From: an alpha proteobacterium HIMB59 | GTDB lineage: Bacteria; Pseudomonadota; Alphaproteobacteria; HIMB59 | Length of the DNA: 64,000 bases | Assembly: GCA_000299115.1 (NCBI GenBank) | Contig: CP003801.1 | Coordinates: 1,302,001 to 1,366,000 of the forward strand | Direction of reading: 5' to 3' | Shown: one piece after another, positions 1 to 64,000 of the stretch | How the letters are laid out: the number at the start of each line of letters is the position of its first letter | How positions within the stretch are numbered: position 1 is the stretch's first letter | Notes under the pieces: generated by a model | The model's database searches: none | What the model saw: only the letters and a program-made list of their open reading frames with translations | What the model was told of the DNA's origin: nothing | Program-made: the position numbers and the translations under genes

Positions 1-4
1 ACAA

Positions 5-877
5 TTAAATGAAATTTAAGTCTTTAAGGACTTTTCTGATTTGTTTTTTTGTCTCTGGACTCAAATCAGTTAAAGGCTCACGTACATCAGCTTTACACTT
101 TCCCATTAAAGACAAAGCATATTTTGATGGAGTTGGACTAGGTTCGCTAAAAAGTACTTGAGATAATGGGGCTAGTTTTAAATTAATAAGATCAAATTGC
201 TTATAATTTTTAGTTTGCCAATAATAATGCAATTTAGAAGTTAACCTAGGTGCCACATTTGCGGTAACAGATATACATCCATGACCACCTTGGGCCAGAT
301 AACCTGCAATGGTTCCATCTTCGCCAGATATGTAATTAAAATTCTTTTTCATAAAAGTTCTCATAACAAGAGGTCTGGAAAGATCATTAGATGCATCTTT
401 AATTCCAACAATATTAGATATTTTATTAAGTTCTTTAAAACTATCATATGAAAGATCAACAATTGATCTGCCTGGAATATTATAAATAATTTGTTTTAAA
501 GAAGTGACTTTTGCAATTTTTTTGAAATGGTTAACAAGCCCTTTTTGATTGGGTTTATTATAATAAGGAGTTACAACCAGACCATAATCAGCTCCGGACT
601 TGTAAGCATGTTTTGTAAATTCAATAGCCTCTTTAGTGGAATTGGATCCTGTTCCGGCTATAACTGGAATTTTTTTTCCAGATACTTTAACTGCAAATTC
701 AACTAGCTGCATATGCTCATCATGAGTAAGCGTAGGAGACTCACCTGTGGTACCACAAACTGTAACACCCGAAATCCCCTCTTTAATTTGCCATTTCAAC
801 AATTTAGCAAAGCTATCAAAATCTACCTCACCTTTGGAGAAGGGAGTAATAATAGCTGGTATAGATCCTTTAAGCAT
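5..877 (-). CDS. dapA: 4-hydroxy-tetrahydrodipicolinate synthase
   Basis: Condenses pyruvate with aspartate semialdehyde in the cytoplasm, the first committed step to diaminopimelate and lysine. The 290-residue protein has the full family length. Visible residues are the TTGE motif at 43-46, the Tyr pair at 105-106, YNIPGR at 132-137 (Tyr132, Arg137) and Lys160 in GIKDAS, the expected Schiff-base lysine. It is the last gene of a minus-strand run gatC-gatA-gatB-tRNA-Ser-dapA and starts 37 bp past the tRNA 3' end, so it may be read through from the tRNA promoter; a TATACT-like box lies just upstream of the ATG but without a good -35. The stop is four bases from the window start. Confidence 0.97.
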   Translation of the reverse strand: MLKGSIPAIITPFSKGEVDFDSFAKLLKWQIKEGISGVTVCGTTGESPTLTHDEHMQLVEFAVKVSGKKIPVIAGTGSNSTKEAIEFTKHAYKSGADYGLVVTPYYNKPNQKGLVNHFKKIAKVTSLKQIIYNIPGRSIVDLSYDSFKELNKISNIVGIKDASNDLSRPLVMRTFMKKNFNYISGEDGTIAGYLAQGGHGCISVTANVAPRLTSKLHYYWQTKNYKQFDLINLKLAPLSQVLFSEPSPTPSKYALSLMGKCKADVREPLTDLSPETKKQIRKVLKDLNFI

Positions 878-914
878 GATTATCTATTTTAGTATAATTT
901 TCATATTTTTTATA

Positions 915-1006
915 TGGCGGAGAGAGAGGGATTCGAACCCTCGGTACAACTTGCGTCGTACGGCGGTTTAGCAAACCGCTGGTTTCAGCCACTCACCCAC
1001 CTCTCC
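915..1006 (-). tRNA. tRNA-Ser (anticodon GCT)
   Basis: The minus strand folds as a class II tRNA of 92 nt. The 5' acceptor strand GGAGAGG (1006-1000) pairs with TCTCTCC (925-919), closing with one G-U pair. A long variable arm is present, the T arm carries GGTTCGAATCC, and the anticodon stem CGGTTT/AAACCG presents GCT, reading AGC/AGT serine codons. The discriminator is G and the CCA end is encoded (917-915). It lies between gatB and dapA on the same strand. Confidence 0.97.
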
Positions 1007-1040
1007 GTAAGTAAATTCTAAGCTGAATATGCTGTAGCGC

Positions 1041-1068
1041 AATATAGCCAATTAAACTTATTTGTCAT
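1041..1068 (-). promoter_or_regulatory. Predicted sigma-70 promoter of tRNA-Ser
   Basis: Read on the minus strand, ATGACA (1068-1063, five of six matches to TTGACA) is followed after 16 nt by TATATT (1046-1041) and then a GC-rich discriminator GCGC. That combination is typical of stable-RNA promoters. Transcription would start near 1034, about 28 nt before the mature tRNA, and could continue into dapA. Confidence 0.55.
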
Positions 1069-1110
1069 TTATTTTATCACAATTAATAAAAAATTGGCTT
1101 TTGGCGTAAC

Positions 1111-2550
1111 TTATTTTTTTAATTTTTCTAATAAAATTTTATTTATCAGCTTAGGGTTGCCTTTGCCCTTAGTTGATTTTAAGCATTTTCCAACAAAATA
1201 TCCCAAAACTCGGTCTGAACCTCCCTGGAATTTTGCAATGTTTTCTTCTTCACCAACCAAAGCTTCATCAATAATTTTTTCTAATTCGCTAGTATCTGAG
1301 ACTTGCTCTAGTCCCATTTTTTTTACAAGTTCACTTGGCTTTCCTTTTCCTTCTAAAACTTGAGGTAATATTTCTTTTCCAGCTTTATTTGAGATCACAT
1401 CATCTGAAATTAATTTTAATAAATCTGTAATATCTTTTGTAAATTCTAATAAACTAAGGACATCTGCGTTTTTATCTTTGATAAAAGCAAAAATATCCCC
1501 AACTAACCAACTCGCAATATTTTTAGGAGTAACATCTGACTCATTAACCATTCGCTCGAAAAGAACAGTATTCTCTTTTTCTGCAATAATTATTTTAGAG
1601 ATATCTTTATCAATTTTGTACTCATTGGTATATCTAGTCATTTTCTCGTGGGGGAGCTCTTCCATACTTGGCTTGATTTGATTTATTTGCTCATCTGTAA
1701 GATTAACTGGTAATAAATCTGGATCTGGGAAATATCTATAGTCATGAGAAAATTCCTTACTTCGCATTGGACGTGTCTCACCAGTGCTAGTATCAAACAA
1801 CATAGTGTTTTGTTCAACAGAACCACCGTCCTCTAAAACTTCAATTTGCCTTTGAAACTCAAATTCAATTGCCTGCCTTATAAACTTAAAGGAATTTAAA
1901 TTTTTAATTTCACATCGAGTTCCAAGTTCGCCTCCTGGTTTTCTTACTGATAAATTTACATCTGCTCGGAGTGACCCTTCCTGCATATTCCCATCACAAA
2001 CATCTATGTACATTAAAGTTTGTCTTAATGAAGACATATAATTCACTACGTCGTCAGCTGAGGATAAATCTGGATAGGAAACGATTTCTAGCAAAGGAGT
2101 TCCAACTCTATTCAAATCAATAAAACTAAATTTAGGATCTATATCATGGATACTTTTTCCAGCGTCTTGCTCCAAGTGAGCTCTTTCAATTCGAATTTTT
2201 TTTGCACTTCCATCTGGCTGATCTATTTCTAAATAACCCTCACTCAAAATAGGAAATTCAAATTGGCTGATCTGATATCCTTGAGGTAAGTCTGGATAAA
2301 AGTAGTTTTTTCTCTCAAAAACGGAATGTTTGTTAATCGTAAAATTTAGAGCAAATCCCGTTTTAATAGCTTTTTCGATACAGGCCCAATTTAATACCGG
2401 AAGCATACCAGGCATACCGGAGTCGATAAAATTAACATTTTCATTTGGCTCTGAACCAAATAAATTTGGGGATGATGAAAATAATTTAGAAGATGTTTTT
2501 AGTTGAGCATGAACCTCTAACCCGATTACCATCTCCCAGTTATTACTCAT
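1111..2550 (-). CDS. gatB: Asp-tRNA(Asn)/Glu-tRNA(Gln) amidotransferase subunit B
   Basis: Tail-binding subunit of GatCAB, which activates misacylated Glu-tRNA(Gln) or Asp-tRNA(Asn) with ATP and amidates it with ammonia from GatA. The N-terminal MVIGLEVHAQL signature and a C-terminal Yqey-type helical domain ending in the usual NPKL...L-K pattern are present. The frame is open to an upstream ATG at 2571, but I chose the ATG at 2550 (479 residues) because GAAGGAG lies 10 nt before it and the product then begins at the conserved N-terminus. This start overlaps the gatA stop by 8 bp, fitting translational coupling. Confidence 0.97.
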   Translation of the reverse strand: MSNNWEMVIGLEVHAQLKTSSKLFSSSPNLFGSEPNENVNFIDSGMPGMLPVLNWACIEKAIKTGFALNFTINKHSVFERKNYFYPDLPQGYQISQFEFPILSEGYLEIDQPDGSAKKIRIERAHLEQDAGKSIHDIDPKFSFIDLNRVGTPLLEIVSYPDLSSADDVVNYMSSLRQTLMYIDVCDGNMQEGSLRADVNLSVRKPGGELGTRCEIKNLNSFKFIRQAIEFEFQRQIEVLEDGGSVEQNTMLFDTSTGETRPMRSKEFSHDYRYFPDPDLLPVNLTDEQINQIKPSMEELPHEKMTRYTNEYKIDKDISKIIIAEKENTVLFERMVNESDVTPKNIASWLVGDIFAFIKDKNADVLSLLEFTKDITDLLKLISDDVISNKAGKEILPQVLEGKGKPSELVKKMGLEQVSDTSELEKIIDEALVGEEENIAKFQGGSDRVLGYFVGKCLKSTKGKGNPKLINKILLEKLKK

Positions 2551-3991
2551 TAAAACTAAGCTCCTTCTCAATAAGATGTGATAATTGAAGTAGTTTCTTT
2601 TCTTGAAAGTAATTACCTATTATTTGTATTCCTAAAGGTAGGCCATTCGAACTCAATCCAGAGGGCAAGGAAATTCCCGGAAGGCCAGCTAAACTTGTAG
2701 GGACAGTAAAAACATCATTCATATACATAGCAATCGGATCCAACTTCTCTCCAATTTTGAATGCTTCATTAGGAGTCGTAGGTGTTAAGATAAAATCTAC
2801 TTCTTGGAAAACTCTTTGGAAGTCATCTTTGATTAATCTTCTAACTTTTTGAGCTTGTCTATAATAAGCATCGTAATAACCAGCTGATAACACGTAAGTA
2901 CCAATTAAAATTCTTCTAGTAACTTCATCACCAAATCCAGAGGTACGAGAATTAAGATAGATATCATCTAAATTGCCCCCCTCTTCTCTTACTCCATATC
3001 TAATGCCATCATATCTGGCAAGATTAGATGAAGCCTCAGCAGGAGCTATGATGTAATAAGTAGACAATGCATAATCAGTAGTTTCAAAAGCAACATCTAC
3101 AAACTCAACATCATATGCAGCTAGTGATTTTTTTGTATTTTCAATCTGAGCTGTTATTTCTGAGGTTACATTTTTGAGATAGTCACTAGGTATTCCTATC
3201 TTAATTTTATGATCTAATTTTTTGTCAATATCTTTAAGGTAATCATCTCTTTTATGATTTGAAGATGTTGAGTCATTGAAGTCATGTTTGTTAATAGAAT
3301 TCAAAATATATGCCGCATCCTCGACACTATTAGTAATGGGTCCTGCTTGATCAAGACTTGAGGCAAAAGCTACAATTCCCCATCGAGAACAAGAACCAAA
3401 TGTAGGCTTTAATCCAACCAAACCACATAAACTTGCAGGTTGTCTAATTGAACCACCTGTATCTGTGCCCATAGAGGCTACGCAAGAACCTTCAGCTACA
3501 GCTGCTGCAGATCCACCCGAGGAACCTCCTGGAACAAGCTGTTCAGATGGTTTATTTTGATTCCGCCAAGGATTAACGACTGGACCAAAATGGCTAGTTT
3601 CATTTGAAGAACCCATTGCGAATTCATCACAATTATTTTTACCAATAAAAATAGCACCATCATTCAGTAATTGTTGAGTAACAAAAGACTCGTATTGAGG
3701 AATGAAATTACTTAAAATTTTTGATGATGCTGTTGTAGTAATGCCTTTGGTACAAAATAAATCTTTTATACCTAAAGGAATGCCATCTAAAGGCAAATTA
3801 GTTCCGGCAGAGTATCGTTCTTGAGATGCCTCAATATTTGATTTTTGATAATCTGGATCTAAAACTAAATTATAACTATTATTTTTATTTTCTTGAGCAA
3901 CATTATGAAATTGATCAAATAATTCTTGAACGCTAATTCTCTTTTCTTTTAGAGAGTTTACTAAATTAGAAATTGACTGTCTTTTTGTCAT
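2543..3991 (-). CDS. gatA: Asp-tRNA(Asn)/Glu-tRNA(Gln) amidotransferase subunit A
   Basis: Amidase-signature glutaminase of GatCAB; it releases ammonia from glutamine and channels it to GatB. The catalytic triad is intact: Lys76 (GIKDLF), Ser157 in GGSSGGSAAA, and the nucleophile Ser181 in DTGGSIRQPA. The length of 482 residues is normal for the family. Its ATG overlaps the gatC stop by one base (TAATG) and its stop overlaps the gatB start, so gatC-gatA-gatB is one tightly coupled operon. Confidence 0.97.
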   Translation of the reverse strand: MTKRQSISNLVNSLKEKRISVQELFDQFHNVAQENKNNSYNLVLDPDYQKSNIEASQERYSAGTNLPLDGIPLGIKDLFCTKGITTTASSKILSNFIPQYESFVTQQLLNDGAIFIGKNNCDEFAMGSSNETSHFGPVVNPWRNQNKPSEQLVPGGSSGGSAAAVAEGSCVASMGTDTGGSIRQPASLCGLVGLKPTFGSCSRWGIVAFASSLDQAGPITNSVEDAAYILNSINKHDFNDSTSSNHKRDDYLKDIDKKLDHKIKIGIPSDYLKNVTSEITAQIENTKKSLAAYDVEFVDVAFETTDYALSTYYIIAPAEASSNLARYDGIRYGVREEGGNLDDIYLNSRTSGFGDEVTRRILIGTYVLSAGYYDAYYRQAQKVRRLIKDDFQRVFQEVDFILTPTTPNEAFKIGEKLDPIAMYMNDVFTVPTSLAGLPGISLPSGLSSNGLPLGIQIIGNYFQEKKLLQLSHLIEKELSFNE

Positions 3992-4272
3992 TACTCAACA
4001 ACTTTTGGTACTTTAAAAAAATTTTGTGCTCGCTCAGGTGCGTTTTTTAAAACCTCCTCAGTGGTATTATTTTTCTCAATATCATCATTTCTAATAGAGA
4101 CTGTAGTTTCTGTTACATTGTGGAGAGGTTTTACATTAGAAGTTTCAATTTTTTTTAAATTATCGACCCACTGAATGATATCTTCCAAAGATTTAGAATA
4201 AAATTCCTCTTTTTCAGATGGTAATTTTAGCTTTGCTAAATAAGAAATTCTTTTAATATCAATATCACTCAT
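3991..4272 (-). CDS. gatC: Asp-tRNA(Asn)/Glu-tRNA(Gln) amidotransferase subunit C
   Basis: Small linker subunit that stabilises the GatA-GatB complex. It shows the family pattern of an N-terminal helix (IKRISYLAKLKL), a central helix ending in DNLKKI, and a C-terminal VRNDD-like region with NAPERAQNFFKVPKVVE at the end. The frame opens at 4311, but the ATG at 4272 (93 residues) gives the canonical N-terminus and is preferred. Only one base separates this ATG from the divergent ruvX ATG at 4274, so the gatCAB promoter must lie within ruvX coding sequence. Confidence 0.93.
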   Translation of the reverse strand: MSDIDIKRISYLAKLKLPSEKEEFYSKSLEDIIQWVDNLKKIETSNVKPLHNVTETTVSIRNDDIEKNNTTEEVLKNAPERAQNFFKVPKVVE

Positions 4273-4273
4273 A

Positions 4274-4720
4274 ATGGTGGTCGATACTATATCAGATTTT
4301 TTACTAAGCAATATTTATAGCAAAAAATTTCTTAGCATTGACTATGGCACAAAATATATTGGTACAGCTATAAGCGATCAAACCAATATTATCTCAATTC
4401 CATATAGAACGCTTGATAAGAAATCTTTAATGGATGAAATTATTGAAATCATCGAAAAAGAAAATATTTATGGGGTTATCATTGGGATGCCCTATCATCT
4501 TGATGGTTCAGAGTCTGAGATGAGCAAACAAGTAAAAAAATTTGCACTGGAATTATCGGAGATCATTAAAAATCCAATTTTATTATTGGATGAACGACTT
4601 TCAAGTAAGGGCTATAAATCTGAAAAAAAAGACCATTTGACTACAATTCACGAAAAAAGTGCTTGTTTAATACTTGATGATTTCTTGAGTTTGTATAAAA
4701 ACTCCCCTAGTGGTATCTAG
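4274..4720 (+). CDS. ruvX: Putative pre-16S rRNA nuclease / Holliday junction resolvase-like YqgF
   Basis: RNase H-fold protein of the YqgF/RuvX family, implicated in 5' maturation of 16S rRNA and proposed as a resolvase. The first strand motif SIDYGTKYIG lies at residues 21-30, followed by the GMPYHLDGSES segment and a DERLSSKGY motif carrying the acidic residues expected in the active site. The 148-residue length fits, although the first about 16 residues are not conserved in the family, so a later non-ATG start is possible. It overlaps pyrB by 11 bp and heads ruvX-pyrB-plsY-topA. Confidence 0.9.
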   Translation: MVVDTISDFLLSNIYSKKFLSIDYGTKYIGTAISDQTNIISIPYRTLDKKSLMDEIIEIIEKENIYGVIIGMPYHLDGSESEMSKQVKKFALELSEIIKNPILLLDERLSSKGYKSEKKDHLTTIHEKSACLILDDFLSLYKNSPSGI

Positions 4721-5603
4721 AAAAATCACTTCAGTAGATGACCTGTCCTTAAAGGAAATCTCCTCTATTGTAAACAAAGCTCTTAATTTTCAAAAATCAC
4801 TAAAACAAAAAAAAACGAACAAACCAAAAAACATATTTAATTTATTTTTAGAAGCCTCAACAAGAACAACGATAAGCTTTGAATTAGCTGCAAAAAAATT
4901 AGGTCATAATGTAATTAATGTAAATTTTGAAAAAAGCTCTCTTTCCAAAGGAGAAACTTTTAATGACACTATGGATACACTTATAAGCATGAAACCAGAT
5001 GCTTTAATTATAAGAGACAAAAATAATTTTTCTCCTCATGAGATATTCCAAAAACATGAAATCCCAATACTTAATGCTGGAGATGGAACAAATGAACATC
5101 CAACACAAGCTTTGTTGGACTTATGTGTAATTAAATCAATATTTAAAAATAAAAAAATTAAAATTGGAATTTGTGGAGATATAAAACATAGTAGAGTTGC
5201 TCATTCTAACATTAAACTTCTTTCAAAATTAAATCATGAAATTCATATTATTGCCCCAAACTATTTTTTGGATAAAGCCGAACTCACAAAAATTAATAAG
5301 AAATTAGTATTTCACAAAAGTCTTTCTAAACTACCTAAATTAGATGTCATTATGATGCTAAGAGTACAAAAAGAGAGAATTAGTAAAAATGCTAAAAATT
5401 ATATGAATTCTTTTAAAAAAGAGTTTTGTTTAAATTCAAATCATCTTCACAATCAACCTTTCTTAATGCATCCGGGTCCTGTGAACAGAAATATAGAAAT
5501 TGATAGTAAAGTTCTTGATAATTATTCTAAATCGCTAATTTTAAAGCAAGTAAATATGGGCGTCTATTTAAGAATGGCTTGCCTTGAATTTATATTGAAA
5601 TGA
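4710..5603 (+). CDS. pyrB: Aspartate carbamoyltransferase catalytic subunit
   Basis: Transfers carbamoyl from carbamoyl phosphate to aspartate in pyrimidine synthesis. The carbamoyl-phosphate site STRT is at residues 50-53, HPTQALLD begins at 130, and GDIKHSRVAHSN marks the aspartate domain. The start is GTG at 4710, inside the end of ruvX. The stop forms an ATGA overlap with plsY. In many Alphaproteobacteria pyrC follows pyrB; it is absent here. No regulatory subunit gene (pyrI) is adjacent. Confidence 0.95.
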   Translation: MVSRKITSVDDLSLKEISSIVNKALNFQKSLKQKKTNKPKNIFNLFLEASTRTTISFELAAKKLGHNVINVNFEKSSLSKGETFNDTMDTLISMKPDALIIRDKNNFSPHEIFQKHEIPILNAGDGTNEHPTQALLDLCVIKSIFKNKKIKIGICGDIKHSRVAHSNIKLLSKLNHEIHIIAPNYFLDKAELTKINKKLVFHKSLSKLPKLDVIMMLRVQKERISKNAKNYMNSFKKEFCLNSNHLHNQPFLMHPGPVNRNIEIDSKVLDNYSKSLILKQVNMGVYLRMACLEFILK

Positions 5604-6184
5604 TAATTTCATTTTTAATTTCCTATTTATTGGGATCTATTCCCTTTGGAAAAATCGTCACCAAGCTTCTAACTGGAAAGGATATCACTAAAACTGGTTC
5701 TCAAAACATTGGAGCAACAAATGTATACAGAAGTGTATCTAAAAAAGCTGGTTTATCAGTATTAATCTTAGATGGAATTAAACCAATAATAGCTTTAGTC
5801 ATAATTTCTTATTTTTTTAATGATTTTTATCAAAATTATAAATTCCTTTATTTCTTCATTACTATTGTTGGTCATATTTTTCCTATTTGGCTAATGTTTA
5901 AAGGTGGTAAAGGTGTTGCTTGTTTTTTTGGAGGCTTTTTGATTATCTCACCAATCCCTACTTTAATTTCGATGGCAGTTTGGATGGTAACTGTAAAAAT
6001 AACAAAAATTTCTTCTCTTGGCGCATTGCTATCAATATTTCTTTTGACAAGTTATCAAATAGTTTCTAATTATGGCACTTTAAACAAGGTAACAATATTC
6101 GCTATCATGCTTTTAATATTTTGGAAGCATAGCGAAAATATAAAAAGACTTATACAAGGCAAAGAAAATAAGATTAATTTATAA
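5600..6184 (+). CDS. plsY: Acyl-phosphate:glycerol-3-phosphate acyltransferase
   Basis: Polytopic inner-membrane enzyme that makes lysophosphatidic acid from acyl phosphate and glycerol-3-phosphate, the first step of phospholipid synthesis. The three conserved loops are visible: GSIPFGKI near residue 12, GSQNIGATNVYR near 33-44 and FKGGKGVA near 100. Several hydrophobic helices separate them, and 194 residues is the usual size. It is coupled to pyrB by an ATGA overlap and directly followed by topA without any intervening base. Confidence 0.95.
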   Translation: MIISFLISYLLGSIPFGKIVTKLLTGKDITKTGSQNIGATNVYRSVSKKAGLSVLILDGIKPIIALVIISYFFNDFYQNYKFLYFFITIVGHIFPIWLMFKGGKGVACFFGGFLIISPIPTLISMAVWMVTVKITKISSLGALLSIFLLTSYQIVSNYGTLNKVTIFAIMLLIFWKHSENIKRLIQGKENKINL

Positions 6185-8698
6185 ATGAACTTACTAGTTG
6201 TTGAATCTCCGGCAAAAGCAAAAACTATTAATAAGTACCTAGGAAGTGACTTTGAAGTAATAGCCACTGTTGGACACTTTAGAGATTTAGCAAAAAAAGA
6301 TGGGGTTCAAGTCAGTGAGGATCAAAATGACATCACTTTAAACTGGGAAACAACTTCTGCTGGTTTAAAAATGATCGATACTATTGAAAAAAAGGCTTCA
6401 GGATATGAACAGATTTATTTAGCAACAGACCCTGATCGTGAGGGAGAAGCTATTACATGGCATTTAATTAAATCCTTAGAAAAAAAAGTAGATAACAACA
6501 AGTTCAAGAGAATTACTTTTAATGAAATTACCAAAAATGCGGTTATAAATAGTTTTGAAAAAGCTAGAAATGTTGATGAGCATTTAGTATCTGCTTATCT
6601 AGCTAGACGCTCATTAGATTACTTAGCGGGTTATAACCTTTCACCAGTTCTATGGAGAAAAATGCCTGGGAGTCGATCTGCAGGAAGAGTTCAATCGGTG
6701 GCCGTTAGATTAATTTATGAGCGAGAAATTGAAATTGAACAATTTGAACCTGAAAAATTTTATAAAATTGGTATACAGGGAAAGATCAAATCAGCCGATC
6801 TAGAAACAGCTATCGCCTCTTTTGAGGGGGAAAAAGTAGATAAACTATTTTTTAGAGATGAAAATTTAGCCAAAAAAGCTGAGCAAATCATTTTATCGAG
6901 TAAATTCAATATTTCTAAAATTGACGAGAGAAATGTTTCCCGTAAACCTAAGGCTCCTTTTAATACTTCAACACTTCAACAAACTGCAAATAGCCAACTA
7001 AATTTTAGCGCTAGTCAAACTATGACAGTTGCTCAAGGACTATATATGGGGGTTGATATTCAAAAAGAAACTGTTGCTTTAATTACTTATATGAGAACAG
7101 ATAGCATATCGCTCTCTAAAGAGTCTATTGAAATAATAAGGGCTAAGATAGAAAATGATTTTGGTCCTAAATACTTACCTAAAGATCCAATAGAGTACAA
7201 AACTAAAAAGAAAAATGCACAAGAGGCCCACGAAGCAATTAGACCAACTGATGTTAATATTCATCCTGACTCCATTAAAGATCATGTAACCGAAGATCAA
7301 TTTAAATTATATGATTTAATTTGGAGAAGAACTATTTCTTCTCAAATGTCCAATGCAGAAACTAATTTAAATGCTCTAACTATTACAAATCCTGAAGAAA
7401 GCATTCAATTAAAAGCAACATTAGGAAAGCTTGTTTTTGATGGATTTAAGAAACTTTACAATTTACAAGAAGAAGGTGAAGAACAATCATTTTCTGTTTT
7501 AGATAACTTAAATGTTGGTGATGAATATTTACCAAATACTGTAGAAATTGATGAATCGTTTACCTCTCCTCCCTCTCGATATACAGATGCAAGTTTAGTA
7601 AAAAAATTAGAGGAGTTGGATATAGGTCGCCCTTCTACCTACGCTTCAATTATTCAAGTCATCCAATCCCGAGGCTATGTAATCAAAAATGGTAAATCCT
7701 TTTATCTAAATGACAGAGGCAGAGTTGTGAATGTATTTTTGGTCAATTATTTTAAAAAGTTCTTGGAGTATAAGTTTACTGCTGATATGGAACAGCAATT
7801 AGATGATGTTGCTGCAAATAAGGCAGAATGGAAAGAATTAGTTTTAAACTTTTGGAAAGATTTTCAAAAATTTATCGATGAGGTGATGAGCAAACCTAAT
7901 AGAGAAGTTATTGACGTAATTAACGATGAACTCTCTCCGGTTATCTTTAATAAAAAAGAAGATGGTATGATTACGAAATGTACTTCATGGACAAATTGTA
8001 CTCATGATGGTAGCGGTGACTTAGGTATTAAAGTCGGAAAAATTGGAGGATTTATTGGGTGTTCTAAATATCCAGATTGTAAATACACTATTTCTATTGG
8101 TAATTTTATAAAAGAGGTAAACCCTAATAACAGTGATGATGATATCGTCACTTTTCCAAGAATTTTGGGAATTGATGCAGATACCAATAAAGAAATTTCA
8201 ATTCAATTAGGCCCCTATGGTTACTACCTTCAACTCGGAAGAGAAACTGATGATGAAAAGCCCAAAAGAGTTACATTACCTAAAAATTACGATCCAATGA
8301 ACTTAGGAATGAACATAGCTAGCCAACTAATTAAGCTACCAATTACATTAGGTCATTACCCCGAAACAGAAGAACCTGTTATAGCAAATATTGGAGCTTA
8401 TGGACCTTATGTGAAATACCAAGATATCTTTGCCTCACTTGGAAGAAAGTTTGATATTTTAGAAATTGGATTAGAACAAGCTGTTGAATTAATCAATATC
8501 AAGAAAAATAAACCTACTAATAAAGTTAGGGAAATAGGTGTTTTAAAAAGAAAACGGCAAAAAGCAAATTTGTATAAAGGAAAGTCTGGGAAATATTATT
8601 TTAAAATTGGAATTATGAATTATAAAATCCCAGCAGAGTATGATGGTGAAAACCTGACAATAGAAGATGTCGAAAAAATTCTAAAAACTAACCGTTAA
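6185..8698 (+). CDS. topA: DNA topoisomerase I (type IA)
   Basis: Relaxes negative supercoils through a 5'-phosphotyrosine intermediate. The Toprim domain shows VVESPAKAKTI at 5-15 and DPDREGE at 82-88; SAGRVQSVAVRLIYERE at 165-181 and the catalytic Tyr302 in ITYMRTDS follow. One four-cysteine zinc ribbon is seen near residues 598-635 and basic C-terminal repeats complete 837 residues. Three zinc ribbons occur in E. coli, so this is the shorter tail. dprA, often found upstream in related genomes, is missing. The TAA stop sits in a TTAA palindrome that also holds the aspS stop on the other strand. Confidence 0.97.
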   Translation: MNLLVVESPAKAKTINKYLGSDFEVIATVGHFRDLAKKDGVQVSEDQNDITLNWETTSAGLKMIDTIEKKASGYEQIYLATDPDREGEAITWHLIKSLEKKVDNNKFKRITFNEITKNAVINSFEKARNVDEHLVSAYLARRSLDYLAGYNLSPVLWRKMPGSRSAGRVQSVAVRLIYEREIEIEQFEPEKFYKIGIQGKIKSADLETAIASFEGEKVDKLFFRDENLAKKAEQIILSSKFNISKIDERNVSRKPKAPFNTSTLQQTANSQLNFSASQTMTVAQGLYMGVDIQKETVALITYMRTDSISLSKESIEIIRAKIENDFGPKYLPKDPIEYKTKKKNAQEAHEAIRPTDVNIHPDSIKDHVTEDQFKLYDLIWRRTISSQMSNAETNLNALTITNPEESIQLKATLGKLVFDGFKKLYNLQEEGEEQSFSVLDNLNVGDEYLPNTVEIDESFTSPPSRYTDASLVKKLEELDIGRPSTYASIIQVIQSRGYVIKNGKSFYLNDRGRVVNVFLVNYFKKFLEYKFTADMEQQLDDVAANKAEWKELVLNFWKDFQKFIDEVMSKPNREVIDVINDELSPVIFNKKEDGMITKCTSWTNCTHDGSGDLGIKVGKIGGFIGCSKYPDCKYTISIGNFIKEVNPNNSDDDIVTFPRILGIDADTNKEISIQLGPYGYYLQLGRETDDEKPKRVTLPKNYDPMNLGMNIASQLIKLPITLGHYPETEEPVIANIGAYGPYVKYQDIFASLGRKFDILEIGLEQAVELINIKKNKPTNKVREIGVLKRKRQKANLYKGKSGKYYFKIGIMNYKIPAEYDGENLTIEDVEKILKTNR

Positions 8699-10464
8699 AT
8701 TTTCTTAATATTTAATTCTTTTAATTGCTTGTCATCTATTTGAACTGGGGCGTTCATCATCAAATCTTGTGCTCTTTGGTTAAATGGAAAAGCAATAACT
8801 TCCCTAATATTTTCATTATCACTAAGTAGCATAATAATACGATCTAAGCCGGGAGCACAGCCACCATGCGGAGGGACTCCATAATGAAATGCCTCAAACA
8901 AAGCACTAAATTTAGATTTTATTGTTTCTTCATTATAACCAGCGATTTCAAATGCTTTCTTCATAATGTCGGGTCGATGATTTCGAATGGCGCCAGAAGA
9001 AAGTTCAATTCCATTACAAACAATATCATATTGATAAGCTAAAACATTTAATGGGTCTGAGTTATTTAGTGTTTCCATTCCTCCTTGAGGCATAGAAAAG
9101 GGATTATGACTAAAATCGATTTTACCAGTAACTGGATCCTGTTCGTACATAGGGTAATCAACAATCCAACAAAATTCGTATTTATTTTCATCAATAAGAC
9201 CTAACTCTTGGCCAGCTTTCGATATAACCTTTGATCCAAAATCATAGGAATCATGAGGCGTATCACAAATAAATAGCAATCCATCAGATTTATTAAAATT
9301 ATTTTTATCAATCATTTCCTGAAGTTTCTCAGGATTAAAATTTTTAGCTAATGGTCCCTTGGCTTCATTATTTTCAAAATTGATGTAACCTAATCCTTTT
9401 TTACCCTGATCAATCGCCCACTTATTTAAGTTATCATAAAAACTTCTTGGTTTACCTTGAGATTGAGAAGCTTCAATGCAATTAACAATCGCGCCTTTTT
9501 CAATTAATTTTTCAAAAATTTGAAGGCCCGATCCTTTAAAAAACTCTGTCACATTTATTAATCGAAGGGGATTTCTCAAATCAGGTTTATCGCATCCAAA
9601 TTGCTCCATACTTTCTTTAAAAGTAAAACTTGGGAAAGGAAGCTTATTAACTGATTTTTGTTTTCCTTTAAATTTACTAAAGATTTCAAATAATAATCGG
9701 CTAATGATATCTAAAACATCTTCTTGAGTAGCAAAACTCATTTCCATATCTATTTGATAAAACTCACCAGGTGATCGATCTGCCCTACTATCCTCATCTC
9801 TGAAACAAGGGGCTATTTGAAAATATTTATCAATACCGGAAGCTATATATAATTGTTTGAACTGTTGAGGGGCTTGAGGCAGGGCATAAAAAGAACCTTT
9901 ATGTATTCGAGAAGGAACTAAATAATCTCTGGCACCCTCTGGTGAAGGTGCAGTTAAAATAGGAGTTGCTAGTTCCATAAAACCCTCACCATTCATAAAA
10001 TCCCTAACAAAATTTATAACTGAGTGTCTAAGCTTAATGTTTTTTTGCATTTTTTCTCGACGAAGATCTAAATATCGATACTTTAATCTAATTTCTTCTC
10101 CATAATCATTCTCTGAATTTACTTCAAGAGGTAAGGAATTTACACAATGACTAAGATGCTCAAAAGATTTAATCTGTAGCTCGACTTCTCCAGACTCTAA
10201 ATTTGGATTTATAGTTTCAGGGGTTCGTTCTGTAATTTCACCAGATATTTGAATAACATCTTCATTTTTAATTTTGGATAAATTTTCAAAAATGGCTGAA
10301 GAATTGTCTACAACACATTGTAATAATGAAGTTGAATCTCTAAGATCTATGAATAATAAATTACCATGATCTCTGGATCGATTTACCCAGCCAGAAACAG
10401 TAATGGTTTTTCCTATTGAACTTTTATTAATATCTTTAAGATAAAGGTCTCTGTATTTGTTCAT
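8695..10464 (-). CDS. aspS: Aspartyl-tRNA synthetase, probably non-discriminating (Asp/Asn)
   Basis: Bacterial-type class IIb synthetase of 589 residues with an N-terminal OB fold (GWVNRSRDHG, about 25-34), motif 2 (FRDEDSRADRSPGEFYQ), the bacterial GAD insertion and motif 3 (GGCAPGLDRI). His33, in the position where discriminating enzymes carry Leu, is the residue associated with non-discriminating AspRS. Together with gatCAB in this window this predicts Asp-tRNA(Asn) formation followed by amidation. That specificity is an inference from one anticodon-binding residue. The start overlaps the end of hda by 29 bp and the stop overlaps topA by 4 bp. Confidence 0.96.
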   Translation of the reverse strand: MNKYRDLYLKDINKSSIGKTITVSGWVNRSRDHGNLLFIDLRDSTSLLQCVVDNSSAIFENLSKIKNEDVIQISGEITERTPETINPNLESGEVELQIKSFEHLSHCVNSLPLEVNSENDYGEEIRLKYRYLDLRREKMQKNIKLRHSVINFVRDFMNGEGFMELATPILTAPSPEGARDYLVPSRIHKGSFYALPQAPQQFKQLYIASGIDKYFQIAPCFRDEDSRADRSPGEFYQIDMEMSFATQEDVLDIISRLLFEIFSKFKGKQKSVNKLPFPSFTFKESMEQFGCDKPDLRNPLRLINVTEFFKGSGLQIFEKLIEKGAIVNCIEASQSQGKPRSFYDNLNKWAIDQGKKGLGYINFENNEAKGPLAKNFNPEKLQEMIDKNNFNKSDGLLFICDTPHDSYDFGSKVISKAGQELGLIDENKYEFCWIVDYPMYEQDPVTGKIDFSHNPFSMPQGGMETLNNSDPLNVLAYQYDIVCNGIELSSGAIRNHRPDIMKKAFEIAGYNEETIKSKFSALFEAFHYGVPPHGGCAPGLDRIIMLLSDNENIREVIAFPFNQRAQDLMMNAPVQIDDKQLKELNIKKI

Positions 10465-11074
10465 AATATTCGCTAATTAGAGACAAATTAATATTATGGT
10501 TATTCTCATAAAGCAAATGGTTAATTGCTTCTGCAGCTTGGAATGCATCCACATAAGTTCTTTCAATAAAATTCATTATGTGATGAATAATTTTAGGTTG
10601 GACTGAAATTGATTTATTTTTTAAAAATTTCTCAATTAACTGGAATAATAACTGATCTTGGGGAGGATTTATTGAGATCAGTGTAAATAATTTAAGTCTT
10701 GATAAAATATCAGGTATAACTTCTAAATTACTTAAATCATTTTCAAAGCTGTGACTTGAAAATATAGTTAAACTTAAATTATTAGATACAAAATATTGTA
10801 AAAAATGAAAAAAATTTTCAGACATTAAAGGAAGACTATTGAGATCTAAATAAACGCCTGTATCGAATTCTAATTTTAGGGGAATATCATAAATTATTTT
10901 TTTATTATTAATCCTAGAGAATTTTTTTGCTAATAAGGACTTACCAGATTTTTTGGGTCCATCAATTAATACATACTTTTGATTTTCTTGTAAGATTTTT
11001 GTAGCTAGTTCATTTTCACTTGACTCGATGATCTGATCATCATTTGAACTTTCAAAGGATAAAAAAGTTTGCAC
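10436..11074 (-). CDS. hda: DnaA-related regulator of replication initiation (Hda/HdaA-like)
   Basis: Small DnaA-domain-III-like ATPase. Members of this family join the sliding clamp and promote ATP hydrolysis by DnaA. The N-terminus QTFLSF at residues 2-7 fits the clamp-binding pattern QxxLxF, and the P-loop GPKKSGKS is at 39-46. The C-terminal helical part has the YVDAFQAAEAINHLL type helix. No DNA-binding domain IV is present, as expected. The start is GTG at 11074, sharing a base with the upstream stop (TAGTG). It overlaps aspS by 29 bp, so the two are probably translated together. Confidence 0.85.
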   Translation of the reverse strand: MQTFLSFESSNDDQIIESSENELATKILQENQKYVLIDGPKKSGKSLLAKKFSRINNKKIIYDIPLKLEFDTGVYLDLNSLPLMSENFFHFLQYFVSNNLSLTIFSSHSFENDLSNLEVIPDILSRLKLFTLISINPPQDQLLFQLIEKFLKNKSISVQPKIIHHIMNFIERTYVDAFQAAEAINHLLYENNHNINLSLISEYYEQIQRPLS

Positions 11075-11706
11075 TAGAAAAAATTAATTAAAAAATGAAA
11101 TTGTTTTTCATTATACAAACCTTCAATTTCAATCTCTAATTTTCCACTGTTATAAGAAATAATTTTAGGAGAATAGCCTAAATAGTTTTTAGTTGAGATG
11201 TACTTATCAGGAGCTATAAGAGTTTTAAAAATTTTATTTTTTAAAAATAGAAGGTTATACCAAACATCTCTTAAATTTTTTGAAGAGTCATATTCTCCAA
11301 GCCTGTATGATAATTGTTTATAATATAAATAAAGATATTTTTTTTTATTGATAATCTTTTGTTTAAATTGAGGACATTCATTAATATTACTGTTTAATGA
11401 GAAAAAATTTTTATTAAGAGAACAATTTAATAAGATCAAATTAAAATTGAAATTTTTTCTATATAATTCTTCAGATAAATTTTGAAGATCAAGCTCAAAA
11501 GAGACGCTCTCTGAACTAAAATTAATATTATAAATATTTTTATCGATGAGTTCTCGAATATCTTCTTTGGATACTGAAGAGCTTATAGAATTCAAGATAT
11601 CCTCATAATTCATAAGAGAATTATCTTTTTGAATAGAAATTTCTTGGTAAGCTGATAAATTCTTTGAAATTAAGCTAACAAAAATAAATAAAATTAATAT
11701 TTTCAT
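11074..11706 (-). CDS. Hypothetical secreted protein
   Basis: I do not recognise the sequence. It begins with a hydrophobic signal-peptide-like segment (about residues 1-19, ending near LSA), followed by a 190-residue largely hydrophilic Lys/Asn-rich domain with two cysteines. In several alphaproteobacterial genomes a secreted DUF2066-type protein sits between purM and the hda gene, so this may be a diverged version, judging from position only. Its ATG at 11706 shares one base with the TTG start of purM on the other strand. The TAG stop overlaps the hda GTG. Confidence 0.7.
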   Translation of the reverse strand: MKILILFIFVSLISKNLSAYQEISIQKDNSLMNYEDILNSISSSVSKEDIRELIDKNIYNINFSSESVSFELDLQNLSEELYRKNFNFNLILLNCSLNKNFFSLNSNINECPQFKQKIINKKKYLYLYYKQLSYRLGEYDSSKNLRDVWYNLLFLKNKIFKTLIAPDKYISTKNYLGYSPKIISYNSGKLEIEIEGLYNEKQFHFLINFF

Positions 11707-12656
11707 TGAGCAAACTATACAAAAATTCTGGAGTTGATGTAGTAAAAACTGATCAACTTATAGTTCAGGCTTTGAAATTTATTAAATCATCTCACAATAA
11801 AAATGTTCTGGGTAATAAACTTGGATTTAGTGCAGAATATAAAATTAATAAGGATATTACATTATGTTCAGCTACTGATGGTGTTGGAACAAAAGCTATT
11901 TTAGCAGCAGAACTTGGGTTATATGAAGGTATAGGACAGGATTTGGTTGGAATGTGCTCAAATGATCTACTCTGCAATAAGGCTAAACCTTTGTTTTTTT
12001 TAGACTATTTTGCTTGTAGTTCAGTTATCCCAAAACAATATACAGAAATATTAAAAAGTATTACACGGGCTTGTAAAAAAATTCAATGCGCTCTTATTGG
12101 GGGCGAAACAGCAGAAATGCCATCTTTGTATCAAAAAAATCATTTTGATATGGCTGGTTTTCTAGTTGGATTAAAACTCAAGCAAAAAAGATTAAGAGTG
12201 AAAAAGAATGATCTTATCATAGGAGTAAAATCTAATGGCTTTCATTCTAATGGTTACTCTCTAATTAGAAAAATTATTAAAGATAATAAAATTAATTTAA
12301 AAAAGACCAAAATTGGAAAAAAAAAATTATCTGATGTTTTAATGCAACCCACAAGACTTTACCATGAATTACTCAATGAAAGTGATTTAAAAAAAATTAA
12401 AGCATTATCTCATATCACTGGCGGTGGGGTAATTTCAAATTTTAAAAGAAGCCTTCCAAAAAATTCAAAATTTGAAATTAATTTACCAAGCTTGCCTCAA
12501 GAATATAAATTTATTTTTGACAATATTAAGATTACTGAAAAAGAACTAATGGAAGTATTTAATTGTGGAATAGGATTAGTCTTTGTTATTGATAAAACTT
12601 ATTATAGACATTTTATTAATAAAAAGGATTTTAGCTTGATTGGTGAAATTAATTAA
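11706..12656 (+). CDS. purM: Phosphoribosylformylglycinamidine cyclo-ligase (AIR synthetase)
   Basis: Closes the imidazole ring in de novo purine synthesis, using ATP. The N-terminus YKNSGVDV, the ATDGVGTKAILA motif and GGETAEMP are clear family signatures, as is HITGGGV in the second domain. At 316 residues it is about 30 shorter than typical PurM, mostly by trimming at the C-terminus. The best start is TTG at 11706, because no other start precedes the conserved YKNSG motif. The gene overlaps purN by 17 bp. Confidence 0.95.
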   Translation: MSKLYKNSGVDVVKTDQLIVQALKFIKSSHNKNVLGNKLGFSAEYKINKDITLCSATDGVGTKAILAAELGLYEGIGQDLVGMCSNDLLCNKAKPLFFLDYFACSSVIPKQYTEILKSITRACKKIQCALIGGETAEMPSLYQKNHFDMAGFLVGLKLKQKRLRVKKNDLIIGVKSNGFHSNGYSLIRKIIKDNKINLKKTKIGKKKLSDVLMQPTRLYHELLNESDLKKIKALSHITGGGVISNFKRSLPKNSKFEINLPSLPQEYKFIFDNIKITEKELMEVFNCGIGLVFVIDKTYYRHFINKKDFSLIGEIN

Positions 12657-13182
12657 AAAGAAAAATGTTACATTTTTGCTTTCAGGTGGTGGGAGCAATC
12701 TACATAGAATACTGAAAAAAAATCTTACTTCTAAAAAGTTTAATACAATTTCGATTATAAGTAACAATCAATTATCAAAACAAATTAAAGAATTAATAAA
12801 ATCGAATGAATTAGAAATTAAAATTTATGAAAAAGTATCTAATTTGAAACCTAAATTGATGGGCGATTGTGATTTAGTATTTTCTGTTGGGTATTTAAAA
12901 AAAATAAATTCTGAAATTATTGAAAGTTATGAAATTATCAATTTACATCCCTCTTTGCTTCCAAAATATAAAGGTTTAATGACTCATAAAAGGATGTTGA
13001 TCAATAAAGAAGCTAAATATGGATACTCAATTCATAAGGTTACTAAATATTTAGATGATGGAAAGATTTTAAGTCAAAATAAAAAAGATATTTCTACTAT
13101 TAATGAAGCCAGATTAAGTTCAAATCACAAACGATTAGAACATCAAAGAGTATATAGAGATTTAGTAAATTTATTAAACTAA
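12640..13182 (+). CDS. purN: Phosphoribosylglycinamide formyltransferase
   Basis: Transfers formyl from 10-formyl-tetrahydrofolate to GAR. Catalytic residues are in place: Asn101 and His103 in NLHPSLLP and the Asp139/140 pair before GKIL. The phosphate loop reads SGGGSN rather than the common SGRGSN. Start is TTG at 12640 or the adjacent GTG at 12643; both lie inside purM, implying coupling. Its 3' end overlaps the convergent ndk by 9 bp. Confidence 0.93.
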
Positions 13183-13587
13183 CTCAGAGCCAGCAAAAAA
13201 GAATTCAATTTCTATTTTTGCATTATCATCAGAGTCACTACCATGTACAGAGTTGGCTTCAATAGACTCTGCATATAATTTTCTTATAGTTCCTTCTTCG
13301 GCATCAGCTGGATTGGTTGCTCCCATGATTTTGCGGTAAGTTGATACAGCATCGCTACCCTCGAGTACTTGCACTTGAACAGGTCCAGACGTCATATACT
13401 CAACAAGACTGTTAAAAAAAGGTCTTTCTTTATGAACAGAATAAAAAATTTCAGCTTGCTGCTTGGTTAAATACATTTTCTTAGATGAAACTATTTTTAA
13501 ACCAGCATTTTCGATAATCTGGTTGATATGACCTATTAAATTTCTTTTTACTGCATCTGGTTTAATTATTGAGAAAGTTCTATTCAT
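13174..13587 (-). CDS. ndk: Nucleoside diphosphate kinase
   Basis: Equilibrates nucleoside di- and triphosphates through a phosphohistidine. The protein starts with [17 protein letters not shown], and the active His115 is in the NSVHGSDS motif. The length of 137 residues is standard. It lies 14 bp downstream of pepA on the same strand. In many relatives holC stands between these genes; it is absent here. Confidence 0.97.
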
Positions 13588-13601
13588 TTTTCTAAAAGCT
13601 C

Positions 13602-14981
13602 CTAATTTTTGAAATATTTATCTATAAAATCTGCAATTAAAGTCAACCCAAAACCTGTAGCACCTTTGCTATTAAGAATATCTCCACTATTTTTCCATGT
13701 GGTTCCCGCAATGTCTAAATGAGCCCATTTAGTCTTGGGGGGTACAAATCTTTGAAGAAACTGAGCTGCTGTAACAGAGCCTCCATAACGACCTGCACCT
13801 ATATTTTTTAAATCTACAAAAGGAGAATTTAATTCCTTATCAAAATCATCGTGTAAAGGCATTCTCCAAACCTTCTCATTAGTTTCAATTCCAGACTTAT
13901 AAAGTGCATCTGATAATTCATCATCATTGCTGAACATACCCGCATAATGTTGTCCAAGTGCTACCATTATGGCTCCAGTTAGAGTAGCAAAATCAATGAC
14001 TATTTTTGGTTTATATACTTCACATCCATAAGTAATTATATCTGCTAAAACTAATCTACCTTCAGCATCTGTATTCAATACTTCGACATTGATGCCTTTG
14101 TAAGATTTTATTATATCTCCAGGTTTGTAAGCTGTACCACTTGGCATATTTTCAACTAAACCCACTATTCCGGCATATGAAAAGTTAGTTTTAATTTCAC
14201 TCAAATATTTAATAATAGCTGCAGTAACTGCCGCGCCACCCATATCCCATTTCATTTCTTCCATTCCTGCACTTGGCTTAATTGATATACCGCCACTATC
14301 AAAGCAAACACCCTTACCGACAAAAAGAATATCAACATTTTTTGAATTATTTTTTTTAGAAAATTCCATTACTCTTGGTTCTCTTTCACTACCTTGACTA
14401 ACTGCAAGTAAGCAATTCAAACCAATTTTTTTTATCTTTTTTTGATCTAGTATTTTAATATTTACTTTAGAATTATTAATTTGCTTTTTAGTTCTTTTTA
14501 CAAATGAGTCTGGGTAGATTATGTTACTTGGTTCAGAAACTAGCTCTTTAAGAAAATTAATAGATTTTAATTTTTCATTATTATTTTTATTTAGCTTATA
14601 AGAAGTTTTAAATTTTTCTTTTAAAGAATTTTTTTTGTAAATAGAATATATGTAGTCTTTTTGTTTAAAGCCAATAACGATATTATCAAGTAGGTTTTGA
14701 TCTTCACAATAAATATCAACTTGTGATGCTTCAAATTTAACTGAGCAATCATACATAAAAGATCCCATAACATTTTTATGGAATTGACTAAGAGATTTAA
14801 TTGATGCATGTATGGCTATGTCAATTTGTGAATTATTCAATGAAATTAGATAATTAAAAATTGAATCTTTGTTATAAGAAAATGAGTTAAATTTCTTTTT
14901 ATTTGTAATCGATTTTAGTATTTTAAAACTAATTTTAATGTTTTGATTAGCTGATTTTATTAAGTTAAATTGAGCTTTCAT
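13602..14981 (-). CDS. pepA: Leucyl aminopeptidase, M17 family (PepA)
   Basis: Cytosolic dimetal aminopeptidase. The C-terminal catalytic domain carries [25 protein letters not shown] and [12 protein letters not shown], which hold the metal ligands and catalytic Lys. The N-terminal domain (about residues 1-140) is Lys/Asn-rich and poorly conserved, as is usual. Length 459 is slightly short of the 480-500 typical. Its ATG overlaps the divergent lptF ATG in a CATG palindrome, so both promoters must lie inside opposing genes. Confidence 0.95.
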
Positions 14982-16011
14982 GATTGGAAGAGCCAGATCT
15001 TACATAATTTATAATTATTTTAAATATATTTTAATAATTTTACTTATATTCATTGGTTTAATTTGGCTTTCACAAATAATCAGAATACTTGAATTTCAAT
15101 ATTCTATTTCCAACCAAATTATAGAAATAGCTAGTACAACATTATTAGCGTTACCAAGTTTCATAAATCCCTTAGTACCGTTTTTGATACTTATTGGAAG
15201 TTTTATGCTAAACTCAAAAATTAATAATAGTAATGAAATAATTATTTTTAAGCAGTATTTATCTGCAAAAGCCTTTAAAGTGCTTTTTCAATTTTTAATT
15301 TTTTTTACATTTATTTTTTTCATAATAAATAATGAAATTATATCAAATAAATTTTATGAGAAATATAAAATCAAAGAATTAGAAATTAGAAATAATTTAA
15401 AGTTAGGATCACCAATACAAAATGAATTTCATATTGATGAAATTTTAAGTATTTTTTTTGAAAAAAAAAAAGATAACACATTCTATGATATTGAAGCTAT
15501 CATCTATGATCAAAATCAATTCATAATCTCCGACTCAGTCATAATAGAACTATCAAAATCAAATTTTAATTTAGTCTTTTTTAATGGAGAAAGGCTTATT
15601 TTAAATGAAATTGAAAAAAGCAAAACAGTATTTGATAAGTTTACTTATACTCTTGAAAGTAAAAAATATGAAGAACTGCTAATGGACAAAGATCACTATA
15701 ATACACTTGAATTAATATTACATCCTCAAAAAGATTATAGAAATCATGGGTATAATAAGATTTTAAATTACTTCATTTTATTGTTAGTGAGTTTAATTTC
15801 ATTAAAAATAATTTTCTTATATCGAAATAAAAAAAATAATTTTTTAGATTTCTCTTTTATTTTTATTTTAATTTTGATAGTGCAAATTTTAAACTCTTAT
15901 TTTATCTATCTTTTGAATAATTCAAGTTCATTTAGTGTGATACATTATTTCTCAGTTAATTTAATTATTTTAACTTCAACAATTCTTATATCGAATAAAA
16001 TTTTAAAATGA
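14980..16011 (+). CDS. lptF: LPS export permease LptF
   Basis: One of two permeases of the LptB2FG transporter that extracts LPS from the inner membrane. The profile fits LptF/G: membrane segments near 12-33, 50-80 and 95-118, a periplasmic beta-jellyroll region (about 130-255), and three C-terminal segments from 262. The N-terminal GRARSYIIYNYFKY is comparable with the conserved first helix. Start ATG at 14980 shares two bases with the pepA ATG. The stop forms an ATGA overlap with lptG. Confidence 0.9.
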   Translation: MIGRARSYIIYNYFKYILIILLIFIGLIWLSQIIRILEFQYSISNQIIEIASTTLLALPSFINPLVPFLILIGSFMLNSKINNSNEIIIFKQYLSAKAFKVLFQFLIFFTFIFFIINNEIISNKFYEKYKIKELEIRNNLKLGSPIQNEFHIDEILSIFFEKKKDNTFYDIEAIIYDQNQFIISDSVIIELSKSNFNLVFFNGERLILNEIEKSKTVFDKFTYTLESKKYEELLMDKDHYNTLELILHPQKDYRNHGYNKILNYFILLLVSLISLKIIFLYRNKKNNFLDFSFIFILILIVQILNSYFIYLLNNSSSFSVIHYFSVNLIILTSTILISNKILK

Positions 16012-16964
16012 TTTTATCAATTTACCTAGCAAGAAAATTTTTTAAATCACTATTCATATGTGTAGGAATGAGCCTATCTATTTTTTTTATATTTTCCTTA
16101 ATTGGAAATTTAGGTGAAAATTTTTCATTTAAATCAATCATCTATATAAGCACATTAAATTCTCTACAAATATTTACTTATATTCCAAGTCATTTATTTA
16201 TTCTAACTTTATGTCTATTTGTTATGCATCTGAAATCAAAGAACGAATTGATTATTATAAAGGAGTATGTAGCAATAAGAAAATTATTTTTATTGATTAT
16301 GCCAATTCTTACTTTGTTTATATTCATTGAAATCGAAAAAGAAAATTATTCAATAAATATTGAAGAAAAGAAATTAGATTTATTAAGTTCTAAAAAAAAT
16401 TTTGATACAAAGATTTTGATTTCATCAAATGGAGATAAAAAAAATTATTTTATCTTAAGAGGTTATGATGAAGATAAAAAAATTATTAATCAGTTTTTAA
16501 GCTTCGAATCTCAAAACCAAAAAATTAATAAGGGCGAAATAAGTAATAATTTAAATTTATTTGAAGAGGATCTTATTAGCATGAAATCTATCATTTATGA
16601 GAATGATGATTTTCGAAATGAAGATACTGAAAAAAAATTATTTAAAAATTTTTTAAATTATTTTCCAGCTAATACTGGTAAGATCATTAAAAATAATGAA
16701 AGTAATATAAATTCGGATTATAATTTTGTTCAATTAATACTCTTTAATATTTTATTTTATTTTTGTGTATCAATGATTTTTTTTAGTAAGAAAATAATGA
16801 ACAGAGACATGAATTCAATAAAAGTATTTTTATTAGTACTATCAATATTTTTATATTTTTTACTCATACCTAAAGTTATGCTTAATAATTTTCAATATAT
16901 ATTCCAATTTTTTTCCATTCTAATTTTTATACTAATTTTTTTTAAAATAAAAAATTATGAATAA
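16008..16964 (+). CDS. lptG: LPS export permease LptG
   Basis: Partner permease of LptF. It has the same layout in 318 residues: three N-terminal membrane segments up to about residue 110, a periplasmic domain rich in Lys/Asn/Glu, and three C-terminal segments. Sequence identity is low, so the name rests on topology and on position between lptF and lptD, the usual alphaproteobacterial order. It overlaps lptF by 4 bp and lptD by 8 bp. The shortened periplasmic domain (most LptG are about 360 residues) is notable. Confidence 0.85.
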   Translation: MILSIYLARKFFKSLFICVGMSLSIFFIFSLIGNLGENFSFKSIIYISTLNSLQIFTYIPSHLFILTLCLFVMHLKSKNELIIIKEYVAIRKLFLLIMPILTLFIFIEIEKENYSINIEEKKLDLLSSKKNFDTKILISSNGDKKNYFILRGYDEDKKIINQFLSFESQNQKINKGEISNNLNLFEEDLISMKSIIYENDDFRNEDTEKKLFKNFLNYFPANTGKIIKNNESNINSDYNFVQLILFNILFYFCVSMIFFSKKIMNRDMNSIKVFLLVLSIFLYFLLIPKVMLNNFQYIFQFFSILIFILIFFKIKNYE

Positions 16965-19077
16965 AAAAAATTTAATAATATTTTTAATTTTTATTTTTTT
17001 ATTTAAACAAGTAATTAGATTAAACGCAAATGATGATACTTATATCAATTCTAATAATATTATTTATGATCAGGAAAAAAATATAGTTGAATTAGCTGAT
17101 AACACAAAGATAAATACTAATGATGTTAATATTTTAATTGATAGAGGCATTATTGATTATACAAATGATCAGTTTGAAGTATTTGGTAATTTTTATCTTT
17201 ATGAAAAATTGAATATATTAAGTGGCACTGACCTAAGTGGTGATACTAAATTAAATAATTTTTCTGCAAACAAAGTAAGTTATATCTATAATAATGATCT
17301 AAAAATTGACTCTCAAAAACTATTAAAAGATACTGAAAAACTAATTTTTTATGATAATTTTTTAACTCCTTGTGAACTAGAGGGTTTTTTTGACTGCCCT
17401 ACCTGGTCTTTAAGAATAGATGAAACCCATTATGAAATAGAGAAAGATAAATTTACACATTTTGATTCTTTTCTACAAATAGCTGACTATAAAATTTTTT
17501 ATCTTCCATATTTCACTCATTATGGAGTTAAGGCTGACAGACAGAAAGGATTTCTAACTCCATCAATTGAATATTCAATAGGTGGGGATCTGGGTATAAT
17601 TTCCCCTTATTACATCCCTTTAAATGAAAGTTCAGATATTACTTTTAATCCTAAAGTCTATTTAAATGAAAATCTCGAATTTTCAGAAAAATATGAATTG
17701 AATTCTGTCATAAGAAATAAAAGCGCTGGTGGGGACACGGCTATTGTAATTGATAACATAAAAAATAGTGGCAATTCAAATCTAAATAGCAGTTTAAAAT
17801 TTGAAACTAAACAAATTTTAGATATTGATAAAGTTTTGTCAGCCAGAGGACTATTTACAAATAGTATTTCAGCTACAAGATCCATTAACAATGAGCCAAT
17901 AACATTTGAAGATATTTATTTAAGATTCGAAAACTATAACATAATTTCTGAAAATGATTATTTTAAAACAGAAATATCAAGCGTGGAGTCATTTGAGACT
18001 ACAAATAATAGGGATATTCCAATTTCACCAAATATTAGTTATTTAAATAAAGCTAACATAAAAAATGGATTTCTAATAAATGGGTTTGATTTTACAATAT
18101 TAAAGTCAGATGAGTCTACTAATCTAAAACCCAGTGAAAGTTTAAAATTAGATTTGAACAATGAATTGAATAAATCAAATTTTTTTAAAAATTATATTTT
18201 TTATCATAAAATAAATTTTTCTAATTCTTATGATGAATATTATTTTAACAAAGATAGTAATTTAAATAATAGTTCATTTAAAAGTTTTTTTAGTTTTTCA
18301 ACTGATATACAAGGAATAAAAAGTTCATACTTATCTCCTAGAATAAAATTTATATTACCGATGCAAATTATTGATAACAAGAATTCAATCAACGAAGATA
18401 GCAATTCTGTCACTTTTAATTACATAAATCAATTTTCTGAAAATCGTTTTTTTGGAAATGATCTATTAGATAACATACCAAGAGTTGTATATGCGATTGA
18501 AAATGATTTTGATCTTTTTGATCAAAATATAGAATTAAACGTTAATCAGTCTTATTCATTAAATTCTAATGGAAATTATAACGATTATATAAATCAAGAT
18601 ACAAATTTATCTGATATCGTAATAGACGCAAAAATATCAAAAAATAATCTAATATTTAAGATTGACACCAGATTAAATCAAAAAGATCTTTCTCATAAAG
18701 AAATGAATTATTTTATTAGCATACAAGAGCCACTAAATATTAATCTCAATTATCATGAAACAAAAAAAGATGCTTTTAAAAATTTGTCAAATGATACTCA
18801 GGCATTGGATTTTCAAATACAAAAAAGCATAACTAAAAATATAAATCTTGAATATTCAAATAGTTTAGATGTAAAAAATAATTACGATCCATATAAAAGT
18901 AAAATAATTTTTAGTATTTTCGATGAATGTTCAAAACTAGATTTGACTTATTCTAACACTAGGTTTAATGATAATTTTAACACACAACCTGGAGAAACTA
19001 TTTCTTTTACTTTTTATATGGATTATCTTGGGTTTTTTGGTTATGAGCAATCAACAAATCTATTCATAGATGAGTAA
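16957..19077 (+). CDS. lptD: LPS-assembly outer-membrane protein LptD
   Basis: Beta-barrel that inserts LPS into the outer leaflet. A signal peptide (about 1-24) precedes an OstA/LptA-like domain (about 30-150), then the plug/barrel with YLPYFTHYGVKADRQKGFLTP and GGDLGIISPYYIP, which are hallmark LptD segments. Cysteines are at about 139 and 147 and near the C-terminus at about 658 (DECSKLDL), so at least one long-range disulfide remains possible. At 706 residues it is at the short end. It belongs to the lptF-lptG-lptD-surA-like-pdxA-rsmA run. Confidence 0.93.
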   Translation: MNKKNLIIFLIFIFLFKQVIRLNANDDTYINSNNIIYDQEKNIVELADNTKINTNDVNILIDRGIIDYTNDQFEVFGNFYLYEKLNILSGTDLSGDTKLNNFSANKVSYIYNNDLKIDSQKLLKDTEKLIFYDNFLTPCELEGFFDCPTWSLRIDETHYEIEKDKFTHFDSFLQIADYKIFYLPYFTHYGVKADRQKGFLTPSIEYSIGGDLGIISPYYIPLNESSDITFNPKVYLNENLEFSEKYELNSVIRNKSAGGDTAIVIDNIKNSGNSNLNSSLKFETKQILDIDKVLSARGLFTNSISATRSINNEPITFEDIYLRFENYNIISENDYFKTEISSVESFETTNNRDIPISPNISYLNKANIKNGFLINGFDFTILKSDESTNLKPSESLKLDLNNELNKSNFFKNYIFYHKINFSNSYDEYYFNKDSNLNNSSFKSFFSFSTDIQGIKSSYLSPRIKFILPMQIIDNKNSINEDSNSVTFNYINQFSENRFFGNDLLDNIPRVVYAIENDFDLFDQNIELNVNQSYSLNSNGNYNDYINQDTNLSDIVIDAKISKNNLIFKIDTRLNQKDLSHKEMNYFISIQEPLNINLNYHETKKDAFKNLSNDTQALDFQIQKSITKNINLEYSNSLDVKNNYDPYKSKIIFSIFDECSKLDLTYSNTRFNDNFNTQPGETISFTFYMDYLGFFGYEQSTNLFIDE

Positions 19078-19089
19078 TTTTAAATTATC

Positions 19090-19755
19090 ATGAAATTAAA
19101 TATAATATTATTTGTATTAATCATTTTTAAATTTAACTCTTCATTTTCAAATATTATTTATGATAAAGATAATTTCCTTATAACTGATTTTGATCTTAAA
19201 AAATTTCAAAATATTCATTATGAGGTATTAAATCAAAAAATTTCTAAACAAAATGCCATTAAAAAAATGATACTAATCAACAATTCGCTTAACTTTTTAT
19301 TTAAATCTAATCCTGATTTTATAAGGTTGATAGACGAAGAGATAAAAAATCAAATATCAAAACAAGATTTTGAAAACTCTTTGAAAAAAGATTTTTTTCG
19401 TTACTTAAAAATTAGAAATCAATTTATAGCTGAATATTATGCTTATGAATTTAATTTAAGAGATTTAAAAATTATATTTAATAAATACAAAGAGATGAAA
19501 TTACCATTAAGTCAAAATAGTTGTTTGACTATTGATAAAATTACAGATTTGAGGAATAACACATATTTTATTAATAATTTTTTTGAAAATATAAAAAAAC
19601 AATCGAATAAGTTTATGGTTGAAATTGACAATAAAGTTTACAATGTATGCATAAATCAGCAAATATTTAATCAAATAGACTCATCAATTATTAGTTACAT
19701 TGAAAAAAAAACCGAAAGTAGATTTTTAGAATTTGTTTATCGAAAACTAAATTGA
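19090..19755 (+). CDS. Reduced SurA-like periplasmic chaperone
   Basis: A 221-residue protein with a signal peptide (about 1-20). The mature N-terminus (NIIYDKDNFLITDFDLKK) matches the SurA start pattern of a short strand, a turn and a helix beginning D-L. Its place between lptD and pdxA is that of surA. No parvulin PPIase domain is visible: the protein consists of the SurA N-terminal helical module and a short C-terminal part. The function as an outer-membrane-protein chaperone is inferred mainly from position. Confidence 0.6.
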   Translation: MKLNIILFVLIIFKFNSSFSNIIYDKDNFLITDFDLKKFQNIHYEVLNQKISKQNAIKKMILINNSLNFLFKSNPDFIRLIDEEIKNQISKQDFENSLKKDFFRYLKIRNQFIAEYYAYEFNLRDLKIIFNKYKEMKLPLSQNSCLTIDKITDLRNNTYFINNFFENIKKQSNKFMVEIDNKVYNVCINQQIFNQIDSSIISYIEKKTESRFLEFVYRKLN

Positions 19756-20654
19756 AAAAGAAATTTATTTTTGTAGGTGATTTAGACTCAATTAATTTGG
19801 AATTAGTCTGCAAATCCCATAAATTTTTAAAAAATAAAGTTAAATATATTTTATTAGGAAATATAAGAGAAATCTTAATTTATTTAAATAAAATAAACTC
19901 AGAATTAAAAATCCAAGAGATTATTAATCCCATTAACTTTAAAGAGTATAATAAAAATTTTTTAAATGTATTTAATATTGAAAATATTAGTAAAGAAAAA
20001 TTTAAAAATTTACAGAACCAAATTCACATATCTAATTATTTATCCAATACTACACATTTAGATTTAGTGACCCTTCCAATAAATAAATCAATTTTTAAGA
20101 AAAAAATAAATTTTACAGGAATGACTGAGTATTTGTCGAAATTAAATAAAAAAAATACAAAAATGCTAATGCACGGTGAGAAATTCTCAGTAATTCCTAT
20201 CACCACACATATTAACTTAAAAGATGTTATTAAATCAGTTAAAAGGAAGACTATCAAAAAATCTCTTGATCAAATCATTAAACAAATTGATAGAAAAATC
20301 TATGATTTTAATTTTAAGATAATTAAATTTCTTTGTTATAACCCTCATTGCAGCGAGGGAGGAACAATCGGCCTTGAAGATAAAGTTATTAAAGAATCTA
20401 TAGCTAACATTGCAAAAATAAAAGGTCCATTTGCTGCAGATAGTGCTTTCAAGGAGTTGGAGGATCAAACTTTATATTTATCTATGTACCACGACCAAGC
20501 TCTTATACCATTTAAAATATTGAATAAAAAAGGCATCAATATTACTTTGGGCCTGGACTATAGGAGATTAAGCCCGGCACATGGAACTGCAAAGGATATT
20601 AAATTTAAAAATAAGGCAGATATTTCCTCATTTATTAGATGCATGCAATTTTGA
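19752..20654 (+). CDS. pdxA: 4-hydroxythreonine-4-phosphate dehydrogenase
   Basis: NAD-dependent oxidation step in the DXP-dependent route to pyridoxal phosphate. The three metal-binding histidines are in their usual contexts: His153 (TTH), His199 (NPH) and His247 (MYHDQALIPFK); SPAHGTAKDI is at about 274-283. The N-terminal GDPAGIGPE motif is replaced by VGDLDSINLE, and the first about 130 residues are strongly diverged. Start is TTG at 19752 in a TTGA overlap with the previous stop; no ATG or GTG occurs in frame before residue 124. It overlaps rsmA by 16 bp. Confidence 0.88.
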   Translation: MKKKFIFVGDLDSINLELVCKSHKFLKNKVKYILLGNIREILIYLNKINSELKIQEIINPINFKEYNKNFLNVFNIENISKEKFKNLQNQIHISNYLSNTTHLDLVTLPINKSIFKKKINFTGMTEYLSKLNKKNTKMLMHGEKFSVIPITTHINLKDVIKSVKRKTIKKSLDQIIKQIDRKIYDFNFKIIKFLCYNPHCSEGGTIGLEDKVIKESIANIAKIKGPFAADSAFKELEDQTLYLSMYHDQALIPFKILNKKGINITLGLDYRRLSPAHGTAKDIKFKNKADISSFIRCMQF

Positions 20655-21379
20655 AAAAAAAATATGGTCAGAATTTTCTTATTGATAAAAATATTCTTCA
20701 TAAAATTAGTAATTTAATTCCTAAAAAAAATTTAAATATAATTGAAATAGGCCCTGGAGATGGTCGCTTGACTGAGTATATCATCAACTTTAAGCCAAAA
20801 AAATTTGAACTAATTGAAATAGATACAGACTTAATACCTATTTTGAAATCTAAGTTTTATGAATATAAAAATGTCATAATCACTAATGCAGACATATTGA
20901 ATCACCAAATCTCTTCAAAAGTTGACTTAATAATATCAAACCTTCCTTACAATATATCCTCACAAATTCTTGTGAAAATTTGTAAGATGAATTACAAACC
21001 CGAAAACCTCATTTTAATGTTTCAAAAAGAGTTTGCTCAAAGATTAATGGATAAAAAATTAAATTCTATTAATTCACTAGTTAATTGTAATTATCGAGTA
21101 ATTTCTAATTTTAATGTTAGCAAAAATAGTTTTAAGCCAATACCAAAAGTAGAATCTACCGTATTATCATTCACATTATTGAAAAAAGCACTTCTCAATA
21201 TTAATGAAGTAGATAAGTTTATAGAATTTAAAAGAAATCTGTTTTCCCATAAAAGGAAAACATTAAAAAATTTACTAAGAAATCATAGCTTTGATAAAGA
21301 AAAATATGATTTAAGCAAAAGGGTTGAACATATTAGTCTAAAAGAATTATTAGATATATTTAGAGAAATTAATATCTAA
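20639..21379 (+). CDS. rsmA: 16S rRNA dimethyladenosine transferase
   Basis: Dimethylates the two adjacent adenines in helix 45 of 16S rRNA (KsgA). KYGQNFLIDKNIL begins at residue 8, the SAM site IEIGPGDGRLT follows, and the catalytic NLPYNIS motif is present. Length 246 is slightly below the usual 260-275. It starts within pdxA and its 3' end overlaps the convergent gmk by 11 bp. Confidence 0.95.
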   Translation: MHAILKKKYGQNFLIDKNILHKISNLIPKKNLNIIEIGPGDGRLTEYIINFKPKKFELIEIDTDLIPILKSKFYEYKNVIITNADILNHQISSKVDLIISNLPYNISSQILVKICKMNYKPENLILMFQKEFAQRLMDKKLNSINSLVNCNYRVISNFNVSKNSFKPIPKVESTVLSFTLLKKALLNINEVDKFIEFKRNLFSHKRKTLKNLLRNHSFDKEKYDLSKRVEHISLKELLDIFREINI

Positions 21380-21989
21380 ATTTATTAACAAATTCAGTAA
21401 GATTATATTGTTTTGATTTTTTTAACCTTTCAGCAACGATAATATTTTGAATTTTAGAAACACATATATCCAAATCATTATTAACCACAACATAGTCATA
21501 CTCTGGGAAGTGGGATATTTCATCTTGTGCAAGACTCATTCTTTTTTTCATTTCCTCCGGCGTATCTCTACCTCTGTTTTTTAATCTTCTAATTAATTCT
21601 TTTTTACTTGGGGGTAAGATAAATATCCCAACAACATCCATACCGCTTTGCTTTAATTGTTGAAAGCCTTGCCAATCGATATCAAACAAAACATCTCTTT
21701 TTTTTTTGAAAAAATTACTTACTGTTTGTGCAAGAGTACCATAACGATAGCCAAAAACTGATGCTTGCTCTAAAAACTTACCTTTTTTTATTTGTTTTAT
21801 AAAATCCTCATCAGAAATAAATATATAATCTTTTTTATTAACCTCACCTTTTCTTTTTGGCCTAGTGGTGCATGATATTGATAAAGCTAATTTTCTATCT
21901 TTCTGTAATAATTCTTTAGAAATAGAGGTTTTTCCTGCTCCAGATGGAGAAGACAAAACTACACAAAAATTTTTACTTTTAATTTCCAA
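21369..21989 (-). CDS. gmk: Guanylate kinase
   Basis: Phosphorylates GMP to GDP. The P-loop SSPSGAGKT lies at residues 13-21, followed by the GMP-binding STTRPKRKGEV-like segment (SCTTRPKRKGE) and the Arg-rich lid (RRLKNRGRDT). Length 206 is standard. The start is TTG at 21989, inside the end of fabF. In many Alphaproteobacteria mltG and a YicC-family gene separate fabF from gmk; both are missing here. Confidence 0.95.
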   Translation of the reverse strand: MEIKSKNFCVVLSSPSGAGKTSISKELLQKDRKLALSISCTTRPKRKGEVNKKDYIFISDEDFIKQIKKGKFLEQASVFGYRYGTLAQTVSNFFKKKRDVLFDIDWQGFQQLKQSGMDVVGIFILPPSKKELIRRLKNRGRDTPEEMKKRMSLAQDEISHFPEYDYVVVNNDLDICVSKIQNIIVAERLKKSKQYNLTEFVNKFRY

Positions 21990-23211
21990 ATATCAAACTT
22001 GCATTTGTTCCTCCAAAACCAAATGAGTTGGAGATCACATTAGAGATTTTATAATCAATTGAATTATGAGGGATTAAGTTAATTTTAGTAGAAGTATCAG
22101 GATTATCTAAATTAAGTGTAGGGGGAAGAATTTCTGATTGAAGAGATTTTAAACTAAATACGGCTTCGACTGCTCCAGCGGCACCTAAAAGGTGACCTAT
22201 GGATGATTTATTTGAGCTCATATGAAGTTTATCATTGGAACCAAATAATTTTTCTACAGCAGATAGTTCAATCATATCGCCTACCGGAGTTGAAGTACCA
22301 TGAGCATTAACATATTGAATGTCTTCTGACTTTAACTCAGACTCTCTAAGGGCCATTTCCATTGCTCTGTATCCCCCGCTACCATCTTCAGATGGTTTAG
22401 TAATATGGAAAGCATCCCCTGATAAGCCATAACCTTTAACTTCTCCGTATATCTTTGCATTTCTTTTTTTTGCATGTCCAAGTTCTTCAAGTACTAAAAC
22501 TCCCGCACCCTCTCCCATAACAAATCCTGATCTGTCTTTATCCCAAGGTCTAGAGCCTTTTTTTGGATTATCATTGAAAGTATCACAAAGTGCTCTTGCA
22601 GCAGAAAACCCGGCAATTCCCAAAGGGCAAATAGCAGCTTCTGCACCACCACATACCATTAAATCAGCTTTTCCATTTTTAATAAGAGTGAAAGAGTCCC
22701 CTATAGCATGAGTTCCAGTAGCACAGGCTGTAACGGGAGAACTGTTTGGACCTTTTAGATTATATTTAATTGAAATATGACCAGACAGTAAATTAATCAA
22801 AGAAGACGGAATAAAGAATGGGGAGATTTTTCTTATTCCTTGATTATCCAATATAGAGGAGTTTTTATATATTGTATCTAAACCGCCAATTCCTGATCCA
22901 ACCATTACCCCTGATCTTAATGAGTTCTCTTCATTAACTTCAAAACCTGAGTCTAAAAAAGCTTCATGGGCCGCTATTAAGCCTAAGGTAATAAATCTAT
23001 CAATTTTTCTTTGATCCCTTGGGGATACTATATCTTCACTAATAAGTTCAGGATCTATTGAACCTGCTATTTGACATGGGTACTCATTAACATCAAAAGA
23101 AGTGATATTTTTTATACCACTTTTTGAGTTAATTAATGAGTCCCAGCTATCTTTTACGTTATTGCCTATGGGATTAATAGTACCTAGGCCAGTAACTACA
23201 ACTCTCCTCAA
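21979..23211 (-). CDS. fabF: 3-oxoacyl-ACP synthase II
   Basis: Condensing enzyme that elongates acyl-ACP. The Cys163-His-His triad is evident: VTACATGTH (Cys163), NAHGTSTPVGD and SSIGHLLGAAG. Length 410 matches FabF. The start is TTG at 23211 with GGAG-like bases in the first codons only, and the ACP gene lies 18 bp upstream. It is part of fabD-fabG-acpP-fabF-gmk on the minus strand. Confidence 0.96.
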   Translation of the reverse strand: MRRVVVTGLGTINPIGNNVKDSWDSLINSKSGIKNITSFDVNEYPCQIAGSIDPELISEDIVSPRDQRKIDRFITLGLIAAHEAFLDSGFEVNEENSLRSGVMVGSGIGGLDTIYKNSSILDNQGIRKISPFFIPSSLINLLSGHISIKYNLKGPNSSPVTACATGTHAIGDSFTLIKNGKADLMVCGGAEAAICPLGIAGFSAARALCDTFNDNPKKGSRPWDKDRSGFVMGEGAGVLVLEELGHAKKRNAKIYGEVKGYGLSGDAFHITKPSEDGSGGYRAMEMALRESELKSEDIQYVNAHGTSTPVGDMIELSAVEKLFGSNDKLHMSSNKSSIGHLLGAAGAVEAVFSLKSLQSEILPPTLNLDNPDTSTKINLIPHNSIDYKISNVISNSFGFGGTNASLIFGN

Positions 23212-23229
23212 TTTTAAAGAAAGATTTTT

Positions 23230-23466
23230 CTAATTTGAGTTTGCGCTTAAGTAAGTAACTGCATCTTTTAAAGTAACAATTTTCTCAGCAGCGTCATCAG
23301 GTATTTCGCAACCAAACTCTTCTTCAAATGCCATTACTAATTCTACAGTGTCTAAGCTATCTGCGCCTAAATCATCAATAAATTTTGAGTCACTTTGAAT
23401 TTTTGACTCTTCCACACCTAGGTGCTCAACAACAATTTTTTTTACTCTATCTTCAATATCGCTCAT
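23230..23466 (-). CDS. acpP: Acyl carrier protein
   Basis: 78-residue acidic four-helix carrier. Ser37 in [18 protein letters not shown] is the phosphopantetheine attachment site. An AAAGGA Shine-Dalgarno sequence precedes the ATG. A predicted promoter of its own lies in the 68-bp gap behind fabG, which would allow the higher expression that ACP needs. Confidence 0.98.
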
Positions 23467-23487
23467 TTTTAAATCCTTTAAGTAATA

Positions 23488-23517
23488 ATTTTAAAAGTTC
23501 GTACCACAAAATTTCAA
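23488..23517 (-). promoter_or_regulatory. Predicted sigma-70 promoter of acpP
   Basis: On the minus strand TTGAAA (23517-23512), 18 nt, then TAAAAT (23493-23488). It is in one of the few real intergenic gaps of this operon, just upstream of acpP. Confidence 0.4.
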
Positions 23518-23534
23518 AGATTCAAATATTTTTA

Positions 23535-24245
23535 TTAAATAAGCGCTAATCCGCCATTTACATGAATAGTTTGACCAGTAATGTAACTAGCATTATCAGA
23601 ACACAAAAAACCTACTGTTTTTGCTATATCCTCCGGAGTTCCAAGTCTTTTCATAGGGATTCTTTCTAAAATTGAATTTTTTTGATTCTCATTTAATTTA
23701 TCGGTCATATTTGAGGCAATAAAACCCGGGGCTACAGCATTTACTGATATGTTTCTGCTTGAAAGTTCCAAAGCCAGTGATTTCACCATACCTGAAATCG
23801 CTGCTTTTGATGATGTATAGTTTACCTGACCTGGGTTTCCAGTATGAGCAACCACTGAGGAGATGAATACAATTCTACCAAACCTTTTTTTAACCATTTT
23901 TTTTACAAAATGTTTTAAAAGATAAAAAGAAGAGTTTAAATTTACATCAATCACATTTGACCATTCTTCTGAAGACATTCTAAGAAAGATATTATCCTTA
24001 GTAACACCTGCATTTAAAATTAGGTAGTCAACATCTATATCCAATTGCTCTTCAAGGTTAATTTTTGAGATATCATTTAGATTTAATTCTTTAAAGTTTA
24101 TAAAGCCATCATCCTTGTTAACTTTATTTAAATCAGTTGTTGAAGCATAAATTTCACTACAATTATTTTCATTAAAAAATTGACATATTGCATTGCCGAT
24201 TGAGCCTGTACCACCCGTGATAAAAATTTTTTTATTTTCAAACAT
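23535..24245 (-). CDS. fabG: 3-oxoacyl-ACP reductase
   Basis: NADPH-dependent short-chain dehydrogenase of the fatty-acid elongation cycle. The nucleotide motif TGGTGSIG is near residues 10-17, NAG is present, and the Ser-Tyr-Lys triad is in FISSVVAHTG and YTSSKAA. The frame opens at 24263, but the ATG at 24245 (236 residues) begins at the conserved N-terminus with GAGGAAG upstream, so I chose it. It overlaps the fabD stop by 8 bp. Confidence 0.95.
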   Translation of the reverse strand: MFENKKIFITGGTGSIGNAICQFFNENNCSEIYASTTDLNKVNKDDGFINFKELNLNDISKINLEEQLDIDVDYLILNAGVTKDNIFLRMSSEEWSNVIDVNLNSSFYLLKHFVKKMVKKRFGRIVFISSVVAHTGNPGQVNYTSSKAAISGMVKSLALELSSRNISVNAVAPGFIASNMTDKLNENQKNSILERIPMKRLGTPEDIAKTVGFLCSDNASYITGQTIHVNGGLALI

Positions 24246-25149
24246 AATTTTCAACTTCCTCATTATTTGTAATAGCTATTTTGTCACCAGAAAAATTTCT
24301 AGGGATAAAGTTTAAAAGAGTTTTTTTAGGTCCAATTTCAATGAAGGTTCCTACATTCATTGAAATTATTTTTTGGATAGTGTCAGACCACATAACAGGT
24401 GAGTGAATTTGGGCTTTTAATTGATTAGAGTATTCTATTTTAGAAATATTCTTATAGTTAATCAGCATGTGATTAGAAATAACGTCTAACTCAACATCGT
24501 TGAATACAGTATCACCTATTTTACTCCAAAATAGATTTGAGCTTTCAATCATTAATTCAGAGTGAAAAGGAGCTGAGACATTTAAAGGAATATATTTTCC
24601 TAGAGTATGTTTTTCTTTAAAATTTTCTAATTCATTTTTTAAACCACAAATAACTATTTGTTTTTCGGAATTTAAATTTGCTAAATAAACTCCATTTCCA
24701 AAGATTGATTTATCTATGGTCTGATCTTCTTTTTTTAGAATAGCATACATCATATATTTCGATGGGTCAGAGACGATAGACATAGCTTCACCCCTGAATT
24801 TCACTACCTTTAACATGTCATCAAAGTTTAAACTATTTGCAAAATATAATGCTGCGTATTCTCCTAATGAGTGACCTGCTAGAGTAATATTAAATCCTGA
24901 GGATTTTATCTTATCCCTTACAAAATCAATTAGAATAGACGTATAGATAAAAATTGAAGGCTGACTATATTCTGTTAAGTTGAGCAAATTAGGTTCCTCT
25001 TGCTTTTTTAAAACATCATATCCTAGGATATCTGAACTTTGCTGATATCTTTCCTTGACCCAACTATATTTATTAGCTAAATCAACGCCCATCTCTGGAA
25101 ATTGCGAGCCTTGCCCGGTAAATAGCATTGAAAGGTTTTTATTTGACAT
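24238..25149 (-). CDS. fabD: Malonyl-CoA:ACP transacylase
   Basis: Loads malonate onto ACP. TGQGSQFPEMG is near residues 11-21, the nucleophile Ser94 is in AGHSLGEYAAL, and SAPFHSELM supplies the second catalytic His. Length 303 is standard. It is the first gene of the fab cluster and diverges from rpsF across 32 bp. Confidence 0.95.
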   Translation of the reverse strand: MSNKNLSMLFTGQGSQFPEMGVDLANKYSWVKERYQQSSDILGYDVLKKQEEPNLLNLTEYSQPSIFIYTSILIDFVRDKIKSSGFNITLAGHSLGEYAALYFANSLNFDDMLKVVKFRGEAMSIVSDPSKYMMYAILKKEDQTIDKSIFGNGVYLANLNSEKQIVICGLKNELENFKEKHTLGKYIPLNVSAPFHSELMIESSNLFWSKIGDTVFNDVELDVISNHMLINYKNISKIEYSNQLKAQIHSPVMWSDTIQKIISMNVGTFIEIGPKKTLLNFIPRNFSGDKIAITNNEEVENYV

Positions 25150-25181
25150 AGCTAAATTATATGTGTAGACACTCTTTTTAC

Positions 25182-25511
25182 ATGACTAACATATACGAAA
25201 CAACAATTATAGTAAAACCCGATCTTGCCAATGATCAAATGAAGAACCTTAATACTTCTATTGAACAGTTTTTTAATGATAACGAAGTATCAATTGGCTA
25301 CAAAGAGGATTGGGGAATAAAGAACTTAAAATTTTCAATAAATAAATACTCCAAAGGCTCTTTCAAATTTATGAGGTTTAATGCATCATCTGAATTTCCA
25401 AAAAAATTAGATGGTTTTCTTAAGTTTAATACTGATTGTCTTAGATTCTTAATCACAAAATCAAGCGATGATATTGATCAGGCAACTCCTCAAATTAATA
25501 AGGATAACTAG
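25182..25511 (+). CDS. rpsF: 30S ribosomal protein S6
   Basis: The product starts YETTIIVKPDL, the S6 N-terminus, and contains the conserved KGSFKFMRF strand. The frame opens at 25161, but the ATG at 25182 (109 residues) gives the standard N-terminus. A perfect TTGACA (25143-25148) lies across the fabD start and is followed 17 nt later by a poor -10 (TAGACA); if used, the mRNA would have a leader of only a few bases. First gene of rpsF-rpsR-rplI. Confidence 0.95.
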   Translation: MTNIYETTIIVKPDLANDQMKNLNTSIEQFFNDNEVSIGYKEDWGIKNLKFSINKYSKGSFKFMRFNASSEFPKKLDGFLKFNTDCLRFLITKSSDDIDQATPQINKDN

Positions 25512-25514
25512 TAC

Positions 25515-25703
25515 ATGAAAAAAAATCTTAACATATCTAATGAAGAACTTTTAAAACTTGACTATAAGCACACTCACCTACTGAAAAAATTTACTAATGA
25601 GAATGGCAAAATTATTCCTCAAAGAGTTACGAATATGTCTAGATCTATCCACACAAAAATTACAAAAGCTATCAAGCAAGCTAGATTTTTATCTCTAATT
25701 TAA
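25515..25703 (+). CDS. rpsR: 30S ribosomal protein S18
   Basis: 62-residue S18 with the HLLKKFTNENGKIIPQRVT core followed by the basic KAIKQARFLSLI helix. It lacks the roughly 15 extra N-terminal residues of many S18 proteins. It sits 3 bp after rpsF and 2 bp before rplI; S6 and S18 form a heterodimer in the platform of the small subunit. Confidence 0.95.
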   Translation: MKKNLNISNEELLKLDYKHTHLLKKFTNENGKIIPQRVTNMSRSIHTKITKAIKQARFLSLI

Positions 25704-25705
25704 TT

Positions 25706-26164
25706 ATGACCAAAGTAGTTGTATTAGAAAAATTTAAGAAAAACTGGGAAATCGGCTCAGTTGTAACTGTAAAAGATGGTTATGCTAGAAACTACTTAAT
25801 ACCAAACGGCAAAGCTAAGATAGCTACTAAACAGAATATTGAAGACATTAAACTAATTGAAGAAAACTTATTAAAAAAAGATAGTGAAAATAAATCTAAT
25901 GCTGAAACAACAGCTCAAACTATCAATAATTTAAAGTTTACAAAAGAGATTGCCGCAAAAGATAATGGCGAACTTTATGGCTCTCTTTCTGTTTCAGATA
26001 TTGTTACTTTTCTTATTGAGAACAATATTTCTATTCAAAAAAAATCAATTAAATTAGGTAATAAAATCAAAACAACTGGAGAATATTCTGTCGAAGTTGA
26101 TCTTCATCCAGAAGTGGATTGTTCACTAAGTATTGAGATCTTATCCCCTAAAAGTTCTTCCTAG
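25706..26164 (+). CDS. rplI: 50S ribosomal protein L9
   Basis: N-terminal L9 signature VKDGYARNYLIPNGKA (about 23-38), a connecting helix and a C-terminal domain with DNGELYGSLS. Length 152 is normal. Last ribosomal gene of the cluster, with 37 bp to dnaB. Confidence 0.97.
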   Translation: MTKVVVLEKFKKNWEIGSVVTVKDGYARNYLIPNGKAKIATKQNIEDIKLIEENLLKKDSENKSNAETTAQTINNLKFTKEIAAKDNGELYGSLSVSDIVTFLIENNISIQKKSIKLGNKIKTTGEYSVEVDLHPEVDCSLSIEILSPKSSS

Positions 26165-26201
26165 GACTATCTTTTTATCAAATTATTACTAACTTATATT
26201 T

Positions 26202-27623
26202 GTGCAAAAGAGTTACGATAGTTTAAAAGACAACGATATTGAGGTTATTTTACTAGCCTATTTACTAAAACATCCTGAACTCTTAGATACTCATTTTGAG
26301 CAAATATCTTTTAATTTGTTCGCTAACCCTGAAAATCTAAAAATTTTCAAAGTACTTGAAGATTTTCATCAATCTCAAAAAAATATCTCAATCGATACAA
26401 TAAAAAATTATATACCTGATATTCAATCCCAAACTTTAAAAGATCTATCTCTTCAAATAGATCAAATAGTTTTTTCAAAAGAAATTTTTCTTAATTATAT
26501 TGAAAGTCTTCAAGAATTATATCTTAGAAGAGAATTATTTAAACTTACTCAAGATAAAAATAATGAGTCTACAACATTCCAGACATCTAATAACATCAAA
26601 GAAATATTTTTGGATTTAGAAAAAAAGATTTTCGATTTATCAAATTTTAAAAAAGAAAATTATGAGTTTAAAGATTTTGCTACGGTTACAAAATCTTCAC
26701 TTCAGCTTGTTGAAAAAGCATTTAAGAAAAAAGGTAAATACTCTGGTGTAGTTTCTGGATTTAATGATCTAGATAATATGTTAGGAGGTTTACAAAATTC
26801 TGATCTTGTTATTTTAGCTGGAAGACCGTCCATGGGAAAGACAGCTTTAGCAACAAATATTGCTTTTAATGCAGCTAAATATTATTCAAATGAGGAAGAA
26901 AAAGGTTCTGTAGTGATGTTTTCTTTAGAAATGTCAGCTGAACAAATAGGTCTTAGAATTTTGGCCGAGCAATCTCGAATACCGAGTGATAAACTTCGAA
27001 AAGGTGAGTTAAATGAAAGAGACTCCGCTGCACTTTCATCGACTTACCAAGAAATACACCAATTAAACTTTTTCTTTGATGATAGTCCAAACTTGACTGT
27101 TTCTGAGTTAAGATCAAAATTAAGACGCTATAAAAAAAATTACAATATCAAGTTAGTTCTGATTGATTATCTTCAATTAATCAAACCTGAAGGACAAAGA
27201 GATAGCCGTGTTAATGAACTTTCTGAAATTACGAGGAGTTTAAAACAATTAGCAAAAGAATTTGATTTACCAGTTGTTTCCCTCTCACAATTATCACGTC
27301 AAGTTGAAAATAGAGATGATAAAAGGCCTCTCTTATCTGATTTGAGAGAGTCAGGAAGTATTGAACAAGATGCTGATGTTGTGATGTTCATTTACAGAGA
27401 AAGTTACTACCTTCAACGAAACGAGCCCACAAGAGGTTCTGATGAGACTCAAGAATCTTATCAAAAAAAACATGATGCTTGGAAAGATAGAAATGAAGAG
27501 GTTTTTAATAAAGCAGAGCTTATTGTTGCAAAACAAAGAAATGGTCCCACAGGTAAGATTGAACTATACTTCGATGATAAGTATACAAAATTCTTAGGTA
27601 TAGATAAAAATAACAATTTTTAA
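26202..27623 (+). CDS. dnaB: Replicative DNA helicase DnaB
   Basis: Hexameric 5'-3' helicase of the replication fork. The N-terminal helical domain is about 1-115, then a linker, then the RecA-like motor with Walker A GRPSMGKT at 207-214, MFSLEMSAEQ, LIDYLQLI and RESGSIEQDADVV. Length 473 equals E. coli DnaB. The start is GTG at 26202. In relatives alr and radA usually lie between dnaB and cvpA; here mlaE-mlaF follow instead, 4 bp downstream. Confidence 0.97.
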   Translation: MQKSYDSLKDNDIEVILLAYLLKHPELLDTHFEQISFNLFANPENLKIFKVLEDFHQSQKNISIDTIKNYIPDIQSQTLKDLSLQIDQIVFSKEIFLNYIESLQELYLRRELFKLTQDKNNESTTFQTSNNIKEIFLDLEKKIFDLSNFKKENYEFKDFATVTKSSLQLVEKAFKKKGKYSGVVSGFNDLDNMLGGLQNSDLVILAGRPSMGKTALATNIAFNAAKYYSNEEEKGSVVMFSLEMSAEQIGLRILAEQSRIPSDKLRKGELNERDSAALSSTYQEIHQLNFFFDDSPNLTVSELRSKLRRYKKNYNIKLVLIDYLQLIKPEGQRDSRVNELSEITRSLKQLAKEFDLPVVSLSQLSRQVENRDDKRPLLSDLRESGSIEQDADVVMFIYRESYYLQRNEPTRGSDETQESYQKKHDAWKDRNEEVFNKAELIVAKQRNGPTGKIELYFDDKYTKFLGIDKNNNF

Positions 27624-27627
27624 TTAA

Positions 27628-28395
27628 ATGCAATTTGTAGAAAGTATTGGAAAGACTGCCCTCAATATTATCAGAGCAATTGGTAAGTTAGTTTTATTTA
27701 TTTATCTTTTTTTTCAATTTATTTTTAAACCAAAATTTTATTATAAACAAAATTCTAAATACTTTATTGAAATTTTTATATCCTCTATTCCCATTATAGC
27801 GCTTACAGGTATTTTTTCTGGAATGGTTTTGGCACTACAATCCTATACGGGTTTTTCTCGCTTTTCTGCTGAGTCTGCAATACCCAACATAGTTGTGCTT
27901 ACTTTAACTCGTGAGTTGGGGCCTGTTTTAACTGGCCTGATGATATCAGCAAGAGTTGGATCTGCTATCGCTGCTGAAATTGCTACCATGAGAGTAACCG
28001 AGCAAATAGATGCTCTCAAAACATTAAATACAAACTATTTTAATTATCTTGTAACGCCTAGAGTCTTGAGTCTTACCTTGGCTATGCCTATATTTGTTAC
28101 AATTGTTGATTTTATCGGAGTAATGGGTGGATATGTAGTTAGCGTGTATCGTTTAGGTTTTAATGAGAATATGTATTTAATTAATACTATAGATTTTTTA
28201 AGTTTCTCTGATTATTTTTCAGGAGTAATTAAAGCAACAGTATTTGGTTTTATCATATCTATAATTAGTTGTTATAATGGTTTATATTCTGAAAAAGGAG
28301 CCTTCGGAGTTGGATCAGCCACTACAAATGCCGTTGTTTTATCCTCCATTTTAATTTTAGTTTTTAACTACTTTCTAACTGAAATATTTTTTTAA
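27628..28395 (+). CDS. mlaE: MlaE-type phospholipid ABC transporter permease
   Basis: Integral membrane permease of the Mla (MCE) system for lipid transport between inner and outer membrane. Family features are GIFSGMVLALQSY, the TRELGPVLTGLMISARVGSAIAAE block and AEIATMRVTEQIDAL. Length 255 is typical. It is paired with mlaF 1 bp downstream, but no MCE-domain gene (mlaD) is next to it, so the substrate-binding ring must be encoded elsewhere. Confidence 0.93.
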   Translation: MQFVESIGKTALNIIRAIGKLVLFIYLFFQFIFKPKFYYKQNSKYFIEIFISSIPIIALTGIFSGMVLALQSYTGFSRFSAESAIPNIVVLTLTRELGPVLTGLMISARVGSAIAAEIATMRVTEQIDALKTLNTNYFNYLVTPRVLSLTLAMPIFVTIVDFIGVMGGYVVSVYRLGFNENMYLINTIDFLSFSDYFSGVIKATVFGFIISIISCYNGLYSEKGAFGVGSATTNAVVLSSILILVFNYFLTEIFF

Positions 28396-28396
28396 A

Positions 28397-29107
28397 ATGG
28401 AAATAAGAATAGAAAAATTATCAAAAAAATTCGGCGATAACCACGTACTCAAAGATATCAACCTAGTAATTGAAAAAAATAAATCGACAATCATTCTTGG
28501 CAAATCGGGATGCGGGAAGTCAGTTCTATTAAAACTTATTTATCAATTAATCAAGAATGATGAGGGTTCAATTTTGTATGATAAAAAAAGTTTTGTAGAC
28601 ATAGATAAATTTGGAATGCTTTTTCAGTATGGAGCATTGTTTGATAGTCTGACAATTGCTGAAAATATTGCTTTTATTGACTTTATTGACGGTAAAAATA
28701 AGTACAGAAATAAAGTCATAAATTCATTAAAAGAAGTTGGTTTGACTGCTGATATTTATAATAAATATCCATCTGAGATCTCAGGTGGAATGAAAAAAAG
28801 AGTAGCCTTAGCTAGAGCTATTTACAAAAATCCTAAAGTCATTTTTTTAGACGAACCAACAACAGGTCTTGATCCAATAAATAGTGATATGATTAATGAA
28901 TTAATTATTAGAATCATCAGAAAGAAAAAAATGACTGCAGTTACAATCACACATGATATTCAGAGTGCTCTAAAAACTGGTGATAATTATTTTTTTCTTA
29001 ATAACGGAGTAGTTGAAGACTCAGGAAAATGTCAAACTATGCTTAAATCAAAAAATAAATTGCTTGATGAATTTTTACTAGGTGTCAAAAAACTTCAAAA
29101 AGGCTAA
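28397..29107 (+). CDS. mlaF: Mla-type ABC transporter ATP-binding protein
   Basis: ATPase partner of MlaE. Walker A is GKSGCGKS, the signature reads SGGMKKRVALARA, Walker B is VIFLDEPTTGLD and the switch histidine is in ITHD. Length 236 fits. It overlaps the following cvpA-like gene by one base (TAATG). Confidence 0.93.
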   Translation: MEIRIEKLSKKFGDNHVLKDINLVIEKNKSTIILGKSGCGKSVLLKLIYQLIKNDEGSILYDKKSFVDIDKFGMLFQYGALFDSLTIAENIAFIDFIDGKNKYRNKVINSLKEVGLTADIYNKYPSEISGGMKKRVALARAIYKNPKVIFLDEPTTGLDPINSDMINELIIRIIRKKKMTAVTITHDIQSALKTGDNYFFLNNGVVEDSGKCQTMLKSKNKLLDEFLLGVKKLQKG

Positions 29108-29679
29108 TGAGCTTTGATAACTTAAATTATGTGGACTATATTTATTTATCTTTATTAGTTTTATTTATTATATTTTTTTCCCTTAAAGGGGCGACTAAGT
29201 CTATTAATTATAGCTTAAAAATACTTTTATCAGTTTCTATTCCTTTTTTATTCTACAAAAGAGCATCGAATTATTTTTTGGCTGAATTAGATATTGAATT
29301 TTTCAATAATCTAGCAGACTCAAATAAAATTTTTTTTGAGATTATCATCTTTATAATTTTATTTTTATTGGTTTATATTACCTACTCTATTCTAGAAAAG
29401 GCAATCAATATTAAATCTCCAACACAATTAGAATTTAAAATAATAGATATTATAGTTGGAGCTATATATGGGCTCTTTATATTTACTTTTCTTTTTTATA
29501 TTTCCTTTTCAATCTTTCTCAATAAACATATAAAAGTCAATAACCCCATCATTGAGTTTAATATCTCTTTTTATGAAAAGTTATTAAATAAAAAAGCTGA
29601 AAATAATTTAAATATTAATGAAAAAAATGATGATAAAGTCCCTGAGAAGAAATCAAAAAAATCTAATGAGTTATATTAA
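29107..29679 (+). CDS. cvpA: CvpA family membrane protein
   Basis: Inner-membrane protein with four predicted membrane segments (about 10-25, 35-50, 73-95 and 117-142) and a charged Asn/Lys/Glu-rich tail. Sequence similarity is weak; the topology and position immediately before purF match CvpA, known from E. coli for colicin V production and envelope stress. It overlaps purF by 14 bp. Confidence 0.75.
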   Translation: MSFDNLNYVDYIYLSLLVLFIIFFSLKGATKSINYSLKILLSVSIPFLFYKRASNYFLAELDIEFFNNLADSNKIFFEIIIFIILFLLVYITYSILEKAINIKSPTQLEFKIIDIIVGAIYGLFIFTFLFYISFSIFLNKHIKVNNPIIEFNISFYEKLLNKKAENNLNINEKNDDKVPEKKSKKSNELY

Positions 29680-31090
29680 TCAAGATAGATTTATCGACCA
29701 TTGTGCAGTTTTTGGAACATACAATATAAAGGATGCTGTTTATTCTAATATTTTAGGTCTTCACGCTCTGCAACATCGAGGACAAGAGGCTTCTGGAATA
29801 TTTTATTTTCAGGATAATGGCCAGTTTTCATTCAAAAAAGGCATAGGTAAAGTCTCCGAAGTTTATGCGGGATTTGACCATGAACAAATTGAAAATCCTA
29901 AAGTTACAAATGGTCATAATCGATACTCTACATTTGGTGGTAGCGAAGAAAAAAATATTCAACCATTATATGCTCAAATTAATAAAGACATCATTTCCAT
30001 ATCCCATAATGGCAATATCACTAATGCCCATTATTTAAAACAAATTTTACTTGAAGATGGTTGTATTTTTCAATCCGATATGGATACAGAAGTTATTCTT
30101 CATCTTATAGCCAAAAGTAAAGAGACTAATATTATTGAAAAAATTCAAGATGCACTCAGAAAAGTAGAAGGCGCTTACTCATTAATTATTACCTATAATG
30201 ATGAAATAATAGCAATCAGAGATCCTAATGGCATACGACCTCTTGTACTTGGAAAAAAAGATAGTGGCTACGTTATTTCTTCTGAGACCTGTGGCCTTGA
30301 TATTATTAATTCTACATTTGAAAGAGAAATTAATCCCGGAGAAATTTTTTTAATTAATGATAAAGGCACAAGATCATTTTCTATAGCCAATAAGGTTGAT
30401 AAAAAATTTTGTATTTTTGAATATATTTATTTTGCAAGACCAGACTCAAATTTTCTTAATCAGAATGTTTATGAGGCCAGAATTAATATTGGAAAAGAAT
30501 TATATTTAGAAAAAAAAGAAAATAATTCCGATATTGTAATTCCTGTTCCTGACTCTGGTTTGGCTTCTGCTATTGGATACTCTGAGGCTTCTGGGATACC
30601 CTTTCAACTTGGGATTATTCGTAATCACTATGTGGGTCGATCATTCATACAACCTAAACAGGAATTAAGAGACTTAGCTGTCAAAATGAAACATAACGTG
30701 AATCTTAAATTGCTAAAAGGTAAGTCCATTACCTTAATTGATGACTCAATTGTTCGAGGAACAACTAGCAAAAAAATTGTAAGTCTTTTAAAAAATGCTG
30801 GCGTAAAAGAGATACATTTCAAGGTTGCCTCACCCGCTATTATTGGATCTTGCTATTATGGTGTAGATACGCCCAATGAAGACAATCTAATAGCTAATAT
30901 TAAAAATCTAGAAGAAATAAAAAATTACCTTGAGGTAGATAGCTTACAATATCTTTCTTTAAATGGTCTTTATAAAGCAGTAAATGGAAATAGCGGTTAC
31001 TGTGATGCTTGTTTTACGAAAAATTACCCAGTACCTCTAGTTGACCAAACATTAAAAAAACAACAAAAAGAACAAATTAAACTAGTTTGA
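29666..31090 (+). CDS. purF: Amidophosphoribosyltransferase
   Basis: First step of de novo purine synthesis: PRPP plus glutamine to phosphoribosylamine. The frame opens at 29618, but the ATG at 29666 (474 residues) leads to FIDHCAVFG, so the catalytic Cys13 would follow a short propeptide as in the B. subtilis-type enzymes. The PRPP loop reads ITLIDDSIVRGTTS, and GYCDACFT near the C-terminus also fits that type, which carries an iron-sulfur cluster. Coupled to cvpA by a 14-bp overlap. Confidence 0.96.
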   Translation: MSYINQDRFIDHCAVFGTYNIKDAVYSNILGLHALQHRGQEASGIFYFQDNGQFSFKKGIGKVSEVYAGFDHEQIENPKVTNGHNRYSTFGGSEEKNIQPLYAQINKDIISISHNGNITNAHYLKQILLEDGCIFQSDMDTEVILHLIAKSKETNIIEKIQDALRKVEGAYSLIITYNDEIIAIRDPNGIRPLVLGKKDSGYVISSETCGLDIINSTFEREINPGEIFLINDKGTRSFSIANKVDKKFCIFEYIYFARPDSNFLNQNVYEARINIGKELYLEKKENNSDIVIPVPDSGLASAIGYSEASGIPFQLGIIRNHYVGRSFIQPKQELRDLAVKMKHNVNLKLLKGKSITLIDDSIVRGTTSKKIVSLLKNAGVKEIHFKVASPAIIGSCYYGVDTPNEDNLIANIKNLEEIKNYLEVDSLQYLSLNGLYKAVNGNSGYCDACFTKNYPVPLVDQTLKKQQKEQIKLV

Positions 31091-31557
31091 GGAATAGTTT
31101 AATTATTCACTACCACGGGGAAATAAAATATTCAGAAGAAGAAAATAATATCTTAATTTCCGAGGATGACAGTTGGAAAGGTGAATTTATTAATAAACAA
31201 CTTCAAATAGATTATCTCAAAATAGATGATTATATAAAGGCATCACAGGTAGTTAATCAAGAATTTGGAGAAATCAATAACATTAAAATTATTAATCATA
31301 ATTATGATTTGAATATGATTTCATATCAATATGACTATGAAATGATTAAAAAAAACTATCAGATGCTTGGTAATCTAATTTTTTTTATAAATTTATTAAT
31401 TCAAAATTTTTCAGCAAATATTAAAATTGAGTTAATTTTAGAAGATGAAAGTCATTTTAAAATTCATCAAAATAACTTTAGTTTGTCACTAAAAAATTAT
31501 TTAAAGGTTTTACAAAAAGATCTTTCAAAAAAATACAATATAGAATTAAAAAATTAA
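31087..31557 (+). CDS. Hypothetical protein downstream of purF
   Basis: 156 residues with no family I recognise, no signal peptide and no clear membrane span; one moderately hydrophobic stretch (about 96-108) sits in an otherwise charged, Asn/Ile/Lys-rich chain. The start is TTG at 31087 in a TTGA overlap with the purF stop; the next in-frame Met is near residue 77. Overlap with purF suggests cotranslation. In other Alphaproteobacteria an SDR-family gene often follows purF, but no Rossmann motif is visible here. Confidence 0.6.
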   Translation: MRNSLIIHYHGEIKYSEEENNILISEDDSWKGEFINKQLQIDYLKIDDYIKASQVVNQEFGEINNIKIINHNYDLNMISYQYDYEMIKKNYQMLGNLIFFINLLIQNFSANIKIELILEDESHFKIHQNNFSLSLKNYLKVLQKDLSKKYNIELKN

Positions 31558-32799
31558 ATTAAAGTTAATACCTTTTAAATTTAATTCTCTAATTAAGATC
31601 TTAGACAAGAAGCTCTTTACGTGTGGCTTAATATTTTTTTTGTTAAAATTACATGAAATTTTAAAATAGTTTTTCTGATTGACAGTAAAAGCAGTTATAA
31701 AATAAATTTTAAATTCCTTAGAGTTTTTTTGAATTTTACCAAGTTCTCCATTAATAGGTTTAATAATCTTATTTAGATATGAGGTTTTAAAAAAGAATTT
31801 ATTATTTAAATGTCCATAGATTAAATCAAGTATTTTAGATTTTGATAAATTTATTGCAGAAATAAAATGGATATTCAAAGAACTATAGTAATTATGATTA
31901 TTAGATAAATAGTCTAGAAATTTTTTTTGATATATATTTTTTTCACTAATTAGATCCATTTTATTTACGAGCACTAAAAACGGCTTGTTTCTTTTTGAGA
32001 GTGAACCAATTAGCGAAAGGTCTAACTTTGACTCTGAAGTGGAATCAAGTAATAAAACTATCAAAGAAGCATTTTTTATAAAATATTCTGACTGAATAAT
32101 TGAAAATTTTTCAAAATCATTATTTCTTCTGTTTGATCTACTTCTAATAAAACCTGCTGTATCAATAAAGCGCAAGATTTCTTTTTTATAATTTATATCC
32201 CAATTAACAGAGTCTCTTGTTGTATGAAGATTTGGAGATGTTTGAGATAATTGAATATTTGTAATCTTATTAAATAATGTTGATTTACCTGTATTTTCTT
32301 TACCAAAAATAACTATTGTGCTCGTTTCTTGTTTAATATAACTCTCAGCATCTATTGAATTTTGACTTGCAAGAAAATTATATAATTCTCCAAAATTATC
32401 TTTTTGATTAACAAAAATTTTTGAAAATAAATTTGGAATTAAATTTGAAAAGTCTAACTGATTAAAGTGGAAAAAATATATATTTATACCTAACGAGTTG
32501 ATGAATTTGCAAATTTTCAAATCTTCTTCAGTAAAAATTTCAGAAAGATAGATAAATTTTATATTTGAAATTTTTAAATCACTAATTCTTTTATATACTT
32601 CTTTAAAATCAGATAAATTATAAAATCCTGGAGTATCGTATAAGTAATAGTGAAAATTTTTAATAGAAATTTCTTTTCTAATGATGTCTACAGTTGTGTT
32701 TTCTAAAGGGTTTGAAATAGTTCTATGATTTTTAGAAAAAAGATTAAATAAATGAGATTTACCCTCATTTACTTTTCCAATAATAAAGTAATTATTCAC
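31546..32799 (-). CDS. der: GTPase Der (EngA), first G domain diverged
   Basis: Two tandem GTPase domains plus a C-terminal KH-like domain, needed for 50S subunit assembly. The second domain is canonical: GKENTGKS at 166-173, DTAG at 213-216 and VNKMD at 278-282. The first domain is degenerate: P-loop GKVNEGKS at 8-15 and DTPG at 55-58 remain, but the NKxD position reads NQLD (113-116) and the usual acidic DGREGLTPxD segment is lost. The start is GTG at 32799. Length 417 is short. It follows bamB, a conserved pairing. Confidence 0.9.
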   Translation of the reverse strand: MNNYFIIGKVNEGKSHLFNLFSKNHRTISNPLENTTVDIIRKEISIKNFHYYLYDTPGFYNLSDFKEVYKRISDLKISNIKFIYLSEIFTEEDLKICKFINSLGINIYFFHFNQLDFSNLIPNLFSKIFVNQKDNFGELYNFLASQNSIDAESYIKQETSTIVIFGKENTGKSTLFNKITNIQLSQTSPNLHTTRDSVNWDINYKKEILRFIDTAGFIRSRSNRRNNDFEKFSIIQSEYFIKNASLIVLLLDSTSESKLDLSLIGSLSKRNKPFLVLVNKMDLISEKNIYQKKFLDYLSNNHNYYSSLNIHFISAINLSKSKILDLIYGHLNNKFFFKTSYLNKIIKPINGELGKIQKNSKEFKIYFITAFTVNQKNYFKISCNFNKKNIKPHVKSFLSKILIRELNLKGINFNLIF

Positions 32800-33976
32800 T
32801 GAGTGTATAAAGATTTCTACTATCTACAAAATAATATTTATCATTACTTTCAAAAAACTTTAAAAAATCTGTAAACTTTTCTTTAACTGAATTAATTAAT
32901 TCACCTTTAAAATTGATAACACTTATACCATCTTGATTGGCTAAAAATAGGTTTTCACCATCTGTCCAAAAACTAAAAGGATTTCCTTGACTATGGGCAA
33001 TTTCTTTTTGCAAATAACCCTGAGACGAGAAAATAAAAATCTTATTAAACGTTAAAATAAACAAGTTTTTTTCATCATCGATAAAATAATCAACTATGGG
33101 GCTAGAGATGTCTGTTTCCCATGATATTTCGGAAGTAATGGGATTAAAAATTGATATCAAACCTTTTTTTTCTATAAAATATAAAAAGTTATCAATATTA
33201 AAAGGAGTATCTAAGAATTCTTCAAATGTACCCACTTGAGAAAGAATATTCAAATCCTCCAAGTAATAATTAGTTTCGGGAATGTTATCAGTTTGTTTTA
33301 AAAAAATTAAAGTTCCAGAATTATAAAGAATAACATTGCTATTATTATAAGGGTAAGTGTTTGAGGAGTTTGTTATTCCATGATTAATAGCAAAATTTCC
33401 AGTTGTAACAAAAGTGTTATTTTCTAAGTTAATTTCAATGATTTCTCCAAAAACACTAAAAGTGATGATTTTAGAAGATTGGGTGATAGTGTTTTGACTA
33501 AGAAAAACTTGTAAATCTAAAATTATCTCAAAACCATTTTGTGTGGATTTAAACACCTTACCTTTATTAGTTAAAATATATAGTTCGCTATCTAAAGATG
33601 AAATGAGAATAATGTCTTCATCTTCATTAATCTCAATTTCATAACTATTATTTTCTTTGAAATCTGTTTTGGTAATTGAAATTAAATCATTTTTCTTATT
33701 GTAATAAATTTCATTTTCTAAAATCAAGAATTGTGATTTTTTATCAATATTGGCAATTTTTTTTATTTCGAATGGTTTATTCAAATCAAACTTCTTATTA
33801 TCAGGGTATAAAACCTTACCTATTTTGAATTCACCATTGCTTTCTAAGGTCAGTGTTTTATTCAAAAAAACCTCTTCGACTTCATTTTTAGGAATATAAT
33901 CAGGCTCTACTGTTCCTAAATATTGGTTACATGATGAAAGGAGAAGTAAAAAGCCGATAAGCTTAACTATTTTCAT
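32792..33976 (-). CDS. bamB: Outer-membrane assembly lipoprotein BamB-like
   Basis: A lipoprotein signal peptide ends in LLSSC with Cys16 as lipidation site. The rest shows repeated short beta-strand blocks of the PQQ/beta-propeller kind, for instance ITSEISWETDISSPIVDYF and LFILTFNKIFIFSSQGYL. It lies between a YfgM-like gene and der, the standard context of bamB. Role: scaffold of the BAM complex on the periplasmic side. It overlaps der by 8 bp. Confidence 0.85.
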   Translation of the reverse strand: MKIVKLIGFLLLLSSCNQYLGTVEPDYIPKNEVEEVFLNKTLTLESNGEFKIGKVLYPDNKKFDLNKPFEIKKIANIDKKSQFLILENEIYYNKKNDLISITKTDFKENNSYEIEINEDEDIILISSLDSELYILTNKGKVFKSTQNGFEIILDLQVFLSQNTITQSSKIITFSVFGEIIEINLENNTFVTTGNFAINHGITNSSNTYPYNNSNVILYNSGTLIFLKQTDNIPETNYYLEDLNILSQVGTFEEFLDTPFNIDNFLYFIEKKGLISIFNPITSEISWETDISSPIVDYFIDDEKNLFILTFNKIFIFSSQGYLQKEIAHSQGNPFSFWTDGENLFLANQDGISVINFKGELINSVKEKFTDFLKFFESNDKYYFVDSRNLYTLSE

Positions 33977-34451
33977 TTTTTAATCGACTGATAGCCTTGA
34001 TGAAAAAATTATCAATCTCTTCACTATTATCTCGATAAATTAAATCAAAATTATTTATATCTAAATTAAGAAAATAAATTTTTGCAATGTCACTAAAGAT
34101 AAAATTTTCATCTAGGGATAATGATTTTAAAGTTTCAGAGTCTAAATCAACAATAGCTTTTTTTAAAAGAATTATATCCCTCTCAAGTTTTTCATATTTA
34201 TCTAAATTTTCTATAGAAGCTAAATTCAGATCAGCAAAAAAAGAAACATTTGGATCTGAGATATTAGATAGATATTCCATTTTTTGATCAATCCCTTGAG
34301 TATCTTCATTATAAAGGTTAGCAAGATAAATATCGAAATACTTCTCTGTTTCTTTATTTGAATTTAATAGAAAGAAATATGCAAGTATGATGAGCAATAT
34401 TCCTAGACCAGATGCAATAAATATATTTCTTTTAGTAATTAACTTTTCCAT
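33963..34451 (-). CDS. YfgM/TPR-like membrane-anchored protein
   Basis: 162 residues with a single N-terminal membrane anchor (about 11-29) after a basic start, then a helical periplasmic part with alternating short helices. This matches the YfgM-like proteins that precede bamB-der in Alphaproteobacteria, proposed to assist periplasmic chaperones. Sequence support is weak; context is strong. It overlaps bamB by 14 bp and the upstream thioredoxin-fold gene by 13 bp. Confidence 0.65.
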   Translation of the reverse strand: MEKLITKRNIFIASGLGILLIILAYFFLLNSNKETEKYFDIYLANLYNEDTQGIDQKMEYLSNISDPNVSFFADLNLASIENLDKYEKLERDIILLKKAIVDLDSETLKSLSLDENFIFSDIAKIYFLNLDINNFDLIYRDNSEEIDNFFIKAISRLKNENS

Positions 34452-34987
34452 TTAATTGAACATCCCATACTTGGGCTTTGTTGTGAGGAACAATACCCCT
34501 TAGCAATTACTTCTTCAATAGCATAATATAGCTCTGGTTCTCCCATTTCTGGATCTTTTCCATTAGAGTCTAGCCTACCTCTGTAATGTAATTTTAAGTC
34601 TTTATCGAAAAAATAGAATTCTGGAGTGCATAAGGCTTCAAAATTTTTGGCAATTGACTGATCGCTATCAACTATGTACTCAAAATCAAAATTAGCCCTT
34701 GAAATCTGCTCCAACAGATTAGAATTACTATCCTCAGGATAAGCAGATTGGTCGTTAGACATAATAGCTAATGAATTAACTTTTATCTCCTTGAGGCGAG
34801 AGGTTTCAATAGCTATCTTTTTTTCAATAGATCTAACATAGGGACAATGATTACAAATAAACATAATTAAAATTCCATTTAAACCAGTCATATCATAGAG
34901 AGAATTTTTATTCCCTTTTAAGCCAGTAAATTCAAAATTTTCAGGTTTCCAACCAAAATTACAACTTGAAGAATTTAAGAGTACCAT
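34439..34987 (-). CDS. Thioredoxin-fold protein of the AhpC/TSA type
   Basis: The motif FICNHCPYVRS (Cys45 and Cys48, CNHC) is characteristic of a family of cytosolic thioredoxin-like proteins annotated as AhpC/TSA. The CTPEFYFFDKD segment carries the cis-proline motif of the fold, and RGRLD near 137 fits as well. No signal peptide is present. The exact redox partner is unknown. It starts 15 bp from the divergent DUF2794-like gene. Confidence 0.85.
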   Translation of the reverse strand: MVLLNSSSCNFGWKPENFEFTGLKGNKNSLYDMTGLNGILIMFICNHCPYVRSIEKKIAIETSRLKEIKVNSLAIMSNDQSAYPEDSNSNLLEQISRANFDFEYIVDSDQSIAKNFEALCTPEFYFFDKDLKLHYRGRLDSNGKDPEMGEPELYYAIEEVIAKGYCSSQQSPSMGCSIKWKS

Positions 34988-35002
34988 TTATCTTAATATA
35001 TA

Positions 35003-35329
35003 TTGAAAATTATAAACTTAAATACTAATTCTAATTATTCTATCCCAAAAAAAACATTTCAATATTTACTTAATACCTACTCTTACGGCTTATCTAAAAA
35101 TATTTGGAAAAATTATTCCATCCAAACGGCTGACTCAAAACACTCTAAAACTAATATTACTTTTTATAAATCGAATTTCTCTTTTCCCATTATCAAAATT
35201 AATTATTTAAATAAATATGATCGAGAATTTTTCGAAGTATCTTATAATAATAAAAGAAAAGTTTTTAGTAACTTGTCTTCATTAAATATCTGGCTTAACA
35301 ATTATTTTTTTTCTAAACCTAAAATATAA
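35003..35329 (+). CDS. Small DUF2794-like protein
   Basis: 108 residues. The arrangement F-x3-LLNxYxxG, WKNYSI, then a strand with FPIIKI and a final LNxWLNNYF resembles the alphaproteobacterial DUF2794 family (F..ILNLYGRMV.....W.DYAI...FPxYRI), a family without assigned function. The match is by eye and partial. The start is TTG at 35003. Its 3' end overlaps the convergent rlmE by 28 bp. Confidence 0.6.
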   Translation: MKIINLNTNSNYSIPKKTFQYLLNTYSYGLSKNIWKNYSIQTADSKHSKTNITFYKSNFSFPIIKINYLNKYDREFFEVSYNNKRKVFSNLSSLNIWLNNYFFSKPKI

Positions 35330-35901
35330 ATTTCTTTAGATTTATTGTCTGAAGCATTGGGTTTGACATACATTGCTTTGTTAAATTGAAATTTAATTTC
35401 TTTAAATAATTGTTCTGTATCCTCACCCTGAAAATTTTTTACTAAGAAAAAACCACCTGGTTTTAAGAAAGATTTAATAAATTGAAAAGATAAAAAACTT
35501 AAATTGTAACTATTTGCTTGATCTAGAAATTGATTACCAGATGTGTTTGGGGCTATATCTGATATAATTACATCAAAACAATAATTTTTAGAGACGAAGA
35601 GATCAGAAATTTTATCAAACTCGTTCAAATCAAAATTGTAAAAAGTAAAATTATCATCAAATTTTTCTTCTATGGGAAGGATGTCAACTCCAACTACACT
35701 TTGATTACCACTTTTATTGAGAACATATTGAGTCCAACCACCAGGGCAACATCCAATGTCTAATACTTTAGATGATTTCTTGATAATTTGATGCTTTTTG
35801 TCAATTTCCTCTAATTTGTAATAAGCCCTAGAAATAAGGTCATTTTTCTTCGCTAGTTGGTAAAAATGGTCTTTTTTTCTATTTTTATACCATTGTTTCA
35901 T
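35302..35901 (-). CDS. rlmE: 23S rRNA 2'-O-ribose methyltransferase RlmE
   Basis: Methylates U2552 of 23S rRNA in the late 50S particle. The SAM-binding motif is LDIGCCPGGWTQYVL, the catalytic Asp is in ISDIAPN, Lys in LVKNFQGE, and Glu in SKEIYILG, making up the K-D-K-E set with Lys in the N-terminal RAYYKLEEI region. Length 199 is typical. Confidence 0.95.
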   Translation of the reverse strand: MKQWYKNRKKDHFYQLAKKNDLISRAYYKLEEIDKKHQIIKKSSKVLDIGCCPGGWTQYVLNKSGNQSVVGVDILPIEEKFDDNFTFYNFDLNEFDKISDLFVSKNYCFDVIISDIAPNTSGNQFLDQANSYNLSFLSFQFIKSFLKPGGFFLVKNFQGEDTEQLFKEIKFQFNKAMYVKPNASDNKSKEIYILGLEKK

Positions 35902-35917
35902 TTTATTTATAATCTGA

Positions 35918-35943
35918 TATGAATTCGTCTACATATATTCATA
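35918..35943. promoter_or_regulatory. 7-bp inverted repeat between rlmE and the efflux genes
   Basis: TATGAAT at 35918-35924 and its reverse complement ATTCATA at 35937-35943 are separated by 12 nt in the 60-bp divergent gap. The 19-bp centre-to-centre spacing would suit a dimeric regulator. With this base composition chance is a serious alternative. Confidence 0.25.
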
Positions 35944-35961
35944 GAAAGCCAACATTACATC

Positions 35962-36864
35962 ATGACAAACTCTATTACTAAAATTTTTTTAGCAATATTT
36001 TTTTTTGTTTCACCTCTTTTTGCCTCTGAATGGGGTGAGTCTGAAAAAAATAGTGAAGTTCAATTATTTACTGTCCAAGTGTTAGACTCAGAGGCTTTTG
36101 TTATTAAAGACAGTATTGAATTCAGTTCTACTACAGAAGCCCATCAAAGAATTGAAGTAAAATCTGAAATCATGACTACTGTAGAAGAGGTTTTAAAAAA
36201 AGCGGGAACTTTTGTAAATAAAAATGATCTTGTTATTAGGCTTGATGAATACAATACAAATTTAGAACTCTATAAACTTGACCTTCTCTCAGAAAGTGAA
36301 TTCAAAAAGATTGCACTTTATGCACCTTTTGACGGAATCTTGTTAGATAATCATAAAATTGCTGGAGAATTAGTTATGCCTGGTGAGAGAGTTTATGAGT
36401 TAATTGATCTATCTTCTCTTGAGATTTATGGATATATCAATGAAAATGAAATACTTAATATATCAACTAAAAATGAAGTTGATGTAACTATCCTGGGAGA
36501 AGAAGTACAGGGTTTCATTGATTATGTGTCTCCAATTTCAGATCCAGAGACAAAAACTTTTGAAATTGTTGTTAAAGTTAAAAATAAAGATCTTAGGTAC
36601 AAAGATGGACTCTCATCTATGATCTCTATAAATAAAGGTGAGGTCTTAGCTCACAAAATTTCTCCTTCGATACTTGCCTTAGGCGAAGAAGGTCAGCTAG
36701 GAGTAAAAGTAATAACTAAAGGCAATGAGGTTGAATTTAAAGATATTACAATTATTGAAGATACTTCTGAGTATATGTTAGTTACTGGTTTAAGTGAAAA
36801 AGAAAAAATTATAATCGTTGGCCAACAATACGTGTCAAATGGTGAAAAAGTAAATTTCGAATAA
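35962..36864 (+). CDS. RND efflux periplasmic adaptor, hairpin-less
   Basis: Membrane-fusion-protein family. A signal peptide (about 1-22) is followed by two lipoyl half-motifs (about 60-96 and 116-150), a beta-barrel region (about 150-225) and a membrane-proximal domain ending in VGQQYVSNGEKV. The two lipoyl halves are joined by only about 19 residues (97-115), so the alpha-helical hairpin that normally contacts the outer-membrane channel is missing. Length 300 is short for the family. It stands 6 bp before the RND permease and is surely its partner. Confidence 0.85.
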   Translation: MTNSITKIFLAIFFFVSPLFASEWGESEKNSEVQLFTVQVLDSEAFVIKDSIEFSSTTEAHQRIEVKSEIMTTVEEVLKKAGTFVNKNDLVIRLDEYNTNLELYKLDLLSESEFKKIALYAPFDGILLDNHKIAGELVMPGERVYELIDLSSLEIYGYINENEILNISTKNEVDVTILGEEVQGFIDYVSPISDPETKTFEIVVKVKNKDLRYKDGLSSMISINKGEVLAHKISPSILALGEEGQLGVKVITKGNEVEFKDITIIEDTSEYMLVTGLSEKEKIIIVGQQYVSNGEKVNFE

Positions 36865-36870
36865 AGCAAA

Positions 36871-39800
36871 ATGAATTTAGTCAATATCGCTAGTCAATAT
36901 TACAGAACAACTATATCTATCTTTTTATTTATTATCTTATCCGGATCACTTGTATTTAATAATATTCCAAAGGAATCTTCTCCTGACGTTAACCTTCCTT
37001 ATATATATGTCTCACTAGGTTTAACTGGCATAAGTCCTGAAGACTCTGAGAAGCTTCTTATAAAACCAGTTGAGGACGAAATTTCAAACATAGAAGGTAA
37101 AAAAGAGATGACGAGTACCTCCTATCAAAGTGGTGGTAATATTTTATTAGAATTTAGTGCTGGATTTGACCCAGACCAGGCCTTACTTGATACCAGAGAA
37201 CAAGTTGATCGTGCAAAATCTGAGTTGCCCGATGATGCGGATGAACCTAAGGTTAGTGAAGTTAATATTAGCCTATTCCCCATTTTAGTTGTTTCTATTA
37301 GCGGAGATGCCTCAGAGTTTTTACTCAAAAAAATTTCTAATGATTTAAAAGATAAAATTCAATCTTTACCAAACGTATTAGAAGTAGAAATTGGCGGAGA
37401 AAGAGAAGAGCAATTAGATATAATAATAGATCAAAATAAAATAGAAGCTTATGGTCTTAATCTAAATGAAATTTTAAGTTTTGTTCGATCCAATAATCAA
37501 GTTGTCTCAGCTGGAAATTTAGATACTGGTGATGGTCGATTTGTAATCAAAATTCCAGGCTTGTATGAAAATTTAAATGATATTTTCAATACCCCCATCA
37601 AAGTTAATGACAAAAAAACAATTAAATTTAAAGATATAGCTTCTCTAAAAAGAACTTTTAAAGATCCGGAAAAATTTGCAAGACTTAATGATCAATCAGC
37701 TTTCACTCTTGAAATTTCAAAGAGAATTGGCGCTAACATTGTTGAAACAGTAAACCAAGTGAGAGCGCTAGTAGCTGAAGAGCAAAAGTCATTGCCTTCA
37801 AAAATTAATATTACTTTCTCTGGAGACGAGTCCATTAACATAAAAAATATGCTGGGAGATTTACAAAATAACGTCATTTTCTCTATTCTTTTAGTCATGA
37901 GCGTTGTGATTATCTTTTTAGGTATTCGCTCTAGTCTTCTTGTCGGCCTTGCTGTTCCAGGTTCATTTCTATCTGCAATACTTGTGCTTTACACCTTAGG
38001 CTTCACTGTCAATATGGTTGTTCTTTTTGGACTAATTTTATCTGTTGGCCTCTTAGTTGACGGAGCAGTCGTAGTTGTGGAATACGCTCAGAGAAAAATT
38101 CAAGAGGGTATGGGATTAGCTGATGCATATATTAAAGCCGCATCAAGGATGTCATTGCCTATCATCGCATCAACTTTAACGACAATAGCGGTTTTCGTTC
38201 CGCTATTATTTTGGCCAGGAACTACTGGAGGATTTATGAAATATATACCTATTACTGTAATATCAGTGCTTAGCTCCAGTCTTGTAATGGCTCTGATTGT
38301 TGTTCCTATTATTGGAACACAATCAAATAAAATAAGAAATCTTTTCTTTTTCTTTTTTATACCTATTATTTTATTTGGAATAATTAATTTTATTACCTAT
38401 TCCTTTTTATCCAAATTCCAGTTTGATAAGTATTTAAACTTAGGTATCAAAGCTCTGGCTTCAATTGCCATCGCATTTATTATCTATAAAACATTTAAAT
38501 TTATAAAAGGCAGGGGTTTCCTTCAAACAATCTCAATTCCAAAAATTAGCGCTGATGAAGATGAAGATTTAACTGATATAACAAAAGTAGGTTTTTTTAC
38601 AAAAATTTATTTATTCATTTTAAGGATATGTATTAATCATCCACTAAAAATTGCCGTTGTTGCCATATCTTTACTTATTGGTATCTATGCTGCTTATGGA
38701 AAATATGGGAAGGGTGTAATCTTCTTTCCCTCTGTTGAGGCAGAAAATACAAAAGTAATCGTTTATGCGACTGGTAATCTATCTGTAATTGAAAAAGATC
38801 AATTAGTGAGAAATGTAGAGCAAAAAATTATCCAACTTCAAACTCAAAATAATGAATTTGATTCTATTTACACCACTTCTGGTAATGTTTCTAATAGACA
38901 AGAGAGTTCTCCTGATATCATTGGATTTATTGATATTGAGTTTAAGGATTGGGATAAACGAAGAAAAGCTGATGTATTAATATCAGAAATCAGAGAAGCA
39001 ACCTCTACTATACCCGGAATAAAAGTTGAAACTCGAACCCAAAGGGCTGGTCCTCCAAGGGGAAAGCCTATCGAAATTAATTTAACGTCCAATGATCCTG
39101 CGATCACTATTTCAGAGGTAAAAAGAATTCAAGAATATTTATCCAATATTCAGGGTTTAAAAGATCTAGAGACTTCCCTGCCCTCACCTAGTATTGAGTA
39201 TCAACTCTATGTCAACCGTGAAGAGGCCGCTAAATATGGCGCTAGTATTGCCATTATAGGAAATACTATAAAATTAATAACAGGGGGTTTAAAACTCAGC
39301 GAATTTAGACCTGACGACAGCGATGAATCCATCCCCATTTATTTACGCCTTCCTGAAAATCAAAGAACTATAGACCAGCTAAATAGCATTAAAATCCCTA
39401 CCTCCTCAGGATATGTTCCGATTTCAAATTTTACTGAAATAGAAACGACTCAGGAGACTGGAAATTTAGTCAGGGTTGATCAGAATAGAATTGAAACCAT
39501 AAAATCAGATGTAGTTAGATTTTATCAAACTGACGCTTATGTAAGGCTAATCAAACATTGGCTTGGAATTCAAAAATTTGATATACCCAACAACTTTGGT
39601 CTAGACTTACCTGAGTTTAACTCTGCGGATATTGACCCTAGAGTAAAAGTCTCCTTTAAAGGGGAGGATGAAAGTCAAAAACAATCACAAGATTTTCTTC
39701 AAAAAGCTTTTATGATTGCTATTTTCTTAATGGGAGTAATTTTGCTTACTCAATTCAACAGTTTTAGTAGCGCAATCTTAATATTGTTTGCTGTTATTAT

Positions 39801-40272
39801 GTCAACTGTTGGTGTGGTTTTAGGATTATTAATAACTCAACAACCTTTTGGGATAGTAATGAGTGGAATTGGCGTAATTTCTTTAGCGGGAATTGTGGTT
39901 AATAATAATATTGTCTTAATCGATACTTTTGACAGGTTATTTAAAAAAACAAAGGATGCCAAAGAGGCACTATTGATGACTGGCGCTCAAAGATTAAGGC
40001 CTGTTTTATTAACAACAACAACTACTGTCTTGGGTTTAATGCCGATGGCTTTAAAAATTAATATCGATTTTGTAAACCTTGAATATACTTACAATTCCCC
40101 TGATACTCAATGGTGGGTAGATTTATCTAGAGCGATTATTTTTGGTTTACTTTTTTCAACTTTATTGACTTTATTGGTTACTCCTGCAGCCTTAATGATT
40201 AAGTCTAAATTTTTATCTGGCGATAGGGTTGAAAAATCTAAAAAAGTAAAAAAACAAGTTAAATATAGCTAA
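36871..40272 (+). CDS. RND-type efflux permease (AcrB/HAE family)
   Basis: 1133-residue trimeric inner-membrane pump subunit with the classic two-fold repeat of membrane and porter domains. TM4 reads GLLVDGAVVVVE (Asp397, Gly398), where AcrB has two Asp; in TM10 the AcrB Lys940 position is Asn in IVVNNNIVLID. Two additional hydrophobic stretches (about 490-512 and 525-542) lie between TM6 and TM7, explaining the extra length. Substrate unknown. No TolC-like gene is adjacent. The 3' end overlaps the convergent pssA by 60 bp. Confidence 0.92.
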   Translation: MNLVNIASQYYRTTISIFLFIILSGSLVFNNIPKESSPDVNLPYIYVSLGLTGISPEDSEKLLIKPVEDEISNIEGKKEMTSTSYQSGGNILLEFSAGFDPDQALLDTREQVDRAKSELPDDADEPKVSEVNISLFPILVVSISGDASEFLLKKISNDLKDKIQSLPNVLEVEIGGEREEQLDIIIDQNKIEAYGLNLNEILSFVRSNNQVVSAGNLDTGDGRFVIKIPGLYENLNDIFNTPIKVNDKKTIKFKDIASLKRTFKDPEKFARLNDQSAFTLEISKRIGANIVETVNQVRALVAEEQKSLPSKINITFSGDESINIKNMLGDLQNNVIFSILLVMSVVIIFLGIRSSLLVGLAVPGSFLSAILVLYTLGFTVNMVVLFGLILSVGLLVDGAVVVVEYAQRKIQEGMGLADAYIKAASRMSLPIIASTLTTIAVFVPLLFWPGTTGGFMKYIPITVISVLSSSLVMALIVVPIIGTQSNKIRNLFFFFFIPIILFGIINFITYSFLSKFQFDKYLNLGIKALASIAIAFIIYKTFKFIKGRGFLQTISIPKISADEDEDLTDITKVGFFTKIYLFILRICINHPLKIAVVAISLLIGIYAAYGKYGKGVIFFPSVEAENTKVIVYATGNLSVIEKDQLVRNVEQKIIQLQTQNNEFDSIYTTSGNVSNRQESSPDIIGFIDIEFKDWDKRRKADVLISEIREATSTIPGIKVETRTQRAGPPRGKPIEINLTSNDPAITISEVKRIQEYLSNIQGLKDLETSLPSPSIEYQLYVNREEAAKYGASIAIIGNTIKLITGGLKLSEFRPDDSDESIPIYLRLPENQRTIDQLNSIKIPTSSGYVPISNFTEIETTQETGNLVRVDQNRIETIKSDVVRFYQTDAYVRLIKHWLGIQKFDIPNNFGLDLPEFNSADIDPRVKVSFKGEDESQKQSQDFLQKAFMIAIFLMGVILLTQFNSFSSAILILFAVIMSTVGVVLGLLITQQPFGIVMSGIGVISLAGIVVNNNIVLIDTFDRLFKKTKDAKEALLMTGAQRLRPVLLTTTTTVLGLMPMALKINIDFVNLEYTYNSPDTQWWVDLSRAIIFGLLFSTLLTLLVTPAALMIKSKFLSGDRVEKSKKVKKQVKYS

Positions 40273-40938
40273 CGCTAAATAGGCTATAGCTATTATGAGA
40301 GTAGTTTGCCAAAAATATGTTATCAAAAAGATTAGGACTAATACCACAAAGATCACAACAACTCTGAAATAAAGAGAATTTAATTTAACGCTCTTCAATG
40401 AAGGTGTAGGAACTCTGCTTATCATCATTGCTCCAGAAAAAACAACTAAGAAAGCTGATAAAATTTCTTGATTTATGGGAAAATACTGAAAATCAATAAA
40501 AGTAAAGTACATCGGAATCATTATTATTCCTGCGGCAGCAGGAGAAGGGATACCCACAAAAGTCTTAGATTGCTCTTTCATGTTTTCGATATTAAATCTT
40601 GCCAATCTTAATGCTGCACAAACAGTATAAAACAAGCTAAAGATCCAACCTATTCGTCCTAGTTCAAAAGTATAACAAAGATTAATTAATAGAGATGGGG
40701 CAAGACCAAAACTTATAAAATCTGACAATGAGTCTAGTTCTGCTCCAAATTGACTTGATTTTTTTAATTTTCTTGCAACCCAACCATCAAAAAAATCAAA
40801 AAAAGCAGCAAACATAATCATCAATACAGCTAATTTCCAATTACCTTGTATAGAAAATTTTATTGATGAGATGCCTGCTATTAAAGACATCATTGTAATC
40901 ATATTAGGTATGAATCTTATAAAAGGGTATTCTCTCAT
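40213..40938 (-). CDS. pssA: CDP-diacylglycerol-serine O-phosphatidyltransferase
   Basis: Makes phosphatidylserine in the inner membrane. The CDP-alcohol phosphotransferase motif (D-x2-DG-x2-AR-x8-G-x3-D-x3-D) is complete at residues 48-73: DFFDGWVAR, then G65, D69 and D73. Multiple membrane helices follow. Length 241 fits the alphaproteobacterial type. It follows psd by 10 bp. Confidence 0.95.
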   Translation of the reverse strand: MREYPFIRFIPNMITMMSLIAGISSIKFSIQGNWKLAVLMIMFAAFFDFFDGWVARKLKKSSQFGAELDSLSDFISFGLAPSLLINLCYTFELGRIGWIFSLFYTVCAALRLARFNIENMKEQSKTFVGIPSPAAAGIIMIPMYFTFIDFQYFPINQEILSAFLVVFSGAMMISRVPTPSLKSVKLNSLYFRVVVIFVVLVLIFLITYFWQTTLIIAIAYLALAIFNLFFYFFRFFNPIAR

Positions 40939-40948
40939 AGATTAATTT

Positions 40949-41605
40949 TTAGATTTTTTTAAATTCTCTTTGAGTAAGCTTAGATTTTATATCTTGTGCA
41001 ATTATAGTCTCGCCACCAATACACTGCTGCCCTTCATTAACCAATAACTGAAAATTGTTGGGAAATTCGATATCAACTCTACTTCCAAATTTGATTATAC
41101 CATATCTTTCACCTTGGTTGATATTTTCATTGGGTTTTACATAATTAACAATTCTTCTTGCGATTAGACCGGCAATTTGAGTAACATAAATTAGATTATT
41201 TCCATTTTTTATTGTTATTTTTAGTCTTTCATTCTCATCACTAGCTTTATCTAAAGTGGCATTGATAAACTTACCTTCAATATAGTCAACTTTAGTAACC
41301 TCTCCTGAAATTGGGAGTCTTTGAATGTGAACATTAAAGATGCTAAGAAATATAGAAACTTTTGTATAAAGTTTTTTTCCTTCTTTTATTTCTGTTATGT
41401 TAGTAATCAAACCATCTGCAGGACTAACCAAAATATCATTACCTATTGGAACGACTCTTTCAGGATCTCTAAAAAAATAAAATGTGAAGATTAATAAAAT
41501 TAGTGAAATTATAAAAAGTGGTTTGTAGATAAAGTAAAAAAAGACCACTAATAAAAAAAGTATAATTAAAGCAGCAGAAACCTCTTTATGAAAACGAAAG
41601 TACAT
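40949..41605 (-). CDS. psd: Phosphatidylserine decarboxylase, short type
   Basis: Converts phosphatidylserine to phosphatidylethanolamine. The proenzyme self-cleaves at Gly174-Ser175 in IKFGSRVDI, which makes Ser175 the pyruvoyl residue. N-terminal membrane segments occupy about 11-46, and SPADG and NVHIQRLP are further signatures. The 218-residue length is that of the Psd-A type. psd and pssA together make PE. Confidence 0.95.
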   Translation of the reverse strand: MYFRFHKEVSAALIILFLLVVFFYFIYKPLFIISLILLIFTFYFFRDPERVVPIGNDILVSPADGLITNITEIKEGKKLYTKVSIFLSIFNVHIQRLPISGEVTKVDYIEGKFINATLDKASDENERLKITIKNGNNLIYVTQIAGLIARRIVNYVKPNENINQGERYGIIKFGSRVDIEFPNNFQLLVNEGQQCIGGETIIAQDIKSKLTQREFKKI

Positions 41606-41641
41606 AGGGGTGAATTAATATCTGAAATGCATTATTTGATC

Positions 41642-41672
41642 AATAAAATAGATTTTTTTTACCTATTTTATT
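41642..41672. promoter_or_regulatory. 10-bp perfect inverted repeat in the icd promoter region
   Basis: AATAAAATAG (41642-41651) and CTATTTTATT (41663-41672) are exact reverse complements with 11 nt between. They lie in the 91-bp divergent gap between psd and icd. An extended -10 (TGTTATATG at 41673-41681) follows directly, so the repeat covers the icd -35 region. It could be an operator; AT-only chance pairing cannot be excluded. Confidence 0.35.
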
Positions 41673-41696
41673 TGTTATATGTAAGGTCTTCAAAAC

Positions 41697-42908
41697 ATGT
41701 CAAAAATCAAAGTTAAAAATCCCGTCGTAGAGCTTGATGGTGATGAAATGACCCGAATTATCTGGGATTTCATTAAAAAGAAATTAATCCTGCCTTATTT
41801 AGATATAGAACTTAAATACTATGATCTCTCTGTTCAAAAAAGAGATGATACCAATGATCAAATTACTATCGATGCTGCGAATGCTATTAAGACATATGGT
41901 GTAGGTGTAAAATGTGCAACCATTACTCCAGACGACAATAGAATGAGTGAGTTTAATTTGAAAAAAATGTGGAGATCTCCAAATGGGACTATTCGCAATA
42001 TACTAGATGGAACTGTTTTTAGGCAGCCTATTATTTGTCAAAATATTCCTCGAATTGTTCGAACTTGGAATGATCCTATAGTAGTTGGCAGACATGCTTT
42101 TGGTGATCAATACAGAGCAACAGAAATGCAAATTACTAAGCCAGGGAAACTTTATTTAAAATTCGTTTCTGAAGAAGGTGAAACTTTTGAAGAAGAAGTA
42201 TTTCAATTTCAAAATAATGGTGTTGCGCTATCCATGTATAATTTAGATGATTCTATTAGAGGATTTGCTCGGGCTTGTTTCAATTATGGTTTAAATTTGA
42301 AATGGCCAGTTTATTTATCTACTAAAGATACAATTCTAAAAAAATATGATGGAAGGTTTAAAGAATTATTCCAAGAAGTCTTTGATGCTGAGTTCAAAAA
42401 AAGTTTTGAGGAAAACAATATAATTTATGAGCATCGTTTAATTGATGATTTAGTTGCTTCAGCAATGAAATGGAGTGGAAAATTTGTTTGGGCTTGTAAG
42501 AATTACGATGGAGATGTTCAATCAGACTCTGTCGCGCAAGGATATGGATCTCTTGGTATGATGTCGAGCGTACTCATGACACCAGATGGCAAAACGATAG
42601 AGTCAGAGGCTGCTCATGGCACAGTAACACGACACTATAGACAGCATCAAAAAGGTGAAAAAACTTCTACCAACCCAATTGCATCAATTTTTGCATGGTC
42701 TAAAGGTTTATATTTCAGAGGTCAGTTTGATCATAATCAGGATTTAATGAATTTTGCTAATAACTTGGAGAAAACATGCATCGAAACAGTGGAGTCTGGA
42801 CAAATGACAAAAGATTTAGCAATTCTTGTAAGCCCTGATACCAAATGGATGAACACAGAAGATTTTTTAAGTTGTTTAGATGTAAATCTGCAAAAAAAAC
42901 TTGCCTAA
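41697..42908 (+). CDS. icd: NADP-dependent isocitrate dehydrogenase
   Basis: Oxidative decarboxylation of isocitrate to 2-oxoglutarate. The sequence is of the homodimeric eukaryote-like type common in Alphaproteobacteria: [14 protein letters not shown] at the N-terminus, [15 protein letters not shown] for isocitrate binding, and [20 protein letters not shown] for the cofactor. Length 403 is typical. The 3' end overlaps alaS by 4 bp. Confidence 0.97.
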
Positions 42909-45571
42909 ATTTGCTCTCGAATGCTAGAAAAAGCCTGATTTATATTGCTTTTTTGATCTCCACCAGCTTGGGCAAAATCCACTCTTCCCCCACCACCCTT
43001 TGAACCAAGATGATCAAATGAGGATTTGATCAAAATCCTAGCATCGTATTTATCAATTAAATCTTTAGTCAAACCAATGATAATAGATACTTTATCTTCA
43101 TTAATAGTTATGCAAGCAAGAATAGAGTTCTGTTTTTCAGATTTAAACTTATCATAAACAGACCTTAATTCTTTAGGAGGGAGACCTTCAATAACTTGAG
43201 TTATGTAATTGACGCCATTAATTTCATCAACAGTGATTTGATTATTACTTTCGCTAGATAAAATTGATTTATTTTTTAAAGTATTTAAATAATTTTCTAA
43301 TTTTTTAATGTAAACAGTTTTGTTGCTATCTTGAAAATTTATCTGACCGGATAGGTCTTTAATTTGTTTTTCTAAATTATTTATATTTTCATTTTGTTGG
43401 ATTTCTAATTTCTCTTTTTCTTTACTTCTAAGTGAAAGATATTCATCAACTTTATCAAATGTAAGGGCCTCAATTCTTCTAACGCCTGAAGAAACGGACT
43501 CTTCATTAATAATAAGAAACTTACTAATTTCAGTAACATCATTTACATGAGTACCTCCACATAATTCTATAGAATATGGATTATTGTTTTTAGATCCAAG
43601 AGTGACAACTCTTACTTCATCTCCATATTTTTCACCAAATAATGCTATCGCACCTGCTTTAATCGCATCCTCTTGAGATTTTATTTCTATATTAGATCTT
43701 GAAGTAGTTTTGATTACTGAATTTACTTCATCTTGAATCTTATTTATATCATCCGAGGATATTTGTTTATTATGACTAAAATCAAATCTTAACTTTTCAG
43801 AATTTACTAAAGAGCCTCTTTGAGCAACATGATTTCCTAATGTATTTCTTAAAGCTGCATGAAGAAGATGGGTAGCTGAGTGATTTTTCATAATTAAAGA
43901 TCTTCTTTCTTCATCGATGGAGAGATCTACATCTTCGCCTACTTTCATACTTCCTGAAATTAATTTTCCAAAATGAATAAAAATACCTTGGGGAGTTTTT
44001 TTTGTATCCGTTACTAAAAATTCTCCATTCTTTGATTTAATTGTACCTGTATCACCTACTTGGCCACCTGACTCGCCGTAAAAGCATGTATTTTCAGTAA
44101 TAATAATGCCTCCCTCACTTGACTGGTCTTCTAAGTAATCGACCTCATTGAAATTTTCTAAAATAGATATGATTTTGGAGTCAATTCTATTTTTTTCATA
44201 ACCATTAAAATTTGTAGGATTATATTTTTTTGCTAACTCAAACCATATTTTTTGAGTTGCGGTATCTCCACTGCCTTTCCATGAGGCTCTGGCCTCTTCT
44301 TTCTGAGCCTCCATAGCTTGATTAAAAGACTCAGTATCAATAACTATATTTTTTGATTTTAAAAAATCTTGAGTTAAATCAAGAGGAAATCCAAAAGTAT
44401 CATATAACTTAAAAGCTACCTTGCCATCCAATGTATTATTTTTAATATTTGGAATTTCTTGGGATAATATGTCTAACCCTTTGGTGAGAGTTTCACGGAA
44501 TCTAACTTCTTCATCTTGTAAAGTCTCCGTGATTAGATCGGCTCTAACATTGAGTTCATCGTAAAACCCGCTCATTAAATTTTGAAGATCTTTGAATATT
44601 TTTGAAAATAAAGGTTCCCGTGAGCCTAACGTATAAGCGTGACGAATACCTCTTCGTAAAATCCTTCTAAGAACATAACCTCTTCCTTCATTTGAGGGTA
44701 TTACCCCATCGGCAATTAAAAAAGAAGATGCTCTTAAATGATCTGCAATAACCCTAAAACTTGCTTTGTTTTTTTCATTTATTTTTGTTTTAATTAATTC
44801 CTGAGTGGCATTAATTATATTGGTAAACAAGTCAGATGAATAATTATCATTACTTCCATTAAGAAGAGCAGTAATTCTTTCCAATCCCATTCCTGTATCT
44901 ACACAAGGTTTTGGTAAATCTATTCTTTTTTGAGGGTCAATCTGCTCATATTGCATAAAAACTAAATTCCATATCTCAATGAAACGGTCACCATCCTCGT
45001 CAGGAGAACCTGGAGGTCCACCAAAATATTTCTCTCCATGATCGAAAAAGATCTCAGAGCAAGGACCACATGGGCCAGTATCTCCCATGGACCAAAAATT
45101 ATCTGAGGTAGAGATCTTAATAATTCTACTATCAGGTAATTTGGCAATCTTTTTCCAGTATTTTTCAGCCTGTTCATCGTCATGGTAAATAGTAACTAAA
45201 AGTTTATCCGGGTTAATTTCATATTTTTTTGTAATTAAATCCCAAGCAAAATAAATTGCCTCTTCTTTGAAATAGTCACCAAATGAAAAGTTACCAAGCA
45301 TTTCAAAAAACGTATGGTGCCTTGTTGTAAAACCTACATTTTCTAAATCATTGTGCTTACCACCTGCTCTTACACATTTTTGTGAAGTTGTAGCTCTTGT
45401 ATAAGATCGTTGTTCTAATCCGGTAAATACATTCTTAAATTGAACCATTCCAGAGTTAGCAAACATTAGGGTTGGGTCATTATCTGGAACAAGAGAACTA
45501 GAACTCACATGGGAGTGTCCTTGGTCTTTAAAATAATCAATAAAAGTATTTCTTACTTGGTTAGAAATCAT
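42905..45571 (-). CDS. alaS: Alanyl-tRNA synthetase
   Basis: Class II synthetase of 888 residues with catalytic, editing and C-terminal domains. The N-terminus reads [12 protein letters not shown], the editing domain carries the zinc motif [11 protein letters not shown] and CGGTHV, and the C-terminal part has a DHHA1-like [16 protein letters not shown]. It lies downstream of recA, the usual alphaproteobacterial arrangement, with 39 bp between. Confidence 0.97.
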
Positions 45572-45610
45572 AACCTAGCAATATAGATTAATTTATTTGA
45601 AAATTAATAC

Positions 45611-46672
45611 TTATTCTTCAGTTTTTTTTTCAGGAGTATCGTCGGGTAAAGCCGGTGGATCGATCATTAATTCTTCGACAGTGTTAGAATTTGACCTAAT
45701 CCTTGTCTCAATTTCCTCTAATAGAGCTGGATTGTCTTTTAAAAACTGTTTTGTGTTTTCTCTGCCTTGGCCGATCTTCTCATCTTTATAGGAATACCAA
45801 GCGCCAGATTTATCAATAATATCAGCTTGAACACCCAAATCGATAATTTCACCAATTTTTGAAATTCCTTCTCCATACATAATATCGAATTCAACCTGCT
45901 TAAAAGGTGGAGCCATTTTATTTTTGACTACTTTTACCCTAGTCTGATTACCGATAATGTTATCTTTGTCTTTAATGGCACCAATTCTTCTAATATCAAG
46001 TCTAACAGAAGAGTAAAATTTAAGCGCATTTCCGCCTGTGGTAGTTTCTGGGCTTCCAAACATTACACCTATCTTCATTCTCAATTGGTTAATAAAAACG
46101 ACCATTGTATTAGTTTTTGAAATAGAGCTAGTTAATTTTCTAAGAGCTTGACTCATTAATCTAGCTTGAAGACCTGGAAGTGAGTCTCCCATCTCGCCTT
46201 CAAGTTCTGCTCTTGGCACCAAAGCAGCTACAGAGTCTATGACCAAAAGGTCTATTCCCTCTGACTTAACTAAAGTATCAGCTATTTCTAAAGCCTGTTC
46301 TCCAGTATCAGGTTGTGAAATCAAAAGTTCATCTATATTGACACCAAGTTTTTTTGCATAACCAGGATCAAGAGCATGTTCGGCATCAATGAAGGCACAT
46401 GTTCCGCCCATCTTTTGAGCTTCTGCAATTACATGAAGTGTTAAGGTAGTTTTACCCGAACTTTCTGGACCATAAACTTCTACAACTCTTCCTTTGGGCA
46501 ATCCGCCTATACCTAAAGCTATGTCTAAGCCTAAGGAACCTGTTGAATAAACATCAACATTACCCATATCTTCATCTTTTTTTCCAAGCATCATTATGGA
46601 GCCTTTTCCATAAGATTTCTCAATGCTACTAATAACTGTTTTTAATTTGTTTAAATTGTCTTTTTTATCCAT
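45611..46672 (-). CDS. recA: Recombinase RecA
   Basis: ATP-dependent strand exchange and SOS coprotease. Walker A GPESSGKT is at 68-75, with [41 protein letters not shown] and [10 protein letters not shown] in the expected order. Length 353 is standard and ends in an acidic tail. A TATAAT box lies 7-12 bp upstream of the ATG. Confidence 0.99.
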
Positions 46673-46678
46673 GATTCT

Positions 46679-46684
46679 ATTATA
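46679..46684 (-). promoter_or_regulatory. Predicted -10 box of recA
   Basis: A perfect TATAAT on the minus strand in the 49-bp gap facing the DUF3553 gene. No good -35 is seen at 16-18 nt. If used, the leader is very short. A near match to the alphaproteobacterial LexA box lies upstream (see findings). Confidence 0.35.
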
Positions 46685-46721
46685 AATAGTAAATAATTGT
46701 ACTTACTAAACAAGAACAAAC

Positions 46722-46913
46722 ATGGAAAATAGCCCGATTTTTAACGATTTTATTCCTGGTGCGTTAGTTAAATGTCCATCGCAACCCAGTTGGGGCATAG
46801 GTCAAGTTCAGTCATGTATTAATGGTAAAGTTACAATTAACTTTGAGAATGTTGGAAAAAAAGTTATAGATTTAATGTTCATAAACTTAGAATTAATAGA
46901 AAATGCTGGCTGA
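46722..46913 (+). CDS. DUF3553 domain protein
   Basis: 63 residues; the pattern GALVKCPSQPSWGIGQVQS followed by KVTINFENVGKKVID matches the small DUF3553 proteins of Alphaproteobacteria (G-x-V-x-HP-x2-P-x-WG-x-GQVQS...VNFEHAGK). The fold is a small SH3-like beta-barrel by pattern; function is not established. It overlaps moaA by 11 bp and diverges from recA. Confidence 0.85.
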   Translation: MENSPIFNDFIPGALVKCPSQPSWGIGQVQSCINGKVTINFENVGKKVIDLMFINLELIENAG

Positions 46914-47892
46914 TCAATTTAAACGTAAAATCGACTATTTAAGAGTGTCTGTCACAGATCGTTGTGATCTAAGATGTACTTATTGTATGGCCGAAGATGT
47001 CACTTTTTTACCTAGACAAGAAGTCTTAACTATTGAGGAGATCATAAAATTAATTGATGTCTTTAATGAATTAGGTGTAAAAAAATTTAGACTAACAGGA
47101 GGGGAGCCCTTAGTTAGAAAAAACATCATTTCTGTAATTGAGCATTTATTTGAATTAAAAAAACAAAATAAAATTATAGAACATACTTTAACTACTAATG
47201 GAACCAATTTAGAAAAGTATTCTTCTACTCTAAAAAATAATGGAATTGATAGAATTAACGTATCTTTAGACAGCCTGAGCCCAATAAAATATAAAGAAAT
47301 CACAAAGTGGGGCAATCTAGAAAAAGTTATAGTTGGAATTCGCTCTGCAATTAATGAGGGTATCAAGGTAAAAATAAACACCGTACTGACTCAAGATTTT
47401 AATGATGAGGAAATATTTGAAATCATAAATTGGTGTGAAAAAAATTCCTGTGATATTTCATTAATTGAAGTAATGCCTATTGGATCTATTGGTGAGAAAA
47501 GATTTGATCAATACCTTTCTATGAAGACCTTTGAGGAAAAATTAGTAAAAAAATTAGAATTAGTTCCATCAAAGTATCGAACAAATGGCCCTTCAAGGTA
47601 TTTTACTAATTCAAAAAACGATCAGAAAATTGGTATTATTTCTGCTATTTCTCATAATTTTTGTGATACTTGCAATAGAGTTAGGCTTACTTGTACTGGG
47701 AAGTTATACATGTGTTTAGGCCAAAATGATTTTGTAGACTTAAAATTTGCACTCAGAAATCAATCAAAAGCTGATATTATCAAACTTATTGAGTATGCAA
47801 TGTCTATTAAACCAAAATCTCATAATTTTGAAATCAATAAAAATAATTATGAAGGATATGTTGATAGATATATGAATGAAACTGGTGGTTAA
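46903..47892 (+). CDS. moaA: GTP 3',8-cyclase MoaA
   Basis: Radical SAM enzyme that starts molybdenum cofactor synthesis from GTP. The first cluster motif CxxxCxxC is at Cys21, Cys25 and Cys28, RLTGGEPLVRK follows, and the C-terminal cluster is in FCDTCNRVRLTC and later Cys. The terminal Gly-Gly that reaches into the active site is present. Length 329 is standard. No other moa or moe gene is in the window. Confidence 0.97.
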   Translation: MLADQFKRKIDYLRVSVTDRCDLRCTYCMAEDVTFLPRQEVLTIEEIIKLIDVFNELGVKKFRLTGGEPLVRKNIISVIEHLFELKKQNKIIEHTLTTNGTNLEKYSSTLKNNGIDRINVSLDSLSPIKYKEITKWGNLEKVIVGIRSAINEGIKVKINTVLTQDFNDEEIFEIINWCEKNSCDISLIEVMPIGSIGEKRFDQYLSMKTFEEKLVKKLELVPSKYRTNGPSRYFTNSKNDQKIGIISAISHNFCDTCNRVRLTCTGKLYMCLGQNDFVDLKFALRNQSKADIIKLIEYAMSIKPKSHNFEINKNNYEGYVDRYMNETGG

Positions 47893-47894
47893 TT

Positions 47895-48656
47895 ATGAAA
47901 ATTAGTTTTGTAGCTTTTCCTTTAGAAAAAAATTTGAAAGCTCAGGCTGAGTTAATTGAAAAATATGGTAACCATAGCCCTGAAGAAGCAGACTTCATCG
48001 TTGCGCTAGGTGGTGATGGATTTATCCTTAAATCTCTTCACGATTATTTAAAAATCAACAAACCTATTTTTGGTATGAATTTTGGTTCAGTTGGTTTTCT
48101 AATGAATGAATTTAGTCTAGAAGGCCTTAATGAAAGACTAAAAAGAGCTCAACTTACAAAACTACGTCCTTTGGTAATGAAAACTCTTTCTCCCACAGGA
48201 AAAGAAGTTAAAGCAATAGCAATAAACGAAATCAGTATAAGAAGGGAAAAATATCAAGCATCAAAACTTCAAATAATAATTGATGATGAGGTTAGAATGG
48301 AAGAATTAGTTTGCGATGGCGTTATCATTTCAACCTCAGCTGGTAGCACAGGTTATAATTATTCTGCTTCTGGCCCAATTATCCCTTTAGGAAGTAATGT
48401 TATTGCCCTTACGGCTGTGAGCGCCTATAGCCCTAGACATTGGAGAGGTGGCCTTTTAAAAGACACTGCCAAAATAAAAATAGTAAATAATCAACCTAGT
48501 AAGAGGCCTATCGTCGCCCATGCAGATCATATTGAAGCCAAAGACGTTACTTCTGTAGAAATAGAAATGTCCGAAGGCTTAGAAATACCCTTGCTCTTTG
48601 ATAATAATCATAAAATAGAAGAAAGGGTCTACAAAGAAATGTTTAAATCACAGTAA
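47895..48656 (+). CDS. nadK: NAD kinase
   Basis: Phosphorylates NAD to NADP. The GGDG motif is in VALGGDGFILK, followed by GMNFGSVGFLMNE, and ISTSAGSTGYNYSASGP forms the second conserved region. Length 253 matches the short alphaproteobacterial type. It starts 2 bp after moaA. Confidence 0.96.
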   Translation: MKISFVAFPLEKNLKAQAELIEKYGNHSPEEADFIVALGGDGFILKSLHDYLKINKPIFGMNFGSVGFLMNEFSLEGLNERLKRAQLTKLRPLVMKTLSPTGKEVKAIAINEISIRREKYQASKLQIIIDDEVRMEELVCDGVIISTSAGSTGYNYSASGPIIPLGSNVIALTAVSAYSPRHWRGGLLKDTAKIKIVNNQPSKRPIVAHADHIEAKDVTSVEIEMSEGLEIPLLFDNNHKIEERVYKEMFKSQ

Positions 48657-48663
48657 CCGTTCA

Positions 48664-49749
48664 TTGTTAATTTTAGTAAAAGTTTTTTTTTTAGTTCTTT
48701 TTATACATACAAAACCTATTTTCGCCTCTGAAGAATGCAGTAATGAAAAAAATTTAAAAATTGGCCTGATAAATAATGATTATATTGATTACCAATATTA
48801 TCTCTATTATGAACTTGGAAACTTTGTTCAAGAAAATAATATTGATTTTGAATTAGCTTTTGTTGATCAAAACATTGATGAATTTGACATAGTTTTTGGT
48901 GAATTTAATCAACTTAAAAAATTATCAAGTAAAGAAATTTTATTACCTAATCAGATTAAAAAATTTTATGAAAGCAATGGTTTAGACATTAAATACAATA
49001 TTTTACCCTTAGATTTAGATACTTTAATAGTTCTGAGCTATGAAACAATTTCAATAAAATATTTGGAAGAACTCAGTAATATTTTTAGTCCAATAAAATA
49101 TACTTTCGGTATGAACTTTAATAATAATAATTACTTATCTAAACTCATATCATTCTCAAGTCATCAACAAATAATAGATATGAAGTCCCATACAGTTGAG
49201 TCAACTTTAAGTTCTTTGAATAAAATTTATAGTAATACCAATAAAAATATTTTAGATGCTAATTTTCTTGAACTTTATAATTCATATGAATCTAGAGAGA
49301 ACCTGTTTACTTTTTTTAGTGACGGAATTATTCTTTATAAAAATTTACAAGATTCTTACTTCAATGTTTTTCCTCAAAATGAATTTATCTGGAATGAAGA
49401 TATAGGTATCTTTGATAAAATTTCTGAACCTGTTCCTTACTCTTATTATGGTTTTAGTGCTTACATTAACAATTCTAACCAAATTGGACTACTATGTCAT
49501 TTGACAAAACAAGAAGTCAGAGATAATACTTTCAAAAACTTTAATTTACAGATTAGCCCTCTATCAGCGTATGAATTAAAAAATTTTGACGATTTACCAG
49601 ATGGATATGAAAAAGTAGTTAATTTAAAAAATAAAAATGTTGTAAATATTGAAGAGGAGTTATTGAACAATATCGACCTTATAAGAGATATTATTTTTAA
49701 TAATCAAGAGTACAGAAATATTATTGATAGCAATAGATACCTAAACTAA
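48664..49749 (+). CDS. Putative periplasmic solute-binding-like protein
   Basis: 361 residues with a signal peptide (about 1-21, ending in IFAS). The mature start KNLKIGLINNDYIDYQYY, an alternation of short strands and helices, and FDIVFGEFNQL around residue 75 resemble the periplasmic binding fold of ABC transporter substrate proteins. I cannot assign a family with confidence, and no permease or ATPase gene is adjacent. Two Cys are present, one just after the signal peptide (EECS). The start is TTG at 48664; there is no closer ATG or GTG. Composition is Asn/Ile/Lys-rich like its neighbours. Confidence 0.5.
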   Translation: MLILVKVFFLVLFIHTKPIFASEECSNEKNLKIGLINNDYIDYQYYLYYELGNFVQENNIDFELAFVDQNIDEFDIVFGEFNQLKKLSSKEILLPNQIKKFYESNGLDIKYNILPLDLDTLIVLSYETISIKYLEELSNIFSPIKYTFGMNFNNNNYLSKLISFSSHQQIIDMKSHTVESTLSSLNKIYSNTNKNILDANFLELYNSYESRENLFTFFSDGIILYKNLQDSYFNVFPQNEFIWNEDIGIFDKISEPVPYSYYGFSAYINNSNQIGLLCHLTKQEVRDNTFKNFNLQISPLSAYELKNFDDLPDGYEKVVNLKNKNVVNIEEELLNNIDLIRDIIFNNQEYRNIIDSNRYLN

Positions 49750-49792
49750 AAATACATTAATTTTAGAAAAATACTTTGTATTTAATAAGATT

Positions 49793-49798
49793 TATAAT
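49793..49798 (+). promoter_or_regulatory. Predicted -10 box of tRNA-Leu
   Basis: A perfect TATAAT, with a start predicted about 30 nt before the mature tRNA. The -35 is poor (AATACT at 17-nt spacing), so strength is uncertain. Confidence 0.4.
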
Positions 49799-49834
49799 AC
49801 ATTCCGTTAAAGACTAAATTGACTCATATTATAT

Positions 49835-49922
49835 GGCCTCGTGCTGGAATTGGTAGACAGTCTGGACTTAAAATCCAGTGGGATTTACTCCCGTGGCGGT
49901 TCGAGTCCGCCCGAGGCTACCA
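49835..49922 (+). tRNA. tRNA-Leu (anticodon TAA)
   Basis: 88-nt class II tRNA. The acceptor GGCCTCG pairs with CGAGGCT with a G1-U72 pair as in E. coli tRNA-Leu(UAA). The D arm reads TGCTGGAATTGGTAGACA, the anticodon stem CTGGA/TCCAG presents TAA, and the T arm is GGCGGTTCGAGTCCGCC. CCA is encoded (49920-49922). It marks the boundary between the housekeeping genes and the polysaccharide region; a glycosyltransferase starts 9 bp later. Confidence 0.97.
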
Positions 49923-49931
49923 CATCTTTGA

Positions 49932-50639
49932 ATGATGAAACTGAAAGAAATTAAACTCAGTGTTATAATCCCCTATTACAATGAGATTAGGACTATCGAA
50001 AATTTAATTCAAAAAATAAAAAATTGTAAAACAAAAATACATGAAATTATTATTGTTAATGATGCTTCTACAGATAATTCATATGAAACACTTGAGAAAC
50101 TTAAAAAAGAAAATCAAAATATTATTTTGATACATTCAAAAAAAAATAATGGAAAAGGAAAATCAATAAAAATAGGCCTTCAATATTCATCCGGTAACTT
50201 GGTATTAATTCAAGATGCCGATCTTGAATATGATCCAAATGATTATAACGCTTTAATTAACCCTTTTATAAATAAATCTGCAGACGTAGTTTATGGATCA
50301 AGATTTTTAGGAGGAGAATGTAGAGTAATCTACTATTGGCATAGAGTGGCAAATATGTTTCTTACACACTTTTCAAATGTGTTTACTAATTTAAATATGA
50401 CAGATATAGAAACTGGATACAAAATATTTAAAAATGAAGTTTTAACTAAAATAGAGATAGAAGAAAATAGATTTGGTTTTGAGCCTGAAATAACTGCAAA
50501 AATATCAAAGAAAAATTTAAGAATTTATGAAGTACCTATTTCATACGATGGAAGATCATACGAAGAAGGTAAAAAAATTGGATTCAAAGATGGCATCAGA
50601 GCAATTTACTGTATAATAAAGTATAATTTATTTAGATAA
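49932..50639 (+). CDS. GT2 glycosyltransferase, DPM1/GtrB-like
   Basis: 235 residues of a soluble GT-A domain: SVIIPYYNE at 10-18, NDASTDNS at 43-50, the metal/nucleotide motif QDADLEYDP at 94-102, YGSRF at 121-125 and TDIETGYKIF at 157-166. This is the pattern of polyprenyl-phosphate sugar transferases such as dolichol-phosphate mannosyl-type enzymes, here without the C-terminal membrane helices of GtrB. It may make polyprenyl-phosphate-sugar donors for the GT-C protein in this region. No Shine-Dalgarno precedes the two tandem ATGs. Confidence 0.9.
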   Translation: MMKLKEIKLSVIIPYYNEIRTIENLIQKIKNCKTKIHEIIIVNDASTDNSYETLEKLKKENQNIILIHSKKNNGKGKSIKIGLQYSSGNLVLIQDADLEYDPNDYNALINPFINKSADVVYGSRFLGGECRVIYYWHRVANMFLTHFSNVFTNLNMTDIETGYKIFKNEVLTKIEIEENRFGFEPEITAKISKKNLRIYEVPISYDGRSYEEGKKIGFKDGIRAIYCIIKYNLFR

Positions 50640-51617
50640 GTATTTTTGAAGAGTGTGTTGTAATAATATAAAAACTAAAATTTGAAAAAAGAAATACCAA
50701 AATAATAAAACTCCACTATCTTTTATAAAGTAAGTAGGTAAAAGTAAAAAAATCAATAAGGTTGTTATAAAAAAAGAACTAAGTGAATTATTTGAAGTTA
50801 ACCTATTTAATAAAGAATGGAAATGAAGGTTATCTGGATAAAAAGGAGATTTACCTCTTATAAGTCTTCTTAAAACACATGTAGTAGTATCAGCTATTGG
50901 GTAAGCTAACAAATTTGCAATGAACCATTCTGATTTTGGGAGATAATTTAAATTAAAATAATAAATTAAAAATAATCCGATAAATGTTCCTAAGAAATAT
51001 GATCCCGAGTCGCCAATAAATGACTTAGGATTTGGAAAATTAAAAAAAAGAATTACCAAGTTAAATAAAATAAAAATTAAAATAAATTTATCTGAAGTTA
51101 AAAAATACAAATACAAAAAAATGATAACCGTATATGATAGGCATAAACCATTGAGACCATCTATAAAATTAATAGAATTAATTAATGCAACGATAAAAAC
51201 AGATGTAATAATTTTATGTAAAAGAAAGCTATCCGAAGATAAGTTTAAAAAACTAATTTCTTTTAAAACAAAAATATTATTTAAATTCAAAAATAAGAAA
51301 ATAATCACGAATTGTAAAATTAGCCTTATTTTAGGTTTTATTGAAAACTTAAGATCTTCGATAATACCTATAGACATCAATATCAAAGAAATAAAAAAAA
51401 GATATGAAAGATCAAAAGTTTTAAAATACAAAATTATTGGAAATAAAAATAAATATGAAATACCAAGTACCCTTGGAGTGTTAGCAGAATGAACACTATG
51501 TTTTTTCAAATATGGATTATCAATAAATAATTGATATTTTTTAGCAAAATTAATCAATATTAAGTTAATTAAAATAATAAAAATAAAAAAAAAAAATAAA
51601 TATAAATAATTTATCAT
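50628..51617 (-). CDS. WecA/MraY-type polyprenyl-phosphate sugar-1-phosphate transferase
   Basis: Polytopic protein of 329 residues with about ten membrane segments. Catalytic motifs are IIEDL at 85-89, NSINFIDGLNGL at 147-158, FIGDSGS at 200-206, IADTT at 241-245 and the nucleotide-sugar loop DNLHFHS at 262-268 (His-x-His). It would initiate a lipid-linked glycan by transferring sugar phosphate to undecaprenyl phosphate. The HxH loop favours a UDP-HexNAc substrate of the WecA/TagO group. It overlaps the convergent GT2 gene by 12 bp and the upstream GT-C gene by 1 bp. Confidence 0.88.
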   Translation of the reverse strand: MINYLYLFFFFIFIILINLILINFAKKYQLFIDNPYLKKHSVHSANTPRVLGISYLFLFPIILYFKTFDLSYLFFISLILMSIGIIEDLKFSIKPKIRLILQFVIIFLFLNLNNIFVLKEISFLNLSSDSFLLHKIITSVFIVALINSINFIDGLNGLCLSYTVIIFLYLYFLTSDKFILIFILFNLVILFFNFPNPKSFIGDSGSYFLGTFIGLFLIYYFNLNYLPKSEWFIANLLAYPIADTTTCVLRRLIRGKSPFYPDNLHFHSLLNRLTSNNSLSSFFITTLLIFLLLPTYFIKDSGVLLFWYFFFQILVFILLQHTLQKYLSK

Positions 51618-53416
51618 TAGGACTTAAAACAATTATCGATTTTTTTATTTAAAGAATAAAGTTGAAAATTTTTAGATTTTAAATAAGCAGGATTTCGCGC
51701 AGATGTCTTTATATTACCAGTCTCAAATATTAATTCTTTTCTAATACAGTTTAGAAAAAAATGAGTGTTAAAATCTGTTTTATCAGCAAAAATATATTGG
51801 ATATTATTACGTTTAAGATGGTTTATGAATTCAAGTCTATCAGGGTCAGAATGTGAAGTAATTACAGATGAAATAAGCTCGAAAGATGAAAAAATGTTTG
51901 TATTAAATAAATTAGACCTAGAGTACGATATTATTCCAACTTCCATGTTATTATCTATTAAAAATTCATCTAATTTCTTAAAATATATATAATCATATCC
52001 ATGTTTAATTAAAATATCCTCTCTTGATTTACTATCAAAAATAGATGAACCAAAAAGATAAAGAGAAAATGAGAGTAAAGATATTAAAGAAAAAAATTGG
52101 GTGTATGATAAAAATATTAAAAAATTTTTTTTTATAATAGAAAAGTTGATACTTATATAGTCTATTGAAAACAATAACGATAAAAAAAATAATAAAAAAT
52201 AAAACCTAGTAGATGTTTGAAATAAAAACAATGAAATGATCAACATCATTAATATAACTAATTTATCTTTAAGATTATCTTTTATTATAAATACTAAAAA
52301 AAAATAAAATGAAAAAATTCCAAGAAAATTGGTCAAATTATAAATTGAAGTAGGTACAATAATATTTAACAGTAATTGAGGAGTGAATTTTAAAAATTGT
52401 TTTTGATCACTAACCCAATCATTAAATAAAAATGTCAATGGACTATCTTGAACATAAAATGGGAAATACGGGAATTCAAAATATTTTATTCTGAATAAAT
52501 ATAAAAGTAAAAACAAAATAGGAAAAACTAAAATCGAATAAAAAATAAATTTCTTTAAAAGCTTAAAATCTTTATTTAAACAACTTATAATAAATATTAA
52601 AGGATAAACATAAAAAGTAATTTTTGTTAATACTGCATAAAAAAAAACACTTAAATACTTAAAACTAATATTTTTTTCTACTTTTAAAAAATTAAAAATT
52701 GACAATCCGATTATAATAATTGGTCCCAAAAAAAATTTTTGAGAAATAATCAAAAAATAAAAAAAAGGAGTTGAAAAAAAAAGAATTATCAAATTCTGAT
52801 TAATTTTTTTTAATTGAAAATATTCAATTAAAAAAAATAATAAAATAATAAAATAGATAAAATTTAAGAGTGATACATAATTATCCGAACCATATATAAG
52901 ACCAAATAAATTATTTATTTCGGCATAACTTACTAAATTTGTATGGAACCAACTTTCATTTAAATAATCAAAATTGTTCACAATTAGTTTATATGGTAAA
53001 GCTAGATGATAGGTATACGAGTCCCCATCTAAAGCGACTATAAAAGAAGATATAAATAGTAATATAAAGCCTAAAAAAAAGATTTTATAATTAAATAGGA
53101 ATTTAACTAAATTATTTATTTGTTTAGTAAATTTTAATAAATTTCTTTTTCCATTTTTAAAATAAATTAATATTGAGAATAAGAAGAAGAAAAAGATTAA
53201 AAATTTTAAATAATTATCTAATTGAAGCAATATTAGAGCAATTATTAATATATTATTTACAATTATTAAGATTGTGAAATTTATTAAAAGACCAAAACTA
53301 TAAATTTTTGATGAGTTACTTATTAACAAAGATGGGATCAATAAACTAAAAATCAAAATTAAATTTATAAAAAAATTAGTTATTGGATCATTTAAATAGT
53401 TAATATAGTTTTCCAT
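51617..53416 (-). CDS. GT-C type membrane glycosyltransferase (PMT/ArnT-like)
   Basis: 599-residue protein with roughly 12 or more hydrophobic segments. After the N-terminal segments comes ALDGDSYTYHLALP (129-141), resembling the first periplasmic loop of GT39/GT83-type enzymes in which an acidic residue is catalytic and YHLALP follows. The C-terminal soluble domain (about 490-599) is mixed alpha/beta. It probably transfers a sugar from a polyprenyl phosphate in the periplasm. The acceptor is unknown. Confidence 0.65.
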   Translation of the reverse strand: MENYINYLNDPITNFFINLILIFSLLIPSLLISNSSKIYSFGLLINFTILIIVNNILIIALILLQLDNYLKFLIFFFFLFSILIYFKNGKRNLLKFTKQINNLVKFLFNYKIFFLGFILLFISSFIVALDGDSYTYHLALPYKLIVNNFDYLNESWFHTNLVSYAEINNLFGLIYGSDNYVSLLNFIYFIILLFFLIEYFQLKKINQNLIILFFSTPFFYFLIISQKFFLGPIIIIGLSIFNFLKVEKNISFKYLSVFFYAVLTKITFYVYPLIFIISCLNKDFKLLKKFIFYSILVFPILFLLLYLFRIKYFEFPYFPFYVQDSPLTFLFNDWVSDQKQFLKFTPQLLLNIIVPTSIYNLTNFLGIFSFYFFLVFIIKDNLKDKLVILMMLIISLFLFQTSTRFYFLLFFLSLLFSIDYISINFSIIKKNFLIFLSYTQFFSLISLLSFSLYLFGSSIFDSKSREDILIKHGYDYIYFKKLDEFLIDNNMEVGIISYSRSNLFNTNIFSSFELISSVITSHSDPDRLEFINHLKRNNIQYIFADKTDFNTHFFLNCIRKELIFETGNIKTSARNPAYLKSKNFQLYSLNKKIDNCFKS

Positions 53417-53448
53417 AATGAAGTTATTTTACTATTAAGAATTATATA

Positions 53449-54210
53449 ATGTTTAATAAAAAATTATCAATAATTTCAGTATTAATGAATAATGAGGACA
53501 CTATATTGAAAATGAAAAATAGTGTAACGAAACAAAATTTAAAAGATTATGAACATATTTTTTGTTTATCAAAAAGATCTAAAGACAACACTAGTAATAT
53601 TGTTAATAAATACTTGACTGCTAATGATATTGTTTTTTATGAGGCTGAAAATACAGTTAATAAGTTTGATGCAATTAATCAAGCAATAAAGATATCAAAA
53701 GGAAGGTATTTGTTTCTCCTTCATGGTGATGATTACATCATTAATGAAAATTTTTTTTTTGAAATTTTTAATATCATATCGAAAGAAAATGATAAGGGTA
53801 TCTTTTATACAAATATAAATATCGTTGATAAATATGATGAAATAAAAAGAAATTGGATTGCAATAAATGACGATAACCTTAATCTTTCAAATGCATGGCT
53901 CATACCTCATACTGGTATTTTAATTGATAGGTATAAAGTAAAAGATAAAGATCTTTATTATAATTCAGACTTTTTTATATCTGGTGACCTACTGTATATA
54001 TTGAAACTAATAAAAAAATACCAAAGGTTATTTAAAAAAATTAATGTTTACTCTGTAAATATGCTTAATACTGGTGACTCCTCTAAATTTAAGAATATCT
54101 TAGAGCAGTTTTATCAAGATAAAAAAATCTTAAAAAGATTTTTTCCAAAAAATTACTTAAAAATTATTTTTTTAAAAAAATTTTCCAAGGTTTATCAGTT
54201 TTTTGTATAA
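53449..54210 (+). CDS. GT2 family glycosyltransferase
   Basis: 253 residues with a GT-A domain: SIISVLMNNEDTI at 7-19, SKRSKDNTSNI at 41-51 in place of the usual D-G-S-T-D, AINQAIKISKGRYLFLLHGDDYI ending in the DxD-like GDD at 93-95, and SGDLLYILKL. Similar to WcaA/colanic-acid type transferases with a HGDD motif. It diverges from the GT-C gene across 32 bp, and its last 47 bp are inside the convergent ligase gene. Confidence 0.85.
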   Translation: MFNKKLSIISVLMNNEDTILKMKNSVTKQNLKDYEHIFCLSKRSKDNTSNIVNKYLTANDIVFYEAENTVNKFDAINQAIKISKGRYLFLLHGDDYIINENFFFEIFNIISKENDKGIFYTNINIVDKYDEIKRNWIAINDDNLNLSNAWLIPHTGILIDRYKVKDKDLYYNSDFFISGDLLYILKLIKKYQRLFKKINVYSVNMLNTGDSSKFKNILEQFYQDKKILKRFFPKNYLKIIFLKKFSKVYQFFV

Positions 54211-55357
54211 ATAAAAAACCTATTAAAGTGAAATTAATTGATGCATTCCAGTTATTGTAAAAATTAGACATTGAAGAAATAGGCCAAAATATACAAATCG
54301 ACAAAACAACAAATCCAACATATTTTGAATTATAAAGTTTTAGATCGATAATTCTTTTTCCTATAAAAAAAATAAATAAAGATAACCCCGTCATTCCTAT
54401 AATGCCTGTTTCTGAGAGAGTTTCTAGATATAAATTGTGAGGATGGGTGGCGCAGGGGTCAACAGTTGTAGAAATTTTATTTAAAATATTAGGGTCACTA
54501 CAAATCTCTCTGAATGTTTTAAAACCTGATCCTGTAATTGGATTTTCTAAGAAAATATTAATGGCTGCCAAATAATGGGCGCCATGACCAGTATCTTTAA
54601 AATTAGATAATGCATAAAAAAACTCCATATATTTAAAATTTTTTTCAGGAAAAAATAAAAAGAAAAAAAGCAGTGATATGAAAAATAAAATCATAGTAAT
54701 AAATAAAAATTTGTACTTTTTGGTGAAGAGAAGAATTAGAAAAACACCAAAAATAAATAAAATTAAGGCCATTCTTTCACCTGATAAAACTATAGAAACA
54801 AAAGAAATAATTAAAATAAGAGAAAATATTAAATTTTTATTTAGATACAAAAAATAACCAATGATAGGTAGAGATAATTTCATTATATAAGTGCCAATTA
54901 TATATTCATCGTCAAATGGTCCATTCAATCTTTGTCTATTTACTTGCATATTTGCTTCAATTCCAAAAAGATCTTTTCCATAATTATATTGAACTAATAA
55001 ATCAAAGAATAAAAAACAAACTATAAATAGTAAAAAATACATAAATACATTTATAATTTTTTCTTCAACAAAATATAAAAATAATAGTAAATAAAAAAAA
55101 TACCTAAAATCTACAAGAGACTCTAAAAATGATAATTTTATATCTATTGAAAATAAAGATGTTAAAAAAATAATTAAATAACATCCTAGAATAAATTTTA
55201 AATTAGTATCATTTAAATCAAGTTTTTTTATGATAAATAAAAAAACTCCAATTATAGCAGATAAAGTTAGTATAATATCAGGAATAGCTGGGCCAGTTAT
55301 TAAAGTTAAAATAATTAAAAAAACAAAGGAGTTTCTAATATATAAGTTTTTATCCAT
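54164..55357 (-). CDS. O-antigen ligase-like membrane protein (WaaL/Wzy superfamily)
   Basis: 397 residues, about 11 membrane segments and a large periplasmic loop (about 237-312) containing NPITGSGFKTF and THPHNLYLE with His305 and His307. SGERMAL (192-198) is the conserved Arg-containing segment of the Wzy_C/WaaL fold. Such proteins ligate polysaccharide to lipid A core or polymerise repeat units; sequence does not distinguish these. It lies 4 bp downstream of the carbamoyltransferase-GT2 fusion gene. Confidence 0.85.
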   Translation of the reverse strand: MDKNLYIRNSFVFLIILTLITGPAIPDIILTLSAIIGVFLFIIKKLDLNDTNLKFILGCYLIIFLTSLFSIDIKLSFLESLVDFRYFFYLLLFLYFVEEKIINVFMYFLLFIVCFLFFDLLVQYNYGKDLFGIEANMQVNRQRLNGPFDDEYIIGTYIMKLSLPIIGYFLYLNKNLIFSLILIISFVSIVLSGERMALILFIFGVFLILLFTKKYKFLFITMILFFISLLFFFLFFPEKNFKYMEFFYALSNFKDTGHGAHYLAAINIFLENPITGSGFKTFREICSDPNILNKISTTVDPCATHPHNLYLETLSETGIIGMTGLSLFIFFIGKRIIDLKLYNSKYVGFVVLSICIFWPISSMSNFYNNWNASINFTLIGFLFIQKTDKPWKIFLKK

Positions 55358-55361
55358 TAAA

Positions 55362-57893
55362 TTAAGGTTTAGATTTTTTTAACTTGTTAATTAAAATAAA
55401 CAGATCAACTAAAAACCTATAACAAAATCCTTGAATAAAATAATAGATTAGTCCAGTTATTCCATCTCTAAAGCCTTTTTTTATAATAACAATGTAAAGA
55501 AAATAAAAAAAAGATCTTAAAAAAATTGGAGTTTTATAATAAAAATTGTATTTATTTTGTCTATTAATGGAAAAATTTGAGTATTCATTAACAAAACCAC
55601 TACGTATTTTTAAATGATTCGATGACTCTAATTTGGCATATTTAAGATGTTTTTTCATAAAATCTTTTATAGGCTTTAGATTATTCTCTATAAAATAATT
55701 TTTAGATTTGACAAGCATTCCCTTACTAACAATTATTTGCTCATCAACAAGATCATCAGAACATTTGCCATACCCAGTTTTCCATAATCTAAGAATATAT
55801 GACTCTGATTGATTGCCATATTTTAGGAGACTTCCTAAGAAAGTTATATGGCGTTTTACAAAAATACCAAAAAAATTCTTATTCATTAGATTTTTGAGCT
55901 CATCAATTAATTTTGTATTTAGTAGTTCATCAGCATCTATCCGTAAAGTATACTTTTTTTTGTATGGATTATTTTTTATGGCATAATTAATTTGATTTGA
56001 ATAATTATCAAATTTTCTTTGTTTATATTTAATTTTATATTTATTTAAAATTTCAACTGTATTGTCTGTAGAAAATGAGTCTATCACATAAATATTTTGA
56101 TTATATTTGAGTAAATTTTTAATTAATCTTTCGATATGAATACCTTCATTTAATGTAATACAAATAATTGACACATCATCTTTAAAAGATAATTTTTTAC
56201 GAGTGTATTCATTTTTTTTTAAGTAATAATTTCCTAAAAAAAGACTATCTAAGTCATTTCTTAAAAAACAATCAATAGCTTCAGAGGGATGAGTAACAAC
56301 GGGTTCATTTTCATTAAAAGATGTGTTTAATAATATAGGAATTTTGTATTCGTGAAAAAAATTTGAGATTAATTCATAATATATACCGTTTTGTTTGTTA
56401 ACTGTTTGCAGTCTACCTGTACCATCTTTATGCACCACAGAGGGTATCAATCTTTTTTTAGAATTTTTAAATTTTAATACTTTTACCATATAGGGGTCTG
56501 AACAATCTTTTGCTTCAAACCAATTTTTAGACTCAGACTCTAAAATAGAAGGTGCAAACGGCCTAAAACTCTCTCTTCTTTTAATTTTCTTATTGATTAA
56601 AGATTTCATATTTCTAAAAGTTGGATTGGCTAAAATTGACCTGTTTCCTAGTGATCTTGGACCCCACTCTAGTTTCCCCTGAAACCAACCTATTACCTTT
56701 CCCTTAGAAAGTTCACTGATAGCTTTAGATATTAAATCTTTTTTATTTAGTTTTTTAATTTCAAAAATATTACTAAATTCAGAGATATATTTACTAATTT
56801 CATTATTTGAATATTCAGGCCCAGTATAAATAGGAATGGGTTTTAGATTTTGAATATTTTTTTTATAGTTTTTATGAAAGTTAGCATAAATTGAACCTAT
56901 GGCCCCTCCAGCATCGTGGGGTGTTGCCCCGATATATAAATTTTTTATTTTTGAACAATTATTTAGTACTTTACCATTTAATAAAGAATTTAATGCACAC
57001 CCACCTGTAAGACAGAGATTACTATTTAAATTTGAGTATTTATTAATAATTTTAAAAACAATTTCTTCAAATTTTTTTTGAACTGAAAAAGCTACATCAA
57101 AATCTTTGAATTTTGAAAAAACCTTTTTTAATTTATCTGAGTATAAATTCTTATATTCAATTTGCTGATTAATATTATGTGTTTCAATTTCAGTTTTATG
57201 ATGAATAAAATAATCCAAATTTAGTTTAAAAAGATTTTTGTCACAATACTGAATCACATTATCCATTTCATTGATATATTTTTTACCATAAGCAGACATG
57301 CCCATTACTTTATATTCGTCTCCATAGTTTTTGAATCCTAGATATTGTGTAAAAGCTTGGTAAAATATTCCAAGAGAGTGAGGGAAATATACACTATCTA
57401 TTATTCTAAAATTATTTTTTTCAAATAAACCAATTAGTGAACTCTTTTGATCTCCAAAGCCATCAATACTTATTACAAGCGCATTTTTAAAACCAGAAGA
57501 ATAAAATGAATAAAATACATGACACTCATGATGATCAAAAAATTTTAATTTAGAGAAATTTTTTAAGCCAATTTCTTTTAATGAATCAATAACTTTTTTA
57601 TATTTAGATTTATTAACAATTTTTAATTTTCTTATTAATAAAGGATTTTTAATTATTGAATATATCTTGAAACTTAAGTTTTGTTTTTGATCAAAATTTA
57701 TACTTATAGAATGAAAATCATTAATTGTTATTTCAAGTTTTTTTAATGCATATTCAATCGAATTTTTTGGGAAACCAAACCAATTTTTTTTTCTATTTAA
57801 CCTTTCTTCTTCTATAGCAAAAATTATTGTTTCATCTTTAATTATAGCGATAGAAGAATTAGCATGAAAACAATTGATACCTAAATGATACAT
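55362..57893 (-). CDS. Carbamoyltransferase fused to a GT2 glycosyltransferase
   Basis: 843 residues. Residues 1 to about 335 match the NodU/CmcH/TobZ N-terminal domain: GINCFHANSS at 5-14, the metal-binding DHHECHVFYSFY at 120-131 (His121, His122, His125), ISIDGFGD at 141-148, LTGGCALNS at 295-303. Residues about 355-560 match the C-terminal Sua5/YrdC-like carbamoyltransferase domain: FQGKLEWGPRSLGNRSIL at 404-421, RPFAPSI at 444-450, LLNTSFN at 521-527. From about 574 a complete GT2 domain follows, with SIICITLNEG at 575-584, IDSFSTDNT at 604-612, RIDADE at 651-656, and two hydrophobic segments near the end (792-804, 813-835). The reading frame is continuous. Expected role: O-carbamoylation of a sugar plus transfer of a sugar. 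Confidence 0.88.
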   Translation of the reverse strand: MYHLGINCFHANSSIAIIKDETIIFAIEEERLNRKKNWFGFPKNSIEYALKKLEITINDFHSISINFDQKQNLSFKIYSIIKNPLLIRKLKIVNKSKYKKVIDSLKEIGLKNFSKLKFFDHHECHVFYSFYSSGFKNALVISIDGFGDQKSSLIGLFEKNNFRIIDSVYFPHSLGIFYQAFTQYLGFKNYGDEYKVMGMSAYGKKYINEMDNVIQYCDKNLFKLNLDYFIHHKTEIETHNINQQIEYKNLYSDKLKKVFSKFKDFDVAFSVQKKFEEIVFKIINKYSNLNSNLCLTGGCALNSLLNGKVLNNCSKIKNLYIGATPHDAGGAIGSIYANFHKNYKKNIQNLKPIPIYTGPEYSNNEISKYISEFSNIFEIKKLNKKDLISKAISELSKGKVIGWFQGKLEWGPRSLGNRSILANPTFRNMKSLINKKIKRRESFRPFAPSILESESKNWFEAKDCSDPYMVKVLKFKNSKKRLIPSVVHKDGTGRLQTVNKQNGIYYELISNFFHEYKIPILLNTSFNENEPVVTHPSEAIDCFLRNDLDSLFLGNYYLKKNEYTRKKLSFKDDVSIICITLNEGIHIERLIKNLLKYNQNIYVIDSFSTDNTVEILNKYKIKYKQRKFDNYSNQINYAIKNNPYKKKYTLRIDADELLNTKLIDELKNLMNKNFFGIFVKRHITFLGSLLKYGNQSESYILRLWKTGYGKCSDDLVDEQIIVSKGMLVKSKNYFIENNLKPIKDFMKKHLKYAKLESSNHLKIRSGFVNEYSNFSINRQNKYNFYYKTPIFLRSFFYFLYIVIIKKGFRDGITGLIYYFIQGFCYRFLVDLFILINKLKKSKP

Positions 57894-57903
57894 AAGAATT
57901 TAA

Positions 57904-57928
57904 AATTTATATAATTAGTCTATAAATT
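57904..57928. promoter_or_regulatory. 8-bp inverted repeat between the fusion gene and the asnB-like gene
   Basis: AATTTATA (57904-57911) and TATAAATT (57921-57928), 9 nt apart, in the 43-bp divergent gap. TATAAT-like boxes for both directions overlap it. It is made only of A and T, so it may be chance. Confidence 0.2.
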
Positions 57929-57936
57929 GAAATAAA

Positions 57937-59601
57937 ATGTGTGGTTTTTTAATAACTTGTGACAATAATATTCAAATAGATAAATTCAATAAATCTTTTG
58001 AACAAATTCGGTCTCGCGGTCCAGATGAAAGTAGGATAACACAGCACAAAAATATACTTAAGATGGGTTTCCATCGATTATCAATAATTGATGATCATGA
58101 AAGAAGCATGCAGCCTTTTTTTTATAAAAATAAAATTCTTTTATATAACGGTGAATTTTATAATTATGTTCATATAAAAAAAAAAATTCAAAACAATCAT
58201 AAGATAGAATTCCATACCAACTCAGATACAGAAGTGTTTCTACAAAATATTTTAATAAATGGCATTGAAGGTTATGAAGATATTATTGGTATGTTTGCCT
58301 TTGCAATTTTTGATAAAGAAAAAAATGAAATTAAGTTTGGGAGAGATAACTTTGGCATTAAACCACTATACTATTATTTTGATCATAAATCTCTTATCAT
58401 TTCATCTAGTATCAAATCAGTAAATATAATAGCTCAACAAAAAATCAATAATTTTAATTTAATAAATTTTAATAAATATGGTTTTACATATGGTGATGAA
58501 ACTATTTATCAAAATATAAATGAATGTAAGCCTGGTATTGAATATACAATAGATTTAAATATGAAAACTTTACGTTCAAAAAGTTTTTTTAATTTAAAAA
58601 ATATAATTTCAAATCAAAAAAATAATTTCATAAATAATAAAGTAGATTATTTTAAAGAAAATATCAAACTTCACTTAGTTTCTGATGTAAAAAGCTGTGT
58701 TTTAAAATCTAATGGGATAGATTCAAACTTAATTGCATACTATAAAAATGAAATTCAAAAAAAGAATGAATATATTTATTTTGATAAAAATAATATTAAT
58801 TTTAAAATCCAACATTCTCAACAAAACTTTAATTCGATTAGTTTAAGTGAAGATGAATATCAAAATTATTTTCATGAGTATTTAGACTCACTTGAGTACC
58901 CTACTATTGATGGTTTCAATACTTACTTAATTACTAAAATTTCAAATCAAAATAAATACAAAGTCTGTCTTTCTGGATTAGGATTGGATGAAATATTTGA
59001 TGGATATGGCATAAGTAAAAAGATTAGACTAGCAAAAATTCTTAATTCATTAAAATTTTTTAAAAAATTTACATACAAGCCAAATAACATCAAAATTGAT
59101 AAGTTAATTAGTTGTGCAAACTGTAGTGACATACTAGATTATTATTTAGAGATAAGGAAGATTTCGACCCAAAAAAATTTGTTTAAGAAATTTGAAACAA
59201 AGGAAATTGAAAATCACAGATTAAAATTAAAAACATTAATGCTTGAGAGTTTATCTATAACAAATATCTCCACTTATAAAAAAAATGATTTGATTAAATT
59301 ATTTGAATTCGAATTTTACCTAAAGAATCAACTTTTAAAAGATAGTGATTTTTTTTCTATGCTTAATTCTGTTGAATTAAGAGTGCCATTTGTTGAGAAA
59401 ATGTTCATCGAAAACATATCAGTTGACAACCCCAATAATATAAACAAAAGAAAATATCTATTTCTGAATTACAAATCCATACTTAATAATTTAAATATTG
59501 AAAAACAAAAAGAAGGTTTTATTGCTCATAATTTTTATAAATTAAAAGGAATAAAAAATTATGAAAATATAATCAACATTGTAAATAAAAAATTTATTTG
59601 A
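57937..59601 (+). CDS. Asparagine synthetase-like glutamine amidotransferase
   Basis: 554 residues. The N-terminal class II glutaminase domain begins with the nucleophile Cys2 (MCGF) and has RGPDES at 27-32, YNGEFYNY at 70-77 and NSDTEV at 95-100. The synthetase domain has its PP-loop as SNGIDSN (258-264) instead of SGGxDSS, and SGLGLDEIFDGYG (346-358), where AsnB has SGLGxDExFxGY. PTIDGFNTYL and ELRVPFVEK fit as well. Members in O-antigen clusters, such as WbpS, are thought to amidate uronic acids. The changed PP-loop makes synthetase activity uncertain. Confidence 0.88.
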   Translation: MCGFLITCDNNIQIDKFNKSFEQIRSRGPDESRITQHKNILKMGFHRLSIIDDHERSMQPFFYKNKILLYNGEFYNYVHIKKKIQNNHKIEFHTNSDTEVFLQNILINGIEGYEDIIGMFAFAIFDKEKNEIKFGRDNFGIKPLYYYFDHKSLIISSSIKSVNIIAQQKINNFNLINFNKYGFTYGDETIYQNINECKPGIEYTIDLNMKTLRSKSFFNLKNIISNQKNNFINNKVDYFKENIKLHLVSDVKSCVLKSNGIDSNLIAYYKNEIQKKNEYIYFDKNNINFKIQHSQQNFNSISLSEDEYQNYFHEYLDSLEYPTIDGFNTYLITKISNQNKYKVCLSGLGLDEIFDGYGISKKIRLAKILNSLKFFKKFTYKPNNIKIDKLISCANCSDILDYYLEIRKISTQKNLFKKFETKEIENHRLKLKTLMLESLSITNISTYKKNDLIKLFEFEFYLKNQLLKDSDFFSMLNSVELRVPFVEKMFIENISVDNPNNINKRKYLFLNYKSILNNLNIEKQKEGFIAHNFYKLKGIKNYENIINIVNKKFI

Positions 59602-60701
59602 AAATCTTAGTAATTATTCCATCATTTTACCCATATATTGAAAATGGAGGACCCATTATTTATTTAAATAAATTATTTAAAAAATTATCTAGTAATAAAA
59701 TAAATATAACAGTTTTAACCTCAAAATATAGTTACACCAATAAAGAACATAAAATAAAATCTGCGTTAAATATTAATAAAAATTATGAAGTTAAATATTA
59801 TCCAATAACTTTTGGAAAAGTTTCGATAAAATTATGTTATTCGATTATCAAAGAAATCAATAAATATGATTATGTATACTTTAATAGTTTTTTTAATATA
59901 TATCTGATTACTACTCTTTTATTTAGTAATAAAAAAATCTTTCTTAGCCCAAGAGGACAGTTGATAGCTGAAAATATTAAGAAAAAAAACCATTTTATAA
60001 AATATTTATTTATTAAAATAATAAATATTTTTGATAAAAAAATATTTTATATTTTTAGTTCAAATTTTGAATTAATAAATAATTTGTACTCGAAAATTTA
60101 CAAATATGAATTAATTCCTAATTCTGCTAGTTATGAACCCATTAAAGTTACTCAAGATATATTTCGAAAAAAAAGTAAATTCAAAACTAAAAAGATATTA
60201 ACAATATCTAGATTATCAAAAAGAAAAAATATAGATTTAATATTAAAAGCGGCGGCAATTTTACGAAACTTTTATTTTGAAATTATTGGGCCTGACTTTG
60301 GCCAATTGAATCAATTATTTGATCAAGTAGAAAAAAATAAATTGAAAAACGTAACTATTATAGAGTCTCTTACAACAGAGCAGATTAGAAAAAAATTTAT
60401 TGAAAGCTATATTTTCTTACTTCCTTCAGAAAATGAAAACTTTGGTAATGTTTTTCTAGAGTCTATATTGCATTTTGTTCCTATAATTACGATAAGAGGT
60501 TCTTATTGGGATGAGATAATAAAACAAAACAATGTAGGACTTAGTACCAAAAAATGTGAAAAGGATATTGTCTTAAAAATCAAGCAATTAGATAATTTAT
60601 ATGCTACATTAAAATTAAATGAATTTAAAAATGTTCAAAAAATTCATAATACAGAAATGATCTCAAATAAATTCTTAAAAACTTTTCATGCGAATTGTTA
60701 A
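59598..60701 (+). CDS. GT4 family glycosyltransferase
   Basis: GT-B fold transferase of 367 residues. The N-terminal acceptor domain starts KILVIIPSFYPYIENGGP with the glycine-containing loop, and the C-terminal donor domain has TISRLSKRKNIDLILKAA and SENENFGNVFLES, with the E-x7-E motif of the family. SYWDEII follows. The start is TTG at 59598 in a TTGA overlap with the AsnB-like gene; there is no other nearby start. It overlaps the acyltransferase gene by 14 bp. Confidence 0.9.
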   Translation: MKILVIIPSFYPYIENGGPIIYLNKLFKKLSSNKINITVLTSKYSYTNKEHKIKSALNINKNYEVKYYPITFGKVSIKLCYSIIKEINKYDYVYFNSFFNIYLITTLLFSNKKIFLSPRGQLIAENIKKKNHFIKYLFIKIINIFDKKIFYIFSSNFELINNLYSKIYKYELIPNSASYEPIKVTQDIFRKKSKFKTKKILTISRLSKRKNIDLILKAAAILRNFYFEIIGPDFGQLNQLFDQVEKNKLKNVTIIESLTTEQIRKKFIESYIFLLPSENENFGNVFLESILHFVPIITIRGSYWDEIIKQNNVGLSTKKCEKDIVLKIKQLDNLYATLKLNEFKNVQKIHNTEMISNKFLKTFHANC

Positions 60702-61140
60702 AAACCAAATCAGAGATATTAAATATGGGAAAAATGTAAAAATATATGAACCAGTTAATCTATATGAGTGTGAATTTTCAGATAATGTCAAGATTGGACC
60801 ATTTGTTGAAATTCAAAAAAACGTAGTTATTGGGAAAAATACTACAATATCAAGTCATTCATTTATATGTGAACTTGTAACAATTGGGGAGAATTGTTTT
60901 ATTTCTCATGGGGTAATGTTTACAAACGATTTATTCAAAAATGGTAGCTTAGGTGGTTCTCAGGAAAAATGGAAATCTACAAATATTGGAAATAATGTAC
61001 TTATAGGAAGTAATTCTACAATTCTTCCCGTAGAAATCTGTGATAATGTAGTAATTGGTGCCGGAAGTGTAGTTACCAAAAGTATTAAAAAGTCTGGAAT
61101 TTATTTTGGGGTGCCGGCAAAATTCATAAGAGAATTATGA
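60688..61140 (+). CDS. Hexapeptide-repeat acyltransferase, WlbB/WbpD-like
   Basis: 150 residues built of left-handed beta-helix hexapeptide repeats ([LIV]-G-x4) throughout: VKIGPF, VVIGKN, VTIGEN, TNIGNN, VLIGSN, VVIGAGS. The SHGVMFTNDLF insertion and GVPAKFIREL end match acetyltransferases of nucleotide-sugar pathways. It probably N- or O-acetylates a sugar. The last 40 bp overlap the convergent FkbM gene. Confidence 0.9.
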   Translation: MRIVKNQIRDIKYGKNVKIYEPVNLYECEFSDNVKIGPFVEIQKNVVIGKNTTISSHSFICELVTIGENCFISHGVMFTNDLFKNGSLGGSQEKWKSTNIGNNVLIGSNSTILPVEICDNVVIGAGSVVTKSIKKSGIYFGVPAKFIREL

Positions 61141-61949
61141 AAACTATAATTAGAAGCTATAACATGTCCATTAAAATTGTCAGACAATGTTATGACATTA
61201 TATAAATCGTCTTTGATAAAAAAATAATTATAATTAATTTTTTTAAAAAAGGTTACAGTCTCCTCTGAAATGCACTCTATATAAATGAAACAATTATTAT
61301 TTTTTAGAATTTTTTTCATGCCCTTTAAAACATTAAGTTCATGACCTTCGGTATCAATTTTAATTAGAATATTTTGACCAAAATAATCAAAATAATCATC
61401 AAAAATTTTTAAATTTATAATTTTAAATTTATCTAAATTAAAATATTTATCTGGACTTAAAGAAATATTTCCAAGATTTGGAGAATTGTTAGAAAAAAAT
61501 ATTTTTTCACGTTTGTTTTTATTTGATAGACCAAAATTATAGGTTTTAATATTACTATTGTTGATAGAGCAATTAATATTTAATTTTTCAAAATTATTTG
61601 GGAAGGGTTCAAATGACAAAGTTTCAATCTTATAGGAAATAGGTAATGAAAAATATCCAATATTAGCACCAATATCTAAAAATAAATTAAAATTATTTGA
61701 CTTAATTAAATTTTGAAAAAATCTTAAAAGTGCAATTTCGTGACCCTTGAAGAATATCATGCCCCATTCTATATAAGATGAAGTATTACAAAGAAATTTA
61801 GCTTGATTAATTTTTATAATTTTTTCAACGTTTTTATACTTTCCATGAAAAATTTTATCAGGATTATAAATTCTACGAATTATACTTATCTTGAATGGAA
61901 AAAAAGGTATTAAAGAAATTATTTTTGAAAAAAAAAATCTAAAATTCAT
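61101..61949 (-). CDS. FkbM family methyltransferase
   Basis: 282 residues with SAM-binding motif LDIGANIGYF at 91-100, SFEPFP at 112-117 and the family hallmark KIDTEGHE at 197-204. FkbM-type enzymes O-methylate sugars or other small molecules and are common in polysaccharide clusters. The ATG is in an ATGA overlap with the upstream polymerase-like gene. Confidence 0.9.
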   Translation of the reverse strand: MNFRFFFSKIISLIPFFPFKISIIRRIYNPDKIFHGKYKNVEKIIKINQAKFLCNTSSYIEWGMIFFKGHEIALLRFFQNLIKSNNFNLFLDIGANIGYFSLPISYKIETLSFEPFPNNFEKLNINCSINNSNIKTYNFGLSNKNKREKIFFSNNSPNLGNISLSPDKYFNLDKFKIINLKIFDDYFDYFGQNILIKIDTEGHELNVLKGMKKILKNNNCFIYIECISEETVTFFKKINYNYFFIKDDLYNVITLSDNFNGHVIASNYSFHNSLMNFAGTPK

Positions 61950-63328
61950 TTTAGTTTTTTGTATTTACATAGATATAAAAAAGAAATAATTAAAAATAAT
62001 AAATAGTAAATATGACCAACAGCTAGAGACAAATTATTTTGAAAATTAAAAATGCAAAATAATATTGGCACAAGTACAAAATTATAATTTCTAAAAAATT
62101 TAATAATAAAAAGATAAGGAAATAAAAAAAGGGTAAATATTAAAGGTGATATAATAAAACCATAATAAGAAAAATTCACGAATGACTCAGCAAAAAAATT
62201 AATAGGTCTTGAATGTGAGGATTCATACCTCATTAAACCATATTTTTTTGGTAAACTTCCTCCAAATTTTTCAGTTGGTTTATTGGGGAAAATAAACCTA
62301 GGTACAAATTTAAAAAAAAGATTTTTATAAGTATCCCCCAATAAATAATATGAATTATTTTCATGAAAAAAAATATTGTAATTATTTAATTCTCTTAAAA
62401 AATCATATCTGGATAAAAAATTATTACTAAATTTATCTAAATTAAATGAACTTAAATCAATATTATTAAAATTATTTACTTTATTACTTTCTTTATAAAT
62501 AAACTTCTTATCACTTAGATATTTTTTACAATATGAACCAACAGAAATATTATCACAATTAAAATTATCTAAACTCGAAATAGCGTAATCATAACTTGTT
62601 AAATATTTTTCTTTTGAACAAATAAATTTATCACTTTTAATTATTGAGGTGGATCTTAAATAATCTCTAATTAGGAAAGATATAAGAAAAATGATAAATA
62701 AAAATGTAGAGTAAATTATTATTTTTTTAATTTTATTATTTTCCTCTAATAAAAGAAAAAAAATAATAATTAACATGTATGAAGCTAAATCATAAATTGA
62801 GCCAAGGAATACCTGAAGTAAAATTAGTAAATTAAATAATATAAAAAAATATGTAATAAAATTATTTTTTAATTTCAATTTATTAACTATTCCAAAAACT
62901 ATATAGAAAATAATATAATCGAATGATCCAATTAGATAAAATATTTGTGAGTATTTATTGATCACATTACATTGAGAAAATAAAATAAAAATTTTATTAA
63001 TTAAGATTAAAAATAAAATTATTCTAAAATAAATATCTTTGGTTAATATCTCGTAATTTTGAATTTTATAAAATTTAATTTTTAAAATCTTAATAGTAAA
63101 GAATAAAAAAAAAATTAGACTTAGTGTTGAAAGAATAATAAAAATTAAACTAGCTACTAATAAATAATAATCATTAGCATAGTAATCACGATAAGGGATT
63201 TTAAGAAAATAATTTTCAAAATAATATCCATTTATTTTAAAATTAAGAATTGAAAATATTAATGAGACATAAATTGGAACAAATAGCAGACTAATAGCTA
63301 GTAATGTTTTATTAAAATTTTTTACCAT
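61946..63328 (-). CDS. Wzy-like polysaccharide polymerase membrane protein
   Basis: About 460 residues with some ten membrane segments and one large loop (about 230-355). That loop ends in FVPRFIFPNKPTEKFG, then ESSHSRPINFFAESFVNFSYYG, which follows the pattern of oligosaccharide repeat-unit polymerases (R-x-[IL]-P-R-x2-[FW]-P-x-KP ... E-x3-NFG/S-x-x-G). The frame extends one codon to a TTG at 63331, but I prefer the ATG at 63328. It overlaps the downstream FkbM gene by 4 bp and the upstream glycosyltransferase by 17 bp. Confidence 0.75.
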   Translation of the reverse strand: MVKNFNKTLLAISLLFVPIYVSLIFSILNFKINGYYFENYFLKIPYRDYYANDYYLLVASLIFIILSTLSLIFFLFFTIKILKIKFYKIQNYEILTKDIYFRIILFLILINKIFILFSQCNVINKYSQIFYLIGSFDYIIFYIVFGIVNKLKLKNNFITYFFILFNLLILLQVFLGSIYDLASYMLIIIFFLLLEENNKIKKIIIYSTFLFIIFLISFLIRDYLRSTSIIKSDKFICSKEKYLTSYDYAISSLDNFNCDNISVGSYCKKYLSDKKFIYKESNKVNNFNNIDLSSFNLDKFSNNFLSRYDFLRELNNYNIFFHENNSYYLLGDTYKNLFFKFVPRFIFPNKPTEKFGGSLPKKYGLMRYESSHSRPINFFAESFVNFSYYGFIISPLIFTLFLFPYLFIIKFFRNYNFVLVPILFCIFNFQNNLSLAVGHIYYLLFLIISFLYLCKYKKLK

Positions 63329-64000
63329 CAAATACCTTAAGAATTTTTTCCCAGTTAAAAGTTTTAATAACCTTATTGTATGAATTAATAACTATTGAAT
63401 TTCTGGAATTATCACTCTCAAGATAGAATTTAATTTTTTTTAAACACTCTTTAGGAGAGTCGAAGTCATCAAAATGTTTTCCTCTATTGAATATTCTATT
63501 TAATTCTTCTGATTTAGAGGACAAAACAAAACAACCTGATGAGATGATTTGATAAACTCTAATTGAAAAACTAATTCGATCTCTTGTAAAATTTAATGCA
63601 ATTTTTGATTTTTGATAAATTTTATTTAAATCCTCATTATAAACTTCGCCATTTCTATATCCCAAACCATAACAGATAATTTCAATACCATTTTTTTTTA
63701 AATAGTTAATATACTTATCACGATAGGCATTTCGAGAACCAATGAAAACTATGTCGTAAATCTTAGGTAAATTATTATTGATTTTCCATTTTTTTATATC
63801 GACTCCCTGAGGGCAATAAAAAATTAATTTATTGATTTTTTTATGTGAAGATAATACTTCAGACATAATTTTTGATACAACAAAAGATTTAGAGGAATAG
63901 TTAAAATGATTATATAAACGATAATTTGATATTTCCTTCATGGAGTCAAAAAAATAATAATATACCGGAGTATATTTTTTTATAATTTTAAAAGTTTTAG
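63312..64000 (-). CDS. Glycosyltransferase family 1 (CgeB-like), 5' part outside window
   Basis: The frame has a Met at 63941, but codons stay open from there to the window edge, so the gene very likely starts beyond 64000 and only its C-terminal part is seen. The visible part has the GT-B donor-domain pattern: DIVFIGSRNAYRDKYINYL, a YQKSKIALNFTRD helix/strand, and the SSGCFVLSSKSEEL motif followed by FDDFDSPKECLKKI, typical of glycosyltransferases grouped with CgeB/DUF3880. The substrate cannot be told. Confidence 0.8.
   Translation of the reverse strand, partial: KTFKIIKKYTPVYYYFFDSMKEISNYRLYNHFNYSSKSFVVSKIMSEVLSSHKKINKLIFYCPQGVDIKKWKINNNLPKIYDIVFIGSRNAYRDKYINYLKKNGIEIICYGLGYRNGEVYNEDLNKIYQKSKIALNFTRDRISFSIRVYQIISSGCFVLSSKSEELNRIFNRGKHFDDFDSPKECLKKIKFYLESDNSRNSIVINSYNKVIKTFNWEKILKVFDGKKF

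Follow-up and report, generated by a model that had tools for sequence, protein, structure and literature searches.

The chromosome of the alphaproteobacterium HIMB59 contains a gene in which a carbamoyltransferase (CT) and a GT2 glycosyltransferase appear to be encoded as one polypeptide. This raises the questions of whether the joining is genuine, what it would do in the cell, and whether it creates a new kind of enzyme. A first-pass annotation of the window, by which we mean the whole 64,000-nucleotide stretch of DNA analyzed here, described a single-chain fusion and suggested that it may define an unrecognized class of polysaccharide-modifying enzyme. In this study, we examined the reading frame, the two halves of the protein, the genomic island around the gene, and the relatives of both domains in other genomes.

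Results

The gene (55362..57893, 843 amino acids) lies on the minus strand and reads from 57893 to 55362 as a single frame of 843 codons that begins with ATG, ends with TAA, and is interrupted by neither a stop nor a frameshift. Much of the first-pass annotation is borne out, although it did not give the strand. The uninterrupted frame that it reported spans all 843 codons, and the complete carbamoyltransferase and GT2 domain that it placed in one chain were recovered by the domain search it had proposed as three Pfam domains above their curated cut-offs. These are Carbam_trans_N (Kae1-like) at residues 4-334 (56892..57884, minus strand; E 5e-44), Carbam_trans_C (YrdC-like) at residues 394-560 (56214..56714, minus strand; E 8e-62), and Glycos_transf_2 (PF00535) at residues 575-698 (E 7e-13). 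Its motifs IDSFSTDNT and RIDADE are found at residues 604-612 and 651-656, and the junction, which it put near 56,170-56,220, falls at about 56216-56174. The halves are connected by a linker of about 13 residues (residues 561-573, NEYTRKKLSFKDD; 56175..56213, minus strand). Judging from the start codons, it is improbable that the GT2 half is translated on its own: the stretch from residue 546 to residue 669 holds no in-frame ATG and just two in-frame GTG codons (574 and 603), both within the GT2 fold, and no Shine-Dalgarno-like stretch was seen ahead of codon 574.

By its domains, metal ligands, and fold, the N-terminal half is a class III (TobZ/GdmN-type) O-carbamoyltransferase, with carbamoyl transfer as its predicted activity. 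Both Carbam_trans domains are present, as expected of class III. In a phmmer alignment, H121, H125, D144, and D327 line up with the Fe ligands H133, H137, D156, and D333 of GdmN (residue roles from PMC9633730), and H10 lines up with the GdmN general base H27. The four ligands (two His and two Asp) are invariant among 18 relatives in the CT alignment. In an AlphaFold2 model, this half matches VtdB, GdmN, and TobZ with a probability of 1.00 and TM scores normalized to the target of ~0.6 to 0.74, and Foldseek matches to 7xb6, 7vzq, and 3vex (E down to 1e-37) identify the Kae1-like plus YrdC-like fold. A NodU identity was rejected, as the protein scored 147 bits against the cut-off of 1000 for the NF041651 equivalog; neither the fused protein nor its relatives reached the cut-off of any NCBIfam model. 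Class III enzymes use carbamoyl phosphate and ATP to form carbamoyl-AMP, from which the carbamoyl moiety passes to a hydroxyl (PMC9633730).

The GT2 domain with its C-terminal extension covers residues 574-843 (55365..56174, minus strand), as delimited by Pfam, alignment, and fold. Besides the PF00535 match, it has the GT-A fold, matching GT-A enzymes that include SunS and TarP, with a Leptospira glycosyltransferase at a TM score of 0.68 (AlphaFold2 model), and it contains the DxD metal/nucleotide-sugar motif D653-A-D655 (55929..55937, minus strand), features that mark it as a GT2 (GT-A) enzyme. D605, D610, and the DxD motif are all kept and are invariant in 14 relatives. A C-terminal block, GFLDG..G..FHFLQ.FWYR.LVD, is conserved across relatives of the GT2 subfamily, and the C-terminal helices (residues 776-841; 55371..55568, minus strand) are conserved in stand-alone relatives. 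The first-pass annotation had noted terminal hydrophobic segments here. They belong to the conserved block of the GT2 subfamily and are not clear transmembrane helices, because they are amphipathic, with a best 19-residue Kyte-Doolittle mean of 1.46; we presume that they associate with the membrane surface. The model of the whole protein has a mean pLDDT of 77.5 and a pTM of 0.63, at which the relative placement of the CT and GT2 domains is unreliable. In the linker, model confidence is low near residues 563-568. By their kept motifs, both halves look intact and functional.

The gene sits in a surface-glycan island, recognized from its gene content, that occupies 49932..63941 of the window and runs ~16 kb past it (L061:1-15600) up to the 5S/23S rRNA genes. 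The island contains GT2s, a WecA-like GT4, Wzy_C, a further GT4, a hexapeptide acetyltransferase, and an FkbM methyltransferase; past the window there are a heptosyltransferase-like gene and genes that, judged by eye, resemble GmhA, HldD, and HldE. An O-antigen ligase/polymerase family gene (Wzy_C; 54164..55357, minus strand) lies 4 nucleotides downstream of the fused gene and is its probable operon partner. On the other side, 43 bases separate the start of the fused gene from a divergent gene for an asparagine-synthase-like amidotransferase (57937..59601, plus strand). The flanks are an NAD-kinase neighborhood and the rRNA operon, and the G+C content is 0.21 to 0.24 inside the island versus 0.29 to 0.32 outside. 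From the conserved gene at 48664-49749 to the 5S/23S rRNA genes, the island measures ~30 kb. Six of eight sister genomes pass straight from that conserved gene into the rRNA region without an island, and the other two have different genes at the site. This variability between strains agrees with the hypervariable LPS island published for the HIMB59 order (PMC10734472). Such islands are viewed as varying to evade phage recognition (PMC10734472). The same genome has, in the region L062:5530-9037, a second, stand-alone CT of another clade (615 amino acids), flanked by a small membrane-protein-like gene and, on the opposite side in most copies, by a gene of ~370 amino acids; similar layouts recur in relatives (L072, L073, L074, and L075).

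Whole genomes were searched at the level of the order (162 genomes), the class (385 genomes), the phylum (398 genomes), 60 relatives, and one further family (74 genomes), sets that overlap and are not additive; no other single-frame CT-GT2 was found. A scan of 84,980 species genomes was sampled through its 80 best loci, and neither these nor 80 viral loci contained the fused form; no place in phages and plasmids covered 80% of the protein. Single-protein scans of genome and viral contigs returned no relative; the relatives came from the alignment-based search. All apparent full-length matches were inspected at the level of open reading frames, and each was rejected as a fusion: L055 (G476) is a CT, a stop, and a GT2 of a different subfamily; L085 and L140 have one stop each at the junction; L025/L048 (896 amino acids), L050, and L052 have GC-rich open upstream extensions; and the remaining matches over residues 1-830 are separate adjacent genes. 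The first-pass annotation had named separate genes in all relatives, with a stop at the junction, as a refutation, and in every relative examined the two domains are indeed separate genes. Given two intact domains and a clean linker, this points to rarity and not to an artifact, and the fusion looks real and rare. We found no publication of the CT-GT2 architecture in the open-access literature (subscription journals lay outside the search). Other CT fusions do occur, with deacetylase or methyltransferase partner domains. These are long single frames in alphaproteobacteria that combine a CT with a C-terminal polysaccharide deacetylase (L051:2896-6165), an N-terminal polysaccharide deacetylase with a CT (L054:1466-4198), and a CT with a methyltransferase (L053:2930-5824). 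In Xanthomonas phage XacN1, the CT (L046:5692-7989) is extended at its C terminus by ~230 residues that match nothing in Pfam.

As separate genes, the CT clade and the GT2 family are a recurrent pair in many bacteria, spanning Pseudomonadota, Bacteroidota, Acidobacteriota, Chloroflexota, Thermodesulfobacteriota, and Melainabacteria. A GT2 of this family lies within 1.5 kb of the CT at 7 of 26 loci of the fused protein's CT clade, whereas 0 of 31 loci in a related clade of CTs have one (Fisher p=0.0025, equal 1.5-kb flanks). When the 80 best loci for genomic CTs are considered, 30 have a GT2 of the same family in the fetched stretch, a figure biased upward, as these loci were ranked by the full-length fused protein. 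The gene order in split pairs is mostly GT2 and then CT. Of 13 clade loci from alphaproteobacteria that have 1.5-kb flanks (L018-L030), 6 lack such a GT2 near the CT, and the order's three nearest CTs (L002-L004) lack one as well. In a tree of 69 GT2s, a clade of 14 members (support 99/95) unites the fused domain with the CT-adjacent GT2s of L162 and L140; its exact sister is unsure because the domain is highly diverged and its branch is long (2.3, with skewed composition).

Two split pairs have both genes in one frame. In L140, a Lysobacterales metagenome-assembled genome (MAG), the arrangement is CT-TAG-GT2, in the same order and frame as in the fused protein, and when read through the TAG the pair aligns to that protein end to end (37% identity, 555 bits). 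The first 26 codons of the L140 GT2 include no ATG, GTG, or TTG, and this junction (L140:5051-5130) may represent coupled genes in which the GT2 starts at a CTG, or else a fusion that a stop or an error has broken. In L085, a proteobacterium, the arrangement is CT-TAA-ATG-GT2, with the junction TAAATG in frame. The loss of one stop in a pair like these would yield the CT-GT2 architecture.

The neighborhoods point to more than one possible target glycan. An LPS-core context is suggested by Wzy_C beside the fused gene and by HldE beside some relatives, adjoining the CT/GT2 pair in L103, L105, and L106; clusters with Gmd/Fcl or of an exopolysaccharide-like kind house other pairs. Several close CT relatives (L064, L065, L087, L089, L104, and L047) are neighbored by Gmd (GDP-mannose dehydratase) and Fcl (GDP-fucose synthase), which hints at carbamoylation of a deoxysugar. 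This context fits a deoxysugar polysaccharide as the target as well as it fits LPS core.

Discussion

We favor, as the fairly probable reading, a bifunctional, cytoplasmic, membrane-associated enzyme of LPS-type surface-glycan assembly that arose by the in-frame joining of a CT and a GT2. The C-terminal GT2 would draw on a nucleotide donor to add a sugar to a growing lipid-linked core or O-unit, while the N-terminal class III domain would form carbamoyl-AMP from carbamoyl phosphate and ATP. The carbamoyl group would then pass to a hydroxyl of the sugar added by the GT2, or of its acceptor, at the inner membrane. The gene itself would have arisen when a CT gene was joined in frame to the GT2 gene downstream of it, the two being a neighboring pair elsewhere. 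We infer catalytic activity, the sugar and position modified, and a shared substrate for the fused enzyme, which may also channel that substrate. The single fused instance counts against a bifunctional enzyme, as it leaves the fusion itself without a conservation test, and the abundance of GT2s in glycan islands could account for part of the CT/GT2 pairing. The marked divergence of the fused GT2, the clade CTs with no such GT2 close by, and those beside Gmd and Fcl also weigh against this reading. A broader and more tentative possibility is that the CT clade and GT2 subfamily form a widespread, unnamed two-component machine for coupled sugar addition and carbamoylation while surface glycans are assembled, in which the intermediate is passed between active sites when the two are fused.

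The same observations can be read in other ways. Both domains could be active but act on different residues or glycans, the fusion being a nearly neutral accident in a fast-rearranging island that ensures at most equal dosage. The presence of the fusion in only one of the genomes searched, the variation of the island between strains (PMC10734472), and the frequent location of clade CTs beside Gmd/Fcl or GT2s of other subfamilies are in keeping with this account, which we nevertheless consider rather unlikely, given that a specific GT2-family pairing recurs across phyla and distinguishes the two CT clades. It is more doubtful still that only one domain is catalytic and the other serves for docking or anchors the protein to the membrane: the GT2 half shows strong divergence, and the helices at its C terminus resemble a membrane-surface anchor, but the CT ligands and general base are all kept, as are the DxD motif and surrounding aspartates of the GT2.

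An error of sequencing or assembly that erased the stop between two adjacent genes is the least probable explanation and seems very improbable. Same-frame pairs separated by one stop exist in L085 and L140, so a single base could suffice, and the fusion is found in one genome only. However, that genome was assembled into one contig of 1,410,127 bases and is 99.87% complete, and if a stop had simply been lost to one substitution, the GT2 would still lack a good start, because the 13-residue linker has no ATG and the nearest start, GTG 574, has no evident Shine-Dalgarno stretch.

The first-pass annotation was right that a full CT and a full GT2, usually separate proteins, share one chain, and its suggestion that the fusion couples carbamoylation to glycosyl transfer is probably right. 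Its proposal of an unrecognized class of enzyme was overstated, as one fused copy was found and the two families form a recurrent adjacent pair. Both families are known and other CT fusions exist, so that the protein combines known domains in a new way without founding a new class of enzyme; because the two families recur as adjacent genes, the fusion amounts to the physical joining of a functional pair of known type. Together, the fusion and the unfused pairs point from each CT of the clade to a partner GT2, and hence to the sugar that is probably modified, and surface-glycan carbamoylation is directly testable in cultivable carriers of the split pair. The fused gene also belongs to a strain-variable surface-glycan island in a marine lineage.

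Among the known systems close to the GT2 half are the LPS-core GT2 enzymes of the WaaE/LgtF type. These enzymes, like the GT2s near HldE (L068), would share with it the GT-A fold, the DSxSTDxT and DADE motifs, the GFLDG C-terminal block, and possibly an LPS gene context; unlike the fused protein, both are stand-alone and lack a carbamoyltransferase. The CT half shares both Pfam domains, the Fe ligands, the general base, and a unit of ~560 residues with TobZ, GdmN, VtdB, NovN, and NodU, whose carbamoyl-AMP chemistry is expected for it too, although its identity to class III structures is ~24 to 27% in structural alignments. None of these five has a glycosyltransferase domain, and where GdmN has a C-terminal dimerization domain (PMC9633730), the fused protein has its GT2. 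A precedent for its role is found in Pseudomonas, where the LPS core has a carbamoyl group on HepII and WapO, encoded in the LPS core gene cluster, is the putative enzyme assigned to carbamoylate that core sugar (PMC8005017). WapO is a separate gene with HepII as its acceptor, and the likeness drawn here between it and the fused CT is one of proposed role. Further parallels are the split pairs, such as those of a Bradyrhizobium ISRA443 plasmid (L047), a Pedobacter (L153), and the Lysobacterales MAG, in which the same two families are adjacent but encoded by two genes, in contrast to the one gene of HIMB59, with the Lysobacterales pair sharing its order and frame as well.
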